A stretch of 64,000 bases of DNA, taken from positions 1 to 64,000 of the forward strand of contig JAGHQL010000028.1 in the NCBI GenBank assembly GCA_020080175.1. Direction: 5' to 3'. Position 1 is the first letter of the stretch. Each line of letters begins with the position of its first letter. The notes beneath the pieces were generated by a model, which worked only from the letters and a program-made list of their open reading frames with translations, did no database searches and had not been told where the DNA came from. This DNA comes from Glutinoglossum americanum. Taxonomy: Eukaryota > Ascomycota > Geoglossomycetes > Geoglossales > Geoglossaceae. This document shows, in pieces, positions 1 through 64,000 of this stretch. A program made the translations under genes and the position numbers.

Positions 1-581
1 GGCGGTGTGCGGGGGTGGCGGGGGAGGCGGTTGCGGGGGTGAGGGGGGGGTGGCGGGGGGGTGGGGATGGGGGGGAAGGAGGGGAGGTGGAGGAGGAGGA
101 GGAGGATGCGTTTGGGGTTTGGGTTGGGAAGTGGGAGGGGGCTGTTTTGAGGGGGGGGAGGGAGGTTGAGGGCGTGGGTTTGGCTGTGGTGGGGGAGGAG
201 GAGGGGGAAGGGGCAAGGGTCGAGGAGCTGGCTACGTCGAATGGTAGTTGATGATAATAATAATAATAACAAACACGATACCCCCGTGGTGGAGACGTGT
301 ACCCCTTGTGAATATGTTTCTTTACACTAGATCTGTTTTTTGCTTGCTTGTGGCCACCGTACCCCTCTCTGACTGCCTGACCGAACCAACCCAAGTCAGG
401 CAGGCAGGCAGGAAAACATGCGAATTTTTCTTTTTTTCTTTTTTATTTTTTTTCACCTTTGAAATGGGGGGGGGAAAAAGGGGGGAATTGAAAAAAAAAT
501 AGATTCCAGTCATTTATTTATGAGGGGGGAAAGGCCCATCACAAAACGAAAAACTTTTTTTTTTTTGCCCCCCCCATCATA
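1..581. other. Low-complexity flank without a supported gene
   Basis: The first 250 bases are extremely G-rich on the plus strand and can be read as a glycine/glutamate-rich open frame ending at 249-251. This could be the 3' end of a gene lying outside the window, but base composition alone would keep such a frame open, so I do not call it. A short (ATA)-type microsatellite lies near 250-270, followed by T-rich and A-rich runs to about 570. The stretch ends at the stop codon of the minus-strand NIC96 gene. Confidence 0.35.
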
Positions 582-3500
582 TCAATAAGCTCCAACCTCC
601 TGCCCCGCGCTCGCCAGCGCCTCGTACACGTTCGGCGGCAACTTATACTTGATCATACCCGCGTACACCATCAGATCCTTCGCCTTCCCCAGCAGCTCGT
701 CGGCCATGACCTTCCTGGTCCCCACGTCGAACTGGGATGCCCGCAGGAGGTCGCGCTGCCGGCCGCAGCAGGTGATGGTCCACATGAGGAGGTTCCCGAC
801 GTTGCGGGCGACGGACGGGTGGAGGCCCGAGAAGGCGTGCGCCGAGGAGCGGATCTGGTAGACGTCGGAGTTTGCCGAGAGGGGGAGGATGTTGAGGGAA
901 GATATTATCTGTTTTTTTTTTTAGTTTTTAATTTTTAATTTTTTAGATTGGGGGTGGGAGAGGAGAGAAGAAAAAAAAGGAGGCGAGGGCGAGCCTCATA
1001 GTAGGAGGAACCAAAGGGGGGAGTGACTTACGTCCAACGCTGGGGTCCACTGCCCCACCTCCACCAACGCCTTCGCCTCGCTCATCCTCAACAGAATACC
1101 GCAAGCGTCCCGGTTGGCCTGTCTGATCTTCCGGAAGTACATCGCATTCCCATTGTACAACCCGATCATATTCCGCGCCAACACCGCCGGATCGTCCACG
1201 GACGTCAGGCTCAGGCTGCTTCCGGGCTGCGAGTTCTCCCGTTGCTGTTGATCCGGACCAGCCCTCGGCTTCAGCGGCTGGAGTTTGAGCTGCTCTTGTC
1301 CGATGTCGATGGCTATCGCCTCTGATAGCGTCTTGTTGATGATGGCGATTACGTTATCGTACTCTTCCGCGAGGTGGTAGAGGAGAACCGCGTCCGTGGT
1401 CCGGCCGTTGTCGTCGGCCACCTTAGCGGCTTGGGTCGTCACCGTATGTAGGAACTCCTCTTGATCCGTGAGCTTGATCAACTTCAGCCGTCGCTCGATC
1501 GCACCGCCGATGCGGATCCCGTCCGCGCGTATGTCGCCAAGAAGCTTCGCGAATTCGCGGGTTTCAAGGACGAGCTCGCGGAGCGCGCTGTGGCAGAGCG
1601 AAGCTTGGGATTTGCCGGACTGGCCTGGGAGGTCTGCGTTTAGGCAGATGAGAGTGATATAGTCCACGGCAGCTTCGACGTTTCCGGCTCTAAAGTCGCG
1701 GGTATAGTAACCTAGCATGCGGCCGAAATTGATCCGAGGGAGATCGCTGGTGGTAAAGCTGACTAAAAGGCTATTAGCAATGTGGGCTAAAATGGGCCAA
1801 AGACTCTACTCGACGGATCTAGGGTAACTCACGAAGCTCAGAGTCTGACGCGTGGGAGTCCGAGACACGTAGGAGGCCATAAAAGTCCAGGGCGATCCCA
1901 AAGTGCACGGCATCGATATACTGGTAAGGGTAGAGATACGCGACGGCCTGCTCAAACATCCCTGCGAGAATCTGCAAGAAGAAATATGTTCCGTACCCTC
2001 CACTCGCCGCCTCCTGCCCCTTCACGAAGTGCCTTTGGCCGATTTCCTTAATGACCTCTCTCACTTCGTCCAATCCAAATACCTCGCCGGCAACTTCATC
2101 CACCCGGTTTACCTCTCGTGCCAGGCTGAATTGTAGCCATATCCAATCCTCAACGCCTTGGCTAACTCCTTCAAGACTCCTCTTGCTGAGATCACATCGC
2201 CCGATCACCTTATAGCAGGCCATCCTGTAAGGATCTATGGAGTCTTCAGGTGCGATGCGCTGGCGTTGCGTATACTCCGCATTGATCCTATCCTGCAGGT
2301 CCCGTGTCAAGCGTCGATTACCGTCATTAGCATAGCTGGTGATATAGGTCACGAAGTTGCGGTCGATGTTCCTGAACGAAGAGTGGTTGCCTGTCACGTA
2401 CTCCGCGGCTTCCTTAAGATGACCTGTCCGTAGAAGGTAAAATATCAATACCCAGACGTAGTCGCTTCCGAGCATCTGTAGAGTTCCATTCTCGGGGATT
2501 AGATCCCTCTGTGAGTTGCGGAGATTAATATATGCACGGATCTTGTTAATATTTGAGGGAACACCACCAACGCGAGCTTCGCGAGGGTTTTTGGCGATCA
2601 GGGCTTCGATTTGCCGATAGAAGCTATATATTAAAAGTAGTTAATACAAATGCCCCTTTGAAGTACCCATTTGGGAAGAGGAAACACGAAAGAAGGACCG
2701 AGTTACTCGCCTCTTCTCCAAGAAACTCCTCGACCCGTCGATAATCCTTTTCTTGATAGCCACGGACCTCGCTGAGTTGGGGGACTCCTCCAGGTAGTCC
2801 GCTGCGAATTGCCTTTCTCTGATATTGTCTGGATCCGTGGCATTAACGGCATTAGGGTTTTCTTTCACAATCTCACTTAATGCTTTATACGCATCCACAA
2901 GCTGGCTGGTAGTCTGTACCGCGGATAATCAGCTCTCTGAAGGGTGGGGGGGAAATAAAATGGACGCGGCAATGCCACTGGAGCCGCGTACCTGATCGGC
3001 AGAGGATTGTGATTCAACGCTGGCAAACTCCCTAAGTATCGGGGATGCTCTGCCTTCCAGCCTAGCCTCATTCAGCCTCCCAACCGTCTCTGCGAACCGA
3101 GTTTGCTTCTCTCTAAGGAATCTATCATCTGGGCCCCCTAGGCCGCCGCTAAGACCAGCCCCAGCAGCCTTCTCTGCCACATCCGTGAACAGCGGTACAT
3201 GCCCAATTCCCGCAGTCGTTGGAGCACCTATGACGGACTTGGACAGGCTTGGAGCACCAAAAACGCTTCCGCCGGTAGGTGTAGTTGAACGGCCCATACC
3301 GCCTCTGTCTTGCGTTCGTCCACGTCGTGTAGACCGCCCAAACCCTCCCCTAGCGGAGCTGCCACCTGAGGCGTTGATATCATCAGTATCCCTACCCTCC
3401 GCATTGCGTGGCACAAGACCAAAATGCTCGTAGATTCTCCGCCGCTGGGCGTCCCATTCCATGGTGACATTCTTCTCAAGAAATGCATCAAAATCTTGGG

Positions 3501-4291
3501 CCGACCGACTAAGACCGTTGGCTATGAGGGCGAGGGTGGATTGTGATTGGAGCTTGGAGAGGTAGGAATCGATATCGGTATCTATAGTCGACTTTGAGGG
3601 CGCGGGGGGGGCAGCAGTAGCAGCGTGCGCATTTAGCTCATCAAGATCTTTGAGCGCGGTGCCAGGCGATATCCCCGAAGCGGCGAGGATGTAGTGTCTA
3701 TAAATTTGGGGATCTGTTAGGATAGGATTATGATCATTCGGAAAAGAGGCTTGCGTACGCTTTGCTATCTACCCCGCGCCCTTGTTGACTGGCAGTAGGG
3801 CCCCCAAGCTGCCTCACCCGCCTCGCAATGTCACCAAGCCCTAGCTGTAAACTGGGTAGTTCTTCTAGAGTGCTACTTCCATTGATGTCTTTATTGCGTT
3901 GCCGGCTTCGTTCTAATAGACTGTCAAAGAATGCTGGTTGTGAGGAAGACTGTTGCTGGCTCTGTTGGGGCTGTTGCTGGCTCTGCTGGGGCTGTTGCTG
4001 GGCTCCAAATAACCCAGGCTGCTGGGCTTGAGTACTGAGAGGTTGGGGCTGCGTAAGCTGCGCAGTTGGCACAAAGCCCACGAAACGTGAACCTCCTTGA
4101 GTTGGAGGTTGTTGCTGTTGTTGTTGCGGCTGCTGGCTTAAACCAAACCCCGCAAAGGGGGAGCTAGTCTGTGGCTTGGGAGGCTGCCCGAATCCCGCGA
4201 AAGGCGATGCTCCGCTCTGCTGCCCTTGTGTTGACTGTGTAAAGGCACTAGCACCCCAGGACGAACCAGTTTTTGACGGCTGCGGAAACAT
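582..4291 (-). CDS. NIC96: Nucleoporin Nic96/Nup93
   Basis: Linker nucleoporin of the nuclear pore inner ring, which anchors the Nsp1 complex and the FG repeats. The N-terminus is Gln/Phe-Gly rich (FAGFG, SRFVGF). It is followed by a conserved helix motif (SKAHYILAASG) and then the long alpha-solenoid with typical family segments such as GSDYVWVLIFYLLRTGHL and FYGLLRVSDSH, ending in LPPNVYEALASAGQEVGAY. Five introns fit the reading frame. The first is 3698-3758. The third, after ...SFLEK near 2710, works only with a GC-AG pair, because the nearby GT donor gives the wrong phase. The start is taken at the first ATG (4291); upstream in-frame codons lack an ATG. It is convergent with nothing recognisable at 1-580. 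Identification is by strong family resemblance of several blocks; exact exon ends inside the gene are inferred. Confidence 0.93.
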
Positions 4292-4586
4292 TTCTTCAAT
4301 ATTGCGTAGATTCAAGCGGAATGGAGAGGGGGGCTGCGGGAGTAGAGGTAAGTGCGCGTACCAGGGCGCGCAGTAAAAATTGGTGGAGTTGGGAAGACGT
4401 GAAGATGTTTATTGATGCGCGCTAGTCCCAGAAAATTTACCGAAATCCCACATACACAAAAGCATGGCACAATTATGCTTGATGCATTCCTATACATATT
4501 ATCTCCCCTGAACTAAAGCTCTGTATATCTCGGCGGCTGGACTGAAGTCTACCTTACATCCTAGTGTAATAACGTGACAGGAATGT

Positions 4587-6488
4587 CTACTCGATTTTCC
4601 AGCCTTTCACCGCTTCGTCCACCTCCCTTCGGTAGTCCTGCTGGTTCTGGCACTGCGCCAGAAACACTTTATACTTAACCTCCAACAGACGCTTCTCTGT
4701 CTTGTCGGTCGTTGGCATCACTTGCCTCCCAGGCTTGCTCATTCGATCCATGATCGTCCACAGATCTTCAGTCTTGCCATCTTTGTCTGCGCTTGCCGCC
4801 TTTGCGCCCAGCATGGCGGCACCATGCACTACTGCAGCGTTGACGTAGCGCGGAATTACCACAGGCATTCCGCAGGTTGAGGCGATAAGTTTCATGAGTA
4901 CCTCATTTTGGCACTGGCTGCCTGACATAAAGATCGAGCTAATCGAGTGCCCGGCTTCGTTCATCGTCTGGATGATGTGTCGCGTTTGAAGGGCGATAAA
5001 CTCCATGGTGGCGTAGTAGTAAAGAGCGAGGTCATCAACGGATGTGTCATTGCTCAAACCTATGACCGACCCTCTCATGTTGGGGTCGGCAATAGGGGAG
5101 CGGTTACCGAAAAGGTCACCGTAGAAAAACACATGTTTTCCCAGCCACGAGACACTCGGAGCGTTTTCTTCCCTAGCATTATCTAGAAGAAGCTGGTTAA
5201 GATAGTCATAAACGTTCATCTTGGACTCGTTTGCAGCTGTCTGCATCTGCCGAAAAGCAGGGTGTGTCTCCAATATATGCTTGAGTAGCTCGCCGGTGGC
5301 ACTTTGGCCCCCTTCGGCCATCCAGAATCCTGGGAGTAGCACGTCCCGATATGGGCCCCAGACCCCATTGGTAAACACGGGCTCTGGAGACATCGCCAGG
5401 TGGCACGTTGATGTCCCAGCAACGGCAGCTAGACGGCTGAAGGCTTGGGATGGGTCGTTCTCAGCATTGCCTGTTTCAGGCAACTCCTCGCCGAGATTAG
5501 CCTTTACACCGACCGTGCCGACCCAGCCAGCATATGCATCGATAACTCCACTGCCAACAGCTATTCCAGAAGGTAGTCCCATTTCGTCAGCTGCCTTTTC
5601 ACTGAGATATCCTACAAGCTCCCCCGCGCTTAAAAATTTCCCGTTCTTTCATAGAAGTTAGTTCTGTATAGCAAGAACCTGCACACAATAGGAAAAGGGC
5701 TCACCACCCCATCAACGCCTCCCATCCGTCTGAAATTGTCCTCCGTCAAGCATCCTAGTCCAATTTCCTTGAGGAAGTCTTCTTGCCAACCCTTGACGCT
5801 CCCGTCAACCCCAACGGGGACGTACCCCTGCTTACAAACAGCGCTGCAAAAACTCCTGTTTTCATTCCCGGTTGCCAAATGGGTTAGTGCGTCGGCTAGA
5901 TCATAGAATTTACATCTCGCGAAGAGCTCCGGGGGCATGTTATTCTTAAGCCACAGGACCTTCGGGATCTCCATCTCCACGCTCATTTTCCCACCCACGT
6001 AGAGCAGTGAGTTATGTTTTGTTGCGTTTACTCTTTCGGCCTCCTTAATTGGCCGGTGGTCAAGCCAGAGGATAATATTATGGTCATTTTGGTCGAAATT
6101 TGGGCCTGTAACTGATATAGGCTCGTCCGTGTCATGGGAGAAGACGGCGAGCGAACATGTAGCATCAAACCCAATACCTGTTATTGTGGATGGGTCAACT
6201 GATTGCTCTTTCAGGGCATTGCGCACCGATTTGCAAATGCAGCCCCAGATGTCGTTTGTTGATTGTTCCTAGGTTTACAGTGAGCGGTCTCTCAATTCGA
6301 ATGATAACTATTTGAAGATGTATATTTCCGGCGTGAGGACCTACATAAAAGCCATGCTTAGGCTGCCACAAACCAATGTCCTCAGATGCCAGTCCTTTGA
6401 TCTCACCAGCATCGTTAATAATACACGCCCGGACACTGCCAGTCCCAACGTCAATCCCTATGTAATGACGTCCCTCTTCTTCCGACAT
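4587..6488 (-). CDS. FGGY-family carbohydrate kinase (D-ribulokinase type)
   Basis: Sugar kinase that phosphorylates a pentulose using ATP. The closest known family is the yeast YDR109C/human FGGY D-ribulokinase group. The N-terminal FGGY domain opens with an ATP-binding phosphate-1 motif (YIGIDVGTGSVRACI, from residue 8) and has LWLDHRP. The C-terminal domain shows GSGVIDAYAGWVGTVG, AGTSTCHLAMSPEP and MSGSQCQNEVLMKLIA. Two introns are seen, near 6276-6340 and 5650-5706; the second uses an acceptor just before the NGKFLSAGEL segment. The start is the first ATG, at 6488 (MSEEEGRHY); an in-frame GTG lies 30 bases further upstream. It is divergent from COX16 with about 445 bp between the starts. 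The substrate assignment is inferred from the subfamily, not proved. Confidence 0.9.
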
Positions 6489-6933
6489 TCGCTTCAACTT
6501 CGGAGTCTGGTGATTCACAAATTTAGGCTTATATGTTCTCGATATTGCTCGCTCAATCTAGACCGTGCGAGTTTGGGGGCGACTTTTCTTCGAATGAGGG
6601 AAGCATGACGAAGGCTCAAAATTATGTATAGCAGGGGCCTGCCCCGCATTTTATGCACGATTCCGTTCAACGTCCCTGAATCCGCCGTGCCGATTAGATA
6701 TAGTTAAGTCCAATAAAAAGCCGGATTTGACAGAATACGCAATCGAGAGTTTGTTGATTGATATTGATTGATACGTTCATTCTAACATTTTACCCACTTG
6801 GCGGGGCCCACAGCCCGGGTCCCTGGAATTGACCCGATTCGCCTGAATAATTCTCCGGATATCATAGCACGTGACTTCGTTTTCTCTTACCTTGAGCATA
6901 TTCCCTTCCAAAGCTTTCAAACTCAGTACAACA
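6489..6933. promoter_or_regulatory. Divergent promoter, FGGY kinase / COX16
   Basis: This 445-bp gap lies between two head-to-head start codons, so it must hold the promoters of both genes. I see no strong recognisable factor site. It is moderately AT-rich around 6690-6780. Confidence 0.5.
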
Positions 6934-7340
6934 ATGCCGACCTTCCAATCGAATAAATACCCCTCCAGTGCCTCTGCAAGCACTCTAGGGGCCCGTTACC
7001 GCATTGCTCTAAATAAACACCCATTCCTTCTCTTCGGATTGCCCTTCATCGTTACCATGGTTGCAGGTTCCTTCTTCCTAACGCCTGCCACGGCAATGCG
7101 CTACGAGAAGCATGATCGGCGAGTTCAGCAGATGAGTAAAGACGAAGAGTTGGGTATTGGGAAGGACCGGAGGAAAGTCGATATGAATGAGGAGTACTAC
7201 GTGAGTTTGGGTTCCCATCCTTTGTCAGGGTGTCGACTGACGGGTAGATGAATGCGCAGCGACTGGCGGCAAAGGATATTGAGGGTTGGGAGCAAAAACG
7301 AGTGAAGCGCCTCCCGGGTGAGCACGACGGGACCTTGTAG
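6934..7340 (+). CDS. COX16: Cytochrome c oxidase assembly protein Cox16
   Basis: Small mitochondrial inner-membrane protein needed for cytochrome c oxidase assembly. Two exons, 6934-7200 and 7260-7340, join across a 59-nt GT-AG intron to give 115 residues, a normal length. The single transmembrane segment is around residues 30-50 (FLLFGLPFIVTMVAGSFFL). It is followed by the family's YEKHDRRVQQMSKDEELG helix and the C-terminal WEQKRVKRLPGEHDG. The in-frame join and the conserved tail support both the intron and the stop at 7338-7340. The downstream 390 bp to RPT6 is convergent 3' flank. Confidence 0.93.
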
Positions 7341-7731
7341 TCTTTCCTTCATCCGTGGTCTGGATCGATCTTACCCAGTGGCGTTAAAGAGTCAAAGCAT
7401 CTCATCAAGTGCCGGCAATTGTGCATTCGTTCTGCGACCGGACCATCTTCCGTTACAGAAGCGCATGAGGTGTTGTCTTAGGGACCATCTACTTGACTCT
7501 TCCCGTGCGGAGAGGCTATAGCTGCTCTTCCCACTAACAAGAGCGCCACTTTATGACATATTCTGGGATGATACGATTCTTCATCGAGTAGCAAAATAAG
7601 ACCCAACTCGCTCTATTTCACGCCCACAATGTAGACTAGTATTACATATATGGAAGAGATGGATATCCATGCTGGGGCTGATGGATGACATAATAAGATG
7701 AAGAACTCTGACGACCCTCTTTATTCCCAAC
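7341..7731. other. Convergent intergenic region COX16/RPT6
   Basis: This is the 3' flank of two genes that face each other. Only spurious short frames are open; I see no gene or repeat. Confidence 0.5.
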
Positions 7732-9149
<1,418 letters not shown>

Positions 9150-9612
9150 AGTTGCGGCAAGAACAGATTTGTGCGGATGAGTTGGCGGAGCAGTGAAGTC
9201 GAAGCTGTTCCTTCTAGAAACCAGACGAGTCGCCTCACACGAAGCTCCTTCCTTATATAAGCAATGATTGAATCTACGCCCAGTTGGGAATATCTCTGTC
9301 ACATGCATAAGCAGAGCATTATCTGTGCACTGCTTAACCGAGCTGCCTCTGTGCACTAGTAAACAGTCTTGGCGACCAAGTTGATCGAAAACGTCTCTAA
9401 CGTCTATGGTCATTCGCAGTGTACAGAGCCCAAGCGGGTCAGCATCAACCTTCTGTCACCGGAACGTCCAAAGAAGCGAGAACCCATACTAGCCAATGAT
9501 ATGTCCTCAGTTAGCATTAACTCATAACCATACTTAATGCTCTATCTTCAACCGCACATATCCTTTGATAGAGTTCTCCACAAAGGACCTTTCTGTCTCT
9601 ACTTTCCTTACC
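9150..9612. promoter_or_regulatory. Divergent promoter, RPT6 / VNX1-like gene
   Basis: A 463-bp gap between head-to-head starts. I looked for an exact Rpn4-type proteasome box (GGTGGCAAA) on both strands and did not see one. Confidence 0.45.
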
Positions 9613-12600
9613 ATGTCCAGCCGCGATATATCTGAAGAGGCCGGTGAGACATCGCGCGCCTCAGGCCAAGGTGAGGCCTCGCGGGCCCCGGAACCCTTGT
9701 TAACCGGCGCCCGCCCACCTACTGTGCAATATCGATCAATCATCGGACGCAACCCGGAAGAAGCGTATGGAGAGAGCTATCAGTCGACAGACACCGTTCG
9801 ACGGGTTCAGCTAGACCTGGGTAGTGGTAATGATACGCATATCCTGGGCATCTAAAGGGTTTCAACTAACATCCCGCTCAGACTCGACCACTCCTTCTAG
9901 AGTTGCCCCTCGAGACGAAGGCAGCTCGAGAGAGCGCACACCAGCCCTAAACACAGGAATTAGCTCCGACTCGTCTTCTCTGCGCCAACGGGTACTCTCT
10001 CCGGATCGCACGACAATGGAGCGACAAAGAAAACCGAACATGCGGAGAACATCATCGATTCATTCTCATCATCCACACAAAGGACAGGAGTTCTCTGTTG
10101 ACGATGATCGAAGCGAAGTGGAAGAAGATTTTGCGCATAGGCACGCAGCCACTACATCTTCTACAGTCCCATACGGCTCCTTGCGGAGGAAGACGTCGAC
10201 CTTGCGGAGGCGAACAACCGCAATACCATCCTCGCTACCAAGGGTAGATTCTTTTGACGGAAGTGGAGAAGAGGACGGCTACCAATCTGCGGCTACTGCC
10301 GGTGCTGAGATCGAAGGTCCCGACGAATCTGCTGAAGAAGGAACTGTACAGCTAGATGAAGATGATGAAGAGTCTGTGCTCAGTGACTCGGAAAGTTTTA
10401 CTCTCAAAGATCGCCAGGAGGCTATCAACGAGACTCACCCGTTTGGTATCCGTATCTGGAAGCCTGCGTTGTACAAAAAGAACCGGTCTGTACAAAAAAC
10501 CGCTGAGGGTGACATTCATTCAGCGCCTGGAGGTCGAGTTAGCACCTGGTTGTTTTTCTTCAATATTCTATGGACGGTGTTCTTCGGGTGGTGGCTAGCT
10601 GTTGCTGCTGCCGTTGGTGCAACTGTATGCTTTTGTTTTGCGTTTACTCCCGGTGCTATGGAGTATGGAAAGGTTCTGTTTGGCCTTGCTGGGTACCTTC
10701 TCTACCCGTTTGGTAAATTCGTTAAGCTGGAACAGGATGAGGCTTACGCTGAAGAGGATGAGGGAGAGGGCAGAAGCATAAGCGAGTATGAGCAGTGGCA
10801 GAGTGGCGACCTAGAAGACGGTCGGCTCTTCTTTGGACCAGTGAACCGATCCTTAGTTGGCCGCCGGCGGAATAGCATCGACTCGGCGAGTGAGACCGAT
10901 AGTCTTCTAGGCCGAGGGAGGGGAGGGCGTAGTAGCCACTCGGACGGAGTCGCCGCAAGAAGTAAGAGGAGGCTATTCGGGAGGGGCCAATGGAACATTG
11001 GCAGAGTCATATTTTTCATATTTTTCTACGGACTCATTACACCTCTGCTGATGCTTGTATCTGGCGTCTGTTGGCTGATGGTGTTCTGGATCCCGATGGG
11101 CAAGGTCACCGTGCTCTTATTCTACCATTTACGCCGCCGTCCTCTTGCTATGTCATTTCACTCAGACAGCACCTATTCACGCGGCCCCGGTACTCTATCT
11201 TCCTCCATTGTACTCTGCACCTACCGTGCGGTGGGGTGGAAGTACTACAAATACACCGTCGATGGGACAAACATATTCTTCATCAATTTGATCGGTGTGG
11301 TCTTCTTTGTTATCTTCGACTATTGGGTTCTTGATCAGGGACTTGGAATGAAAAACGGCTTAACACACCCTGCCTTTATATTCACTCTATCTCTATTTTC
11401 GGTCATTCCCTTGGCTTATTTTATCGGCCAAGCGGTGGCTTCGATATCCGCCCAGTCATCCATGGGTGTAGGTGCAGCCATAAACGCATTTTTCTCTACG
11501 GTGGTGGAGGTCTTTCTTTACTGTGTTGCGCTGAATGAAGGCAAAGGCCGCCTGGTGGAAGGCAGCATTATTGGAAGTATCATGGCTGGGATTCTACTAA
11601 TGCCAGGGCTTTCCATGTGCTTCGGTGCTATCAAGAGGAAAACTCAGAGGTTCAATGCTAAATCTGCTGGTGTTACCTCTACAATGCTACTATTCGGTGT
11701 CATTGCCGCTTTCGGACCAACACTCTTTTACCAAATATATGGAACTGTAAGTACCCTCTACTGCCTAGCTGAGCGTTCGCTAAGTGTCGCCAGTATGAAC
11801 TGAAATGTAGATCATGCACCGAGAGTGATGATCCCCCTCTGGGTCTACATGGTGCGGATTGCCGCCGATGTTACTTCTCTCAGGTCCCAGCAATTGGCGA
11901 CCGTTTCTATCACGAAGCTGTCCAACCATTCTGCTATATTGCTGCCATTGCCTTATTCATTTCCTACGTCATTGGCCTTTGGTTTACCCTTCGTACACAT
12001 GCTGCAGTCATCTGGAATTCTACCCCCGAAATTCCGAAACCTACAGTGCCTGGCCAGGGAGGTGCGCCTGCCGAGCAGAGAGGCTCAGCCAGTGCGGGCA
12101 TCAGGCCAACATCACCGAGTTTCCAGCCAACTGGTGGGGATACTTTGGCTCGTTCAGCCATTCGCGAGACGCAGCTCTATAAGCGGATCCTGGGCCAGTC
12201 GTTGAGTCAAGTTGGGCCTGGATCTCGCCCAAGCCCTGCTTCACCCCCAAGTCAGGCGCTTGATACCGCGCGTCAGGGGCAAACCCCTCACCTAGTGCCT
12301 CCCAAGAGCAGCGGCGCAGATACATCGCCAATAAATACCCAAATACCAGGCCTCTCTCCGGAGCAAAACCGAAACCTCGTCCGTGAGGTTGCCGAGCTTG
12401 CTGCTATGGCTGCTACTCTAGCAGCTCGTGAAGCCACAGGATCCCAACGTAAGCTATCTGCCAGCGCCCCCGTGCCGCCAAGGCCGATAGGATCACAACT
12501 ACCAAGGACACACCACGACGATACCGAAGACGCAGCTGCGGCTGCGGCCAATGGCGGCGGCCACGATGCGCCTAACTGGGGCCGGATGAAGAGCGCGGTC

Positions 12601-13319
12601 ATCCTACTAGCAGCAACACTACTCTACGCCATAATTGCGGAGATCCTCGTCGATAAAGTCGATGTTGTATTAACCAACGTGAGCATCGACGAGAAGTTCC
12701 TGGGTATTACACTATTTGCGCTCGTGCCCAACACTACAGAATTTCTAGTGAGTTGTGCATATACGATCTGACTTTTGTGCATGCATTTATTCTGCGCAAT
12801 GACTAACTATCTGCCTTTGAAAGAATGCTATATCGTTCGCTATGAATGGTAACATCGCGCTTTCTATGGAAATTGGCTCTGCGTACGCGCTCCAAGTCTG
12901 CCTCTTGCAAGTCCCGGCTCTGGTTCTTTTCAGCGCTCTCACCGCAAACTGGTTTGATCCAGCGACCCTCTTCGATCATACATTCAGGTGAGTGTAAACC
13001 CCTACCTAATGCCACCCCCCATTTGCAATGCACTAACGCCGTGTACACTAGTCTAATTTTCCCACAGTGGGACCTCGTAACTGTTATTCTATGCGTCTTC
13101 CTACTATCATATATGTACGGAGAGGGTAAGAGTAACTACTTCAAGGGTTCCATCCTTATCCTCAGCTACCTTGTCGTCATGATGGGATTTTGGTTCAGTG
13201 GTATGACGGATTTGGGCACCATTGCCTCTCGAAGATCCGGTAATAGCCTTGGGCGAGAGGACGTTTTCCAGACAATTGGGAGGGGAAGCAGGGCTAGAGA
13301 AGCCTGGGCTATCACTTGA
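9613..13319 (+). CDS. Vacuolar monovalent cation/H+ exchanger (Vnx1-like, CAX superfamily)
   Basis: Membrane antiporter of the Ca2+/cation exchanger superfamily, resembling yeast Vnx1, which moves Na+/K+ into the vacuole against protons. Five exons (9613-9826, 9882-11746, 11794-12747, 12824-12987, 13052-13319) give 1154 residues with all phases consistent. A Ser/Arg-rich cytosolic N-terminus with acidic patches precedes the family motif RQEAINETHPFGIRIWKPALYK. About 13 hydrophobic segments follow in two halves. The first carries AAINAFFSTVVEVFLYC and EGSIIGSIMAGILLMPG, and the second carries NTTEFLNAISFAMNGNIALS and SAYALQVCLLQVP, the two pseudo-repeat exchange motifs. A Pro/Ser/Gln-rich cytosolic loop (residues about 770-930) separates them. 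A Cys-rich insert (YELKCRSC, RRCYFSQ) is also typical of this subfamily. The ion selected cannot be read from sequence. Confidence 0.9.
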
Positions 13320-14905
13320 GCCATCTCTTTGGCGAAACAGAGCCACTCCAGAACTCCTGTATTTGACCGCGGACTAGATGCCACCTCGTTAACCAGCTGA
13401 TTTTTCTATTTTCTTCCTGTACTTATATTACCCTCTTTTCTTTTCTTGAGTTCTCCAGGCGTGCATCTGCGCATTGCATACTCCTGATGTCAAACGATAT
13501 CGAGGTGTCTTTCGTGTTAACCTGGTTGCATTTTTCGGAACGGAATGATAGGGGTAGATCTAGTGTCTAAGTGGCACTCCTTCCTTCTTCCCCTAGGCGG
13601 AATGCATTTTTCCCTTCCCTTTAGTGAGGAATAATAAACAATATGCACCATGATTTCCTTCATCTGTTCCGTCTCGTAGGACAAAAGATATGCGTCCCAC
13701 AGGCTAGCGCCTACCGAATATGGACGACCATACCTACAGCTTTCATGGCTCAACACGAGCCCACGCCGAAGGAGCCGAACCCCTACAGGAGACCGTGTCC
13801 AAATCACCCGTACGTTAAAGCGAAGGAAGCCCGCTGCGGAGCCAGCACCAAACCTCCAAAGAATCACATTTTACCGCAAACGACGCCTGCAACCCCCCAT
13901 CACCACCAACCCAGGACCCGGAGCGGGTCCGCAAAACACACCCCTCGCATCGGTTCGCGCCTTTCGCGCCCCCATGTCCGAAGCCTCGGGTAGGCTTACT
14001 CGGCCCTAGCATAGGGCTGTCCATCCCAAGGCCTACCGGGCATGGATAGAGTGCCCCTGCCTAAGCATATGATCGGATCAGTTGATATTTAGGGTCCCCC
14101 TGAAGCCTCGGCTTACAGAGAGAGTGTAGGGGGCTAAGATCCCCCGATGTTGGCCTTTTTTTTTTTTTTTTTTTAAAAAAAAAAGCGCCCCATTTCCCCT
14201 TTGTTGCGTTTCCCGGGAGTGAAGGGAGAAGAAAGTGGAAATGGGATGGGTTTGGCTTTTGTCGGCGCCGACGGAGAAGGTCCTACGGGATGATTTGTGA
14301 CTACGATGGAGGCGATGAAGGTCAACATGCCACGTTCCAATGACATCGGCTCAATTACTCTATTCATAGACCAGTCCATTTTTAAGCTACTTAAAAAGGT
14401 AACATCTCTTTATTAGACTTTCTACTCCTCACCTAGTCGATTTTATAGTGGGATGAAGGGGAAAGAAAAATACGCCCTGTAAATGCTTTACATGCATATT
14501 CTACACCGGCACGGCCCTGATTTTGCTTGCTATGCAACATCCGCAATGGAAAAGGCATAAGACGTGAGTTCCTCCGCTTTGGTGTTGCCCTATCGCTTCC
14601 CGTCCGTGCGCTACAGTAGAGCGCTCTACCAAATCTGTTTTGAAAGTGTACACCGTATCCATAAGCTTCGTGGCCACGTAAAAGAGGACCCCATAATAAA
14701 TGATCAGCATCTCTCCCAGAACGCGCACGACATTGACGGTGGATTTCACTTTGCGCGTAAAGTCCTAGAGAGGCGACGCTGCCATCACCGATGAAGCGAA
14801 ATTCATCTATTTGAGAGAAGTTCATGCCAACCGTAGTCGTGGCGTCTCTAGAGGCAAGGTGGAACCTGTAAGTCCCTTTGGCGCGTCTTGCAAGGAGGAG
14901 ATGCC
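13320..14905. other. Long convergent intergenic region
   Basis: This 1.6-kb stretch lies between the ends of two convergent genes. Near 13721 a plus-strand ATG opens a short exon-like frame (MDDHTYSFHGSTRAHAEG) that stops at once, and I could not build a gene from it. About 13980-14135 is GC-rich with several short inverted repeats and ends in a T run then an A run (about 14155-14183). On the minus strand about 14500-14760 holds a hydrophobic frame (MLIIYYGVLFYVATKLMD) that looks coding-like but has no convincing start. The latter two are listed as observations. Confidence 0.4.
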
Positions 14906-17655
14906 CTACGGACAGTAGCTCCACCTAGCTCCACCGGCTGATTTAGGTGGTCTCGATGGTCTCTGGGTTATAAGCCACTCCAACACTGTTTCGTAGCACA
15001 AGACGTATTGGCGCAGAGTCTGTACCATGGAAAGTCTCTGATCCCTGAAGTCCGAGACACACTTTGAGATCAAATCCTCATCGTCTTTGGTGATCCAATC
15101 AGCACCAGCGTCTCCTCTGCCGAACCCAGGATCGCCTTTCCCGGCTGGTTCTATCCCCGCCATGGAACTATTGCCCCATATATTCTGCTTACTTCTTTGG
15201 CGCTTGAGCATATCAACGACCGAGTCAACCGTACAGAACGTCCCAGTTCGTCCACACCCAGCACTGCAGTGAACGATTACAGGACGCTGGGTGGGGGGCT
15301 CAGGGTCATTCGTCGGAGGGAAAGCTGTCGGCGTCATCGTTGAGCGAACAACCGCATCGCACTGCTCGACCAAGCCCAATAAATGTGAAGGGTGAGCTGG
15401 AGTACCCAAGTCGGGCCATGAGGAGTATTGAATCTGGGTGACTTCTCTCATTGGGGAGAAAGGATGAGCTGAATGAGTAATAGCGAACTTCCGGACGATT
15501 ATGTGGGGCTGATCAATAAACGGAGGTTCACTGCTCGCGTTCGTAGATCGGCGTCTCGACGCCACAGGACGAGTCTTGGAGGATTCCAACGAAACTCTCC
15601 GCTCTGAGAGCGCCTTCACTCTTACCGGACCATATTCTTTGCCGGTCCAATAGACATGGCATTTTAACTGTCCACCTTCCATTTCAGCGGTAAGCATTAC
15701 GATTACGCGAACATCCTGCTCCCATACAACACTCCAGAAGTCCTACATACCCCAGCGTCAGCTTCACGAGAAAAGAAATCAAGCACCGCGCAGACTCCTC
15801 ATGCTTACTTGGAATGTAGTGGGTAATGGCCCCTGCGTGGCAATGTAACGTTTGTTGCTCCGCTCAGCCTTGACATGACTAGCATTTATATAGTCGCAGC
15901 TCCCTTCAGCCCAACTTTGTAATCTCACCCTCGCGTGATCGTATGGCCAAATATTGTTATACCTGTTCTTCGAACCTTTTTCCACGCCTGCAATCTGGAC
16001 TTGCTTCCGGCCAGCGGGTTTAGGAGCACCGTAAGAGACATCACAAGATAGCGCATCTCTCATTCGACGTTGCTCGGCCTTTTCAATCGCGAGAAACAAC
16101 TCGGAAACGGCTTTCCCGCCATCCACTTGGTTGATAGCCTCACGCATCCACTTTGGTAGATCCTTCTCGTCCTCCCCCGTCATAGCCTGCGGCCGCTTCA
16201 GTGGCATTTGGCCTACTCCGTCGATCAGGTCCATATTCTGTCGAATATTCGAAAAGAATGGATTGGCTGCTGTTTTGACTGGAGGCATCAAGCAACCTCC
16301 GGCAACTGGGACATCCCCAGATATCGGCGGATCTATAGACAAAATCTTTCTTGCTTCATTATACTCTTCCCTTTCTACGTAATCTATCATCCCTGGAACA
16401 GCCCTAGAGAATGCAACAAAGCCACCTGGTATTGTTAGTTAACGCCGGTTTCGATGAGGACCACAGTATCCAGACCTTTGAGAATATAAGCCTCTCCCTT
16501 CCAACCCTCATTCACGAACTTCCTAAGCGTATTTATTGGTGTCGCGGCGTCATTCAAGCTCGACGAATTGGCGTCGTACACGACAATATATTTGCTCGCT
16601 CTCCACTTCCGAAATCTCTGTTTTTCTTCCTCTTTCTGGAAACTGGCTTCTAATTTTTGAACGTTGAAAGATGGTCTCTTCATCAGAGTTGTAGGCAGAC
16701 AAAGATTGAGGGCCCCTACGATGCGAGATTTTACGAACTGGGGGGTGACGCGCAGGTCCAGAAGCAAAAGGTCGTCTGCTTTAGCGGCGAGCAGCTCGGT
16801 GAGACGCTGGGCTGTGATCAACACGGCTGTCTCTTCGAGCAATAGTGGCAAAGTAGATGCTCTTTGTGAGGGATTCGCTAGGATATTCGAGGTAGACGGA
16901 GCACTTAATTGGGAACTTGGTAGCGAACGACGGGGAAGCCTGTCGCTCAAGAGCGAGTACTTGCCCTGGTCCACATAAGAGCGCTCATCGGCTGGTAATC
17001 CCGCAGGAGACAGTCGCCGTGGCATATCAAAGAATGATGGTGAATCTAAAGGCTGTGAGCCTTCTCTTTGTGATTGGTAAGCCGAGTCAATCTCCATTGG
17101 GGAAATGGTAGAAATTTGTGGCTGTTGCTGATGTGCGTGGATGTGAGGCTCAGCAAAGGGTGACGATGGCGTCATCTTTTCCCCAGGCAGCTCTGGGGTA
17201 CCTGAATTCATGACGAACTGTGGAAGACTGCCGTGACTTAATGTGAAGGAGCCGGATTCGGACCGCTGACGAAACATCTCAAACTGGGAATTTAGATCAG
17301 GGGGGACGACCTTTGGCGAAGGCGCCGCAGTGGAGCGAATGGACGAGGTTGGGGGAGACCAATTACCCCTCGCCTGCCAGATATCTGAAGTATCCACAGG
17401 ATCATTGGTAGGATCGACGATGGCGCCGAAATAGCTAGGGCTTGGGGCACGCACTTCTTGAGGTAGTCGAGACGCGCGTGAGCTAGGAGGAGAGGTTGGT
17501 GGCAGCATGGTTTGTCCAACCAATATTGGTGTTCGACTTGGGCCACTAACCGGCGTAGATGAGGATACTGGATACTGCTGTTTGAACTGAGTATGCGGGC
17601 GTGAAAGCTCCCACGAGGAGCGTGGCGACAGTCTTGATTTGGCGGCGGTCGCCAT
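14906..17655 (-). CDS. Tyrosine-protein phosphatase with N-terminal rhodanese domain (Pyp1/Ptp2 type)
   Basis: Classical PTP of the fungal family that switches off stress MAP kinases (Hog1/Sty1). Residues 1 to about 290 are Ser/Pro-rich and disordered. A rhodanese-like (Cdc25/MSP) domain follows ([19 protein letters not shown]). The phosphatase domain carries [16 protein letters not shown], the pTyr loop region DYINASHV, the WPD loop WPDLGTP and the active-site loop [11 protein letters not shown] with its catalytic Cys. Two introns are apparent: one just after the rhodanese domain near 16393-16455, where ILK joins GGFVAFS best with a GTCTGG donor, and one at about 15735-15811 with [11 protein letters not shown] beginning the next exon. 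The start is the ATG at 17655; codons above it are non-ATG. The specific kinase target is inferred from the family. Confidence 0.93.
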
Positions 17656-18454
17656 GGCAGCGTCCTTCAAGAGAACAGACAAGCGATGCCAGCGAGATTC
17701 TCCGCGTATCGGTACTCTGCGAAACCACCTCCTTTCTTATACAATCATAACGAAGTTCTAGTGTCGGTTCTTTGCCATGCGGACATGTTGTCGCTAGGAG
17801 GGAGCAAGCAGTCAAACAATCCTAGTCACTATGACGTGCCCCCAAAATCCACGATCGGTGGCGGTTCGTGGCAATAGCGGTCGAAGCGAATTGAAAGCTG
17901 CGTTGTTTGATGCGAAATCTTAGGGACGTGAGCGCGATATTATATAAGTTGCTTTTCACGCGCATATGTACATACCCGCGGGAAGACCGAGAAGTCGCGA
18001 GGTTGTCACTGGATTCTGGCCACTGGCTCGAAAAGCCGATCTAGAATGCGACAATTTACCGAGTTATACGGGGCCTAGATCCCACCAAACAAGAAACAAT
18101 TGGCTGGGCTGCAGACAGGAGGCGAGTAACGGAAGTCACAAGCCGGTATGACGGGGATAAAGAACGAAGGATACCAGGAGGAGAGGCGGACACGACGGTT
18201 GGTGGTCGAGCTCAGTACAAGTACAAGTTTAGGGGCCAGAGCTTTTTGGGGGTGTGGGGGAGCTATTTAGTCGAAGGGTTTAGTTGAGTGGTGGGCAACT
18301 TCCGAATCCTGCGCCACCAGCTGGCAGGAGCGTCAATTGCGTCATCCGGCTGACCTAAGCAGAACCATCAAGCAGGACCGCGAAGAGAAGGGAGGAACAC
18401 AGATACACTATTTCTAAGCAGGGAGCAGAGCCGGCTGCGGTATGGAGAGAGGGA

Positions 18455-18490
18455 GTGCGTGTGTGTGTATGTGCGTGTGCGTGTGTGCTT
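18455..18490. repeat. GT-rich microsatellite
   Basis: An imperfect (GTGT/GTGC) run on the plus strand, interrupted by A and C. It is a simple sequence repeat upstream of both flanking genes. Confidence 0.7.
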
Positions 18491-18573
18491 TCTCCAAGCT
18501 GATTCCTACGTGTTGTGAGATTACTCTATGTGTTATCCAGGAAGCAGGATCGGCAGCATTCTGTTTCCGTCTA

Positions 18574-18626
18574 ACCAAGCCGTAGACCAAGCCGTAGACC
18601 AAGCCGTAGACCAAGCCGTAGACCAA
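18574..18626. repeat. Tandem 12-bp repeat, about 4.4 copies
   Basis: The unit is ACCAAGCCGTAG, repeated without mismatch. It is short and perfect, so a recent expansion. It lies in the upstream region of the phosphatase gene. Confidence 0.85.
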
Positions 18627-19126
18627 CACTCCACATACTCACGCCCTCACCGTTGGTTTACTTGCTAGTCTCTCCGAAAACCTCTACCAGGTGCACCTCC
18701 GGAGAGTAACCCATCGTGTGCCCCCAACGCTTCAGCGCCGCGTGATCCCTATTGAAAACTTGACTCCAACACAACCGACTGGAACTCCCCACGTCCATTG
18801 CCTATTCCGGCATGCAGAGGCCGGGATAGAGAGCGAACTATCTGTAATTTGACAGCTGTTAGCCTGCTGAGCGTTCGACCTCTGAGTAACTAAAAGAAAA
18901 AGTTACATAAACAAGATGGAGCTGCTTTACAGGTAACACGCTCCGGAATGACAGAACGATGAACTGGTTGGTTGTCCTTTAGCGTCTGCGCCTTTGGGCG
19001 CGCCTCTAGGCGGAGACCCCCCCATAACACACGCCCTATGAGGTCCGCCCACAACCACATGAGGCTCTCGGCTCAAACGGGGCAAGACCTGCATAGCTTC
19101 GTTACATATATCACGGACTTTTCAAG

Positions 19127-20827
19127 ATGCGTCTCTGGAATCTTGCGCCCGAGCTGCTCATACAGATTTTGCGATTCACCGATCCTTCTACATTCTATAT
19201 CCTCACTCAATCAGTTGTTCCCTTCTTGTCGGATGCAACGACTGCCTCTAAATCGCTTCTACTCTATCAACTCGGGGCACTGCCTGGTTTAAAACACGGT
19301 CTTGAGGCTCTTACAACTCAGGAGCTATTCTATTGCTTTCAGACGCGTGCCGCAAAATGCCTCTGCGGCGTTGATGCACTTGCAGGCATCACTCTGTTCA
19401 GTTCCGGGTTCGCGGACTTTGATATCCGACAGTCACTGTTCTATAAACGGTTTAACGGCTCCGACTGCCTATGTATGGTCCATCGTAATGAGCCGTGTGT
19501 ATTTATATTCGCACTAAGACCACGCGGGGGCCCTCTGAGACTCAACAAGGTAGTTGACTTGCGCGAAGAATACGGGCTGGGGGAATCCTGTGCGTTGAAG
19601 ATAAAACGGATAGCGGTATCCCCATCCGGAGGATGCTGGGTTATCCACTACAGCTATGAAGCTGTCATGCCTAAAGTTCCAACGACGTTCGTAAAGGAGC
19701 GATTGGAACAACGAGCATCCTCGCGGTTGAGTTTTAAACTAGCCATTGTTGATCAAAGGGGTGACATGTACCATCTGGCATTGCCGGACATTCTTTCAGT
19801 TCCCCTCCAACCTTTTGGCCTAGCGATTTCAGATGATGAACATGTGGCGTTGTGCAGGAAATCTACCTGGTTAAGAAAAGGTTTCAGTGAGGTCATAATA
19901 TATCGAGGACGAACTAACTTAAATACCACCATAAGAACATTCAGAGCCAGGATTAAAGAAAATCTCCTGTTTACACATCTATGCGAAATACCCACCAAAG
20001 TCATCTTTACGTCTGGCGACTTCAGCAACCTTAACGCCGGGCCGGTTCCGATACAGGATGTAAAGTTTTCCTCTGATGGAAGACAACTCCTCCTTTTCAG
20101 CTCCAGAAGCCCCATACACTACCTGTATCTGGACTACTTAGACGGGGATCCTATTGAATTTAACCGCATTATTGTTAGTGGGTTTGCAGAAGGTGTGGAA
20201 CGAAAAACTATGCATGTTGGAATGCCTTTCTACACATCCCACACCACACAGGAAGAAACAACTGGGGATGGGGTGGAAAGGGTTTGCACAGACGTATGGC
20301 TGTCAATTGGAGCTGAGTCGAACACGGTTTCAACGCACGCCTATGTTGTCCGGTCAACACTTTCACAACCATCCATCGACTGCGATTGCGTACGGGACCT
20401 TGACTCTGGCCGTCGGCTATATGGGTGGGATGCGTTAGTGCTACTGGAAGATTTCCTACGGAGCACTAGCTCGTTGGGCGCTGTCACCACTATGTCTGAG
20501 GACTCTAGCCGATTAGCCGTTGCTGACTGGAAGAGCATACGGATCTGGCCGCTCGACCCCCAGGGGTTGATACAGAATGAAGCGGACCATTACCGGCGCA
20601 CCAACCGTCTATCTGAGTTTGAGGTCTTGTCGGGAATTGGGGTCATCGAGCCTTTCCAGCTGCCAACGAATGGGAACGTCATACATAAACTCTTCTTCGC
20701 CAGCAATGACATTCTCTACGGTGTCACGGACCATGGTCTGACAATGTGGGATCTCAACAACCATGTCGGTCGGGGATCGGCTAGTGAGCGGGCCACCTCT
20801 ACGAGTGAATATCCTGCAAGAGACTAA
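19127..20827 (+). CDS. F-box-like protein with putative beta-propeller
   Basis: An intronless 566-residue frame. The N-terminus LAPELLIQILRFTDPSTFY fits a fungal F-box-like helix pair, which would dock Skp1 of an SCF ubiquitin ligase. The rest alternates short hydrophobic strands with motifs such as VKFSSDGRQLLLFS, MSEDSSRLAVADWKSIRIW and LYGVTDHGLTMWDL, which look like degenerate WD/propeller blades. I recognise the architecture, not the orthologue. No substrate can be suggested. A shorter start is possible but the F-box would then be lost. It is divergent from the phosphatase gene. Confidence 0.72.
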   Translation: MRLWNLAPELLIQILRFTDPSTFYILTQSVVPFLSDATTASKSLLLYQLGALPGLKHGLEALTTQELFYCFQTRAAKCLCGVDALAGITLFSSGFADFDIRQSLFYKRFNGSDCLCMVHRNEPCVFIFALRPRGGPLRLNKVVDLREEYGLGESCALKIKRIAVSPSGGCWVIHYSYEAVMPKVPTTFVKERLEQRASSRLSFKLAIVDQRGDMYHLALPDILSVPLQPFGLAISDDEHVALCRKSTWLRKGFSEVIIYRGRTNLNTTIRTFRARIKENLLFTHLCEIPTKVIFTSGDFSNLNAGPVPIQDVKFSSDGRQLLLFSSRSPIHYLYLDYLDGDPIEFNRIIVSGFAEGVERKTMHVGMPFYTSHTTQEETTGDGVERVCTDVWLSIGAESNTVSTHAYVVRSTLSQPSIDCDCVRDLDSGRRLYGWDALVLLEDFLRSTSSLGAVTTMSEDSSRLAVADWKSIRIWPLDPQGLIQNEADHYRRTNRLSEFEVLSGIGVIEPFQLPTNGNVIHKLFFASNDILYGVTDHGLTMWDLNNHVGRGSASERATSTSEYPARD

Positions 20828-21933
20828 TACCTTTCTTACAGACCATCACCGCGAAACAGCCCCTATACGCCAACAGGGGGCAGAGTACGAGCACTGACAT
20901 TTTCTAGTGTAAGGTACGTATCGCGGCTTCATTCGTCAGGTATATGCTTTTATCTTGTGATTGTCATAGCGTTTGAAAAGTAATATAAGTGTTCCTCAGT
21001 GGTCAGGCTCGTAGATTTGTGTGCGCACATCCACGGCCAGGGCTTCCGCCATCCCCACGGTTTCATTCCGAGCTCACCAAAAACTGTTAGCCCGGAGTCG
21101 GTGCGTCTTTTCCGTCCACGATATGCCTCATTTCCCCAGCTTCTGAGGCTTCTCCCCACGTTCTCAGGGGGTTTGTGGAGGAGCTTACACAGGTGAAAGG
21201 GGTCAAAGAAGTTATGGCCAGTGGGCCAGACTTTCTTTGAACTTGAAACAAGCTTTGGTAAAGAGGGTTTGAACATTTCCTCTCCGTTATAAAGGATAGA
21301 GGTGGGAAAGCCGGCAGGACTGTACAACGGAGCTATTTGTTTCGCAATTCTCTGCCCGTTCTCAAGGAGGATGAGATCAGATAATGCTTAACTCACCCCT
21401 ATCTCAGCTGCTTTGACCGCTTGCCTTTTTTTCTCGGCCACGGGCTTCAATCAGGTGATGATGGGATGTCTTTTCTCCCCAATGAAGCAAGTCTTCCTCC
21501 ACAAACTCGGGATGCATCCATTGATCGGCCTTGGTATCCACGCATCTCTTATTCTTGGTGGAACCCTAGAAAGCTAGGTAACCTCGAAAAGCCGAATTCC
21601 ATTTCCCGCCCCTTCACAACACTTTTCACAAGTGATACTAATAAAATATTCTTTCTTAGAAGCTCTATAAAATTTCCGTTCCCTCTAAAACTACCTATAT
21701 TCTATAACTCCCTGGCTGCTAGGATAACACGTAATAGATTAGATATAATAAAAAATTGTTTGGTTTACGGAGTGCGGTGATTCGTGGTGTAGGATAAGTA
21801 AAGAGTGGAGTGGATCTTCCTAAAACGGTTAGCTTAGCTCGCAACTTCAATATCTACCCTCGAAGGCGCGACAAACTCGCATCCACCGAACCGATTGAAG
21901 AGTCCATCACATCAAGACAAAAACTCCTCCGCG
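20828..21933. other. Intergenic region with unresolved minus-strand exons and a small AT-rich patch
   Basis: On the minus strand, 20950-21370 is open and reads in a coding-like way (GQRIAKQIAPLYSPAGFP, KKVWPTGHNFFDPFHL), possibly joined by a GTGAGT intron near 21370-21412 to an upstream exon ending KKRQAVKAAEIG. I found no convincing start codon, so it may be a decayed or unusual gene. About 21640-21770 is a short AT-rich patch that looks mutated from a repeat. The rest shows nothing recognisable. Confidence 0.35.
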
Positions 21934-22705
21934 ATGCGTATCCACTTCCTCTCTCCGACCTTCCCTCTCCTCCTCCTCTCTCTCCTCTCCTCCCTTCCGA
22001 CCATCCACACAACACCCCCTCCCCCCTCAGACCCCGACGAATTCGAACCCTCCACCCTCCCAAACACACTAACCCTCCACCTCACCGCCCTAACGCCCAA
22101 TCCCAACACCAACCCGCCAACCCCCTACGGCACGATATCCTACAACCCCACCACGCTCCAAGGCCGCTTCACGCCCTCCTCCCCCCCCCTCCAGACATCC
22201 TCCCTCCCTGCCCTCGCAAAACTCGGCCTCTACGACACGGACGAGCGCCGCTGGCGAAGCGCGGTCGTGGCGAGCAAGGAGGCCCTGGCGGAGGGCGGGT
22301 GCGTGGTGCTCCACCTGGACGCCGAGGGGGAGGAGGTTCGGCATGTGAGTTTTGCGGAGGGAGGGGAGAAGGGCGGGGAGGAGGGGGCTTGCGTTCGGGT
22401 TTTGCGGACGGAGGAAGGGCCGGGGGTCGTGTTGAATAGTCCGGTGGTGGTGGATGAGAACGGGAAGGTGCCGGAGCCGGAGGTGGAGAAGTCGTTTCTA
22501 CAGAAGTGAGTCCCCCGTCGACTGGCGTCCCTCTGGCATCGTTTTGCTTTTGTTCATCCTTTTCCCTCCGGAGTTCGGGCTGCGGGCGTTTCTTTGAGAG
22601 GTGAACACACGGGTTAATCTATTTTGTTCTCATCGGTATAGGTACTGGTGGATATTCCTCGCGGCGGCCATGCTTGTGATCACAAGCCCAGGAGGCGACG
22701 GATGA
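21934..22705 (+). CDS. EMC10: ER membrane protein complex subunit 10
   Basis: Subunit of the EMC insertase, which places tail-anchored and multi-pass proteins in the ER membrane. Exons 21934-22505 and 22642-22705 join at LQK|YWW to give 211 residues. A signal peptide is at residues 1-25 (FPLLLLSLLSSLPTIHT). The luminal domain ends in NSPVVVDENGKVPEPEVEK, a segment typical of EMC10. One C-terminal membrane segment (WWIFLAAAMLVIT) is followed by the family's Gly-rich tail. The two codon-usage halves differ strikingly: the 5' half is C-rich and the 3' half of exon 1 G-rich. The upstream frame lacks an ATG before 21934. Confidence 0.85.
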
Positions 22706-23250
22706 TGGGAAGTGATAAGGGGTACGAGGGTTCCAAATCCAAAGAAACCTGTTTGGTATTGTGTTTCTATTGCTTGCATATTGTCTGCATCCTGTCAATT
22801 CAAACGGAATAGCATTATTCCTATTGATGGAGTCCAATCAGCAAGGGTACTAGTTGTGGTGACCGTTTTGTCCATCTCACTAGCGTCCCCGACATACTAT
22901 TCTAAACATACTATCGGGATTCAAGCTTCAAGTGACAAACGCTCATTTCTAAGGCTATTCATGTCCTTCATTCTAGATACATGACGAGTGTTAACAAAGC
23001 ACTACCTGCTAGGACCCCTTTTGCACAACCAAGGTTTCATCATCTCCCCCAGTAAGACATATTTCGTGGCCTTAAAAAACAACGAAGCTCCTCGATCCTG
23101 CTCTCCCATAGCGTTCATTTTGCATCTCATAACGCCATTGCCAGCACATGTAACTCTTCTGCAATAAACTAAGATGGGAGTGATCAAGAAAGACAAAAAT
23201 AAACCAAATGTGGGGCGGCAGCAGTGTGGAAGCGAGCGCCTCTGTGCATC
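22706..23250. other. Convergent intergenic region EMC10/importin
   Basis: About 545 bp of 3' flanks of two facing genes. The open frames here are short and look like chance. I see no RNA gene or repeat. Confidence 0.45.
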
Positions 23251-26200
23251 TCAATGGGCCCCCCCATTCGCTTGACCTGCTGCTGCTAATGCTGCCGCCG
23301 CGTTGGCCTCGGCTTGGTGAACAACCCCTTGGACTACTCCTTGTTCATCTGGATTAAGATTCTTGGTGAGGCTGTCATACAATTGTGGTTGTTCTTGTTG
23401 CAATTCTGTAAACGTTTAGTAAAAAGATCTGTAATCGGTAAGGCCAGCAAGCATACTCAATAACGCATCACGGAAGAGTGTATACGGCTCGACCTTGTCG
23501 AGCGGGGTCTCTAGCAGACCTTCCTCTTCAAGCTCATCCTCATCGTTCTCAGTCACCGAGCCAAACTTCTGAGCCTAAATTATTTATTAGAAGGCGTAAA
23601 CCATCATCAGAACAATCGACTATACCTCTTCATTAAGAAAATCAAGATACGCATTGCTTTCATCAGGGACATCTTCCTCGACGTCGTCACCTTCGTTATT
23701 CCACTGGGTGTCCGCTTCCCACTCGTCTTCTTCTCCACCGTCATAGTCATCTCCGAGAACAGCCTCTTCCTTAGTAGCTTCTTCTCGGTCTGGCATACGT
23801 TAGCGGTATCTCAGATAGTAAGGGCAGATGCGAACTTACTCTTCATAGCCGCAGGCAATGTCTGGAATAGACGCACGATTCCCTGAAGTAACCTTGGCCA
23901 TCCTTGTTGCACACTAGCTGGCACCTCATCCGCCCTCAGAGACAAGAGGGCGACAATGGCTGCAATCGACAGTTTCTTGTCATGAACGCGAGTGAAATAG
24001 TCCATGTTTGAAAACCAGAGACTGAAAAATTTGTTCGTCCACCCCCTAGTCTCCAAAACATGTAGGGTTAGTTTTGGGTTATAGTAAATGCAGTTGATGA
24101 TCATTTCCATCAGGTGAATCCGATATGACTTCACTTTCAGCTCAGAGTTGGTGAGGAACGTCATTCCCAATTCCACAAGTTTCGGGATATACTGGTCAAC
24201 GTGGCCCCGCAGGTTGAGCAGGACCGCTTCGGCAAGCCTACAACCACAAATTCGATCTACCCCGCCTACTTTCTCGTTCGCAAATATAGATTGGATCATG
24301 TCGATGATGGCTTCCAGATACGACCGATGCTGTATTAGCATTGCTGAACCATAAGAGACGTAATTCTCCAAAGCTGGGAGCATATCTACAGCATATAAGA
24401 TTAACCGGGGTTTTCTGAGATAAAGGTGAGTAGACTACCTTCTAGATACAACTCTGCACCAGCCTTAAACGTCTTGTGAATGAGCACAAAGGCCTGCCAC
24501 ATGGTTGGAGAGATCGCTTTAGCTGAGAAGGTGCAGCTGTCAACGATCTCGAAGATCTCATTGTATAGGTCTAATCTCAAGAAGTTAGCGTATTAGAATG
24601 GGATCTCGTTGAAGTTGGTAGCGACCCACCATAGAGTTTGTTCTCGAGTGTGATGGTTATCACAGGCATAAGAATAGTTTCCAGGTGTAGCAAAACGTCG
24701 GGTGTGCTCTCCAAGGTGAGTATTAAGGTTCCAATTGTTTGGAGCACCCCAAGCGCTGTGATACTCTTATCGTCTAGAAATTCTCCAAATGCCTCATCAT
24801 CCTCGTTTTGGCCACTCCGTTCCATTAATTCCCGAACAATCCTAAGGTAGGTATCCCGAAGTTGTTCGGTGAGAGCCACAGCAAAAGGGGTAAGTTCTGG
24901 CGCAAAAACCTCGACGAACTCTTCCATCACGTTTGCCAGAGAATCCACATCTACTTCATTGGCCAACTTCAAGAGCTGTTGCATGATTTGTGGAATGTTC
25001 TGTTGCATTAACTGGCGGATGAGGTCGTGCCGGATCAAGGGTTGGAGGGCGAGTGCGGCCTCGACGCGTACAGGAAGTTCCGAGTCAGCCATCGATTCAA
25101 GGATATTTCGGTATATGGTCATAAGGTTGGCATCATCTTTGAAATCGAGTGCTTGAAATTTCTCGAGAGTATCGCATGCTCGCGCTCGAAGGTATCCATG
25201 TGGACTACGGAACTCAGGGAAGACATGTCGCACGAAGAAATACTCAACCTGATCCGCAATGGGACTCTTCTTTGCGAGCATGATGCTAGCCAGAGTGCCG
25301 ATCATCCTTAGCGCGCCCTCTTTCTCCCGTGGGTTCCTTTGGTCGTCAGGCGCCTCTTCGTATCTATTAACTACCCCATTGACGAAATTGAGAACTGTGA
25401 AAGTTTGTTTCTTGCGGCTCTTAGTGAGAGTGACTAGAAAGTTAGTGGCAGCCACATCTGGTGCAGAGACCTCCTCGTAGAAATTGAGCTTCCGATGTAG
25501 ATATTCGGAGGGTTCCGTTTCAAAAAGCTCTATGTCCTCGTCGGACTGACATAAGATGGGGAATAATACGTGAGCGACGAGATTTTCGAGATGCGGCTTG
25601 AGGTGAGCCCATGTTGACTTCGGTTTAACGCACTCATCGAGGAAAGCTAGGGTGAAGGACAAGCATGGCTTACTGAGCCAGGTAGTTTTAGCAACCCACT
25701 TTTCTATTTGTTGCAGGTATGCTGCTAATATTTCAGGTGCGAAGTTGGTGATAAAGTTCTTCGAGAAGTCGGCATAGTTCTCGGAGTTCTTCGTCATAGT
25801 ACTTGGGTTGCCATATCTAGAAGTCCAGCCGTCTTAGTGGGCAAACATTCCAGGACTTAAATGAAACCATCTTACCTCACGAAAAGCCTATTAAGATTTG
25901 CGTAGGCCCACTTCTTAGACTTCCACCAGGGATTTAACTCCCTCTCATCTAGATCCTCGGGGAGTGCCTCGGGCGGCGCCTCCTTTGCCACGACCCGAAG
26001 GAATAGGGAGCACCAGGCAAAAATCGATTGCTGTTCTCTCAAATGGATCGGTAATTCGAACTAGTATCTTTATTAACCAGAGTCATTAGCCCAACTAAGG
26101 ACCATTAGACTCACATATATGGCGTGCTTGTATGCCTTCATCGCTACCCTCAGCATCTCTCCAGCCTCATTGCTAGTCTCGTTGACCAAGTTTCCTCCAA

Positions 26201-26888
26201 TGTTTAGCAATTGCGGGAAGGACGCCTCGATGATCTTGTCGAAATCTGACCTATTCTCTCCAGCCTTGAATCTGTACACCCGACAAATAGCGAGTAGACA
26301 GTGTAAGCCCGCGAACACCGAGCTTGCGTTATTGGTATTCAGGAGCTGAAGCGTGATGTCCATAAAATTCGGCCATTTCTCGGGGAAATCATAGTGCAAG
26401 ATCTTCTGCAGTAGGGGCACTAGCTGCTGCCGTATTTGTGGTGGTGACGCTGCGAGGATAGGGAGGATGCGGTTGCGAAAGCCGGGCTTCTCCTCCTCTG
26501 ATATCGGCTTGTGCATAGGGAACTCATCGCCAGGCGACCAACCCCGCGATACGCGGTTTTTGAGGTACACAACAGCTGTAAAAAAAAATCATCAGAAGGG
26601 AACGAAATACAAAAAAGCAAGAAGAAAGAAGTCAATTTTCAGGTCCATGCATACTCGATAGTCGGATTTGAGCCTCCTGCTCCGTCTGGAGAATATTCAC
26701 GAGTGCGTCAATAAAGCCGACCTTATCCTCAGCCTGCAAGACAATTAGAGTCAGAACAACGACCTGAGAGCTCACAGTCGCGGGTTATTACGGCATACAT
26801 ATTTTAGGTCGAGCTCTGCCTGTCGCCGGATGTCCGCGTTCGGGTCAAGGGTTGATTGTATGCAGTTGCGAAGAGCGCCGACATCCAT
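23251..26888 (-). CDS. Importin-beta family nuclear transport receptor (Nmd5/Sxm1, importin-7/8 type)
   Basis: Karyopherin that carries cargo such as ribosomal proteins and kinases into the nucleus with Ran-GTP. The start MDVGALRNCIQSTLDPNADIRRQAE is the importin-beta N-terminal domain, then HEAT repeats along the whole length: VYLKNRVSRGW, ILHYDFPEKWPNFM, PHGYLRARACDTLEKFQ and ELPVRVEAALALQPLIRHD. A strongly acidic loop (GGEEDEWEADTQW) and an Ala-rich tail (NAAAALAAAGQ) end at a TGA at 23251-23253. At least eight short introns are needed, and the frames agree at each. The neighbours NIC96 and this gene are both nuclear-transport genes, but they are 19 kb apart and this is probably coincidence. 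Whether it is Nmd5 or Sxm1 cannot be decided, as filamentous fungi usually have one or both. Confidence 0.93.
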
Positions 26889-27506
26889 CGTGGACGATTC
26901 CTACCAGTGGCGTTGGGCGTAGCGCGTGTATTGAGATTAAGCCGGACGGTACACAGCGGTGTAAGGGTACGAGGGGTTCTGCATAGAAGTCGGCCACTGG
27001 TAGACGGCCAGAAAGCGAACGAAGAGGGATGTGTTGGGGTTGTTAGAAAATCGCGAGTTCCTTTCCAAATCGTGTTAAACGGCCTAGGGTTAAATTATGC
27101 TCAGCACAGTGCGTGTAGCGAATCACTGCCAAGACTCGGTGTCGGGATTCGACTGGCCTCGATTCTCCACCCGCTCGCGAGACTTGACGCTCTGTTCGGC
27201 AGTGATCTTGCTGTCCCAGCATCGCCCGCAGCATCATAGCTTCACATGATAGCTAAAATCGCGCCATCGACGTGCACACTCCGCACGACTGAGTTGATGT
27301 TTTCCGATTCTATCTATCTGCTCCTATCTATGCTATGTCTAACTGAACTGCTGGGTGATGTATGCACTGTTGTATGTACGTACACCACCACCAGCCGTGT
27401 CATGTGATATCATCCCCCTTTACCACTCTTACATGTACCTACATCATCCAGAGGTCAGCAACTAACTTAGAGACTTGCTAGTAGAGAATAAAGGAGGGGT
27501 GGGCTC
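26889..27506. promoter_or_regulatory. Importin promoter and SKI2 3' flank
   Basis: About 620 bp between two minus-strand genes transcribed in the same direction. It must contain the importin promoter and the SKI2 terminator. Plus-strand frames here look like chance. No repeat is seen. Confidence 0.45.
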
Positions 27507-30500
27507 TCACAGCGATGCGACAGCTGTGATGTCACGCTTTATCATTTCTTGACATTCCTGCATCTTGGTGAAGAGGGTCGGGTCGCCGATGATGCGAGCC
27601 GCATTCTTGACTTCACGGCACGTCTCATCCAACCGGGTAATTACACGAACGATAGTGCCTTCAAGGACGTCCGTCAGATCGGTGATACGATTGAATGGCA
27701 TCCCTCTGGCCCACTCATAGACCACCTCGACAAGTCCGAAGCGAGGTCGAGTGACGAAATCGTTGGTATCATCCCCAGATAAGATGACTTGATGCTCTGT
27801 CTGTATTGAACTGACCTTCCCCGCTATCTTGATAATGGTTTCTTTTCCCTTGTTCGGTCAGCAGAGATAATCGCCAGCTGCCAGATCGGATCTACCTTTT
27901 CCAATGCCGGGGTAAGCGTCGGCATAACATCTGTCTTCTCTGCAAACACAAAGGCCGAAAGCAAGGCTACAATTTCTTCCGGCGCATACTCAGCGAGTAC
28001 ATTCTCGAGGATAAGCTCTGTCAGCACAAGCTCGTCGGCTGAGTGTATCTACATAGTCTGAGTTAACATAGCTGCATGAAATTTCAGCATGAGGCCCACC
28101 AACTTACCTCGCATGCAACCTTCCCCTTTAATTGAACCCTCGATTGATGATCAACGAAGTCCAAATCCTTCAAGACAGCAATTCTTTGCTCGTAGTCCGG
28201 CAGGAGCTGTAAATTTTGGTCTGACATCAATTGTCGGAGTTGGGAAACTTTCTCTATGATGAGCCACTCATCATGTCTCACTGAAAACTAGCATCCATTA
28301 GTTCCCGTTAGTTCCTAGAGGGGATGTCATGTCCTCCTGACTTACATGGTTCAGGAAGTTTGGACAATCAATACAGCATCGCTCTTGGGCATGTACAGCC
28401 GCTTTATTGCGTTCATCTAATACATTACGGAGATTCATGTCTTTAATGCGGTTCCAGTCGAGCTCGTCCCATTCAGGTGCCATCCACGAATCATAGAGCC
28501 CGGCCACTTCCTCTTGCCCTTTTTGCAGGGCATCGCTATCACCTTTGAGGGCGCCTAGGAGGTCAAACTAACAAACCATTAGTGTGTACTTCTCAGTGCC
28601 GGATAGGGCAAACCCCCACCTTTACGATTGTCTTGGTCATGCATTCAATATCGCCAAGAGAAACGTTAGTCATCTCAAAACTGATCTCTGAATTTGGCCC
28701 GGGGAGATTATTAAAGAGTGTCCTAAAGGCTGGAAGAAACGGTAATAGATCGTCTAGAGCCATTAGAGGCGCTGGTGCATGTTGGAGGTTTGGAGAACTT
28801 ACCAGGGCGCCCCGTTGTTCTTGCCGGTTTGATAGCTGCGATTTGTAAAGTAGGCAGATGAGTTCTCGCTATTCCTTCTCGAAGCAATATACCAAGATTT
28901 CGTATTCCGTCCTTCCAAAAGCCATTAGTGCTTCCTGAGAAATAACGAACCGGAGCTGCATATATCTAACGTACTCTGCGGTATACAACTAACCGTTTCG
29001 GTGTAAACATCCTCACCCCAATGGGTGATGCCAACGACCCGACATGTAACTCTGCTGTAAGTCTTCCAAAATCCACCGAAGATTGGTGGCAAGGATTTAG
29101 ATCGGCGTCACAGATATCACATGGCTCGCGTTTGATTTTCGACAACCCATCTTCTGAAAGCTTTACCTGCTTCTCGTGCTCCGGGAGTAATGCTTGGGTC
29201 GCATTCTCGCTGAAGCTGCGCTTGATCATCTCTTCAATCTTGAGAGCTTCTACTCTGAGGAGGTTTAGGATCATATTGTAGGTCAGCCTAAACTGCGATC
29301 GGAGCTTCGTCGGATCGCCGAGTATCATGTTTTTCAGTGTTGCCATCGGCGGAGCTTCGTCACCACCAGGAGCAACGATAATGACAGATCCCACAGGATC
29401 CAACCCTCGCCGGCCCGCCCTACCAGCCATCTGAGTGTACTCTCCAGGAAGAAGATCTCTGAAGGAACGGCCGTCATGCTTCCGATACCCTGAAAACACA
29501 ACTGTTCTAGTAGGGAGATTCAATCCCATGGCGAACGTTTCTGTCGCAAATAGAACCTTCACTAACGTCCTAGCGAAGAGTATCTCAACTACCTCTTTAA
29601 CTATAGGGAGTAAACCACCATGGTGCACCGCAATACCTCGGCTAAGGAGCTCTCGAAGTCTCCGTATCTGAGGCAAACCCCTATCCTCTGGTTTGAGCCT
29701 AGCGATTGACTTTTCGATGATCATATGAACTGCACTCTTTTCAGAAGCGGTACAAAAATCCAAGTTTGAAAGTGCATCGGCATTTTCTTCACATCTCCGC
29801 TTTGAGAAGACAAATATGCAGGCCGGGAGGAGGTCTTCTTTTCTGAGATGCTGTACAAGATGGACCCAAATATTCCTATCCTGTGCAGCTGTAGTTCGCA
29901 TCCCCCCCCGCCCAGGCCGAGAGATAGTTCCAGCTCCCCTCCCTCCACGCTGTGGTTGCCCACGCCCACGCTGCTGCGAGTTACCCCGCTGTGGTCCGCC
30001 GCGCTGGCCGTTCCCACGCCCTCTGCCGCCTTGACTTTGGGATTTTTCTGGAGTAGCCGGAGTTTTGATTTTATCTTTTCCAGATAAAGCGTCGTTTGCA
30101 TCTTTCCAACCTTTATCGAGGAATCTTTTCTCAGCGTCGACAATTTTGTGCATGCCTTTATTTGCCCATAAGTAGTGTTCTAGAGGCACTGGGCGTTTTG
30201 GAGTTGAAATAACATAGATGTCCTTCTTCTTTGTTCTACCAACCCAAGAAGCGAACTCATATGTGTTTGGTACCGTCGCTGAAAGAAGAATTAGAGTAAC
30301 ATGTTCAGGGAGCATGATGATTACCTCTTCCCAAACAACTCCTCGTTCCAAATCATTAACATAGTGTACTTCATCAAAGATTACGAATTCAACGTCTCTG
30401 ATTAGGTCGGCTCCCCTGTATAACATGCTTCTGAGAATCTCTGTGGTCATGATGAGGCAGCTTGCGTCAGGATTGATTTGGACGTCCCCAGTTAGAATAC

Positions 30501-31719
30501 CAACCTCATCAAATGTTTGGCGGAAGTCGCGAAATTTCTGGTTGCTTAATGCCTTGATTGGCGATGTGTAGATAGCTTTGGTCATATGTTTAGCAGCAAG
30601 AGCAATCGCGTATTCAGCAACAACGGTCTTGCCTGCTGATGTGTGTGCAGCAACAAAAACTGAGTCTCCATTTTCAAGATGGTAGACGGCCTCCTTTTGG
30701 AAGGTGTCGAGCTCAAATGGCCACTCTTTAGCCATGTCTGGTACCAACTCCCTGAAATTAGGGATATGGCGGTTGACATCTACCATGTGAGCCCACTCTC
30801 TTCCGACTCGCCTTGAAGCAGAAGTCACAAGTTGGCCACGGGGCTCTAGAGCTGGAAACTCTACTGGCAGAATCGCATCAATATCTTCTTCCTCATATTC
30901 ACTTGTCTCGTGCCCTTGATTCTGGTTTGAATGACAATTAGGGCTAGATTTCTGTTGGTTCGAAGTCGCATTTGCAGGACTCGGATCCCCAGACTCCCTC
31001 AAAAATATTTCCACTTCTGCTGCTCCCTGGTCGCCGTGTTGGGATTTGTTCGGCTGGATTTTGAATCCTCTAGTGAAACCTGGGGGCACTTCCAGAAGTC
31101 TCCCTTCCGCGCTGAAGTCAATAATCCTGTTCAGTGATTCACGAGCAGTACTACCAGGAGATTTGCTTGATAGTTCAAGAGTTTCATCCCCCACTTGTGT
31201 GACCTCTGTGCCCTCAAGACCGCCAGGTGCAAAGGGAAAGAAGCCAGCTGCTCCCCTCACAAATTCTGCACGGTTTGCGGGTTTTCTCAATAAAGAGGTC
31301 GAATTCTTTGCTGTGGCGCTGCTTGCCGGCACAGTGACTTCCTTATAGCCCGTTACTCGGCCCTCTAGACCCTCTCGAGTGAACCGTATGATCGTACGGG
31401 TCTGCGTTGGCGCGAGATCAAACAGTGACGTATAATCCGGTTGTGCATCCCAATGCCTAGTGAAACCGTTAGCATTAAATGTAGTCAACAGAAATTGAGT
31501 GAGGGAATGAACGTACTGTTGAAGCTTGTTTAGCCATTCGGAGGAGAAGGTAGTAGATGGAGTGAGAAATTCTTGCTCAAGGCGCTTTCGTAGCGCATCT
31601 TTGGATGTGTCGATCCTCTTTCGCGGGGTATGTGAGTCTAAAACCGCGTCGATCCAACCGTCATAGGCTTCCGACACAGCCTGTATACCCTCCAAGGCAT
31701 CGGATAAAGGAACGGCCAT
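27507..31719 (-). CDS. SKI2: Superkiller RNA helicase Ski2
   Basis: DExH-box helicase of the cytoplasmic Ski complex, which feeds mRNA 3'-5' to the exosome. The N-terminal region ([15 protein letters not shown]) is Ski2-specific. RecA1 has AHTSAGKT (Walker A), the DEVHYVND box and SATVPN. An arginine-glycine-rich insert ([12 protein letters not shown] and onward, about 30030-29900) comes before RecA2, which has AVHHGGLLP and [12 protein letters not shown]. The first 2.7 kb is one exon. The C-terminal DSHCT region is split by about six introns and includes [31 protein letters not shown] and the ending [17 protein letters not shown]. The RGG insert is notable because such tails bind RNA and are not found at this place in the yeast protein as far as I recall. 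It is divergent from MED17. Confidence 0.95.
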
Positions 31720-31985
31720 CTTCGGTGCCGTACGGGCCTACCCCGATAGCAACGGAGGAAACTATCGAAGCATATAGTTGTGTTGTTGCGATAATTGGTG
31801 GGGGTTCTTGTCTGCTTGACTTTTACATAGTCCTCAAGCCAGTGGCAGGGGTTATCCCAGTTAAAGCGAGCGCTAGGGCCAAGCCCCCACATTGCACGAA
31901 ACGCCAAGAGCTCAGACATCGCTACCTTAATACTGACTGAAGGGTTTCTTATGATTCGACATTGAGCTTCAGATGCCTCCTCAAA
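31720..31985. promoter_or_regulatory. Compact bidirectional promoter SKI2/MED17
   Basis: Only 266 bp separate the two head-to-head start codons, so the two genes almost certainly share regulatory sequence. I see no canonical TATA box. Confidence 0.55.
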
Positions 31986-34109
31986 ATGGACTCATCAGCA
32001 CCTGCAGACACCCTATCCCTTTCTCTAAGGGCATGGCCAGTAGGGAACACCAATACAAATTCGCTGTCGTCGCTGATCCCACGCATTAACGAACAAAGAG
32101 GGCATTTCCGCCATATTACAGAGCAAAGCCTTCTCGAAGAGATCGAAGCCGCAGAGTCTAGTGGCGATGCGGTGAAGCTGGATGAGTCCAAGAGGGGGGA
32201 CGCTGAGGTCGACGATGCCCGAAGTCGCAAGGAAGAGGTTCTGCTCGCGCGAGAAGAGATAGCAAAGCAGATAACGTAAGAGCTCCTTCCTAAACTCCGG
32301 CATGAAGAGTCTGAAGACCAAGCTAACTGGATCTTGCAGACAGGCCTATACGGAGGCGTTCCATGCGCTTGACTTCATATCACTTCTCCTCTCGAAGGAA
32401 ACTCCTCGGGCGGCCGAGATATCCCTATCTCGAGCTGTACAGGACCATGTGCCTCTGGGATCCCTGGGGGCAGACAAGATCCCGGTATCACAACTACCAC
32501 CTAATGAGCAACGCGATCAAGAATTGGTGTCGCGGGGTTGGAAACTTCAAGGGCTTGAAAACACAGCGGAATCATTGTTAAAGTCTGCAGATAGACTAGA
32601 GAGGGAGGCTGAGAGCGAAGGCAAATACTGGGCTCAAATATTGGCTGTGAGGGACAAGGGCTGGTCTGTTTGTCGGTTGCCGCGGGAAAGGCATACTCTA
32701 GGAGTCAGGTTTGGGTTTGGTGAAGGTAAGCCTCCGAGTCGCAGGACCCTAGTCCCTTGTGCTAAGCCCCAACAGCAGCGGCGGAATTCAAAGAGCGCGG
32801 CCTGCCTGCCTTGCGGCGCGGAGAGGATGGAAACATCATACTTGACCAAGGCATAACCAGCTCACAAAACAAAACCGTTCGGGTACGGGTACGACGGAAT
32901 AACACTATAACAGGCATCTCAATGCCGCCCGAGGGGCCTAAATCAGAGGACTCGGCTTCAATAGAGAACCTGATTCTCCAAGCCAGAAATAGTGTGTACG
33001 AAGAAGAGCTCTTCTACGAGCTGTCCCGCGAGGCTCGCCTGCTCGCAAACCAGGGCGTACGCACGATTGATGACACCATTGTCCTCTCTCTTGAGGATAC
33101 TACCCAGATCCTCATCGACCTAATTCCCGTTGGCGAAGCAACCGCCGCCGCCGACCCCAAGCAATCGCCTCCACACCATACCAACGATGATGACATAGCT
33201 CAAGGCATCGCCCTTGCACTCCGCATCCTCCTATCTTACGCACACCGCGTAAATTTGAAACGCCGTTCGCAGCCCCCACCACCGATCGACCGCAAATGGC
33301 CCATCCCACCCCACCTCATCCTCCACCCTATTCTTACTCACCTCTTCCACCAGCAAGCCCTCCGCGCTCTGAAATCCCTCCTAAGTGCCCTAGTAGCCCC
33401 CGTTGTCGCCGCAGGCCTGCATGCCAGCTATACCTTTAACACCTACACGAACTGTACATCTCCGACCCAGCCTCCCGGAGCAATGGCTGCCCGAAGGGCC
33501 TGGAAGACAACTATGACCACCCCGGCCGACGCCGTGGTCGACCGTTTCAAGGACACGCTAGAGAGCATAGCAACCATACATTTTCCCGGCCGCCAAACAC
33601 TTACCCTGGAAGCCCGCACCGCGCTCCATCACCCCACATTGGGCACCGAATACATAATTAAGACGAAACAGCCAGGCCCGAGCACAGAACCGGACTCCGC
33701 CGGGGACGAACCCGCCGATAAACCCCAACCCCTCCCACCCACGCACTTCCGCTTCAACTCTCTCAACGAAGCAACCCTATACCTCTCCTGGACCCTCTCC
33801 CGCTCCATAGTCCAAGAAATCCACTCCTTCACCCCCTCCCCCACCTCCCCCTCAACCAGCCCCTCTGACCTGCCCGGCGAAGCCGGTTGGGAGCCCCTCG
33901 GCAGCCAGCAAAACACGACAACTGAGTTGCAGAAGAACTTCCCGCATCGCGCGAAGTTAAGGCGGATGAAGGTCGAGGCGAAGCCGGGGAGGTTAATGCT
34001 GAGGTGGAGCGAGACGAACGGGAAGGGCGGGGTGTATGTCTGGGGAGGGGATGGGGGGGAGGGAAAGGAGGCTTTGGTGGAGGTTGTGAGGGGGGCGGGG
34101 GCTGCCTAA
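31986..34109 (+). CDS. MED17: Mediator complex head subunit Med17 (Srb4)
   Basis: Essential head-module subunit of Mediator, bridging activators and RNA polymerase II. Exons 31986-32275, 32340-32725 and 32776-34109 give 669 residues with consistent phases. Motifs: SLRAWP near the start, the helix QAYTEAFHALDFISLLLSKE, GWSVCRLPRERHTLGVRFGF in the middle, LRRGEDGNIILDQG and LQARNSVYEEELFYELSREAR in the conserved core. The C-terminal part is Pro/Thr-rich with LSWTLSRSIVQEI. The last 100 bases are G-rich. It shares its promoter with SKI2 and is convergent with ISN1. Confidence 0.93.
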
Positions 34110-34459
34110 GGAAGAAGGGTCGTACTAGATAGACAGCCCGCATGTATCTTGTAGATCCCCCCTTTTTTTTATTTTGCATCTCCGGAGCTCTTTTAACTTC
34201 ACGGACAAAATTTCAGGCAGGTAGCAGGACGTCGGGGGTTGGCTGGGGGATAGGTTGGCCCCCCCTATAAGGGAGCAAGGTTTTTAAAATCTTGGGATGT
34301 CACCGCGAGAAGCATACATCTCACCAGCAAAAATAAAAAGGATTAATATTGATATTAGAATAGCGCAAATAACAAAGCCCTTTAGCGAAAGGCCTTGAGA
34401 TGTCTTGCCCTCGCCCGACCCCCCTAACGCGCGGGGTTAATTCATTTCAGCTCGTCGCG
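34110..34459. other. Convergent intergenic region MED17/ISN1
   Basis: 350 bp of 3' flank. It contains a T run near 34165 but no other recognisable signal. Confidence 0.5.
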
Positions 34460-36602
34460 TTACCTACCACTATGAATATAAATCTCATCGAGCAGCTGGA
34501 CAGTCTCAGCCGGGTTGGCGATCCAGGCAGTCGTGCATACCAGACGTGCCTGTGAGGCGAGTAATCCGATTAGCTTTGAAGAAATTTTCTCAGGAGGCCA
34601 AGCTCTATAATGTAGGGAGGGGTCGTGGGTAGGTTTTAAAAGGAGCGTAGCCGCAACAACAGTGGGGGAGTGTGTGTGTGGGGGGGACATAAGGGGGACC
34701 TCACCTTAAAATCGTTCGCCCCGGCGCTGAGGAATTGATCCCCAACATGCATGCTCTTCCTGCCTTCGATCCCACCGAAGAATCTCTGGCACGCCAGGAC
34801 GCCCCAACTCTTATCTCCGATATCAACGAAGACGTCGTTACCGCCTAGATAGAGGTTAGGAATGGGCAGAGGCAAGTGTGGGGGTGTTTCGTTGCGGGCG
34901 TAGTTACCATTAAAGGCGCAGAATGGTAGGCGCCGTCCGACTGGGGAGAATTCGAGGATCTTCTGGGTCACGAGAACGGTCTCCTCTAGTTGCTCGCGAG
35001 CGAACTTGTGGCCTTCCGCCGGGATGATACCTATGTAACCCCATAAACACTGCACTGGTACCAACAGGTAACAGCATTGTATCAAGGCGGGTGAGAAACC
35101 ATACCGACAGCCCTCTCCTTCCTCAAAACCAGCGCGTTAAGCTGCATACATTTGACCGCATCCCTGAGTGCAACTTCCGCAACATCTAGCAATTCCTTGA
35201 CATCCTCTTCCGTCCACTTCTTCATTTCCTCAAGCTCCCACTCCTCGCGTGGTACGAATGTTAACAGGTTCGGATCCTCAATGTCGAACTTAAATAGGTA
35301 GTTACTCTCCCCGCCTAGAACGATCAAATTCTGCTTCTGCACTGGCGTGAGATCCTTGGAATCCCGAATCGCTTCCAAGAGCCCGTGCAGACGGCCGTAG
35401 TAGCGTGATGCGTCGGTGTAGCCAGCCGCGGTAACTATGCCGATGCGGGTACCCCATCGCAGCAGACCCAAGATCCGCGGGATCACAGGGTTGCCGGGCG
35501 TCAGGGACTCACCATCGTCGTATAACGTCACGTCGCCATCAAATGTCACGAGATTCAACGGCCCGCCTTTGACGAGACCGATGACTTGGGCGGTGTTCAG
35601 GATTAGTCGGATATCGTTAAACGACGGAGGCACAAAGCGCCGGGAGCTGATGAACCGCTGTTTATCCTGGTAGGTAAATGCAGCCTCCAGGTTCAGCGGG
35701 GTAAAGAAAGTGCCGACGGACGGCACCAGGAGTTTCAATTTTGACCGCTCCTGAGTCCCGGCCCTTTGGTGCGCAACTAGAGCCGACTCAGCATGCGGCT
35801 CTTATGAGTAGAGGAGTAGCTACAACTTACTATGGCCATTTATCAGCTCTTCGACATCCCGCATGATCTCCGCATACCGGCGGTGTGCCATAGCCGCCAT
35901 TTCGGCCACGCTGTTACGGCCATCATCGAACAGTGCTGTCGGCTGTGAATGCAACACGAAAGGCACGGCAAGCAGGCCCTTTTGGTAGCGTCAGCCAGCT
36001 GCCCCAGCCCATAAGGATAATGAGGTATTAAATGGCTAGAGGCGACGAAACCCAGGCGAGATCAAGCATGATCCGCAAGGGAAATTCAGCTCCGCCAGCA
36101 TATTTATAAGGCGCAACAAAAGCTGGCCTCAGAAAACGGCTGGAGCAGGAGGAAAGGGGAATGCAGCAGGCGTAACAAGACCCCAACCTCTCAACCCGCT
36201 GAAACCCGAGAAGGGTTGGATTAGTTCTGTACCTTTATCCATTCAATCTGCTGCCCCACATCTCGTCAGAAAAAAAGTAGCGTAAACCTCCCCCCCCCTC
36301 CCCCACCTGCAAAAAAGCAGAAAGCTCCGTTCTGGGTTCACGAACCAATTGATCTCTACGGTGAGTCTTCCCCCCCGTCCCGAAAAAATAAAGATGCCAA
36401 GTCAGTCGAGTCGGGCCCAACAGCTATACCAAAACGGAGCTCACCTTCAGGGCATCTGCAACCCAAGCCCGCGAAAGTTAGCAGGACCGAGAAAATTAAA
36501 AAAAAAAAAGAAAAAGAAGAGAAACAGAAAAGGTGAGATCTGCCGGCGAGCAAATGAAATAATTTGCGCTTCCGTACATTCTACACGGTACCTGGTCGTC
36601 AT
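34460..36602 (-). CDS. ISN1: IMP-specific 5'-nucleotidase Isn1, with four tiny 5' exons
   Basis: Hydrolyses IMP to inosine in purine salvage; HAD-like fold. The main part is clear: LLVPSVGTFFTPL, PPSFNDIRLILNTAQV, the nucleophile motif LVTFDGDVTLY, TAAGYTD, NLIVLGGESNYLF and MHVGDQFLSAGANDFKARL. The N-terminus is built from micro-exons: 36578-36602 (MTTRYRVE + T), 36445-36455 (11 nt), 36346-36366 (THRRDQL) and 36233-36247 (IEWIK). The next exon opens at 35978 with GLLAVPFVLHS. Together they spell MTTRYRVEYALK then THRRDQLIEWIK, matching the yeast Isn1 start in layout. The four small exons sum to exactly 24 codons. A later join, across 35827-35770, uses a TAG acceptor followed by AHQRAGTQERSKLK. 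The stop is at 34460-34462. Exon ends were chosen from splice consensus plus frame. Confidence 0.9.
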
Positions 36603-37581
36603 TTTCGTACAGAGGCGCTCGAGATTGCTGACGGATGATACTTCTGCTGGGGGCGCGGTGAATCGCTGAAGCCGGCTACGTAAAAAGGCGAGCCTATCCC
36701 CGCAGCTGCATCCGGACTCACCAGCGCAGAGGCCTTCCGGACTCCGCTATCGATAGGGCGGATGTACGTACTTATGGTGCAGGACAGGAGGAGCGGTACT
36801 CCGTCCCCGTAACGTTACGGAGAGCACAAATGTTTTTCATCTCATTTAATATGGCGCGTGTACATACAGCGGACTGGCCCCGCAAATGTGGTCGGGGTGT
36901 CGGGAGCGAATTGGAGCTGGCTGTCGACGGTTGCCGTTCAGGAACCAACCAGCAAACCACCCAGCAAACAGCCCTCCTTGCCCTGTGCCTTCCATTCCGT
37001 TTCGCCGCTTCTCTGCAGGCCCTGCGGGCTATCAGGATCTACAGGCTTTACCCGTCGCGTGGATACCCTACCTGTCAGAGCAATGTCGTGCGCACGCTGG
37101 CTGACATTCATGCCTGTCCCGTACATCCGTCACCCCAGTTTGTTCTGGCCCCTCCAATGTTCAGGTCGACTTGGCTCTAAAGCAGATAGAGTAAAGTGGG
37201 ATGGAGCGGAGCGTCCACGGTCGAAATACATAGGGCCAGACTAGTGTGATTGGCGTGCAGGGCCACTAAGTTAGCCACATGCCGGGGAACCGTCTCGATT
37301 GGGAGCAGGCACAAAGCAACACACCTCTTGTAACTTGTCAGTCTGGAAAAAGCCAAATGCCCCCGCTCCCCAATGAGAAACCAATGGAATGCAAGGTGAA
37401 TCACGATGTATGTTGGAGGTTGTATGTATATACATGCAGGCGCGACATTTCCCTATATGCCCTCCCCTTCCCACCCCATCTGCCTTGACCTTCCTACCAC
37501 CTTTCAACGCCCGTCCCCTAGCCTAAACAAGAGTGCTCCAAACTTTATTCCGCAGAGGAAAGAGAGAAAAAAAACTAGCAG
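36603..37581. promoter_or_regulatory. Divergent upstream region, ISN1 / small proline-rich gene
   Basis: About 980 bp between head-to-head starts. Overlapping plus-strand frames at 36830-37240 are mutually shadowing and show no family features, so I do not call them. A CT-rich stretch (37450-37530) just before the small gene is typical of fungal core promoters. Confidence 0.45.
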
Positions 37582-37946
37582 ATGCCATCGTCGGACGTCC
37601 TAGCTGCTCCTTCCAACCCTGTCGCCTCTGCGACTGCTTCCTCATACGCAAAACAACCCTACCGCGTCTCCAGCACCACCAATTTCAACATCCTCCGCTC
37701 CTACCTCGACGTCACCAAGCCGGCCAAGTCGCCGGCTGCCATCACGATGCCGCCTCCTCCACCTCCACCACCGACTCCACAGACACCGAGGAGTATGGGC
37801 TTTCCGGAGGGCTGTTGTCAGACGGTATGTTGGTGTCTTATCAATATACCCTTCATCTGCAAGGATGGCAATAGTTTCCACGGTGACAAAAGGGGAAGCT
37901 AATGTGTTGTCAGCTCTCACCACCTGCCGACACTCCGCCGAAGTAG
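37582..37946 (+). CDS. Small proline-rich protein of unknown function
   Basis: Two exons, 37582-37824 and 37914-37946, join across an 89-nt intron with a GTATGT donor, a GCTAAT branch-like site and a TCAG acceptor, giving 91 residues. The sequence has PYRVSSTTNFNILRSYLDVTKPAKS, then an eight-proline run, then CCQTLSPPADTPPK. The PYRVSSTTNFN block looks like a conserved fungal motif but I cannot name a family. The ATG is preceded by AGCAG and a CT-rich leader. The minus-strand frame over the same bases lacks such signals. Confidence is moderate because the protein is short. Confidence 0.5.
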
Positions 37947-38271
37947 CGGCTACGGTCTCTGACGCGAGACGAGACATGATGAGTTGAAAGCGGTGTCGGC
38001 TCGGGCAATTACGGGAACAACTCGGCAGAGCCGTGACAGTCTTATCGAATTGGGAGCCATGCATTGTACCATAGGCTGACACAAGAGTATTGGATACTGG
38101 CGAACGGAGTTCAGAATTTGATCTATTTTGCTGAACTAAAATGTTCATTTTAAAAGAGCAACAATAAGGGTTTGAATTGTGAAGCGAAAAAAAAAAAAAC
38201 TTCAACGCTATTTTTTTGGTACACTCGCAGAAACACCAGCTGTCTGACCCCGACAGAGGCCGTAGACCACC
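37947..38271. other. Intergenic 3' flanks, small gene/hacA
   Basis: 325 bp with A and T runs near 38190-38215. No other feature seen. Confidence 0.45.
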
Positions 38272-38623
38272 TTATAATCCAGTCCCGTACTTCCCAGCAA
38301 GTACTGAGAAGTCCAAATCGAGACTTGCTAAACGCCTAGTAGTCAAAGACTCAGACCCCTGCCCGCCATCCCATTCGCCATGATCTTTAGAAGCCTTCCC
38401 TCCACCAGTATTTCCATTAGATAGCCCATCAAGAGCCATGCATAGACGGCGTATATCGCCGGCTGGATCCTCTCGCCTCCTAGACAACGAGTCAGAACGA
38501 CATTTTCGTTGCGAGTCCCCGATCGATTCTATCGCCCACAACATTGTCATCAGCGACGCCGCCTCCCTTCTAACAGCCAAGGAATCAACTTCCGAGCGTT
38601 CACTCCTTGGTTCTGCTATGCTA
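38272..38623 (-). other. hacA: hacA: C-terminal extension used only by the unspliced form
   Basis: This is the tail of the long frame of hacA mRNA when the 20-nt segment is retained (SRLILWLTS..., ending AGKYGTGL). In the spliced form these bases are 3' UTR. The frame remains open for about 810 nt past the 20-nt segment, which is unlikely by chance and implies selection on the uninduced product, as in Aspergillus. Confidence 0.7.
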
Positions 38624-39882
38624 TCAGACACCAGCTGCAATGCCGCGGCCGTCGCATCCTTCAGAGGACGCGCCAAAGCCGGGCTGCAAGCCAAGAGTCG
38701 TTCCAGCAAGCGGATCCGGAAGGTCGCTCGTTGGTTCTCCCTTGATTTGTTCAAAGAAAGAGTGGTCGTCGCCGACGGATGGTTGGGGGGGGTCGAAGTC
38801 AACCAGAGAATCAAACGAGAAATGCTGTAGGCCTCCGTTGTCATTGACGTGGTTGAACTGATTGGAAGAGGATTGCCCGTCTTCAAAGAGGAGAAAATCT
38901 GATGTAATGGATGATGTAGAAGTGAAAATACGGTTGAACTCATCGTCAGAAAGAGAAGCTGTGTAAGCGTCATGACTAGAGTCAAGAAGGCCATGTGTCG
39001 GCTCTGTTCGTCGCTGAGCTCCATCGCCTGACCCCATTGAGGCCGAGTAACTCTCGACTGACACTGCTGGTCACACAACACCTCAGCAGGATGTTGTGTC
39101 AGGTCGAGAGTCGTGGCGGTAGGGTCATCGATGGAGGCCTCAGAAGGAGAGGACAGCAAGGCGTTAGGGTCGAGAGTAGAGTGGGGAGGTGGAAGCGAGA
39201 AGTCGAGGTCTTGTTCATACTCTAGTTTAACAGACTCTACTCCGAAGGTAGAGTCCGCTTGTGAGATGATAGGTGATACGACGGAACGCGTACTTGATTC
39301 AGGAGTTGCGAGACCCCCAGAGAGTTGTTGCTGGAATACAGTCATCTTGGCGGCCATGTCCGCGATCTGTCGGCTCAGCCGAAGATTTTGTTGTTCGACC
39401 TCGACGAGGCGGCTATTGAGTCTCTGGTTTTCCCGCTCAATGTCGGCCTTTTCATCTTCGAGAGCTTCGACCTCCTTTCGCTTTCGCTCTCGCGATGATT
39501 GGGCAGCAGCTCGGTTCCGTAGAACCCGCTCGATTCGCCGCTGTTCCTTTTCAGCTTCGGTCTTTGCGCGTTTTCTATAGTTTGTTACGTCAGCAGCCAT
39601 CAAAGGCACGCATCAGATATAAATAGGTCAAGCCTACCGAGGTGGCAAATTCGTTGTCGGCGTAGGCAGTTCCTGACCCCAAGATTTCCGCTTCTTCGCT
39701 GGTTTCTTTTCGGGCTCTTGAGTCGAGTTTCTGGATGAATTAGAAGCAGTGTTGCCGTCGACTGATCGTGGAGGCGTGAGGATACTATCGGCGGGAGACA
39801 TGGCAGTACCCTCATCTCCAAACAGCGAGACAAAAGCCTCGTCAGACGCCGAGAGGAGAGAATCGGTCGGACTGAAATCCAT
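38624..39882 (-). CDS. hacA: bZIP transcription factor HacA/Hac1, induced (Ire1-spliced) form
   Basis: Master activator of the unfolded protein response. The first exon (MDFSPTDSLLSASDEAF ... KKRKSWGQELPTP) joins by an ordinary intron (GTAGGC...TATAG, about 39574-39637) to the bZIP: basic region RVLRNRAAAQSSRERKRKE and a heptad zipper after it. On the minus strand a 20-nt segment (39067-39086) is bounded by two CNG|CNG cleavage signatures, CTG|CTG and CAG|CAG, as in Ire1 substrates. Its removal shifts the frame into an acidic activation region (SLSDDEFNRIFTSTSS, LVDFDPPQPS) ending at 38624, about 391 residues in all. Without removal the frame continues to 38272, giving about 515 residues. Both frames are fully open. 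The 5' leader has an upstream ORF. This matches the known Aspergillus/Trichoderma hacA design. Confidence 0.94.
39067..39086 (-). promoter_or_regulatory. hacA: Non-spliceosomal 20-nt Ire1-type intron of hacA
   Basis: Read on the minus strand the segment starts CTGAGG and ends GACCAG. It lacks GT-AG ends. The exon base triplets on either side make CTG|CTG and CAG|CAG, the CNG|CNG pattern cut by Ire1. Its length of 20 nt is the same as known for Aspergillus and Trichoderma (established knowledge). Removal gives HPA|VSVESYS and opens the acidic frame. Confidence 0.9.
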
Positions 39883-40016
39883 GACTTTCGTAAAAGTCAA
39901 GTGACTGTGTGTTTGTAATTGGATTTGAACAAAATTTCCGTTAGAGTGAGGTGGGGAGCGATGCGTGAACTGTGTCTGTCTACAGCGGTGGTAACGAAGA
40001 GACAACAGACGACAGA

Positions 40017-40076
40017 CTAGGAGCGGAGTTGGGGAGTGAAAAGGACACTCTGGGTGCAAAGGCCACGATACATCAT
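40017..40076 (-). promoter_or_regulatory. Upstream ORF in the hacA leader (19 codons)
   Basis: Two consecutive ATGs (MM) begin a frame reading MMYRGLCTQSVLFTPQLRS, then TAG, ending 134 nt before the hacA ATG. Aspergillus hacA mRNAs carry an inhibitory uORF that is lost when stress shortens the leader (established knowledge). Whether this one lies inside the transcript depends on the unmapped start site. Confidence 0.55.
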
Positions 40077-41447
40077 TACACCCAGGTATATAGTACGGGA
40101 AAGCCTGCTGGGGTTGCTAGGCGGCAACGATAATGAGTGCGATGACTCGATGCACAAGAAAGAGGACAGATGGCAGCTTTATACAAGGCAGCGGACCTTT
40201 GGCTGATGAGTGGGCGGCCGTAAGCGATTCTCCTGAAGCAAGGGGTGGGCTGAGCCAAGGCCGGGACGGCCAACAATGGAACAGCGCTAAGCCTGTATTG
40301 GCCTGTGCGAAGGCGAAGCGCCTCCTTCTCGCCCCATATAGTGCATTCCAACAAAAAGGGGCCTTGTTACAGCTACAAGGCGAGGGGGAGTGAAACGCGT
40401 ACATGGACAGACATCCCCCAGAGTGATAAGGGGTTAGTAGCTGCGGTCGTTGGGTCTTCGCCACGATACTTCCAGCAGAGTACGGAGTACCCGCAATCAC
40501 AGCACAGGGTCGTAGACACTCGCGCTTTTTTTTAGCGGGTTCTCCCTTCCACGCAGCGAGCCAGAGCTCACGACAACTCGCCCAGACTTGCAGCCTTCCC
40601 AGCTGACCTCGCTCGGCCTCGCCAGATGCATCTCAACAGAGAGAGGAGGAGGAGGAGCGGTCTAGATGTCTCTGCAGGGAAAAAAAAAAAAAAACCTATA
40701 AAGCCCTAGTCAACTTTAGCATTTCCGTACGCAGGAGCGAAGTATCGACTCAGCCTATGCGGCGTCGTCTCTCGCAGTTTATTAGAAAGGAGTCGGTCAC
40801 AATAGATCCCGTAGTTGGTGGCTTGGACAGCCCAGTGGGGATGGAGTAACTCGCATCTCGTGTGGACACAGCTTCCGCGCAGAGACATGTTTATGTGCGA
40901 CGAACCCACAGCATGCGTGGGACAGGGAGGTCCGCTGCGCTTAACCCACAAAACGTAGGATTGAATGTTTGCTCCCCGGGCATTTTGGGGCTGTCAAGTT
41001 ACAAAGCCCTCGAGACGAGTTACAGGTCTGACGGGAACTTCTCGCGTCCGTGTGCCTCTACTCAGCTTATTTACCAAATTTCAAGATCTCATACTCTGCT
41101 CTGTAGGCCAAAATAATTCAAACGAAGGTTTCGTAAGCAGAAATAGCCCAAGGAACGTTTTTCTGGAAGGCATCGCTACCCGGAACTTTGTGCCTCAATG
41201 TCGAACCTTTTTCCCCCTTGACGCTTCACGCAGCCTTGCGTCTCCAACAAACCCGCCCCTCAAATGTAATTTCATCTCTTCTTTCGATAGCCTCGCACCG
41301 AGAATGAAGGCGTATCGCTACACCTGGAACATTTCAATTTATGGGATGGAAATACTGATCTCCACTGTTCGTCACATATACGCCAATTTCGGCGGTTTTT
41401 TTTTTTTTTATAACTGTATATGACTCTAGACATATTGCCCGTCAACA
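40077..41447. other. hacA promoter region and ENP1 3' flank
   Basis: About 1.37 kb without a supported gene; the rest of the hacA leader (39883-40016) lies between the uORF and the ATG. It contains an A run near 40680-40694 and a T run near 41398-41411. Several overlapping frames of 70-150 codons occur, but none has family features. Confidence 0.4.
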
Positions 41448-43068
41448 TCATATCGGGTCCACCATCATTGTGTCATCCCCCCCGTCTATCGCTGGCTCTT
41501 CGAGCACTACGCCTCTCCCTCTACCCGCCAGGAGCTCCCTTCTGACCTCGGGCCCGATGGTATGATGTCCCTTCATTTGTAACAGATCAAGCAACGCTTC
41601 CCTCTGATCCTCCGTAATGTCATTCCTGTACCTCTGCGCAAAAGCCAGGAGGCTCTGGTGCCAAAGGACCGGTAGCTTCCCCTGCATGACGCTCGAGCTC
41701 GTGACCCCCACTATCTCTGACCCCGCCATGTCGTTCGCCGAGACAGCAGCGACAGGGTCAGTTCCACGGAAACGGAGAAAGTGAAAGACGAGGGCGTCGA
41801 TGACTTTGTACGGCAGGGCATATTTTTTCTCTAAAAGTACCCGGATGAAGATATTCGTTGCGCCGCCTCCTTCGGTAGATATAGATGCCTGCTCAGCGGC
41901 GATGTCACAGAGACGAAGCAGCGCTGCGGCGGAGTGAAGCACCGGAATTGAGACACGGACGAGAATTGAGGAGACAATATGCGCTTCGCGAAGAGTGCAG
42001 GTGCCGCTCTGAACTAGCGGAAACAAGAAGCCCTTGAAAAACGCTGCAGGCTTGTACAACGCTTTCTTCAGCGCCTTGTAAAGGTGCACGTTCAACTTCT
42101 TGGTCTCGTGGATGTCCTCTCGGACACGATCTAGAATAACATCTTCGAGGAACTTCTGCGTCATGGTTGGCTTTAGATTGGAGACGAAGATTTTCGTAGC
42201 CTCATAGCATGCGTTGGGTGTCCACGAGTCGGGCTGCGTGAGGGAGAGGAGTTGTTCCCAGTTAGGCAGCGTAGGAATGATCTTAAAAGGCTTTGGGAGC
42301 TTCCCAGACTTGTAGCGAGAGAGGAGGAGGCCAATTCTAAACGATTGACCTATAAGCCTCTAGACGGAAAACGAGATGTAGGCTCAGGCAAGCAAACCAC
42401 TTACTTTGAATAGACCTCAACAACTCTGGCAGGGAGCTCCACGGCGTCTTCAGGAGGACCTCCTCCGTGCACCACTGGTAGGCCTGCTTGGGCTGCTTCG
42501 TGAGCGGCGATTTTCTCAAGGATTAGGTCCGCCAAATTCGTCCCTTGGCCCCTCTCTTCTTCCTCGCCCTGGCGCAATAGAGGATCTTCGGCAGTGGGCA
42601 TAAACCTGTTGAACAACTCAAGGTCATTTGGGTCCAATTCCTGCCATATTGCTGTCAGAGTGTGCCGCACTTTTATGCTATTATTTGGTTCAAGAGCAAA
42701 CGCACCACCTCATCGACGATCACCTCTTCCTCGTCTACCCAGTCTTCGCTCTCGTATTGTGCATTTTCATCATCCTCTTCGACATCCTCACCAAACCGTG
42801 ACTCGAATAAAAATGCTGTATTGGGCGGCTCAGCCCTTTGTTGTTGTAGATCCTCTTCTACCAAGTCTCGCCCAATCTTCAATATTCTTCTCGAAGATTT
42901 AGAATCGACGAATCTTGCCTCATCCTCTTCGTCACGCCGCACTTTGCGCTTTCCGGACCTCTGCCATAGAACGCTGGTCGCTAGTATATCATCAGACAGG
43001 GGATTATGCCGCCTTCCTTCCCTTGCTTGTCGTAATCCGGGAGACGTTGGTGTTGTGGCTTTGGGCAT
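41448..43068 (-). CDS. ENP1: Bystin/Enp1, 40S ribosome assembly factor
   Basis: Nuclear/nucleolar factor bound to pre-40S particles, needed for 18S rRNA maturation and export. The N-terminus (MPKATTPTSPGLRQARE) is followed by an acidic stretch (EDVEEDDENAQYESEDW). The conserved bystin domain has ELDPNDLELFNRFMP, LADLILEKIAAHEA, RYKSGKLPKPFKIIPTLPNWE, WTPNACYEATKIFVSNL and LREAHIVSSILVRVSIPVLHSAAALL. Introns: one after VDE, rejoining at ELDPNDLE, and one near 42320-42400 before the IGLLLSRYKSG segment. The long last exon covers all of the C-terminal half. It is divergent from BRE2 by about 560 bp. Confidence 0.95.
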
Positions 43069-43627
43069 TTTTCTCTACCGTCGCAAATGCCCTTCGTGTG
43101 CGAACTGTTAATCTAGGGTTTCCGCGCTAACAAGCCCCCGGGATATGCCGATGACTAGAAAGTGGAAGACGGGTTAGGATCAGATGTAAAGTAGAGTAGG
43201 GCAATTAAACAGATGTAGAATTATGAATTATGAGTATAGTTCGATCTGGTGAATTATATAAGAAGTGCGTCAAATTAATGAGAGGTTGAAGAATTAAAGC
43301 TCGCAAGCCTCCGTGCGCTATACGCCTTTTGCAATACAAACCAGCCTTAAAATACACCTTTCATGCACTATACCATAACTACAACTGAATATTGTATTCT
43401 TAAAGGCCACATCTTTGTTGCTGCTAACTTGGGGCATTTTTTGGTATGATTTGAACATTTTAGAGCCTGTGTTGTAGTTTAGGGTGGACAAACTTTCCGC
43501 ATCTCACTATATGTTTACCACTTTTCGCCTCCCGACTGTACACGGGACCTGCCGTAGAGCCGCATTCGCGTTCTCCGTGCTCGTGTCTTCCACCCTTTGT
43601 CCCAATATCTTAGAGTCTCTATGCACC
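43069..43627. promoter_or_regulatory. Divergent promoter ENP1/BRE2
   Basis: A 559-bp gap between head-to-head starts, AT-rich around 43190-43280. No defined factor site recognised. Confidence 0.45.
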
Positions 43628-45469
43628 ATGGCAGACCATCAATCCCCTAGACCAGAATCAAACCCACCCAGCCCACACCCCGCAATGGGCTCCAGCATCC
43701 CGCAAAAGCGTGCCTACGAGGATGAACACATTCCTGCTGTCTCTTCCCCGTTGAACCCTGACGTTACATCATCTAGGCAATCTCGTGTCAAAGAGAAAGC
43801 ACCAATACATCGTGAGCAAAGAGAGAAGAAAGAGTCTCTAAAGAAGCGGGAGTCGAAGGCGTCATCTGTCAATGGCACTGATTATATCCGTGGCACGCCC
43901 GATAGAAATATCAGTGCTAGTGGGAAGTACGATAGCCCTTCAGCCCCGCTGGCGCCTGTCCTGGGACCCACGAGGTATAATATGCTGCCCCCTCCAAAGC
44001 CTTCGGATTACCAGCCACCGCGGGATCCTGTCCTTACCCCCCACCACTCGAAAATCGTGTCCAAACCTGGAGTCGGGTCGATACAGTTCTACGAAATCTC
44101 AGAACAGTGCGTATTTCCATATTCTCTATAGGCATGTAGGAAGCGATTGACAGAAGTTAGTGTCCACAATCGCAAAGGTTTTCGTTATATCCACTGCATC
44201 GCAGACCCCGACTTCCCCGCGTCTCACTACTATCGACAATCGGAAACTGAACCGTTTACACCCCACATTAGTTTCGAAGACAGCTCCCAACACATTTTGT
44301 TTGACCAAAGCGCGATGCAGATCACTACAGAAAAGGGCTTCCGTATGGCCAGGGCTAATGTCGGTGTCCGCGAAGGCCGGTGGTATTGGGAGTGCAGAAT
44401 CACCAGTGGGATTGGAGGGGCCGAGCCCGAGGGTGCTGAAGCAAGTTCAGGGACAGATGGCCAGGCAAGCGACCGAGTCGTCCGATCGGGTGGGCATGTG
44501 CGGCTTGGATGGGCTAGGAGGGAAGCCAATCTCGAGGCGCCGGTGGGGTTCGACGCCTACAGCTACGGCTTGCGTGATGTCGCAGGGCAGAAGGTGCACA
44601 TGTCCCGACCCAAGAATTTCTTTCCGCCAGGGGAAGATATCAGGGAGGGCGATGTCATTGGCCTGGAGATAAACCTACCTTCCCTAAGCATGCACCGCAA
44701 GGTGGTGGAAGGGCACTACAACCCCGCAGTGGATGTCAACGATGATATGGAAGATCATGGTGTTGAACCGCCAGATATTGTTCGGGACCGAATACCCGTT
44801 CCTTACAAGAACAACATCTATTTTGAGCAAGTCGAGTATCAGCCCACGAAAGATCTTGAGGATTTGATGAATCCATCGCCATTGGCGGCATCCGCAGCGA
44901 GCAATGGCGCCGCCGCTGGTCCAACCCCAAATCCCACCCACCCCCTCGTCCCACTCCGGACGCTCCCCGACTCCAGCATCAAGGTCTTCAAGAATGGGAA
45001 GTTTGTTGGTAAGCCGTTCACTGACTTGCTCTCTTTCCTTCCATCAGCGTCAAAACCTCTGGCGCAGCCCGGAGCCCGGGAAGGCCTCGATGATGGAACG
45101 CTGGGCTACTTCCCTGCGGTCAGCGTGTTTCGAGGTGGTGCTGCTGAAGTTAACCTCGGACCTAACTTCTGGTATCCACCGCCAGAGAGTGAGGATGTTG
45201 AGATGGTGGGTGCTGAGACGAAAACAAAGAGGCTCAGAGCGGTATGTGAAAGATACAACGAGCAAATCGCGGAGGATATAACATATGACCTTGTGGACGA
45301 GGTTGATTTCTGGTTACGGGATGGGGGAATATCTCAGCCGAAACCTAGCCTGAATGACCCAGCCAGGGCTACCGTCCTTGGCACCGCCGGTCCCAGCGTA
45401 CGAGGAGCGAGAGCGGTAGGGGAAGGGGCGCAACAGCAACTCGCCGAACTCAAGCAGGATGATTGGTAG
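43628..45469 (+). CDS. BRE2: COMPASS subunit Bre2/Ash2 (SPRY domain)
   Basis: Member of the Set1/COMPASS histone H3K4 methyltransferase complex; the Aspergillus orthologue (CclA) affects silent metabolite clusters (established knowledge). The N-terminus is Pro/Ser- and Lys-rich. The SPRY core contains GFRYIHCIADPDFPASHYYR, ITTEKGFRMARANVGVREGRWYWEC and SGGHVRLGWARREANLEAPVG, and a second part follows with FFPPGEDIREGDVIGLEI. The C-terminal helix (ERYNEQIAEDITYDLVDEV) resembles the Dpy30-binding end. A 33-nt intron (44107-44139, GTGCGT...GTAG) is needed to join ISEQ to KRLTEVSVHNRKG. With it the frame gives exactly 602 residues. It is unusually short for a spliceosomal intron. Confidence 0.9.
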
Positions 45470-45589
45470 AGACTTGCACCACACAGCCAGCCTTATTCAT
45501 TGGAGCCTCTCTTGGCGATTTCACTCTAATTTTCGAAGGCACAATTTTACCAAGTTAGCTCCTTCACATCCACGGACGTGTCTCTCCTC

Positions 45590-46912
45590 TCCAACATTTC
45601 TGCCAAAACCCTTCCCTCCCAAGCTTAATGAGATACCCCATGGTCCATGACTGGCTCCAACAAACACCCCACCTCTCCCTCCCTCCCTCCCTTATTCCCA
45701 ATCCCCCACCCAATTTTGAATCCTACACGCGCCCCACAATCGGCGTCGCTCTTGTCATCACCACAGGACGGAAACACAACCCCTTTCTCAGAGTCTCCAA
45801 TTCTGCACCGGTATCCGCGACCACCGATCGACCAGCAACTTCCTGGAGCTGTCTTATCGCCCCATCCCGTAATACTGCCTCCGTCGCTACAGCTGGCAGT
45901 GGTATACCTGCATCATTCAGGCCTGCGACATATATTTTACCACCAAGCCTCGAGAGATCTCTGGAGCAAACTTCGGTCCATTAGTTGCAAACACCGCGTG
46001 ACATCCCTCCATTGTGTTTATGCCCACCGTGGGGAACGCACCACCAGCGAGTGGCCTGCTAATGACCTGATTGGTAGAGGCTGGGGTGCAGATGGAAAGA
46101 GGAAGGTGAAGACTTGACCGGACCAAGCGCCAGCGGCAATAACAACATTCGTACATAGTATGTCGGACCCAGAACCAGTATCATTAAGATGGCGTACGCT
46201 GGCGATAGAGGACGCTTTCAGGTCTGGAGATTGAGATAGCTCGCGACCGACGGTGAAGCTTCGCTCCACGTGCAGGACAGGAATCAAGGAGGAATTGAGA
46301 AAGGCGGAGTGGATCCCTAGCATTTTAAGGGAATTATCAGTCCTCGATTCACGTGTAGATTCGGATGTGCATATTTTGGTCAGGGGCTCAACCCTGTATA
46401 CAGGATTGAATAGACCTATACTACAGGAGGTCACACATACACCTGAGCTGTCGTCTCACCAACACTAGGAACATCTACCTTACCCCGTTCACTAAGCAAC
46501 CAAAGCGGACTTCTTTCCCCGGCTTCGTGCTGGTGCTCAGCCATGACAACTGCTCGACTCTGCCAGCGTTCAACCATTCATCTCCCCTCTCTGCCCCACC
46601 ACCGTTTTCCGCGCAAGCGATATCGCTGTACCACGACCATACCCCCACTTCTCTCGCCCTCCATGCTCCGCCGTGAGTTGGCGATGCAACTCGAAACTCA
46701 GTGCGCCGAAGGGCGCAGCGGAGGCAGGGAACCAGTCCTTTGCGAGGAAGCCGGCGACGTAGTCGGAGGCGCTTGCAAAGAGGGTTGGGGAGGGGTCGAC
46801 CAGGTGGGTGGATGCAGGGGAGGTGGTTTGGGAGAGGCAGTAGGCCATTGAGACGCCGATTATGCCTGCGCCGAGGATTATGGTGGGGATTTATTTGGAG
46901 ATATTGGTTTGG
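45590..46912 (-). pseudogene. Degenerate TDA3-like FAD-dependent oxidoreductase
   Basis: Pieces of a DAO-type flavoprotein related to yeast Tda3. The Rossmann start IPTIILGAGIIGVSMAYCLS (GxGxxG) lacks any ATG before it and is preceded by an in-frame stop. FLAKDWFPASAAPFGALSFELH is well kept, but that frame stops after GQRGEMNG (46570-46572). A segment with VGETTAQV follows in another frame near 46440-46545. Then NVVIAAGAWSGQV (46110-46150), KIYVAGLNDAGIPLP with LRKGLCFRPVVMTRATPIVGRV (about 45745-45950) and GASHGPWGISLSLG (45620-45670) lie in shifting frames. At least three frame changes are needed without good splice sites, so it looks like a recently decayed gene. It is back to back with the SDR gene. 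Alternatively there are unrecognised introns, but the missing start argues against it. Confidence 0.7.
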
Positions 46913-47074
46913 GTTTGGGGCTTTTAAGTTTTAATCAATCGATACAATTTTCGATAAAGTTGCGACTTCGTAAACAAATATTGGGGTGATTACGTCGGCG
47001 GCTCTTTTAGGTTCAGAATCTGAAGCTTCGTGAGACAAGAAACACCGGCGCACCAAACTCCACGAATTCGGACA

Positions 47075-48017
47075 ATGACACCCAAAGTAATAGTCATCAC
47101 TGGTGCTTCTCGAGGTACGGCCTTGTCGGTAAATGGCCGAATGCCAATCTAACGACTCCTCCCAACACAGGCATCGGTCTCGCGGTCGCACGATTCCTCC
47201 TTCGCGCCCCCCAGTCACACAACGTCGTCGTCGTCGCTCGCAGTCGAGAACCCCTCGAAAGCTTAAAGTCCCAATATCCCACCCAGGTGCAGGTAGTCTG
47301 TGGGGACCTGAGCGACTCGGCGACTGTGAAGGAGGCGGTGGAACTGGCACTGGAGACGTGGGGCCGTCTAGATTCATTGGTACTCAATCACGGGATTTTA
47401 GAGGCGAAGAGGGTGGAAGACCATGAGATCGAGGCTTGGAGGAGAACCTTCGATGTCAATTACTTCTCAGTTGTAGAGTTTGTCAAAGAGGCGCTTTGCC
47501 ATCTCAGGCGATGGCGCGGGAACATTATTATCACTTCCTCCGGGGCGGTGACAACTGGATATGCAACTTGGGGCGCTTACGGGGCTTCGAAGGGTAGGCA
47601 ACAAGTTCTTGTGGCATAATGACAGGTCTTGAAACGTTAATATGTGCATCTTGACAGCGGCGATAAACCACCTTGTCCTCACCCTTTCGAACGAGGAGAA
47701 ACTAGTGACCTCCATTTCCATCCGTCCAGGTGTAGTTGATACAGAGATGCAACGGGAGATACGAGAATTTCATAGTACTGCTATGGACCAGAAGGATGCC
47801 GAACGTTTCAGAACGTTGAAGGAGCAGGGTGGATTACTGAAACCGGAGCAGCCTGGGCACGTCATAGCAAAGCTGGCAGTGGGTGCCCCCCAAGAACTAA
47901 GTGGGAAGTTTTTGAGGTGGGTAGAAAAAACTAGTCCATTCGCAGTACGACCGATATAGGTGCTGATCCCTTGCATTTAGCTGGAATGATCCCGCGTTGG
48001 CTGCATTCCAAGACTGA
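47075..48017 (+). CDS. Short-chain dehydrogenase/reductase
   Basis: NAD(P)-dependent oxidoreductase of the SDR family. Exons 47075-47114, 47171-47593, 47658-47916 and 47981-48017 give 252 residues, and the phases agree at all three introns. Rossmann motif VITGASRGIGLAVA at residues 6-19, NHG (the NNAG-like motif) in the middle, then ITSSGAVTTGYATWGAYGASK with the catalytic Ser, Tyr and Lys, and SIRPGVVDTEM after it. The last exon provides the ending SWNDPALAAFQD. A frame without the last intron stops early at 47957-47959. The substrate is unknown; the family resembles Irc24/benzil-reductase type enzymes. It is the last intact gene before the transposon-rich part. Confidence 0.9.
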
Positions 48018-49303
48018 GGGAAGTATACATCTATTAGGTACTATAGAAGCTACTATCTAGATGCATAACGCACAAAACCTAGACTTGTGAGCCGTTAGCG
48101 TAGAACCCAGGATAGCGGTGATAGCAAGAGTTGTGGGTTTGGAGTGTGAGCTTCAGTTGAAAGATGAAAAGTCTTGGTTTTCGGCATCGGCATGGTGCCT
48201 CAGCATTAGCATGGTAATTGTAACATCATGAGCTCAGTGTGTAAGGGTGGCCAACAGCAAAATGAAAGCGCCGAACCTACATTGAGAGGGAAGAGCCGAC
48301 TCCAAGAGTCGATACCTATTCGCGACAATCAGTAACCATTCATCAACACGCACATCTAAGATATTCCAGCGCTTGAATGTGTTGTCAGGTAATCGAACCA
48401 AATTTGCTCTTCATTGAAGATCGGAATTTGATAGTATATAAACCATTTTGCTCATCATGGAAAGGAACAGCATGAAAAGAGAAGGATCAGGAAAGGCCTC
48501 TTACAGCTAGGCTAGCTCAACACAAGCACCTCATTGGACGACGTGATTAGGGGATTACTTTCCGTTAGTATTGAGCCTAGACAGACCAGAACGTTAGCAG
48601 CTTCTAACACATAGGAAGGTCGATGTAGGGTTGGTTGGGTCAAGAGGAGTCAGATGGTCCGTTTGGCTAGGACAGGTAAATCACCACGAGAGCCGAAGCT
48701 CGATGTATGATAGGGGCGACACGAAGATTCATCATTGGTACAGAAACGGAGGCCACACAGGAGAGAACGGGTAGGAGTTGAGACTTACGTTGTGAGGAAA
48801 CCGAGTTGTGGAGCGAGAAAGATGGGCCCGAGAAAAGTGTGTGGGTCTCGCGCTAGCAATGTTCGACGTATTCTCTCGGGCCAACCCCATGTTATCACGT
48901 GTCCGCTAGAATAGGTATTTATTTTCCCGGTAAATTCACATTCGGTGAACAATTGAATGGGAAAAAACAAAGAGCCGTGGGTTCTCCGCTAATAATTACA
49001 ACCAAGACCTTGGAGTCTTTTTGCGCCAAGAAAACTGCAAACTGCCGAATCCGGGGGTGAGCAATGCCGCCCTGTGCTCGCGCGAGCCGGGCCATATAAC
49101 AGGGGTGATTGCTTACTATCTTCTAACCTCAACTACAAAGTATTTCAACTTATTCAACCTTTACTAATGATATTACATTTTTCTTCTACTTAAACCAGCT
49201 TGAAGGTCATTCCTTCATTTTTTTCATCTTAGTTTACAATAAAAAGCTATAATATAAAATATAAAGTATAATTTTATAGTTTAAAAAAAAAAATTAAAAA
49301 ATA
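48018..49303. other. Transition from gene block to transposon block
   Basis: About 1.29 kb without a supported gene. Composition is ordinary until about 49120 and then becomes clearly AT-rich. Only a 61-codon minus-strand frame (48785-48970) is open, with no family features. Confidence 0.45.
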
Positions 49304-49653
49304 CGAAGGCAGTAGCCATAAGTTTTGACCCATCTTGCTAAGTGGCTACCTCACTAAACTGCTGCCCTAACTAAAATTTTTGTGACCGTCAGCTTTTTAC
49401 GGTCAAGACTTCACTCGATAGTAATAGGTGATCAAATTTTTTAATTAAATAAATAAAGTAGAACGTACTTACAAGTATTGATATACTAGTAAACTTCTCC
49501 TTGTCGCTGTCACTTTCACTTTCTTTCTGTACTAGATGCTCTACCTTCTTTGTACTTATTACCTCCATCGAGCCTAATAACTTCCTTAATATAATGAGGT
49601 ATATGTTCTATCCAGACCTGAATGTGCTTTTGCTCTAATTCTTGCTATACTTC

Positions 49654-50125
49654 TGTAAGAACTCTCGATGCCAAGGCGACACGAAGGCACTCCGACGTCG
49701 AGGGATCTAAGGGGTTCGATAACAGTGTGACGTCGCACCTTGCAGCGATGACGATGGCTGGCCGACTGGTCTGCGTCTAGGTAAGGTCTAGATGTACGAG
49801 GACTAATGGATGGACTTGATGGTCGATGGTTCAGGGCGACTTGACGTCGGCCCGATTTAGAATGTAGAGTAGACGGAATAGACTTGATTCTAGTAAGCAG
49901 GAGATGTAGAAGAACTGATCGCTGACCTCCAGCGGGAGGCCAGCGAGCTACTTATATACACGACGGGCATTCAACAATGGACCAGACATCATAAAGCAAT
50001 AAGGATGTACGCTTGCAGAATCTATATAGCCATATAGGCAAGTCGCCATTTGCGTAACCCGAGCTAGTTACCCGGCCGCGGAGGCCTAAATGGCCTCGCC
50101 GGGTAACCGACTGCGGGTCATGACA
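49654..50125 (-). mobile_element. Solo LTR, 472-bp family A, inside the mariner element
   Basis: Read on the minus strand it begins TGTCATGACC and ends TTCTTACA. The 5-bp duplication ACTTC flanks it (49649-49653 and 50126-50130). Its 472-bp length equals the LTR at 61746 and the solo LTR at 54209. A TATATAA-like box is present (GTATATAAGTAG on its sense strand). It is a fossil remnant of recombination between the LTRs of a Ty3/Gypsy element. Confidence 0.9.
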
Positions 50126-50839
50126 ACTTCTCTCCATTTAAATTCCATAAGTGCCCTATATCTAGGTGCTCCTTTTGTAGTGGTTTTTTGTTTAAGGTAA
50201 TACCAGCATGGCTCTATAGCATTCAAATCTGGTAAATTACCAGGCCATCTAAATCGCTCCATCTTATACTATTTAAAAACCTTCTCTTGTATAGAATGTA
50301 CATATGAAGAAGCCTTATCCTCTTGTACTATAATATCTGATCGAGACTTTTTACACTCTTGTGCAAAAGATAAAAGTTTTTCCTTAAGAATAACTTTTTG
50401 ATATCAATACCAATCAATACCTCCTCCTGCACTTCATTCTAACTTTCCAGTTTTAGATGTAAAACTCCATTGTGGTTTGCGACCTCGAATAGAATGTCGT
50501 AATTTTGCTTATCGTTCAGTAGTTTTTCTTTCCCATAACTGTCGTGCATGTGGTTCTAAGATCTTATTCAAAGAATCAATCTCCTGCCTTGCTTTTTTTT
50601 TTTCCACAGTAGTTTCTGCTTTCCAGATATGTATTGGCCCTTTCCAATCATAAGAGAAACATCCCCAAAACATAAACTCAGAACACTTTTTCCAGCATCT
50701 ACGTACATATGTCTTATGATAACGTTCATCTGGAGTTTTCCATACACGAGTTCCTTCTCGCTGGTGTCCTAATACCATACTTGTTTTATCTGTTCATATG
50801 ATATTTTTCCAATCTTCCAATTTCCAATCTTTATGTCTT

Positions 50840-51916
50840 TGTCATGACCTGCAGTCGGTTACCCGGCGAGGCCATTTAGGCCTCCGCGGCCAGGTAACTA
50901 GCTCGGGTTACGCAAATGGCGACTTGCCTATATGGCTATATGGATTCCGCAAGCGTACATCCTTATTGCTTTATGACGTTTGGTCCATTATTGAATGCTC
51001 GTCGTGTATATAAGTAGCTCGCTGGCCTCCCGCTGGAGGTCAGCGATCAGTTCTTCTACATCTCCTGCTTACTAGAATCAAGTCTATTCCGTCTACTCTA
51101 CATTCTAAATCGGGCCGACGTCAAGTCGCCCTGAACCATCGACCATCAAGTCCATCCATTAGTCCTCGTACATCTAGACCTTACCTAGACGCAGACCAGT
51201 CGGCCAGCCATCGTCATCGCTGCGGGGTGCGACGTCACACTGTTATCGAACCCCCTAGATCCCTCGACGTCTGGCCTCCCGCTGGAGGTCAGTGATCAGT
51301 TCTTCTACATCTCCTGCTTACTAGAATCAAGTCTATTGTAATGTGTAGATAAGAACTCGCGCACACCACCACTTGGGCAAAAAACCATAGTATTAGCCGA
51401 CAGGCTAATACGTTCCTACACCGTGCTTATATAGAGCCGCATGTAATATGACATCGGCGCGCCGGCGGTGTCCCACCACGCCCAACCGTTACAATTGCCC
51501 TCTCCTTTAGAGACTGCGTCCTCGCAGTCTAGGTACACTCAGGCACCCCTAGCACTGCACGCAGGCATCCCGCCGGTGGTAACAACACTGGCACACAGGC
51601 GCGCACTCTACCCATAAGCTACGTTAAGCCCCCAGCTTCGTAGCTACCAGCTGGAGCACGACCCTACGCCGCCCGCAGCCCGCCCACGAAGCTGTCAGTC
51701 AAAGGCAAGTAGTGCACCCCACACGACTTGAACCCGTGACCGTTGTTGGCTAATACTCTTGTAATGTGTAGGTAAGAACTCGCGCACACTACCATTCGGG
51801 CAAAAGACCACAGTATTAGCCGACAGGCTAATACGTTCTTACACCGTGCTTATATAGAGCCGCATGTAACATGACATCGGCGCGCCGGCGGTGTCCCGCC
51901 GCGCCCGACCATTACA
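50840..51916. mobile_element. Composite LTR insertion: family A front joined to a miniature LTR element
   Basis: The insertion is bounded by GTCTT at 50835-50839 and 51917-51921, so it appears to have entered the mariner element as one unit. It begins as a plus-oriented family A LTR (TGTCATGACC, 50840-51268). It then repeats an internal piece of the same LTR (51269-51336) and passes into the miniature element (51337-51916), whose last bases ATTACA form the far end. A family A end (TTCTTACA) is missing. It is non-coding. Confidence 0.75.
51337..51916 (-). mobile_element. Miniature LTR element (TRIM-like), two 157-bp LTRs
   Basis: Direct repeats 51337-51493 and 51760-51916, each 157 bp, begin TGTAATG and end TTACA. 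They surround a 266-bp GC-rich internal part with no coding frame. The likely sense strand is minus: on that strand a CTCTATATAAGC box lies inside the LTR, and a purine-rich tract (AAAGGAGAGGG) precedes the downstream LTR, as a polypurine tract should. The two LTRs differ at about a dozen positions, all transitions, which suggests RIP rather than great age. There is no gag or pol, so it would depend on another element. Confidence 0.75.
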
Positions 51917-52484
51917 GTCTTAATGCAAATTAAAGTCGAGCTTCTCTCATCTCTTGTGTAAGTTCAGGTTTCTAACTTGGCTTACGTTTTGACATCCTTG
52001 CTTCTTGTAATATTCAATATGCTGTTCTTACAGAAACACCTACTAACCAATCAAGCTTTTCAGAAGATTTTTCTCTACCATCACGATCTTTTCTTACATG
52101 CTTTAATAACTCTTTCTTCTATTCTTCTGTAACTACTTTAGGACGTCCAGAATGAGGTGCATCTTCTATATACTCAATCTTGAGTTCGCGAGATTGTGCG
52201 AGGTTGTAACCTCGTTCGCATGCTTTTTTCTTGAGATTGTAAATAGTTTTTCTAGAAAGACCAGTAATTTCGGTCACATGCTTTGTTGGAATGCCTTCTT
52301 CAACTAAGACAAGTATCTGGATATGTACCGCAATATTGTGCTTCTTAAAAACCATTTTTACATAGGTATATTGACTCGAATAGGGTGGTTAGTAGTTGTA
52401 CTGGAGTTTAGTTGAGGCACTGTCTAATTCTAGACCTCGCTTAGGTAAGATGAGTCAAGACTTTTGGCCGCTGCCTTCATACTT

Positions 52485-52695
52485 ATAAAGTAAATATAAA
52501 AACTCTTAATATTAAAAGAGTATAAAAATAATTTAATATTAAAAATTTTTAGAAAATTTAATAATAATATAATATTGTATCTTGTAGCAGTTATAATAGT
52601 TAATTAATTAAACTATATATAAATAAAACTTAAAGTTATAAAATAACTAAATATCAATTTAACTTAAAATATAAAATAAATAAAATAGACTTTAT
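52485..52695 (-). mobile_element. Strongly mutated family A LTR fragment
   Basis: AT-rich sequence that still follows the order of the minus-oriented family A LTR (compare 52720-52870). It is a relic with many transitions. Confidence 0.5.
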
Positions 52696-53362
52696 TGTAA
52701 GAACTCTTGATGCCAAGATGACATAAAGGCACTCTGATATTAAGGGTTCTAAAAAGGTTCAATAATAATATAATGTTGTATTCTACAGTGATGATAATGG
52801 CTAACTAACTAGTTCATATCTAGATAAGGTCTAAGTATACAAGAACAAATAAATTGACTTAATAGTTCAATAGTTTATAGGTGTTACGACTATGGCGATC
52901 TATGTGCAGCTAATGTGTGGTACTATAGCAGTCTACGTGTTGCTTATGTGTGGCTGCTACAAGCTATAGTGTTAAAGGCTAAACCTTGGTGTTCGGTGGG
53001 AGAGCCTCAGTGTTAAGAGTACGGCTTGCCAGCACTGTGTGGCCACACAGTATTATGCCTATATGTATATAAACTTCCTCACACCCTACACCCCTCTTCT
53101 TCCCCCAGTTTAGTATCGTCTTAATAGAATCCACCTAATATGTCTTCCAGGCACCGGAACTGGCAATTCGTGACAATAGGTGACTTAATGTCAGTCTAGT
53201 TTAGAATATAAAGTAGGTAGAATAGACTTGATTCTAGTAAGTAGATAATATAGAAAAACTAATTGTTAACCTCTAGTAGGAGGCTAGCAAGCTACTTATA
53301 TATATGATGAACTTTTAACAATAAACTAAACATTATAGAGTAATAGGATTATATGCTTCTGG
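52696..53362 (-). mobile_element. Family A LTR, minus orientation, split by a second LTR
   Basis: It starts TGTAAGAACTC and follows the family A sequence to 52881, resumes at 53176 after a 294-bp insertion, and breaks off near 53362, before its expected TGACA end. AT-enriched relative to the copy at 49654. Confidence 0.7.
52882..53175 (+). mobile_element. Solo LTR, 294-bp family B, with target duplication ATAGG
   Basis: It begins TGTTACGAC and ends CGTGACA. ATAGG is duplicated at 52877-52881 and 53176-53180. A TGTATATAAAC box at about 53058 and a CT-rich stretch after it look like a retroelement promoter. It sits inside the older family A LTR. It is less AT-biased than its host copy, so it is younger. 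Remnant only; no coding part in the window. Confidence 0.85.
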
Positions 53363-53375
53363 ATATCACAGTAGT

Positions 53376-53510
53376 TGTCATAACCTGCAGTTGATTACCT
53401 AATGAGGTTATTTAGGCCTCTATGACTGGGTAACTAGCTCGGGTTACACAAATAGCGACTTGTCTATATGGTTATATGGGTTCTATAAGCATACATTCTT
53501 ATTACTTTAT
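53376..53510 (+). mobile_element. Family A LTR, 5' fragment
   Basis: Plus-oriented copy starting TGTCATAACCTG and running to the TTTAT before the next element at 53511; the rest is missing. Confidence 0.65.
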
Positions 53511-54174
53511 TGTTACGATGGCTACTGGGTAAGGGCCCAGTAGGTTACCAAACAAGCTGAAAAGGAGGGCTAGCTCTGAAGAAGGCCGACGGAGCATAAG
53601 AGGGACCACTCTATATATAATACACTAAGTTAGTGACATACGAATAGAGCCTGCAAGGCCCCACTAATGATATCATAAAGGAACTCCACATGAGAGTACG
53701 GCCAGCAGTAAAAGAACCACACAGGTATCATAGGAACTCCATATGGAAGCACGGCTAGTGGCAAAGAAACCGCATGGGCATCATAGGAACTTTATATAAA
53801 AGTATAGATGGTAGCAGAAGGTATAGCCAGTGATGAAGGAACCACATAGGCATCATAAAGACTTCCCAATAGAAGTACAGCCAGAGGTGAGAGGTCCGTA
53901 CATGTCTATAAAGAGAACTAGGCAGGTCTCTACCCGTAGACCCCTCAGAGCCATTAGTATATATAGAAGGCCAAGGAGGGTCCTGAAGGGAACCTCATCG
54001 GTCAATACCATAATCACATTAGATAGACTATTAAAAACTATTAGGCCTACTCTCCCATCATGTCACACAGCCAGCCTCTCTTACTCTATTATGACTGGCC
54101 CTTTAGGGCTAGTTCGGTCTTGATGCCTACGACACCCAACCTTTGCGGCCCAGCTTATATAAGCAGCTATCACA
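53511..54174 (+). mobile_element. Possible LTR of a third family (C), with internal minisatellite
   Basis: A 664-bp unit with ends TGTTACGATGG and GCTATCACA and a CTTATATAAGC box close to its end. I found no target duplication (TTTAT on the left, ATATA on the right), so the boundaries are tentative. The middle has about four imperfect units of roughly 55 bp (next entry). Confidence 0.45.
53667..53890. repeat. Imperfect tandem repeat, about 55-70 bp units
   Basis: Successive units begin near 53670, 53725, 53780 and 53850, each with ATCATA-GGAACTCC-type starts and an AAAGAACCACA-type end. Units differ mostly by transitions. The array lies inside the putative family C LTR, where such repeats often sit in the U3 part. 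Confidence 0.65.
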
Positions 54175-54208
54175 ATATACGATGACGAACGTATAATGGC
54201 TAAGAGAT

Positions 54209-54680
54209 TATCATGACCTGCAGTCGGTTACCCGGCAAGGCCATTTAGGTCTCCGCAGCTAGGTAACTAGCTCAGGTTATACAAATGGCGACTTGCCTAT
54301 ATGGCTATATGGATTCCGCAAACGTATATTCTTATTGCTTTATAACATCTAGTTCATTATTGAATATCCATCGTATATATAAGCGGCTCGCTGACTTCCT
54401 ACTGGAGGTCAGCGATTAGTTCTTTTATATCTCCTACTTACTAGAATTAAGTCTATTCTGTCTACTCTATATTCTAAACTAGGCTGACATCAAGTTGCTT
54501 TGAACTATCAACTATTAAATCTATTCATTAGTCTTTATACATTTAGACCTTACCTAGATACAAACCAGTCAGCCAGCTATTATCATCGCTATGGAGTATA
54601 ACGTTACACTATTATCGAACCCTCTAGATCCCTCGACGTCAGAGTGCCTTCGTGTCATCTTGGTATCGAAAGTTCTTACA
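54209..54680 (+). mobile_element. Solo LTR, family A, 472 bp, target duplication GAGAT
   Basis: It starts TATCATGACCTG (first bases mutated from TGTCATG) and ends AGTTCTTACA. GAGAT flanks it at 54204-54208 and 54681-54685. Same length as the copies at 49654 and 61746. Fossil with many transitions. Confidence 0.88.
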
Positions 54681-54714
54681 GAGATTATATTGCATATAAA
54701 TGAGATATTATTGA

Positions 54715-55480
54715 TATCACATGAGCTAATTACTCGACCGCGGAGGCTCAGCAGCCTTACTAAGTAACTGACTACAGGTCATGACAATCTTACATAAGTG
54801 CAGACTAGTCAGCTAGCTATCGTTATTACTGCGGGGTGTGACATCATACTGTTATCGAAACCCTTAAGAGCTCTCAATATTAAAATGCTTTCGTATTGCC
54901 TTGGCATCGAAAGTTCTTACAAAAATATAAAAAATTAATTATTAACTTTTAAGTAAGATATTCAGTCTATTCTTAAATACTTATTATATATATAAATAGC
55001 TTACTAGCCTCCTGCTAAAAGTTAGTAATCAGTTTTTTACATTACTTACCTATTAAAATTAAACTTATTCTACTTACTTTATATTTTAAATTGAGCTAAT
55101 ATTTAGTAACTTTAAAGTTATTAAACTATTAAGTTAATTTATTAATTCTTATATATTTAAGGCCTACTAAGATATAAACTAGTTAGTTAACTTTTATTGT
55201 TACTGTAAAGTATAATATTATATTGTTATTGAATTTTTTAAGAACTTTTAACTTCAAAATACCTTTATATCATTTTGATATCAAGAGCTCTCATAGTTTT
55301 AATTATTTTTTTTTATTATATATATATATGTAACTTGTTAGTCTTATAAGATAATAAGAATATATATTTTTGGAATTTATATAAGTGAGTCACTGTTTAC
55401 ATAACTTAAGTTAGTTACTTAGTTACAAAAATCCAATAAATCTTATCAAGTAACTAATAATAAGTCATTATACCTAAATG
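54715..55480. mobile_element. Cluster of family A LTR fragments in both orientations
   Basis: About 54717-54787 is a minus-oriented front piece (ends GGTCATGACAA). About 54788-54921 is a plus-oriented end piece (ends TTCTTACA). About 54945-55295 is a heavily AT-mutated plus-oriented copy. About 55370-55480 again matches the front of the LTR in minus orientation. They suggest repeated insertion followed by decay. Confidence 0.55.
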
Positions 55481-55499
55481 AAAATTCAATAAAAAGATA

Positions 55500-56007
55500 A
55501 ATAAGTTTGTTAGAAATAATAAAGCTAGAAGAATTGATTGGTACTAATATAAAAGAGTTATTTTGATAAAAAAGTTTATTCTATTTACAAAAAAATCTAT
55601 AAAGGACTAACCAAAGACAGTTTTTCAAAAAAAACAAATTACTTGCATATATACATCCAGCTCAAACAAAAATTTATAACATTTTTAATATATAGTAATT
55701 ATCATAGTTAGGAAATTCTCCTGACCTTAATATGATTGAACCAGTCTAAACTTATTTCAAGAGAGTAACTACAAAGAAAAAATTTCTCAAAACATGAGAA
55801 GAAGTGACTGAAGCATGGACTAAGGCATGGGCAGACCTTGAGTAAAGTAGAATTCAGGCTTGGATTAAGTGCATCAAGTCTCATATTGATAAAGTTATTG
55901 AGTTGGAGGGTAAGAATAACTATCGCGAAGGGCGGGCTTAACTAGGTTTTAGTGGAGTATAGCCTAAGCGAAGCCTAAATGAAAGTCTTAAAACTTTTGG
56001 GTTCGGC
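55500..56007 (+). mobile_element. Tc1/mariner transposase relic, C-terminal part
   Basis: The frame at about 55715-55935 reads GNSPDLNMIEPVW, then AWTKAWADLE, RIQAWIKCIKSHIDKVIELEG and NNYREGRA. This is the D34D/E region and tail of a Tc1/mariner transposase related to the one at 49304-52479. At least two in-frame stops occur. A right inverted end resembling that element's (AAAACTTTTGGGTTCGGCCTCTG) ends near 56007, followed by TA. The left half of the element is not recognisable. Confidence 0.75.
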
Positions 56008-56507
56008 CTCTGTACTGTTGACTATGAATAGTGCCGTATCGCATGTCTCACGCTGAGACGAACGACAACACTACCAAAACTCTGCAAATTTCTCAGTCCT
56101 TCGGGATTACGGGAAACTCCGTAGAGCGGAGGGGAAAGCTGAAAGACAGCCAATAGCGAGAAAACAACAGTAACTATTTTTGCCAAAGACGGCACTGTGG
56201 GTTTAGAGGCAATTGGTCATGTGCAGTCGGGCAGCTTTCTTTTTCCTTGCTCATCCCTATTCTCACGCAGTACTGATAATTCACCAGCTTTCCCTCGAGC
56301 ACCGTCATGGACTGGCAAGATCACTTTCGAACTCCGTAATCTGATACTCCCTGTACTCAGAAAGTTGCGGGAGCTGAAATGACCTCCTGGAGCCGACAAA
56401 TTTGGGCGTCCTGTAGGTTTCCGAATTAGATAAGAGCTGCACTCGATGCAATGTTCTCTCCCTGTCAGCCAGCTGTTTTACCCTCTCTTACCAATACCCG
56501 TTTGCAG

Positions 56508-58227
56508 CGGTTACCGTTGGCTCGTGGCTCTACATTGATGGCGGCGAGATCGCCCGTGGCTCATACAGTGATAATGTAACTAATCTAAGCCTTTGTATGT
56601 GCCTCATACTTTTACTTCGCAATGATCACTCACACTTATGACCAGTAACTAATACGTTATCAATCGATCTTTCTAAACCATGGACTGCTGCAAATGTTAC
56701 AATAAATTCCATTGAGAAACATCCAGGCTGCCCATCGCTCAACCACCAGGCCTTGCTCTTCAACAGGAAAGACGGCGCAGTATATTCGTTCGGTGGAGAA
56801 GCTACGAGTCAACCACCATTCTACTTTTTACCCGAACCGTTGTCCGTGTGGAAGCTTGTCCCCGATGGTCAAGGTGGCGGTAGTTGGTCGATCCATCTGA
56901 CTGCTTCTGAGCCACCATTTTCGGAGGGAGTCCTCCGGCCCATGGGCGGTTCCTTTGCTTCCGGCAAAGAAGAAGCGCTTTACCTAGGTGGATTCTCCTC
57001 CGGGGGAACGAGTTCACAAACCACTGACGTAGGCTATGTTCCGCTGCCGGGTCTCATAACGGTCGATTTCGCAGACAAAAAATTTAGGAACATCTCAGCG
57101 GCAGGGTACTCGACATACTCCACGTCGGCATGGGGTGGCATGCACTATATTCCTATGCTAGGTCCCAATGGGGTGTATATCATGATAGGTGGAGACACAC
57201 CACCGCCATGGTCATATACTTATGGAGATTCGAAGCGCAAGATGGATAATATCACCGTATATGAGCCTGTGACGCGCCAATGGTTTCATCAGACTACGAT
57301 TGGCGATGAGATACCAACTCCGAGGGAGCACTTCTGTATTGTTGGAATGGGTGAGAAGGCAAGCGGCTCTTTTGAGATGTAAGCTAAAGCCCTTCCTTAC
57401 ATATTCGGATCTTCAAGTATCTGTTTAGCATGCCAGTCGTCACTGACAAGCCAACCTCCGAAGATTCATTTACGCAGGATACGACGGAATTGGGCGTCCG
57501 CCATCGCCTAAATACGACGAACTTTGGGTGCTGACGCTCCCAGCATTCCACTACCAAAAGGCCGACTACACAAGCACACACGGCCGCCACGGACACACTT
57601 GCAGCGTCATTGGCAGCCGCTACATATTCACATATGGCGGTGGGGAAATGCTGAAAAATAACTTTTGGGGCGAAGTCGGGCGCCCTGACCCCGTGTTCAA
57701 TCGCGGCATTGGGATATTTGATATGAGTAAAATGACTTGGGTCGAGGAGTTTGACCCTGACGCTGCGCCGTATGTCCGTCCAAATAGCTTCAATGATTGG
57801 TACGCTGCGAAGTAAGTCCGCGACATCCTCCTATCTTGAGATTAGAATGGCTCATCCCGATTTTGTAGTGGACTTTACCCGCAAATTTGGGATCAGCCTG
57901 AGCTAAAAGACCTATTACAGAATAAAAGTTAGTCAAACCTACACCGTTTACGTAGGGAACTTACTGATCTGCTCAGTGTTACCGCCGGCTTCCCCGTCAT
58001 CCTCAAATCAAGCCACAACAATTCCTGTTGCGCCGTCAAACGGTTCATCATCCAGCCGGAGACCGCTCATCGGCGGCATCATTGGTGGCATTTGCGGCGG
58101 ACTGCTCTTCTTTGCAGCAGCTGTGATATTCTTTCGGCGTCTACATCAGTCGCGCTCTAAGTCTAGTTCAAGGACCGGAAATGAAGATCAGCCTATGTCA
58201 CATCTGCATCACCTAGGCGACATTTAA
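56508..58227 (+). CDS. Kelch-repeat protein with C-terminal membrane anchor
   Basis: Predicted extracellular or luminal kelch propeller anchored by one transmembrane segment. Kelch blades are seen as WLYIDGGEIARG, AVYSFGGEATS, ALYLGGFSSGG, GVYIMIGGD, IYAGYDGIG and YIFTYGGGEML. The C-terminus is Ser-rich, then RPLIGGIIGGICGGLLFFAAAVIFFRR and a basic tail ending LGDI. Four introns join well: after NLSL near 56597-56645, near 57380-57465 (E|IFIYAGYD), near 57813-57868 (WYAAN|GLYPQ) and 57928-57977 (QNK|MLPPAS). The first coding exon with the start and signal peptide is not resolved; the listed start is a plausible acceptor (TTTGCAG at 56501-56507). An ATG at 56379 could supply a short first exon. 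Similar fungal genes are uncharacterised. It stands between transposon relics but shows no RIP-like decay. Confidence 0.75.
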
Positions 58228-58960
58228 GAGCTACGGACTTCTGCAAATACCTGGGAGCTGCATACTTCTGCAAATGCCTGGGAGCTTGAAGGGAGAACCT
58301 ACGATAATACTGGCGGAACTTCAGCGTGGCATAGATGAATCTTGTTCCGACTGTAAGGGTGCTCACCGCCACGCGAGACGCTTTCGCCGGGACCCACGCG
58401 ATAGAGCAACCACAATGATGCAGGAATTGCAGTCGCTTTCTCCTTCATCGCTAATGCTGCTATTGTCGTTTTCTTCCTCTGAGGAAGGTGTAGGGGTGCG
58501 CTGACGCCTAGTTGTGCGCCGAGAAGGTGTCTTTGCTCGAGTGCATTGCTGCTTTGCTAGAGCCTCTCCCCGTCCCCTTATCTCTGTCACTTCTTCATCT
58601 GCCTCTCCTTCTTCTTTTGATTATAGGCCATTTGCTCTTGGTGTTCCTTTCTGCAATAGCAGCACTAGCAAATGCAGTGCTGGCCGCCTTCCCAATCTTG
58701 CTAATCAGGCTGTGCAGCTCAGGAATTTCATCGCCTAAGAGCCGATTTGATGTCTCAATGGTGCGAGCAACTTCTGCTACATTTCTCAGGGTCTGGAGGT
58801 ACGAACTCAGGGACATAAGTCCCTGCACCCAAACATACCGAAGCGACACGGACGGCAGTAACACAACAAGTTCAACATGCTGCATCTCAAGGAGTGATCC
58901 CAGCATCATGGGAAGTTGAGAGGAGTTTCTATAAACGCTATACATTTATTTAGACTGCTT
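58228..58960. other. Region with decayed minus-strand coding-like pieces
   Basis: On the minus strand, 58595-58945 reads LQTLRNVAEVARTIETSNRLLGDE and ends KWPIIKRRRRGR, and 58363-58590 reads an acidic/Ser-rich stretch (SSEEENDNSSISDEGESD). They might be parts of one old gene, perhaps a transposase C-terminus, but I cannot assign a family. Nothing is called. Confidence 0.3.
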
Positions 58961-59367
58961 TTAAAACATTTCAAAATGCTCAATATCGCGTTTGTAGTCC
59001 CACCAATTTCAGGTTTAACAATAGTCATATTGTCATTGTTCGTGATTTTTGCCTATCGCTCTTGAGGCTAGATATGAATATTCGTGGTCAACAAGTCGCC
59101 ATCCTTACCCCCTATGCAGCACAACGAGTCCGCCATATTCGTGCTCTAGAGACAACAACAGTAGACAATCCAGAACTGTACAATGTCGTCATCTCTACTG
59201 TTAATAAGTTTCAGAGCCAGGAAGTGGATATTGTGTTACTGGATCTGGTCATCCAATTCAAACAAAACTCTGTCCTAGGCTTCATGAAGGACTACAACTG
59301 GCTGAATGTTGCTACCAGCTGTACTCGCGATGTGCTTATCATTCTCGGAGATGATAGCAAGTACTAA
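58955..59367 (+). pseudogene. Fragment of a UPF1-like superfamily 1 helicase
   Basis: The frame 59062-59367 matches the C-terminal RecA domain of UPF1/NFX1-associated helicases. Visible motifs are QQVAILTPYAAQ (motif IV-like), VNKFQSQEVDIVLLDLV (motif V, here F-Q-S-Q-E instead of FQGQE) and WLNVATSCTRDVLIILGD (motif VI, with S-C-T-R in place of T-R-A-R). The Walker motifs and all of the N-terminal part are absent. It is a decayed fragment, probably of a once larger gene captured in the repeat block. An alternative is a domesticated stump, which I consider unlikely. Confidence 0.65.
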
Positions 59368-59651
59368 TAACTGCTTGCCAAACTCAAGGTTATGAAACAA
59401 TTACGATTATTTCTAAAGGTCATATGTAATATTGCAAGACATACTATGATATGGAATGTCGATAAATCCGAGAACAGGGATATAGATAAGTGGGATATGA
59501 TAGAGAGTGGTGAAGTAGAAGAGATAAATAAGGAAGAAAAGATAATAGATTTTTATAGCTCCATTTAATTCTTTAGTATACAATAATAGAAATTCTTTCA
59601 CTGCTATAGCTATGATATTAATATTATACAGAAAACTCTAAAATATCAAGT

Positions 59652-59830
59652 TTGTTGTAACTTGCAGTCAGTTACCTGGTGAAGCTAATTGAACTTCTAT
59701 AGTTAAGTAATAAGCTCAAGTTAACATAATTCATAACCAAACAGCTTATATAATCGAACAGCTTACTTTTTATACATTTTATATAATATACTCTGTTTTT
59801 CATATTATTCATCACATAATACCTCAATCA
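59652..59830 (+). mobile_element. Family A LTR fragment, AT-mutated
   Basis: It starts TGTTGTAACTTGCAGTCAGTTACC, parallel to TGTCATGACCTGCAGTCGGTTACC of the other copies, and fades out near 59830. Confidence 0.55.
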
Positions 59831-59979
59831 ACTTTTGAAAAAGAAGGTAAAATTAAATTAACTTTAAAAACATTTTGCGAAGGTCAATTTCAAACAATTT
59901 CTACTACTACAACTATATTCAGCATTTACTATAATACACTTATAGTATGTAACAAAAGTTAATAATTATATATTATATA

Positions 59980-61130
59980 TTTATTAAATAGTTGCAAACT
60001 TATAGTTACAAAAGAAAAAATATTATAAAACTAGATACTATCTCTAAATATGTAAGGTCTTTTTCTAAAGTTCAAATAATTACATATATAGTAAATTTCT
60101 TACTAACTAATTATAAAACTCTTTTTCTACTTACAGTCAGTCAAAACTGGGCTATGAATTACATAAATCAATATAATATATTAAAAATGATATATTTTCA
60201 AAAATATAGTAAGCAACGAGTAAAATACAAAGATTTAATTATTATTTTTAAATAGTTCAATTATATTTAAATAGTTATTAGTTAATATAATATTATTTCA
60301 AAAGACATCTTCAACTTTGATGAAATAGGGTTTGTAATAGGTATAATAGCAACTATTAAAGCTATTATGAGAATATTTACATATTGTACAGTTCATATTT
60401 AATCTAAAAATTAAAAATAAATAATTATTATTAAGTGTATTTTCTCTACAGGATAGGTTTTACTATTAATACTTAATTTTACTAGTAAAATATACCTTTT
60501 AACTTGGTATATAGATAACTTACTATCTAAATGAACTATAATACTCAGTAAAAATGAATGGACAAATGATAAACTTAGATATCATTAATTTATAAAAATC
60601 TTTAATCTAAATATATGAGACTGTACAGTTAGATGTTATCAACTTTTAATAATTAATAGTTATAGTAGTTATATTATAATAGAATTCAATCATTACTATC
60701 TTGATTATAATATTATATCTTTATATATACTATTACATTTATCATATATTTTATAACTCTTGAATGTTAGTTGTTTTACAACTTTGAAATGATCTTATAA
60801 TCAATTAATAGAAAATAATATATGACTTGGTATTCAATACATTCATAAATAAAACTTTCTTATAATATATTCAACTGTTTATATAAAAGCTTTAATAAGT
60901 AATAATATATATAACAGATTTACAGCAACTGAATTAGTACTTTTTAATTCTAATAAAGTACTATTAAAGTTTAAAATTTAAGTTACACCTTTGAATTTAT
61001 TATATAAATTGATTTTTACAACTTGGACTTCAAAAATACCTTACAATATAAGTTAACTACAAAAACAAGTATCAGCATTTAAGAATTCAATTTGTAAAAG
61101 CAGTCAAAATCTATTAAATTCTACAAAATA
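59980..61130 (+). mobile_element. Fot1/pogo transposase relic, nearly full length
   Basis: Extremely AT-rich DNA in which the order of a pogo-family transposase can still be followed. About 60145-60250 is the CENP-B-type DNA-binding part (SQNWAMNYINQYNIL). About 60310-60365 has DIFNFDEIGFVIG, the DDE domain's first Asp motif (family DxYNFDETGF). About 60545-60800 has the NEWTNDKLRY and LLIINSYSSY motifs and a LHLSYI segment resembling PPHSSHLLQPLD. Many stops occur. It was mutated by C-to-T changes on both strands, as expected for RIP. Terminal repeats are not recognisable. Confidence 0.7.
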
Positions 61131-61378
61131 AATTGTTATATAGATTGTTAAAAGTTCAGAAATGATAATAATATAGTTCACTATTCTGTCGGATACTTTA
61201 CTCTATTAAATACTTTTTCCTACTTCTATTACCTTAAATTCAAGATATATTTTTTCCCATAATACCAATACGGGTCCTTACTCTCAAGTTTAAAATTATT
61301 TTCATAATTGAAGCAATTCAAATGATACTGTAATTGATCCTCTAATATATTATAAAGTAGTTTGACATCCCCTGAAAT

Positions 61379-61745
61379 ATGCTTAGTAACAAAATAACTG
61401 AAAAAGTTTCTAAGGCCAACAAGGCTAATAGCAAGCCAACTTTGACCTTAGCTGAAGAGGAAATGATTATTGGATATGTATTTAATTTAGATTTACAAGA
61501 ATTTTTACCTCAGAAGGCTAATGTAGAAGATATGACCAACCATTTGCTTGAGATACATAATGTGCAACATGTTAGAAAGAACTAGACTGACTGTTTTATT
61601 ATATAATAACTAAAGCTCTATATGTATTTTTCTTGCATTTATGATTACCAAAAGGCCTTGCAAGAAGATCCTTATATGTTAAATACATAGTTCCGTTTAG
61701 TTACTAACATGTATATAAAATATATAATTTAAGACTATGGCTTCT
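61379..61745 (+). mobile_element. Second Fot1/pogo transposase relic, N-terminal part, cut by a Ty3/Gypsy element
   Basis: An open frame (61379-61585) reads LTLAEEEMIIGYVFNLDLQEF, then NVEDMTNHLLEIHNVQHVRKN, close to the pogo/Fot1 N-terminus (family LTPAEEE, VEDMANxLL). Then FxYDYQKALQEDPYML-like sequence follows after stops. The homology ends exactly where the LTR starts at 61746, so the retroelement inserted here or replaced the rest. Confidence 0.75.
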
Positions 61746-62217
61746 TGTCATGACCCGCAATTAGTTACCTGGTAAGGCTGTTTGGGCCTCCGTAGCTAAG
61801 TAACTAGCTCGAGTTATGTAAATGATGACTCAACTATATAGCGATATAGATTCCAGAAGCATTTATTCTTATTGTTTTATGATGTCTAGTTCATTGTTGA
61901 AAGCCCATTATATATATAAGGGACTCGCTAGCCTCCTACTAAAAGTTAGTAATTAGTTCTTTTATATCTTCTACTTACTAGAATCAAGTCTATTCTATTT
62001 ACTTTACATTCTAAACTAAGTCAACATCAAGTCACCCTGAACTATCGACCATCAAGTCTATTCATTAGTCCTCATATATCTAGACCTTACTTAGATACAG
62101 ACCAGTTGGCCAGTCATTGTCATCGCTGCGAGATATGATATCATATTATTATCAAACTCCTGAGAGCCCTTGATATCGGAGTACCTTCGTGTCACCTTGG
62201 CATCAAGAGTTCTTACA
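61746..62217 (+). mobile_element. 5' LTR of a Ty3/Gypsy element (family A, 472 bp)
   Basis: It starts TGTCATGACC and ends GTTCTTACA. It has the same 472-bp length as the solo LTRs at 49654 and 54209. Unlike those, it is followed directly by gag-like sequence, so this copy shows what element the family A solo LTRs came from. Confidence 0.85.
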
Positions 62218-64000
62218 ACTTTGATTATTCTTATCCTTTGAGACAATAGTTTGACGATCTACTGATAGCACAACATCATAGTTGATAGTGACAAGTTTAT
62301 CTATGAGACTTAATAGCTCACGGAATTCTTGTCAAGTAGTGTAACTATGCTATCTGATGGTGAGATGATGGAATAATACATTAGTTAATTAATAAAAAAA
62401 AAGTAAGATTTCTTACAAAAGGTGAAGGAGATCAGGAAGTTACAAGAGGAGATTCAGTTATTATGTAGGCAGGCTGAGGTCAGGCTACTGCAGGATACTG
62501 TTTCTATAATAGATAGTAGTAGTAAGTCTGGTAGGAAACGCTGTCAGGACAAAGGTCAGGACGATGATGTTTTATTGTCTAAATGGAGTGTCAGTGGATA
62601 TGATGCCAAAGTGGTAGACCCCGACTAGTATAAAAGCAAGTTGCTAAGTAGCTTAAAGGATTATATTCAATACTGTAAGACTGTTTCGCCTGAGACTTGA
62701 TTGCTATATGAATGATTCTACTTGAGTCTTATATATATTGCAGTTCTTAGATAGTGAGATGTTTAGGGCTTTCTAATAGCTTGAAAATTTGAATGGCCAG
62801 GATACTACTTCATGGGAGGACTACAAAACATATTTGCAGAATCTTTTTCAAAGTCTGATAATTTGCGTAGCGACACTAGCTCGATGTTTCTATAAAGTGA
62901 TCTAATGATCTAGTCAGATAGTTATACAATTTGTTAATTATTTAGATGACCTCAAAGGCAAGATGCCGTCTTTTGATGAGAAACATTGAAGGCTTATACT
63001 ACTCGGCAAACTTTTACTAAAGATAACTTATACTCTTAATAATTACCAGGCTATCCCAGACACAAGGGCTGAGCTAATCATCTTAGTAATATAGCTAGAG
63101 GTAAATCTATAAAGGCCTAATCCTTACAACAAGAAATTGACAGGGACTTTACAGAATAGTGGTAGTAAAAGAAAAGGCAGGTCTTGCAGAAATTCTACTA
63201 AGAATCTGAAACTGGACTTGAAAAATGTGGTACTGCAGCTTGCTCCTACAATCTTGATAGAATTAAAGTGTTCTCAGCTCAAAAAGAAAAAGCAAGACTA
63301 TAGGGCAAAAGAAGAACTGTATTTTAGGTATGGAAAGGAAGGCTACTATGCAACAGTATGCCCCACTTGCACTGACGCCTCCGACAAGATTAAAAAGTAG
63401 GAAAACTTCAAGTTTTAGTAGACAATGCCTCTGCGACACTGAGATAAATGGGGTTCCAAGGCAGTCCATAAAGCCTAAATGCTAAGATAGAATGTTGAAC
63501 CAGCAGAGGTTGAAACAAGGCTAAAACTTTGATTGATTTGAGCATTGAGCTGAACATGGTATCTCAACTTCTGGTCAAGAAGACAGGGTGGCAGCTGCAG
63601 TTCAATAGAGTACTAAAGGTCAAAACAATCGATAACTGGAAAGTTCGAACTTATAGATCATTGAATATTATGGCTAATATAACTAATAGGTAAAAGTAAT
63701 AAAAGATTAGACAGAATGACTATGTCGTGACAGATCTTCAGAATTATAATTTAGTATTGGGAGCACTATGGCTCCAAGCCTGAAATTTGGAGATTGACTA
63801 AAGAGCAAAGATATAGGTATATACAGAAAAAGTCAAATCTTTGGAACTTATAGAGGCTGAGGTCTTCTTCGAGGTTGCCTTGAAGGTGAACCATTTATAT
63901 ACTGTCCGATATATGTCAATTACTTCTGATAGAGTGAATAAGCTACTTCTAGAGTATAATGATTATTGGAACATCTTTTTTAAGAACATGGCGAACAAGT
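62218..64000 (+). mobile_element. Ty3/Gypsy internal region: gag, protease, start of pol (fossil, continues past window)
   Basis: The order is capsid-like gag at about 62400-63120 (segments such as FVNYLDDLKGKMPSFDEKH-like and IPDTRAELI), a decayed zinc-knuckle near 63310-63370, an aspartic-protease-like region at about 63500-63840, and the LLLEYNDYW segment at 63945-63970, which in this family lies just before reverse transcriptase. It is broken in many places, roughly ten or more in the visible part. The remainder and the 3' LTR lie beyond 64000, so its age by LTR comparison cannot be judged here. Confidence 0.8.

Follow-up and report, generated by a model that had tools for sequence, protein, structure and literature searches.

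How did part of one LTR element and the whole of another, with unrelated LTRs, come to lie in opposite orientations within one target-site duplication? This question is raised by a composite insertion of 1077 bp (50840–51916) in the window, i.e., the stretch of 64,000 nucleotides that was analyzed here, which is part of contig C201 of an assembly of 25.77 Mb in 317 contigs. Judging by the ORFs, the genes of the window may be those of a filamentous fungus. A preliminary description of the locus held that the same outermost bases, GTCTT, are found on both sides, although the left end belongs to an LTR of family A (hereafter A) and the right end to a miniature LTR element (hereafter mini), and this was borne out, with both copies of GTCTT at the positions given.

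The insertion site and the family A part

The left copy of GTCTT (50835–50839; recognized from the sequence and from empty sites in related mariner copies) and the right copy (51917–51921; recognized from the sequence), neither of which has a strand, lie directly outside TGTCATG, the start of A, and CATTACA, the end of mini, so that the outer ends of the composite are exact integrase-type ends (TG...CA). With the local base composition, the probability that two such 5-mers are identical by chance is 0.0017. The composite lies within a degenerate copy of a Tc1/mariner-type transposon (50089–52388, minus strand), identified by an HTH piece (52122–52388) and a DDE_3 piece (50089–50268), both scoring below the Pfam curated cut-offs; a third mariner piece (50512–50793) gave no match in the Pfam search.

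When the joined mariner flanks were used as the query, nine matches were obtained, two being the window's own flanks and seven representing other copies. The unoccupied site was present without an extra 5-mer in four of these seven copies (L053, L054, L057 and L058; 67–70% identical), with L053 additionally lacking 3 bases approximately 10 bases to the left of the site, while L055, L056 and L059 failed to align there. Because four mariner copies span the site with a single GTCTT, the repeated 5-mer is a genuine duplication that arose on integration, which is the outcome that the preliminary description had anticipated for a check of empty mariner copies. The same mariner copy also holds a second A solo LTR (49694–50126, minus strand), about 0.7 kb away, inverted in orientation and flanked by an exact duplication, GAAGT. 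No tRNA gene was found in the window by ARAGORN, and an Rfam search of 50700–52050 gave a single chance match (E 0.89).

The left part of the composite, as aligned to other A copies, corresponds to positions 1–432 of the 472-bp A LTR (50840–51271, plus strand). Complete copies have 40 further bases ending in TTACA, which sets the LTR length at 472 bp; these last 40 bp are missing here, and the tail is also absent on the far side of mini. Repeat comparison revealed a second, partial A LTR piece on the plus strand (51271–51337; LTR positions 183–249), which repeats 51022–51088 with 66 of 67 bases identical. The out-of-order piece of A reported in the preliminary description is therefore real, with its limits shifted from the 51269–51336 and 51029–51095 given there. 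At each of the two inner junctions of the composite, one base is common to both sides. Judging by the repeat, the 67-bp piece can be explained simply as a remnant of the second (3') LTR of one A element; the match of 66/67 is nevertheless not diagnostic, since at least five other A copies match it as well as A's own left LTR does (among the best 40 of 133 candidates scored).

Family A, for which the preliminary description proposed a place among the Ty3/Gypsy elements, has 472-bp LTRs and a gag region with a Retrotrans_gag domain (below the cut-off) and a zf-CCHC zinc knuckle (above the cut-off). Among 27 fetched copies with both ends, which include the four LTRs of two apparently full-length elements (in C4 and C70), 5-bp duplications were exact in 13 and carried one mismatch in 3; the flanks of the C4 and C70 LTRs match only as pairs (AATTC/AATTC and GCCAC/GTCAC). 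The A LTR of the composite has a TATA box, TATATAAG (51007–51014, plus strand), with a predicted RNA start near 51042. A self-priming match, AGCGATCAG, is located at LTR position 203 (203–211), 35 bp downstream of the first base of the TATA box, and is weak, extending over 9 nt in C4 (equaled by 66 of 2000 shuffles) and 5 nt in C70 (1986 of 2000).

In the assembly, there are at least 53 other A-type matches, fragments included, the closest of which are 96–98% identical (best 40 of 128 candidates scored). This abundance would favor an assembly error, by which one or both inner junctions were created in a repeat-rich stretch. We consider such an error the least probable source of the composite, as there is no N in the window and both flanks belong to one continuous mariner copy with the same 5-mer.

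A LTRs are clustered, often as inverted neighbors about 0.05–1.6 kb apart (C201, C251, C136, C138, C53, C114 and C1). One A LTR (L043, C13 near 126272) is interrupted at approximately LTR position 429 by a nested insert of some 158 bp, the inverted ends of which are TGTGGAG...CTCCACA, and the A tail is retained beyond the insert. Several A solo LTRs, in C102 (L034), C263 (L030), C138 (L038) and C1 (L045), showed no matching duplication in a simple comparison, a hint that more insertions may be rearranged or composite.

The miniature element and its relation to family A

The right part of the composite is a complete miniature LTR element of 580 bp (51337–51916) that, according to three orientation signals, lies on the minus strand and is antisense to A. 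The length of 157 bp given for it in the preliminary description, which overlooked this orientation, is that of its LTR. Two such LTRs, with 266 bp between them, make up the element, all parts of which are on the minus strand: the 3' LTR (51337–51493), found by repeat comparison; the polypurine tract AAAGGAGAGGGCAAT (51494–51508), which adjoins it; a primer-binding site complementary to the element's own LTR (51744–51757), identified by complementarity with shuffles as controls; and the 5' LTR (51760–51916), with the TATA box TATATAAG at LTR positions 61–68. The orientation signals consist of this TATA box, a purine tract, AAAGGAGAGGG, which adjoins the left LTR and has 13 purines in 20 positions versus 7 in 20 at the matching place of the plus strand, and the primer site AGTATTAGCCGACA, which lies just inside the right LTR and is complementary to LTR positions 92–105. 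The latter positions correspond to the putative self-primer TGTCGGCTAATACT (51812–51825, minus strand), defined by its complementarity to the primer site and situated 31 bp downstream of the first base of the TATA box, at a place where transcription could begin (a predicted start).

Complementarity at the primer site extended over 14 nt both in the copy in C217 and in that in C136 when compared with its 3' LTR (0 of 2000 shuffles in each case), over 10 nt in the window copy (3 of 2000) and over 9 nt in C136 when its mutated 5' LTR was used instead (26 of 2000). On the basis of these signals, mini looks self-primed and Tf1-like. It has no reading frame longer than 61 aa (stop to stop, with frames considered from 45 aa). 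Its LTR also contains a 22-nt palindrome-like stretch, GTATTAGCCGACAGGCTAATAC.

Three full copies of mini (window, C217 and C136) and seven partial LTR matches are present in the assembly. The C217 copy (L012, 1501–2080) lies within a gypsy-type element with an RNase H domain and is flanked by the duplication CAGAG, and the C136 copy (L013, 1037–1622) by CAACT/CAGCT; relatives of the mini LTR are flanked by GTAGT (L017) and AAGCC/AAGCT (L015). These duplications were read by eye and cover four of the nine other loci (L012, L013, L015 and L017), the rest being partial or unclear. No autonomous partner was found by stop-free stretches at the partial mini-LTR loci L014–L020, where the longest stretch was 244 codons (L020).

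Comparison of the mini LTR with the A LTR revealed no similarity beyond chance (223 of 500 shuffles attained the score of 18). Within the 40 bases that immediately precede the 3' LTR, 33–36 bases of mini align with A, and the score of this polypurine-tract region was reached by only 1 of 500 shuffles for A in C4 and by none of 500 for A in C70. For the gypsy-type element in C217, the corresponding counts were 265 of 500 shuffles with mini and 72 of 500 with A in C70. The likeness supports either a common plus-strand priming signal or shared descent, and because this region is common to both, mini and A plausibly use the same enzymes. The proposal that mini is mobilized by the machinery of A thereby gained independent support; from the fusion, on which the preliminary description had based it, it gains none, and the polypurine-tract likeness is the better evidence for A-like mobilization.

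Three different LTR families show a possible short hairpin immediately ahead of the polypurine tract, each with its own stem sequence (L012, 1884–1923 and approximately 3065–3104; L029 and L041, 1279–1318; window, 51494–51533). Folding was good for the C217 mini, the window mini and the C217 gypsy-type element (equaled by 4, 2 and 5 of 200 shuffles) and poor for two A copies and the C136 mini (63, 130 and 73 of 200). With folding support in three of the six pieces tested, the hairpin carries no weight in what follows.

The orientation and the LTR comparison bear directly on the mechanism put forward in the preliminary description, namely that reverse transcriptase switched between an A RNA and a mini RNA and that the product integrated as one molecule. 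One duplication does span both elements, and complex insertions of such a kind have been described for Triticeae (PMC1950507). However, the opposite orientation of mini and A argues against this model in its plain form, since a copy-choice between RNA templates would need a change of polarity. Each outer border is formed by a U3 end, the LTRs at the two borders are unrelated, and two non-homologous jumps would be required. Furthermore, the first base of the 67-bp A piece lies some 20 bp upstream of the weakly predicted A RNA start, so that the piece is probably not an RNA 5' end. Taken together, these features make template switching a very unlikely origin. A version in which the switches occurred at the RNA ends (position 183 as the RNA start and 432 as the RNA 3' end) was also considered and was dropped, since the weak self-priming match puts the start near LTR position 203.

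Routes to the composite insertion

The reading that we prefer, while holding it tentatively and with less than even confidence, is that a single integration inserted a joined pair of DNAs into the mariner copy, the outer ends being the U3 ends of A and of mini. A U3 end lies at each outer border because mini is inverted relative to A. Integrase would have attached an A cDNA by its U3 end on the left of the target and a mini cDNA, likewise by its U3 end, on the right, giving rise to one GTCTT duplication, while the inner ends would have been joined together, either by end joining or by an attack of the mini U5 end on the A DNA. The far end of A would have been lost, leaving A up to LTR position 249, and a deletion from position 432 of the 5' LTR to position 183 of the 3' LTR would have removed the internal part of A and produced the out-of-order piece. 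We infer the joining of both outer ends in the same event, the meeting of the inner ends and the internal deletion; the anatomy, with its exact ends, genuine duplication and inverted second element, is seen directly in the sequence. Joint integration accounts for the exact outer ends and the single genuine 5-bp duplication with no coincidence, and at other loci, too, insertions of A and of mini are flanked by 5-bp duplications. The polypurine-tract region common to the two elements, and with it the plausible use of one set of enzymes, also speaks for this reading. Against it, the internal deletion in A is still required, and a second example was not found in the assembly.

This last point emerged from a search of the 25.8-Mb assembly with the inner junctions as 25- and 27-mers, allowing up to 3 mismatches, which yielded no second occurrence. 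Similarly, among 42 matches listed for the fused unit (best 40 of 133 candidates), only the window's own extends more than 3 bases past the junction. Given that each junction was found only here, there is no sign of a moving chimera, contrary to the repeated copies of the fused unit that the preliminary description had envisaged. A further cost of joint integration is the rarity of events of this type, with 2 template-switching complexes in PMC1950507 (Table 1) against 400 LTR insertions, 20 complexes of recombinant origin and 220 further cases of recombination.

Those same counts, by which recombination of LTR elements is common (PMC1950507, Table 1), speak for a serious alternative, in which ordinary nesting was followed by decay. 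Here, a full-length A would have inserted with GTCTT, and mini would have entered its 3' LTR in antisense after position 248. One deletion would then have joined position 432 of the 5' LTR to position 183 of the 3' LTR, and another the TTACA at the right end of mini to the TTACA at the end of A, removing the tail and keeping the outer duplication. It had been argued in the preliminary description that a nested insertion would leave the tail of A on the far side of mini; the tail is indeed absent, but this is not decisive against nesting, because a TTACA/TTACA deletion leaves just what is seen. Each step is of an ordinary type, TTACA is terminal in both elements, and the 66/67 match of the 67-bp piece to A's own left LTR, although not diagnostic, is what would be expected of a second LTR. 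Nested arrangements do occur, with mini inside the gypsy-type element in C217 and the insert in the A LTR in C13, where the tail is kept. On the other hand, mini and the A tail have 96 maximal exact repeats no shorter than 5 bp in common, of which TTACA/TTACA is just one (19 are of at least 6 bp and 7 of at least 7 bp), and nesting predicts that mini is younger than A, yet the mini LTRs look older.

With regard to relative age, comparison of one mini LTR with the other revealed 12 differences in 157 sites, each of them a transition. The A part differs from its three nearest copies, among 32 aligned rows, at 9, 11 and 11 of 432 sites, and carries 5 private changes in 432 with respect to these three, all within LTR positions 1–160. 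Under equal rates, the difference between 5/432 and 12/157 gave p values of 0.017 when counted per base and of 0.021 when counted per G+C site, which became 0.031 and 0.038, respectively, when one site shared with a neighbor was added, and 0.015 when the 67-bp piece was added; when every one of the 9 differences from the nearest A copy was used, the test was not significant (p 0.12). These values are to be read with the comparison to three nearest copies having been chosen after the data were seen and with the mutations being clustered. Counting private changes over all 32 aligned A rows was discarded, as it gave 0 for the composite, with old copies carrying the same transitions. The comparison weakly suggests that mini is at least as old as A and perhaps older. 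This fits neither joint integration, which predicts equal age, nor nesting well; it weighs more strongly against the nesting of mini in A than against joint integration.

The age order would, again weakly, favor a history in which mini came first, standing alone between the two copies of GTCTT, A was later inserted at the left one of these 5-mers, and position 249 of A became fused to the first base of mini through a deletion. The sequence to the left of mini would have been AGTCTTTG, which is nearly the same as the AGTCTATT of A and could have guided such a deletion. However, A would have had to strike exactly the same 5-mer and the deletion to end exactly on the first base of mini, and we regard this order of events as improbable.

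On balance, joint integration is slightly favored, with nested decay close behind, a nearly even choice that reflects our judgement and not computed odds. We find it possible, although somewhat unlikely, that the locus records the fuller scenario, in which a self-primed TRIM (terminal-repeat retrotransposon in miniature) sharing the A-type polypurine signal lives on A-type machinery and one integrase complex joined both U3 ends. If the composite arose by one integration, it would constitute direct sequence evidence of a gene-less mini and its supposed helper in one integrase complex, a sharing that is usually inferred just from similar ends. If it arose by nested decay, it would serve as a warning that, where two elements have terminal bases in common, a perfect outer duplication around them is no proof of a chimera. 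An apparently self-primed TRIM is of modest interest under either reading.

Comparison with known systems

Composite LTR insertions inside one duplication are already known. Illegitimate recombination has reportedly led to the decay of nested LTR insertions (Devos et al. 2002, as cited in PMC1950507). The locus resembles such insertions in its partial second LTR, its missing tail and the short repeats at the break points, and differs in that the outer duplication joins the ends of two different elements.

Complex LTR insertions attributed to template switching have been described in Triticeae, rice and maize (Sabot and Schulman 2007, PMC1950507), and the likeness lies in a composite of two LTR elements within one 5-bp duplication. 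In those complexes, related elements in the same orientation form three LTRs with near-identical outer ones, whereas here the outer ends come from unrelated LTRs and the second element is inverted. Of the features by which they are recognized (PMC1950507), the flanking target-site duplication is present (GTCTT on both sides, single in four empty sites). The outermost LTRs are not highly similar (score 18, 223 of 500 shuffles, as above), and in place of two core sequences with an internal LTR, A lacks its internal part and mini points the opposite way.

TRIMs occur in plants and in some animals, and there are reports of them from fungi (PMC6934838). With its 580 bp, 157-bp terminal direct repeats and 5-bp duplications, mini resembles them, falling below 1 kb with repeats in the range of 100–250 bp; like them, it has no coding capacity and a short non-coding internal part with a primer site and a polypurine tract before the 3' LTR. 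It differs in that its primer site is complementary to its own LTR. The matching paper in the open-licence literature offers no clear mechanism for the elements that it describes, and, with that literature as the scope, we make no claim that a self-primed TRIM is unpublished.

In self-priming LTR elements of the Tf1 type, the primer site is complementary to the 5' end of the element's own RNA (PMC10085805). By comparison with the Tf1/sushi elements treated there, A shows weak complementarity and mini is without genes; mini resembles them in that its primer site is complementary to the 5' end of its RNA, as placed by the predicted start.
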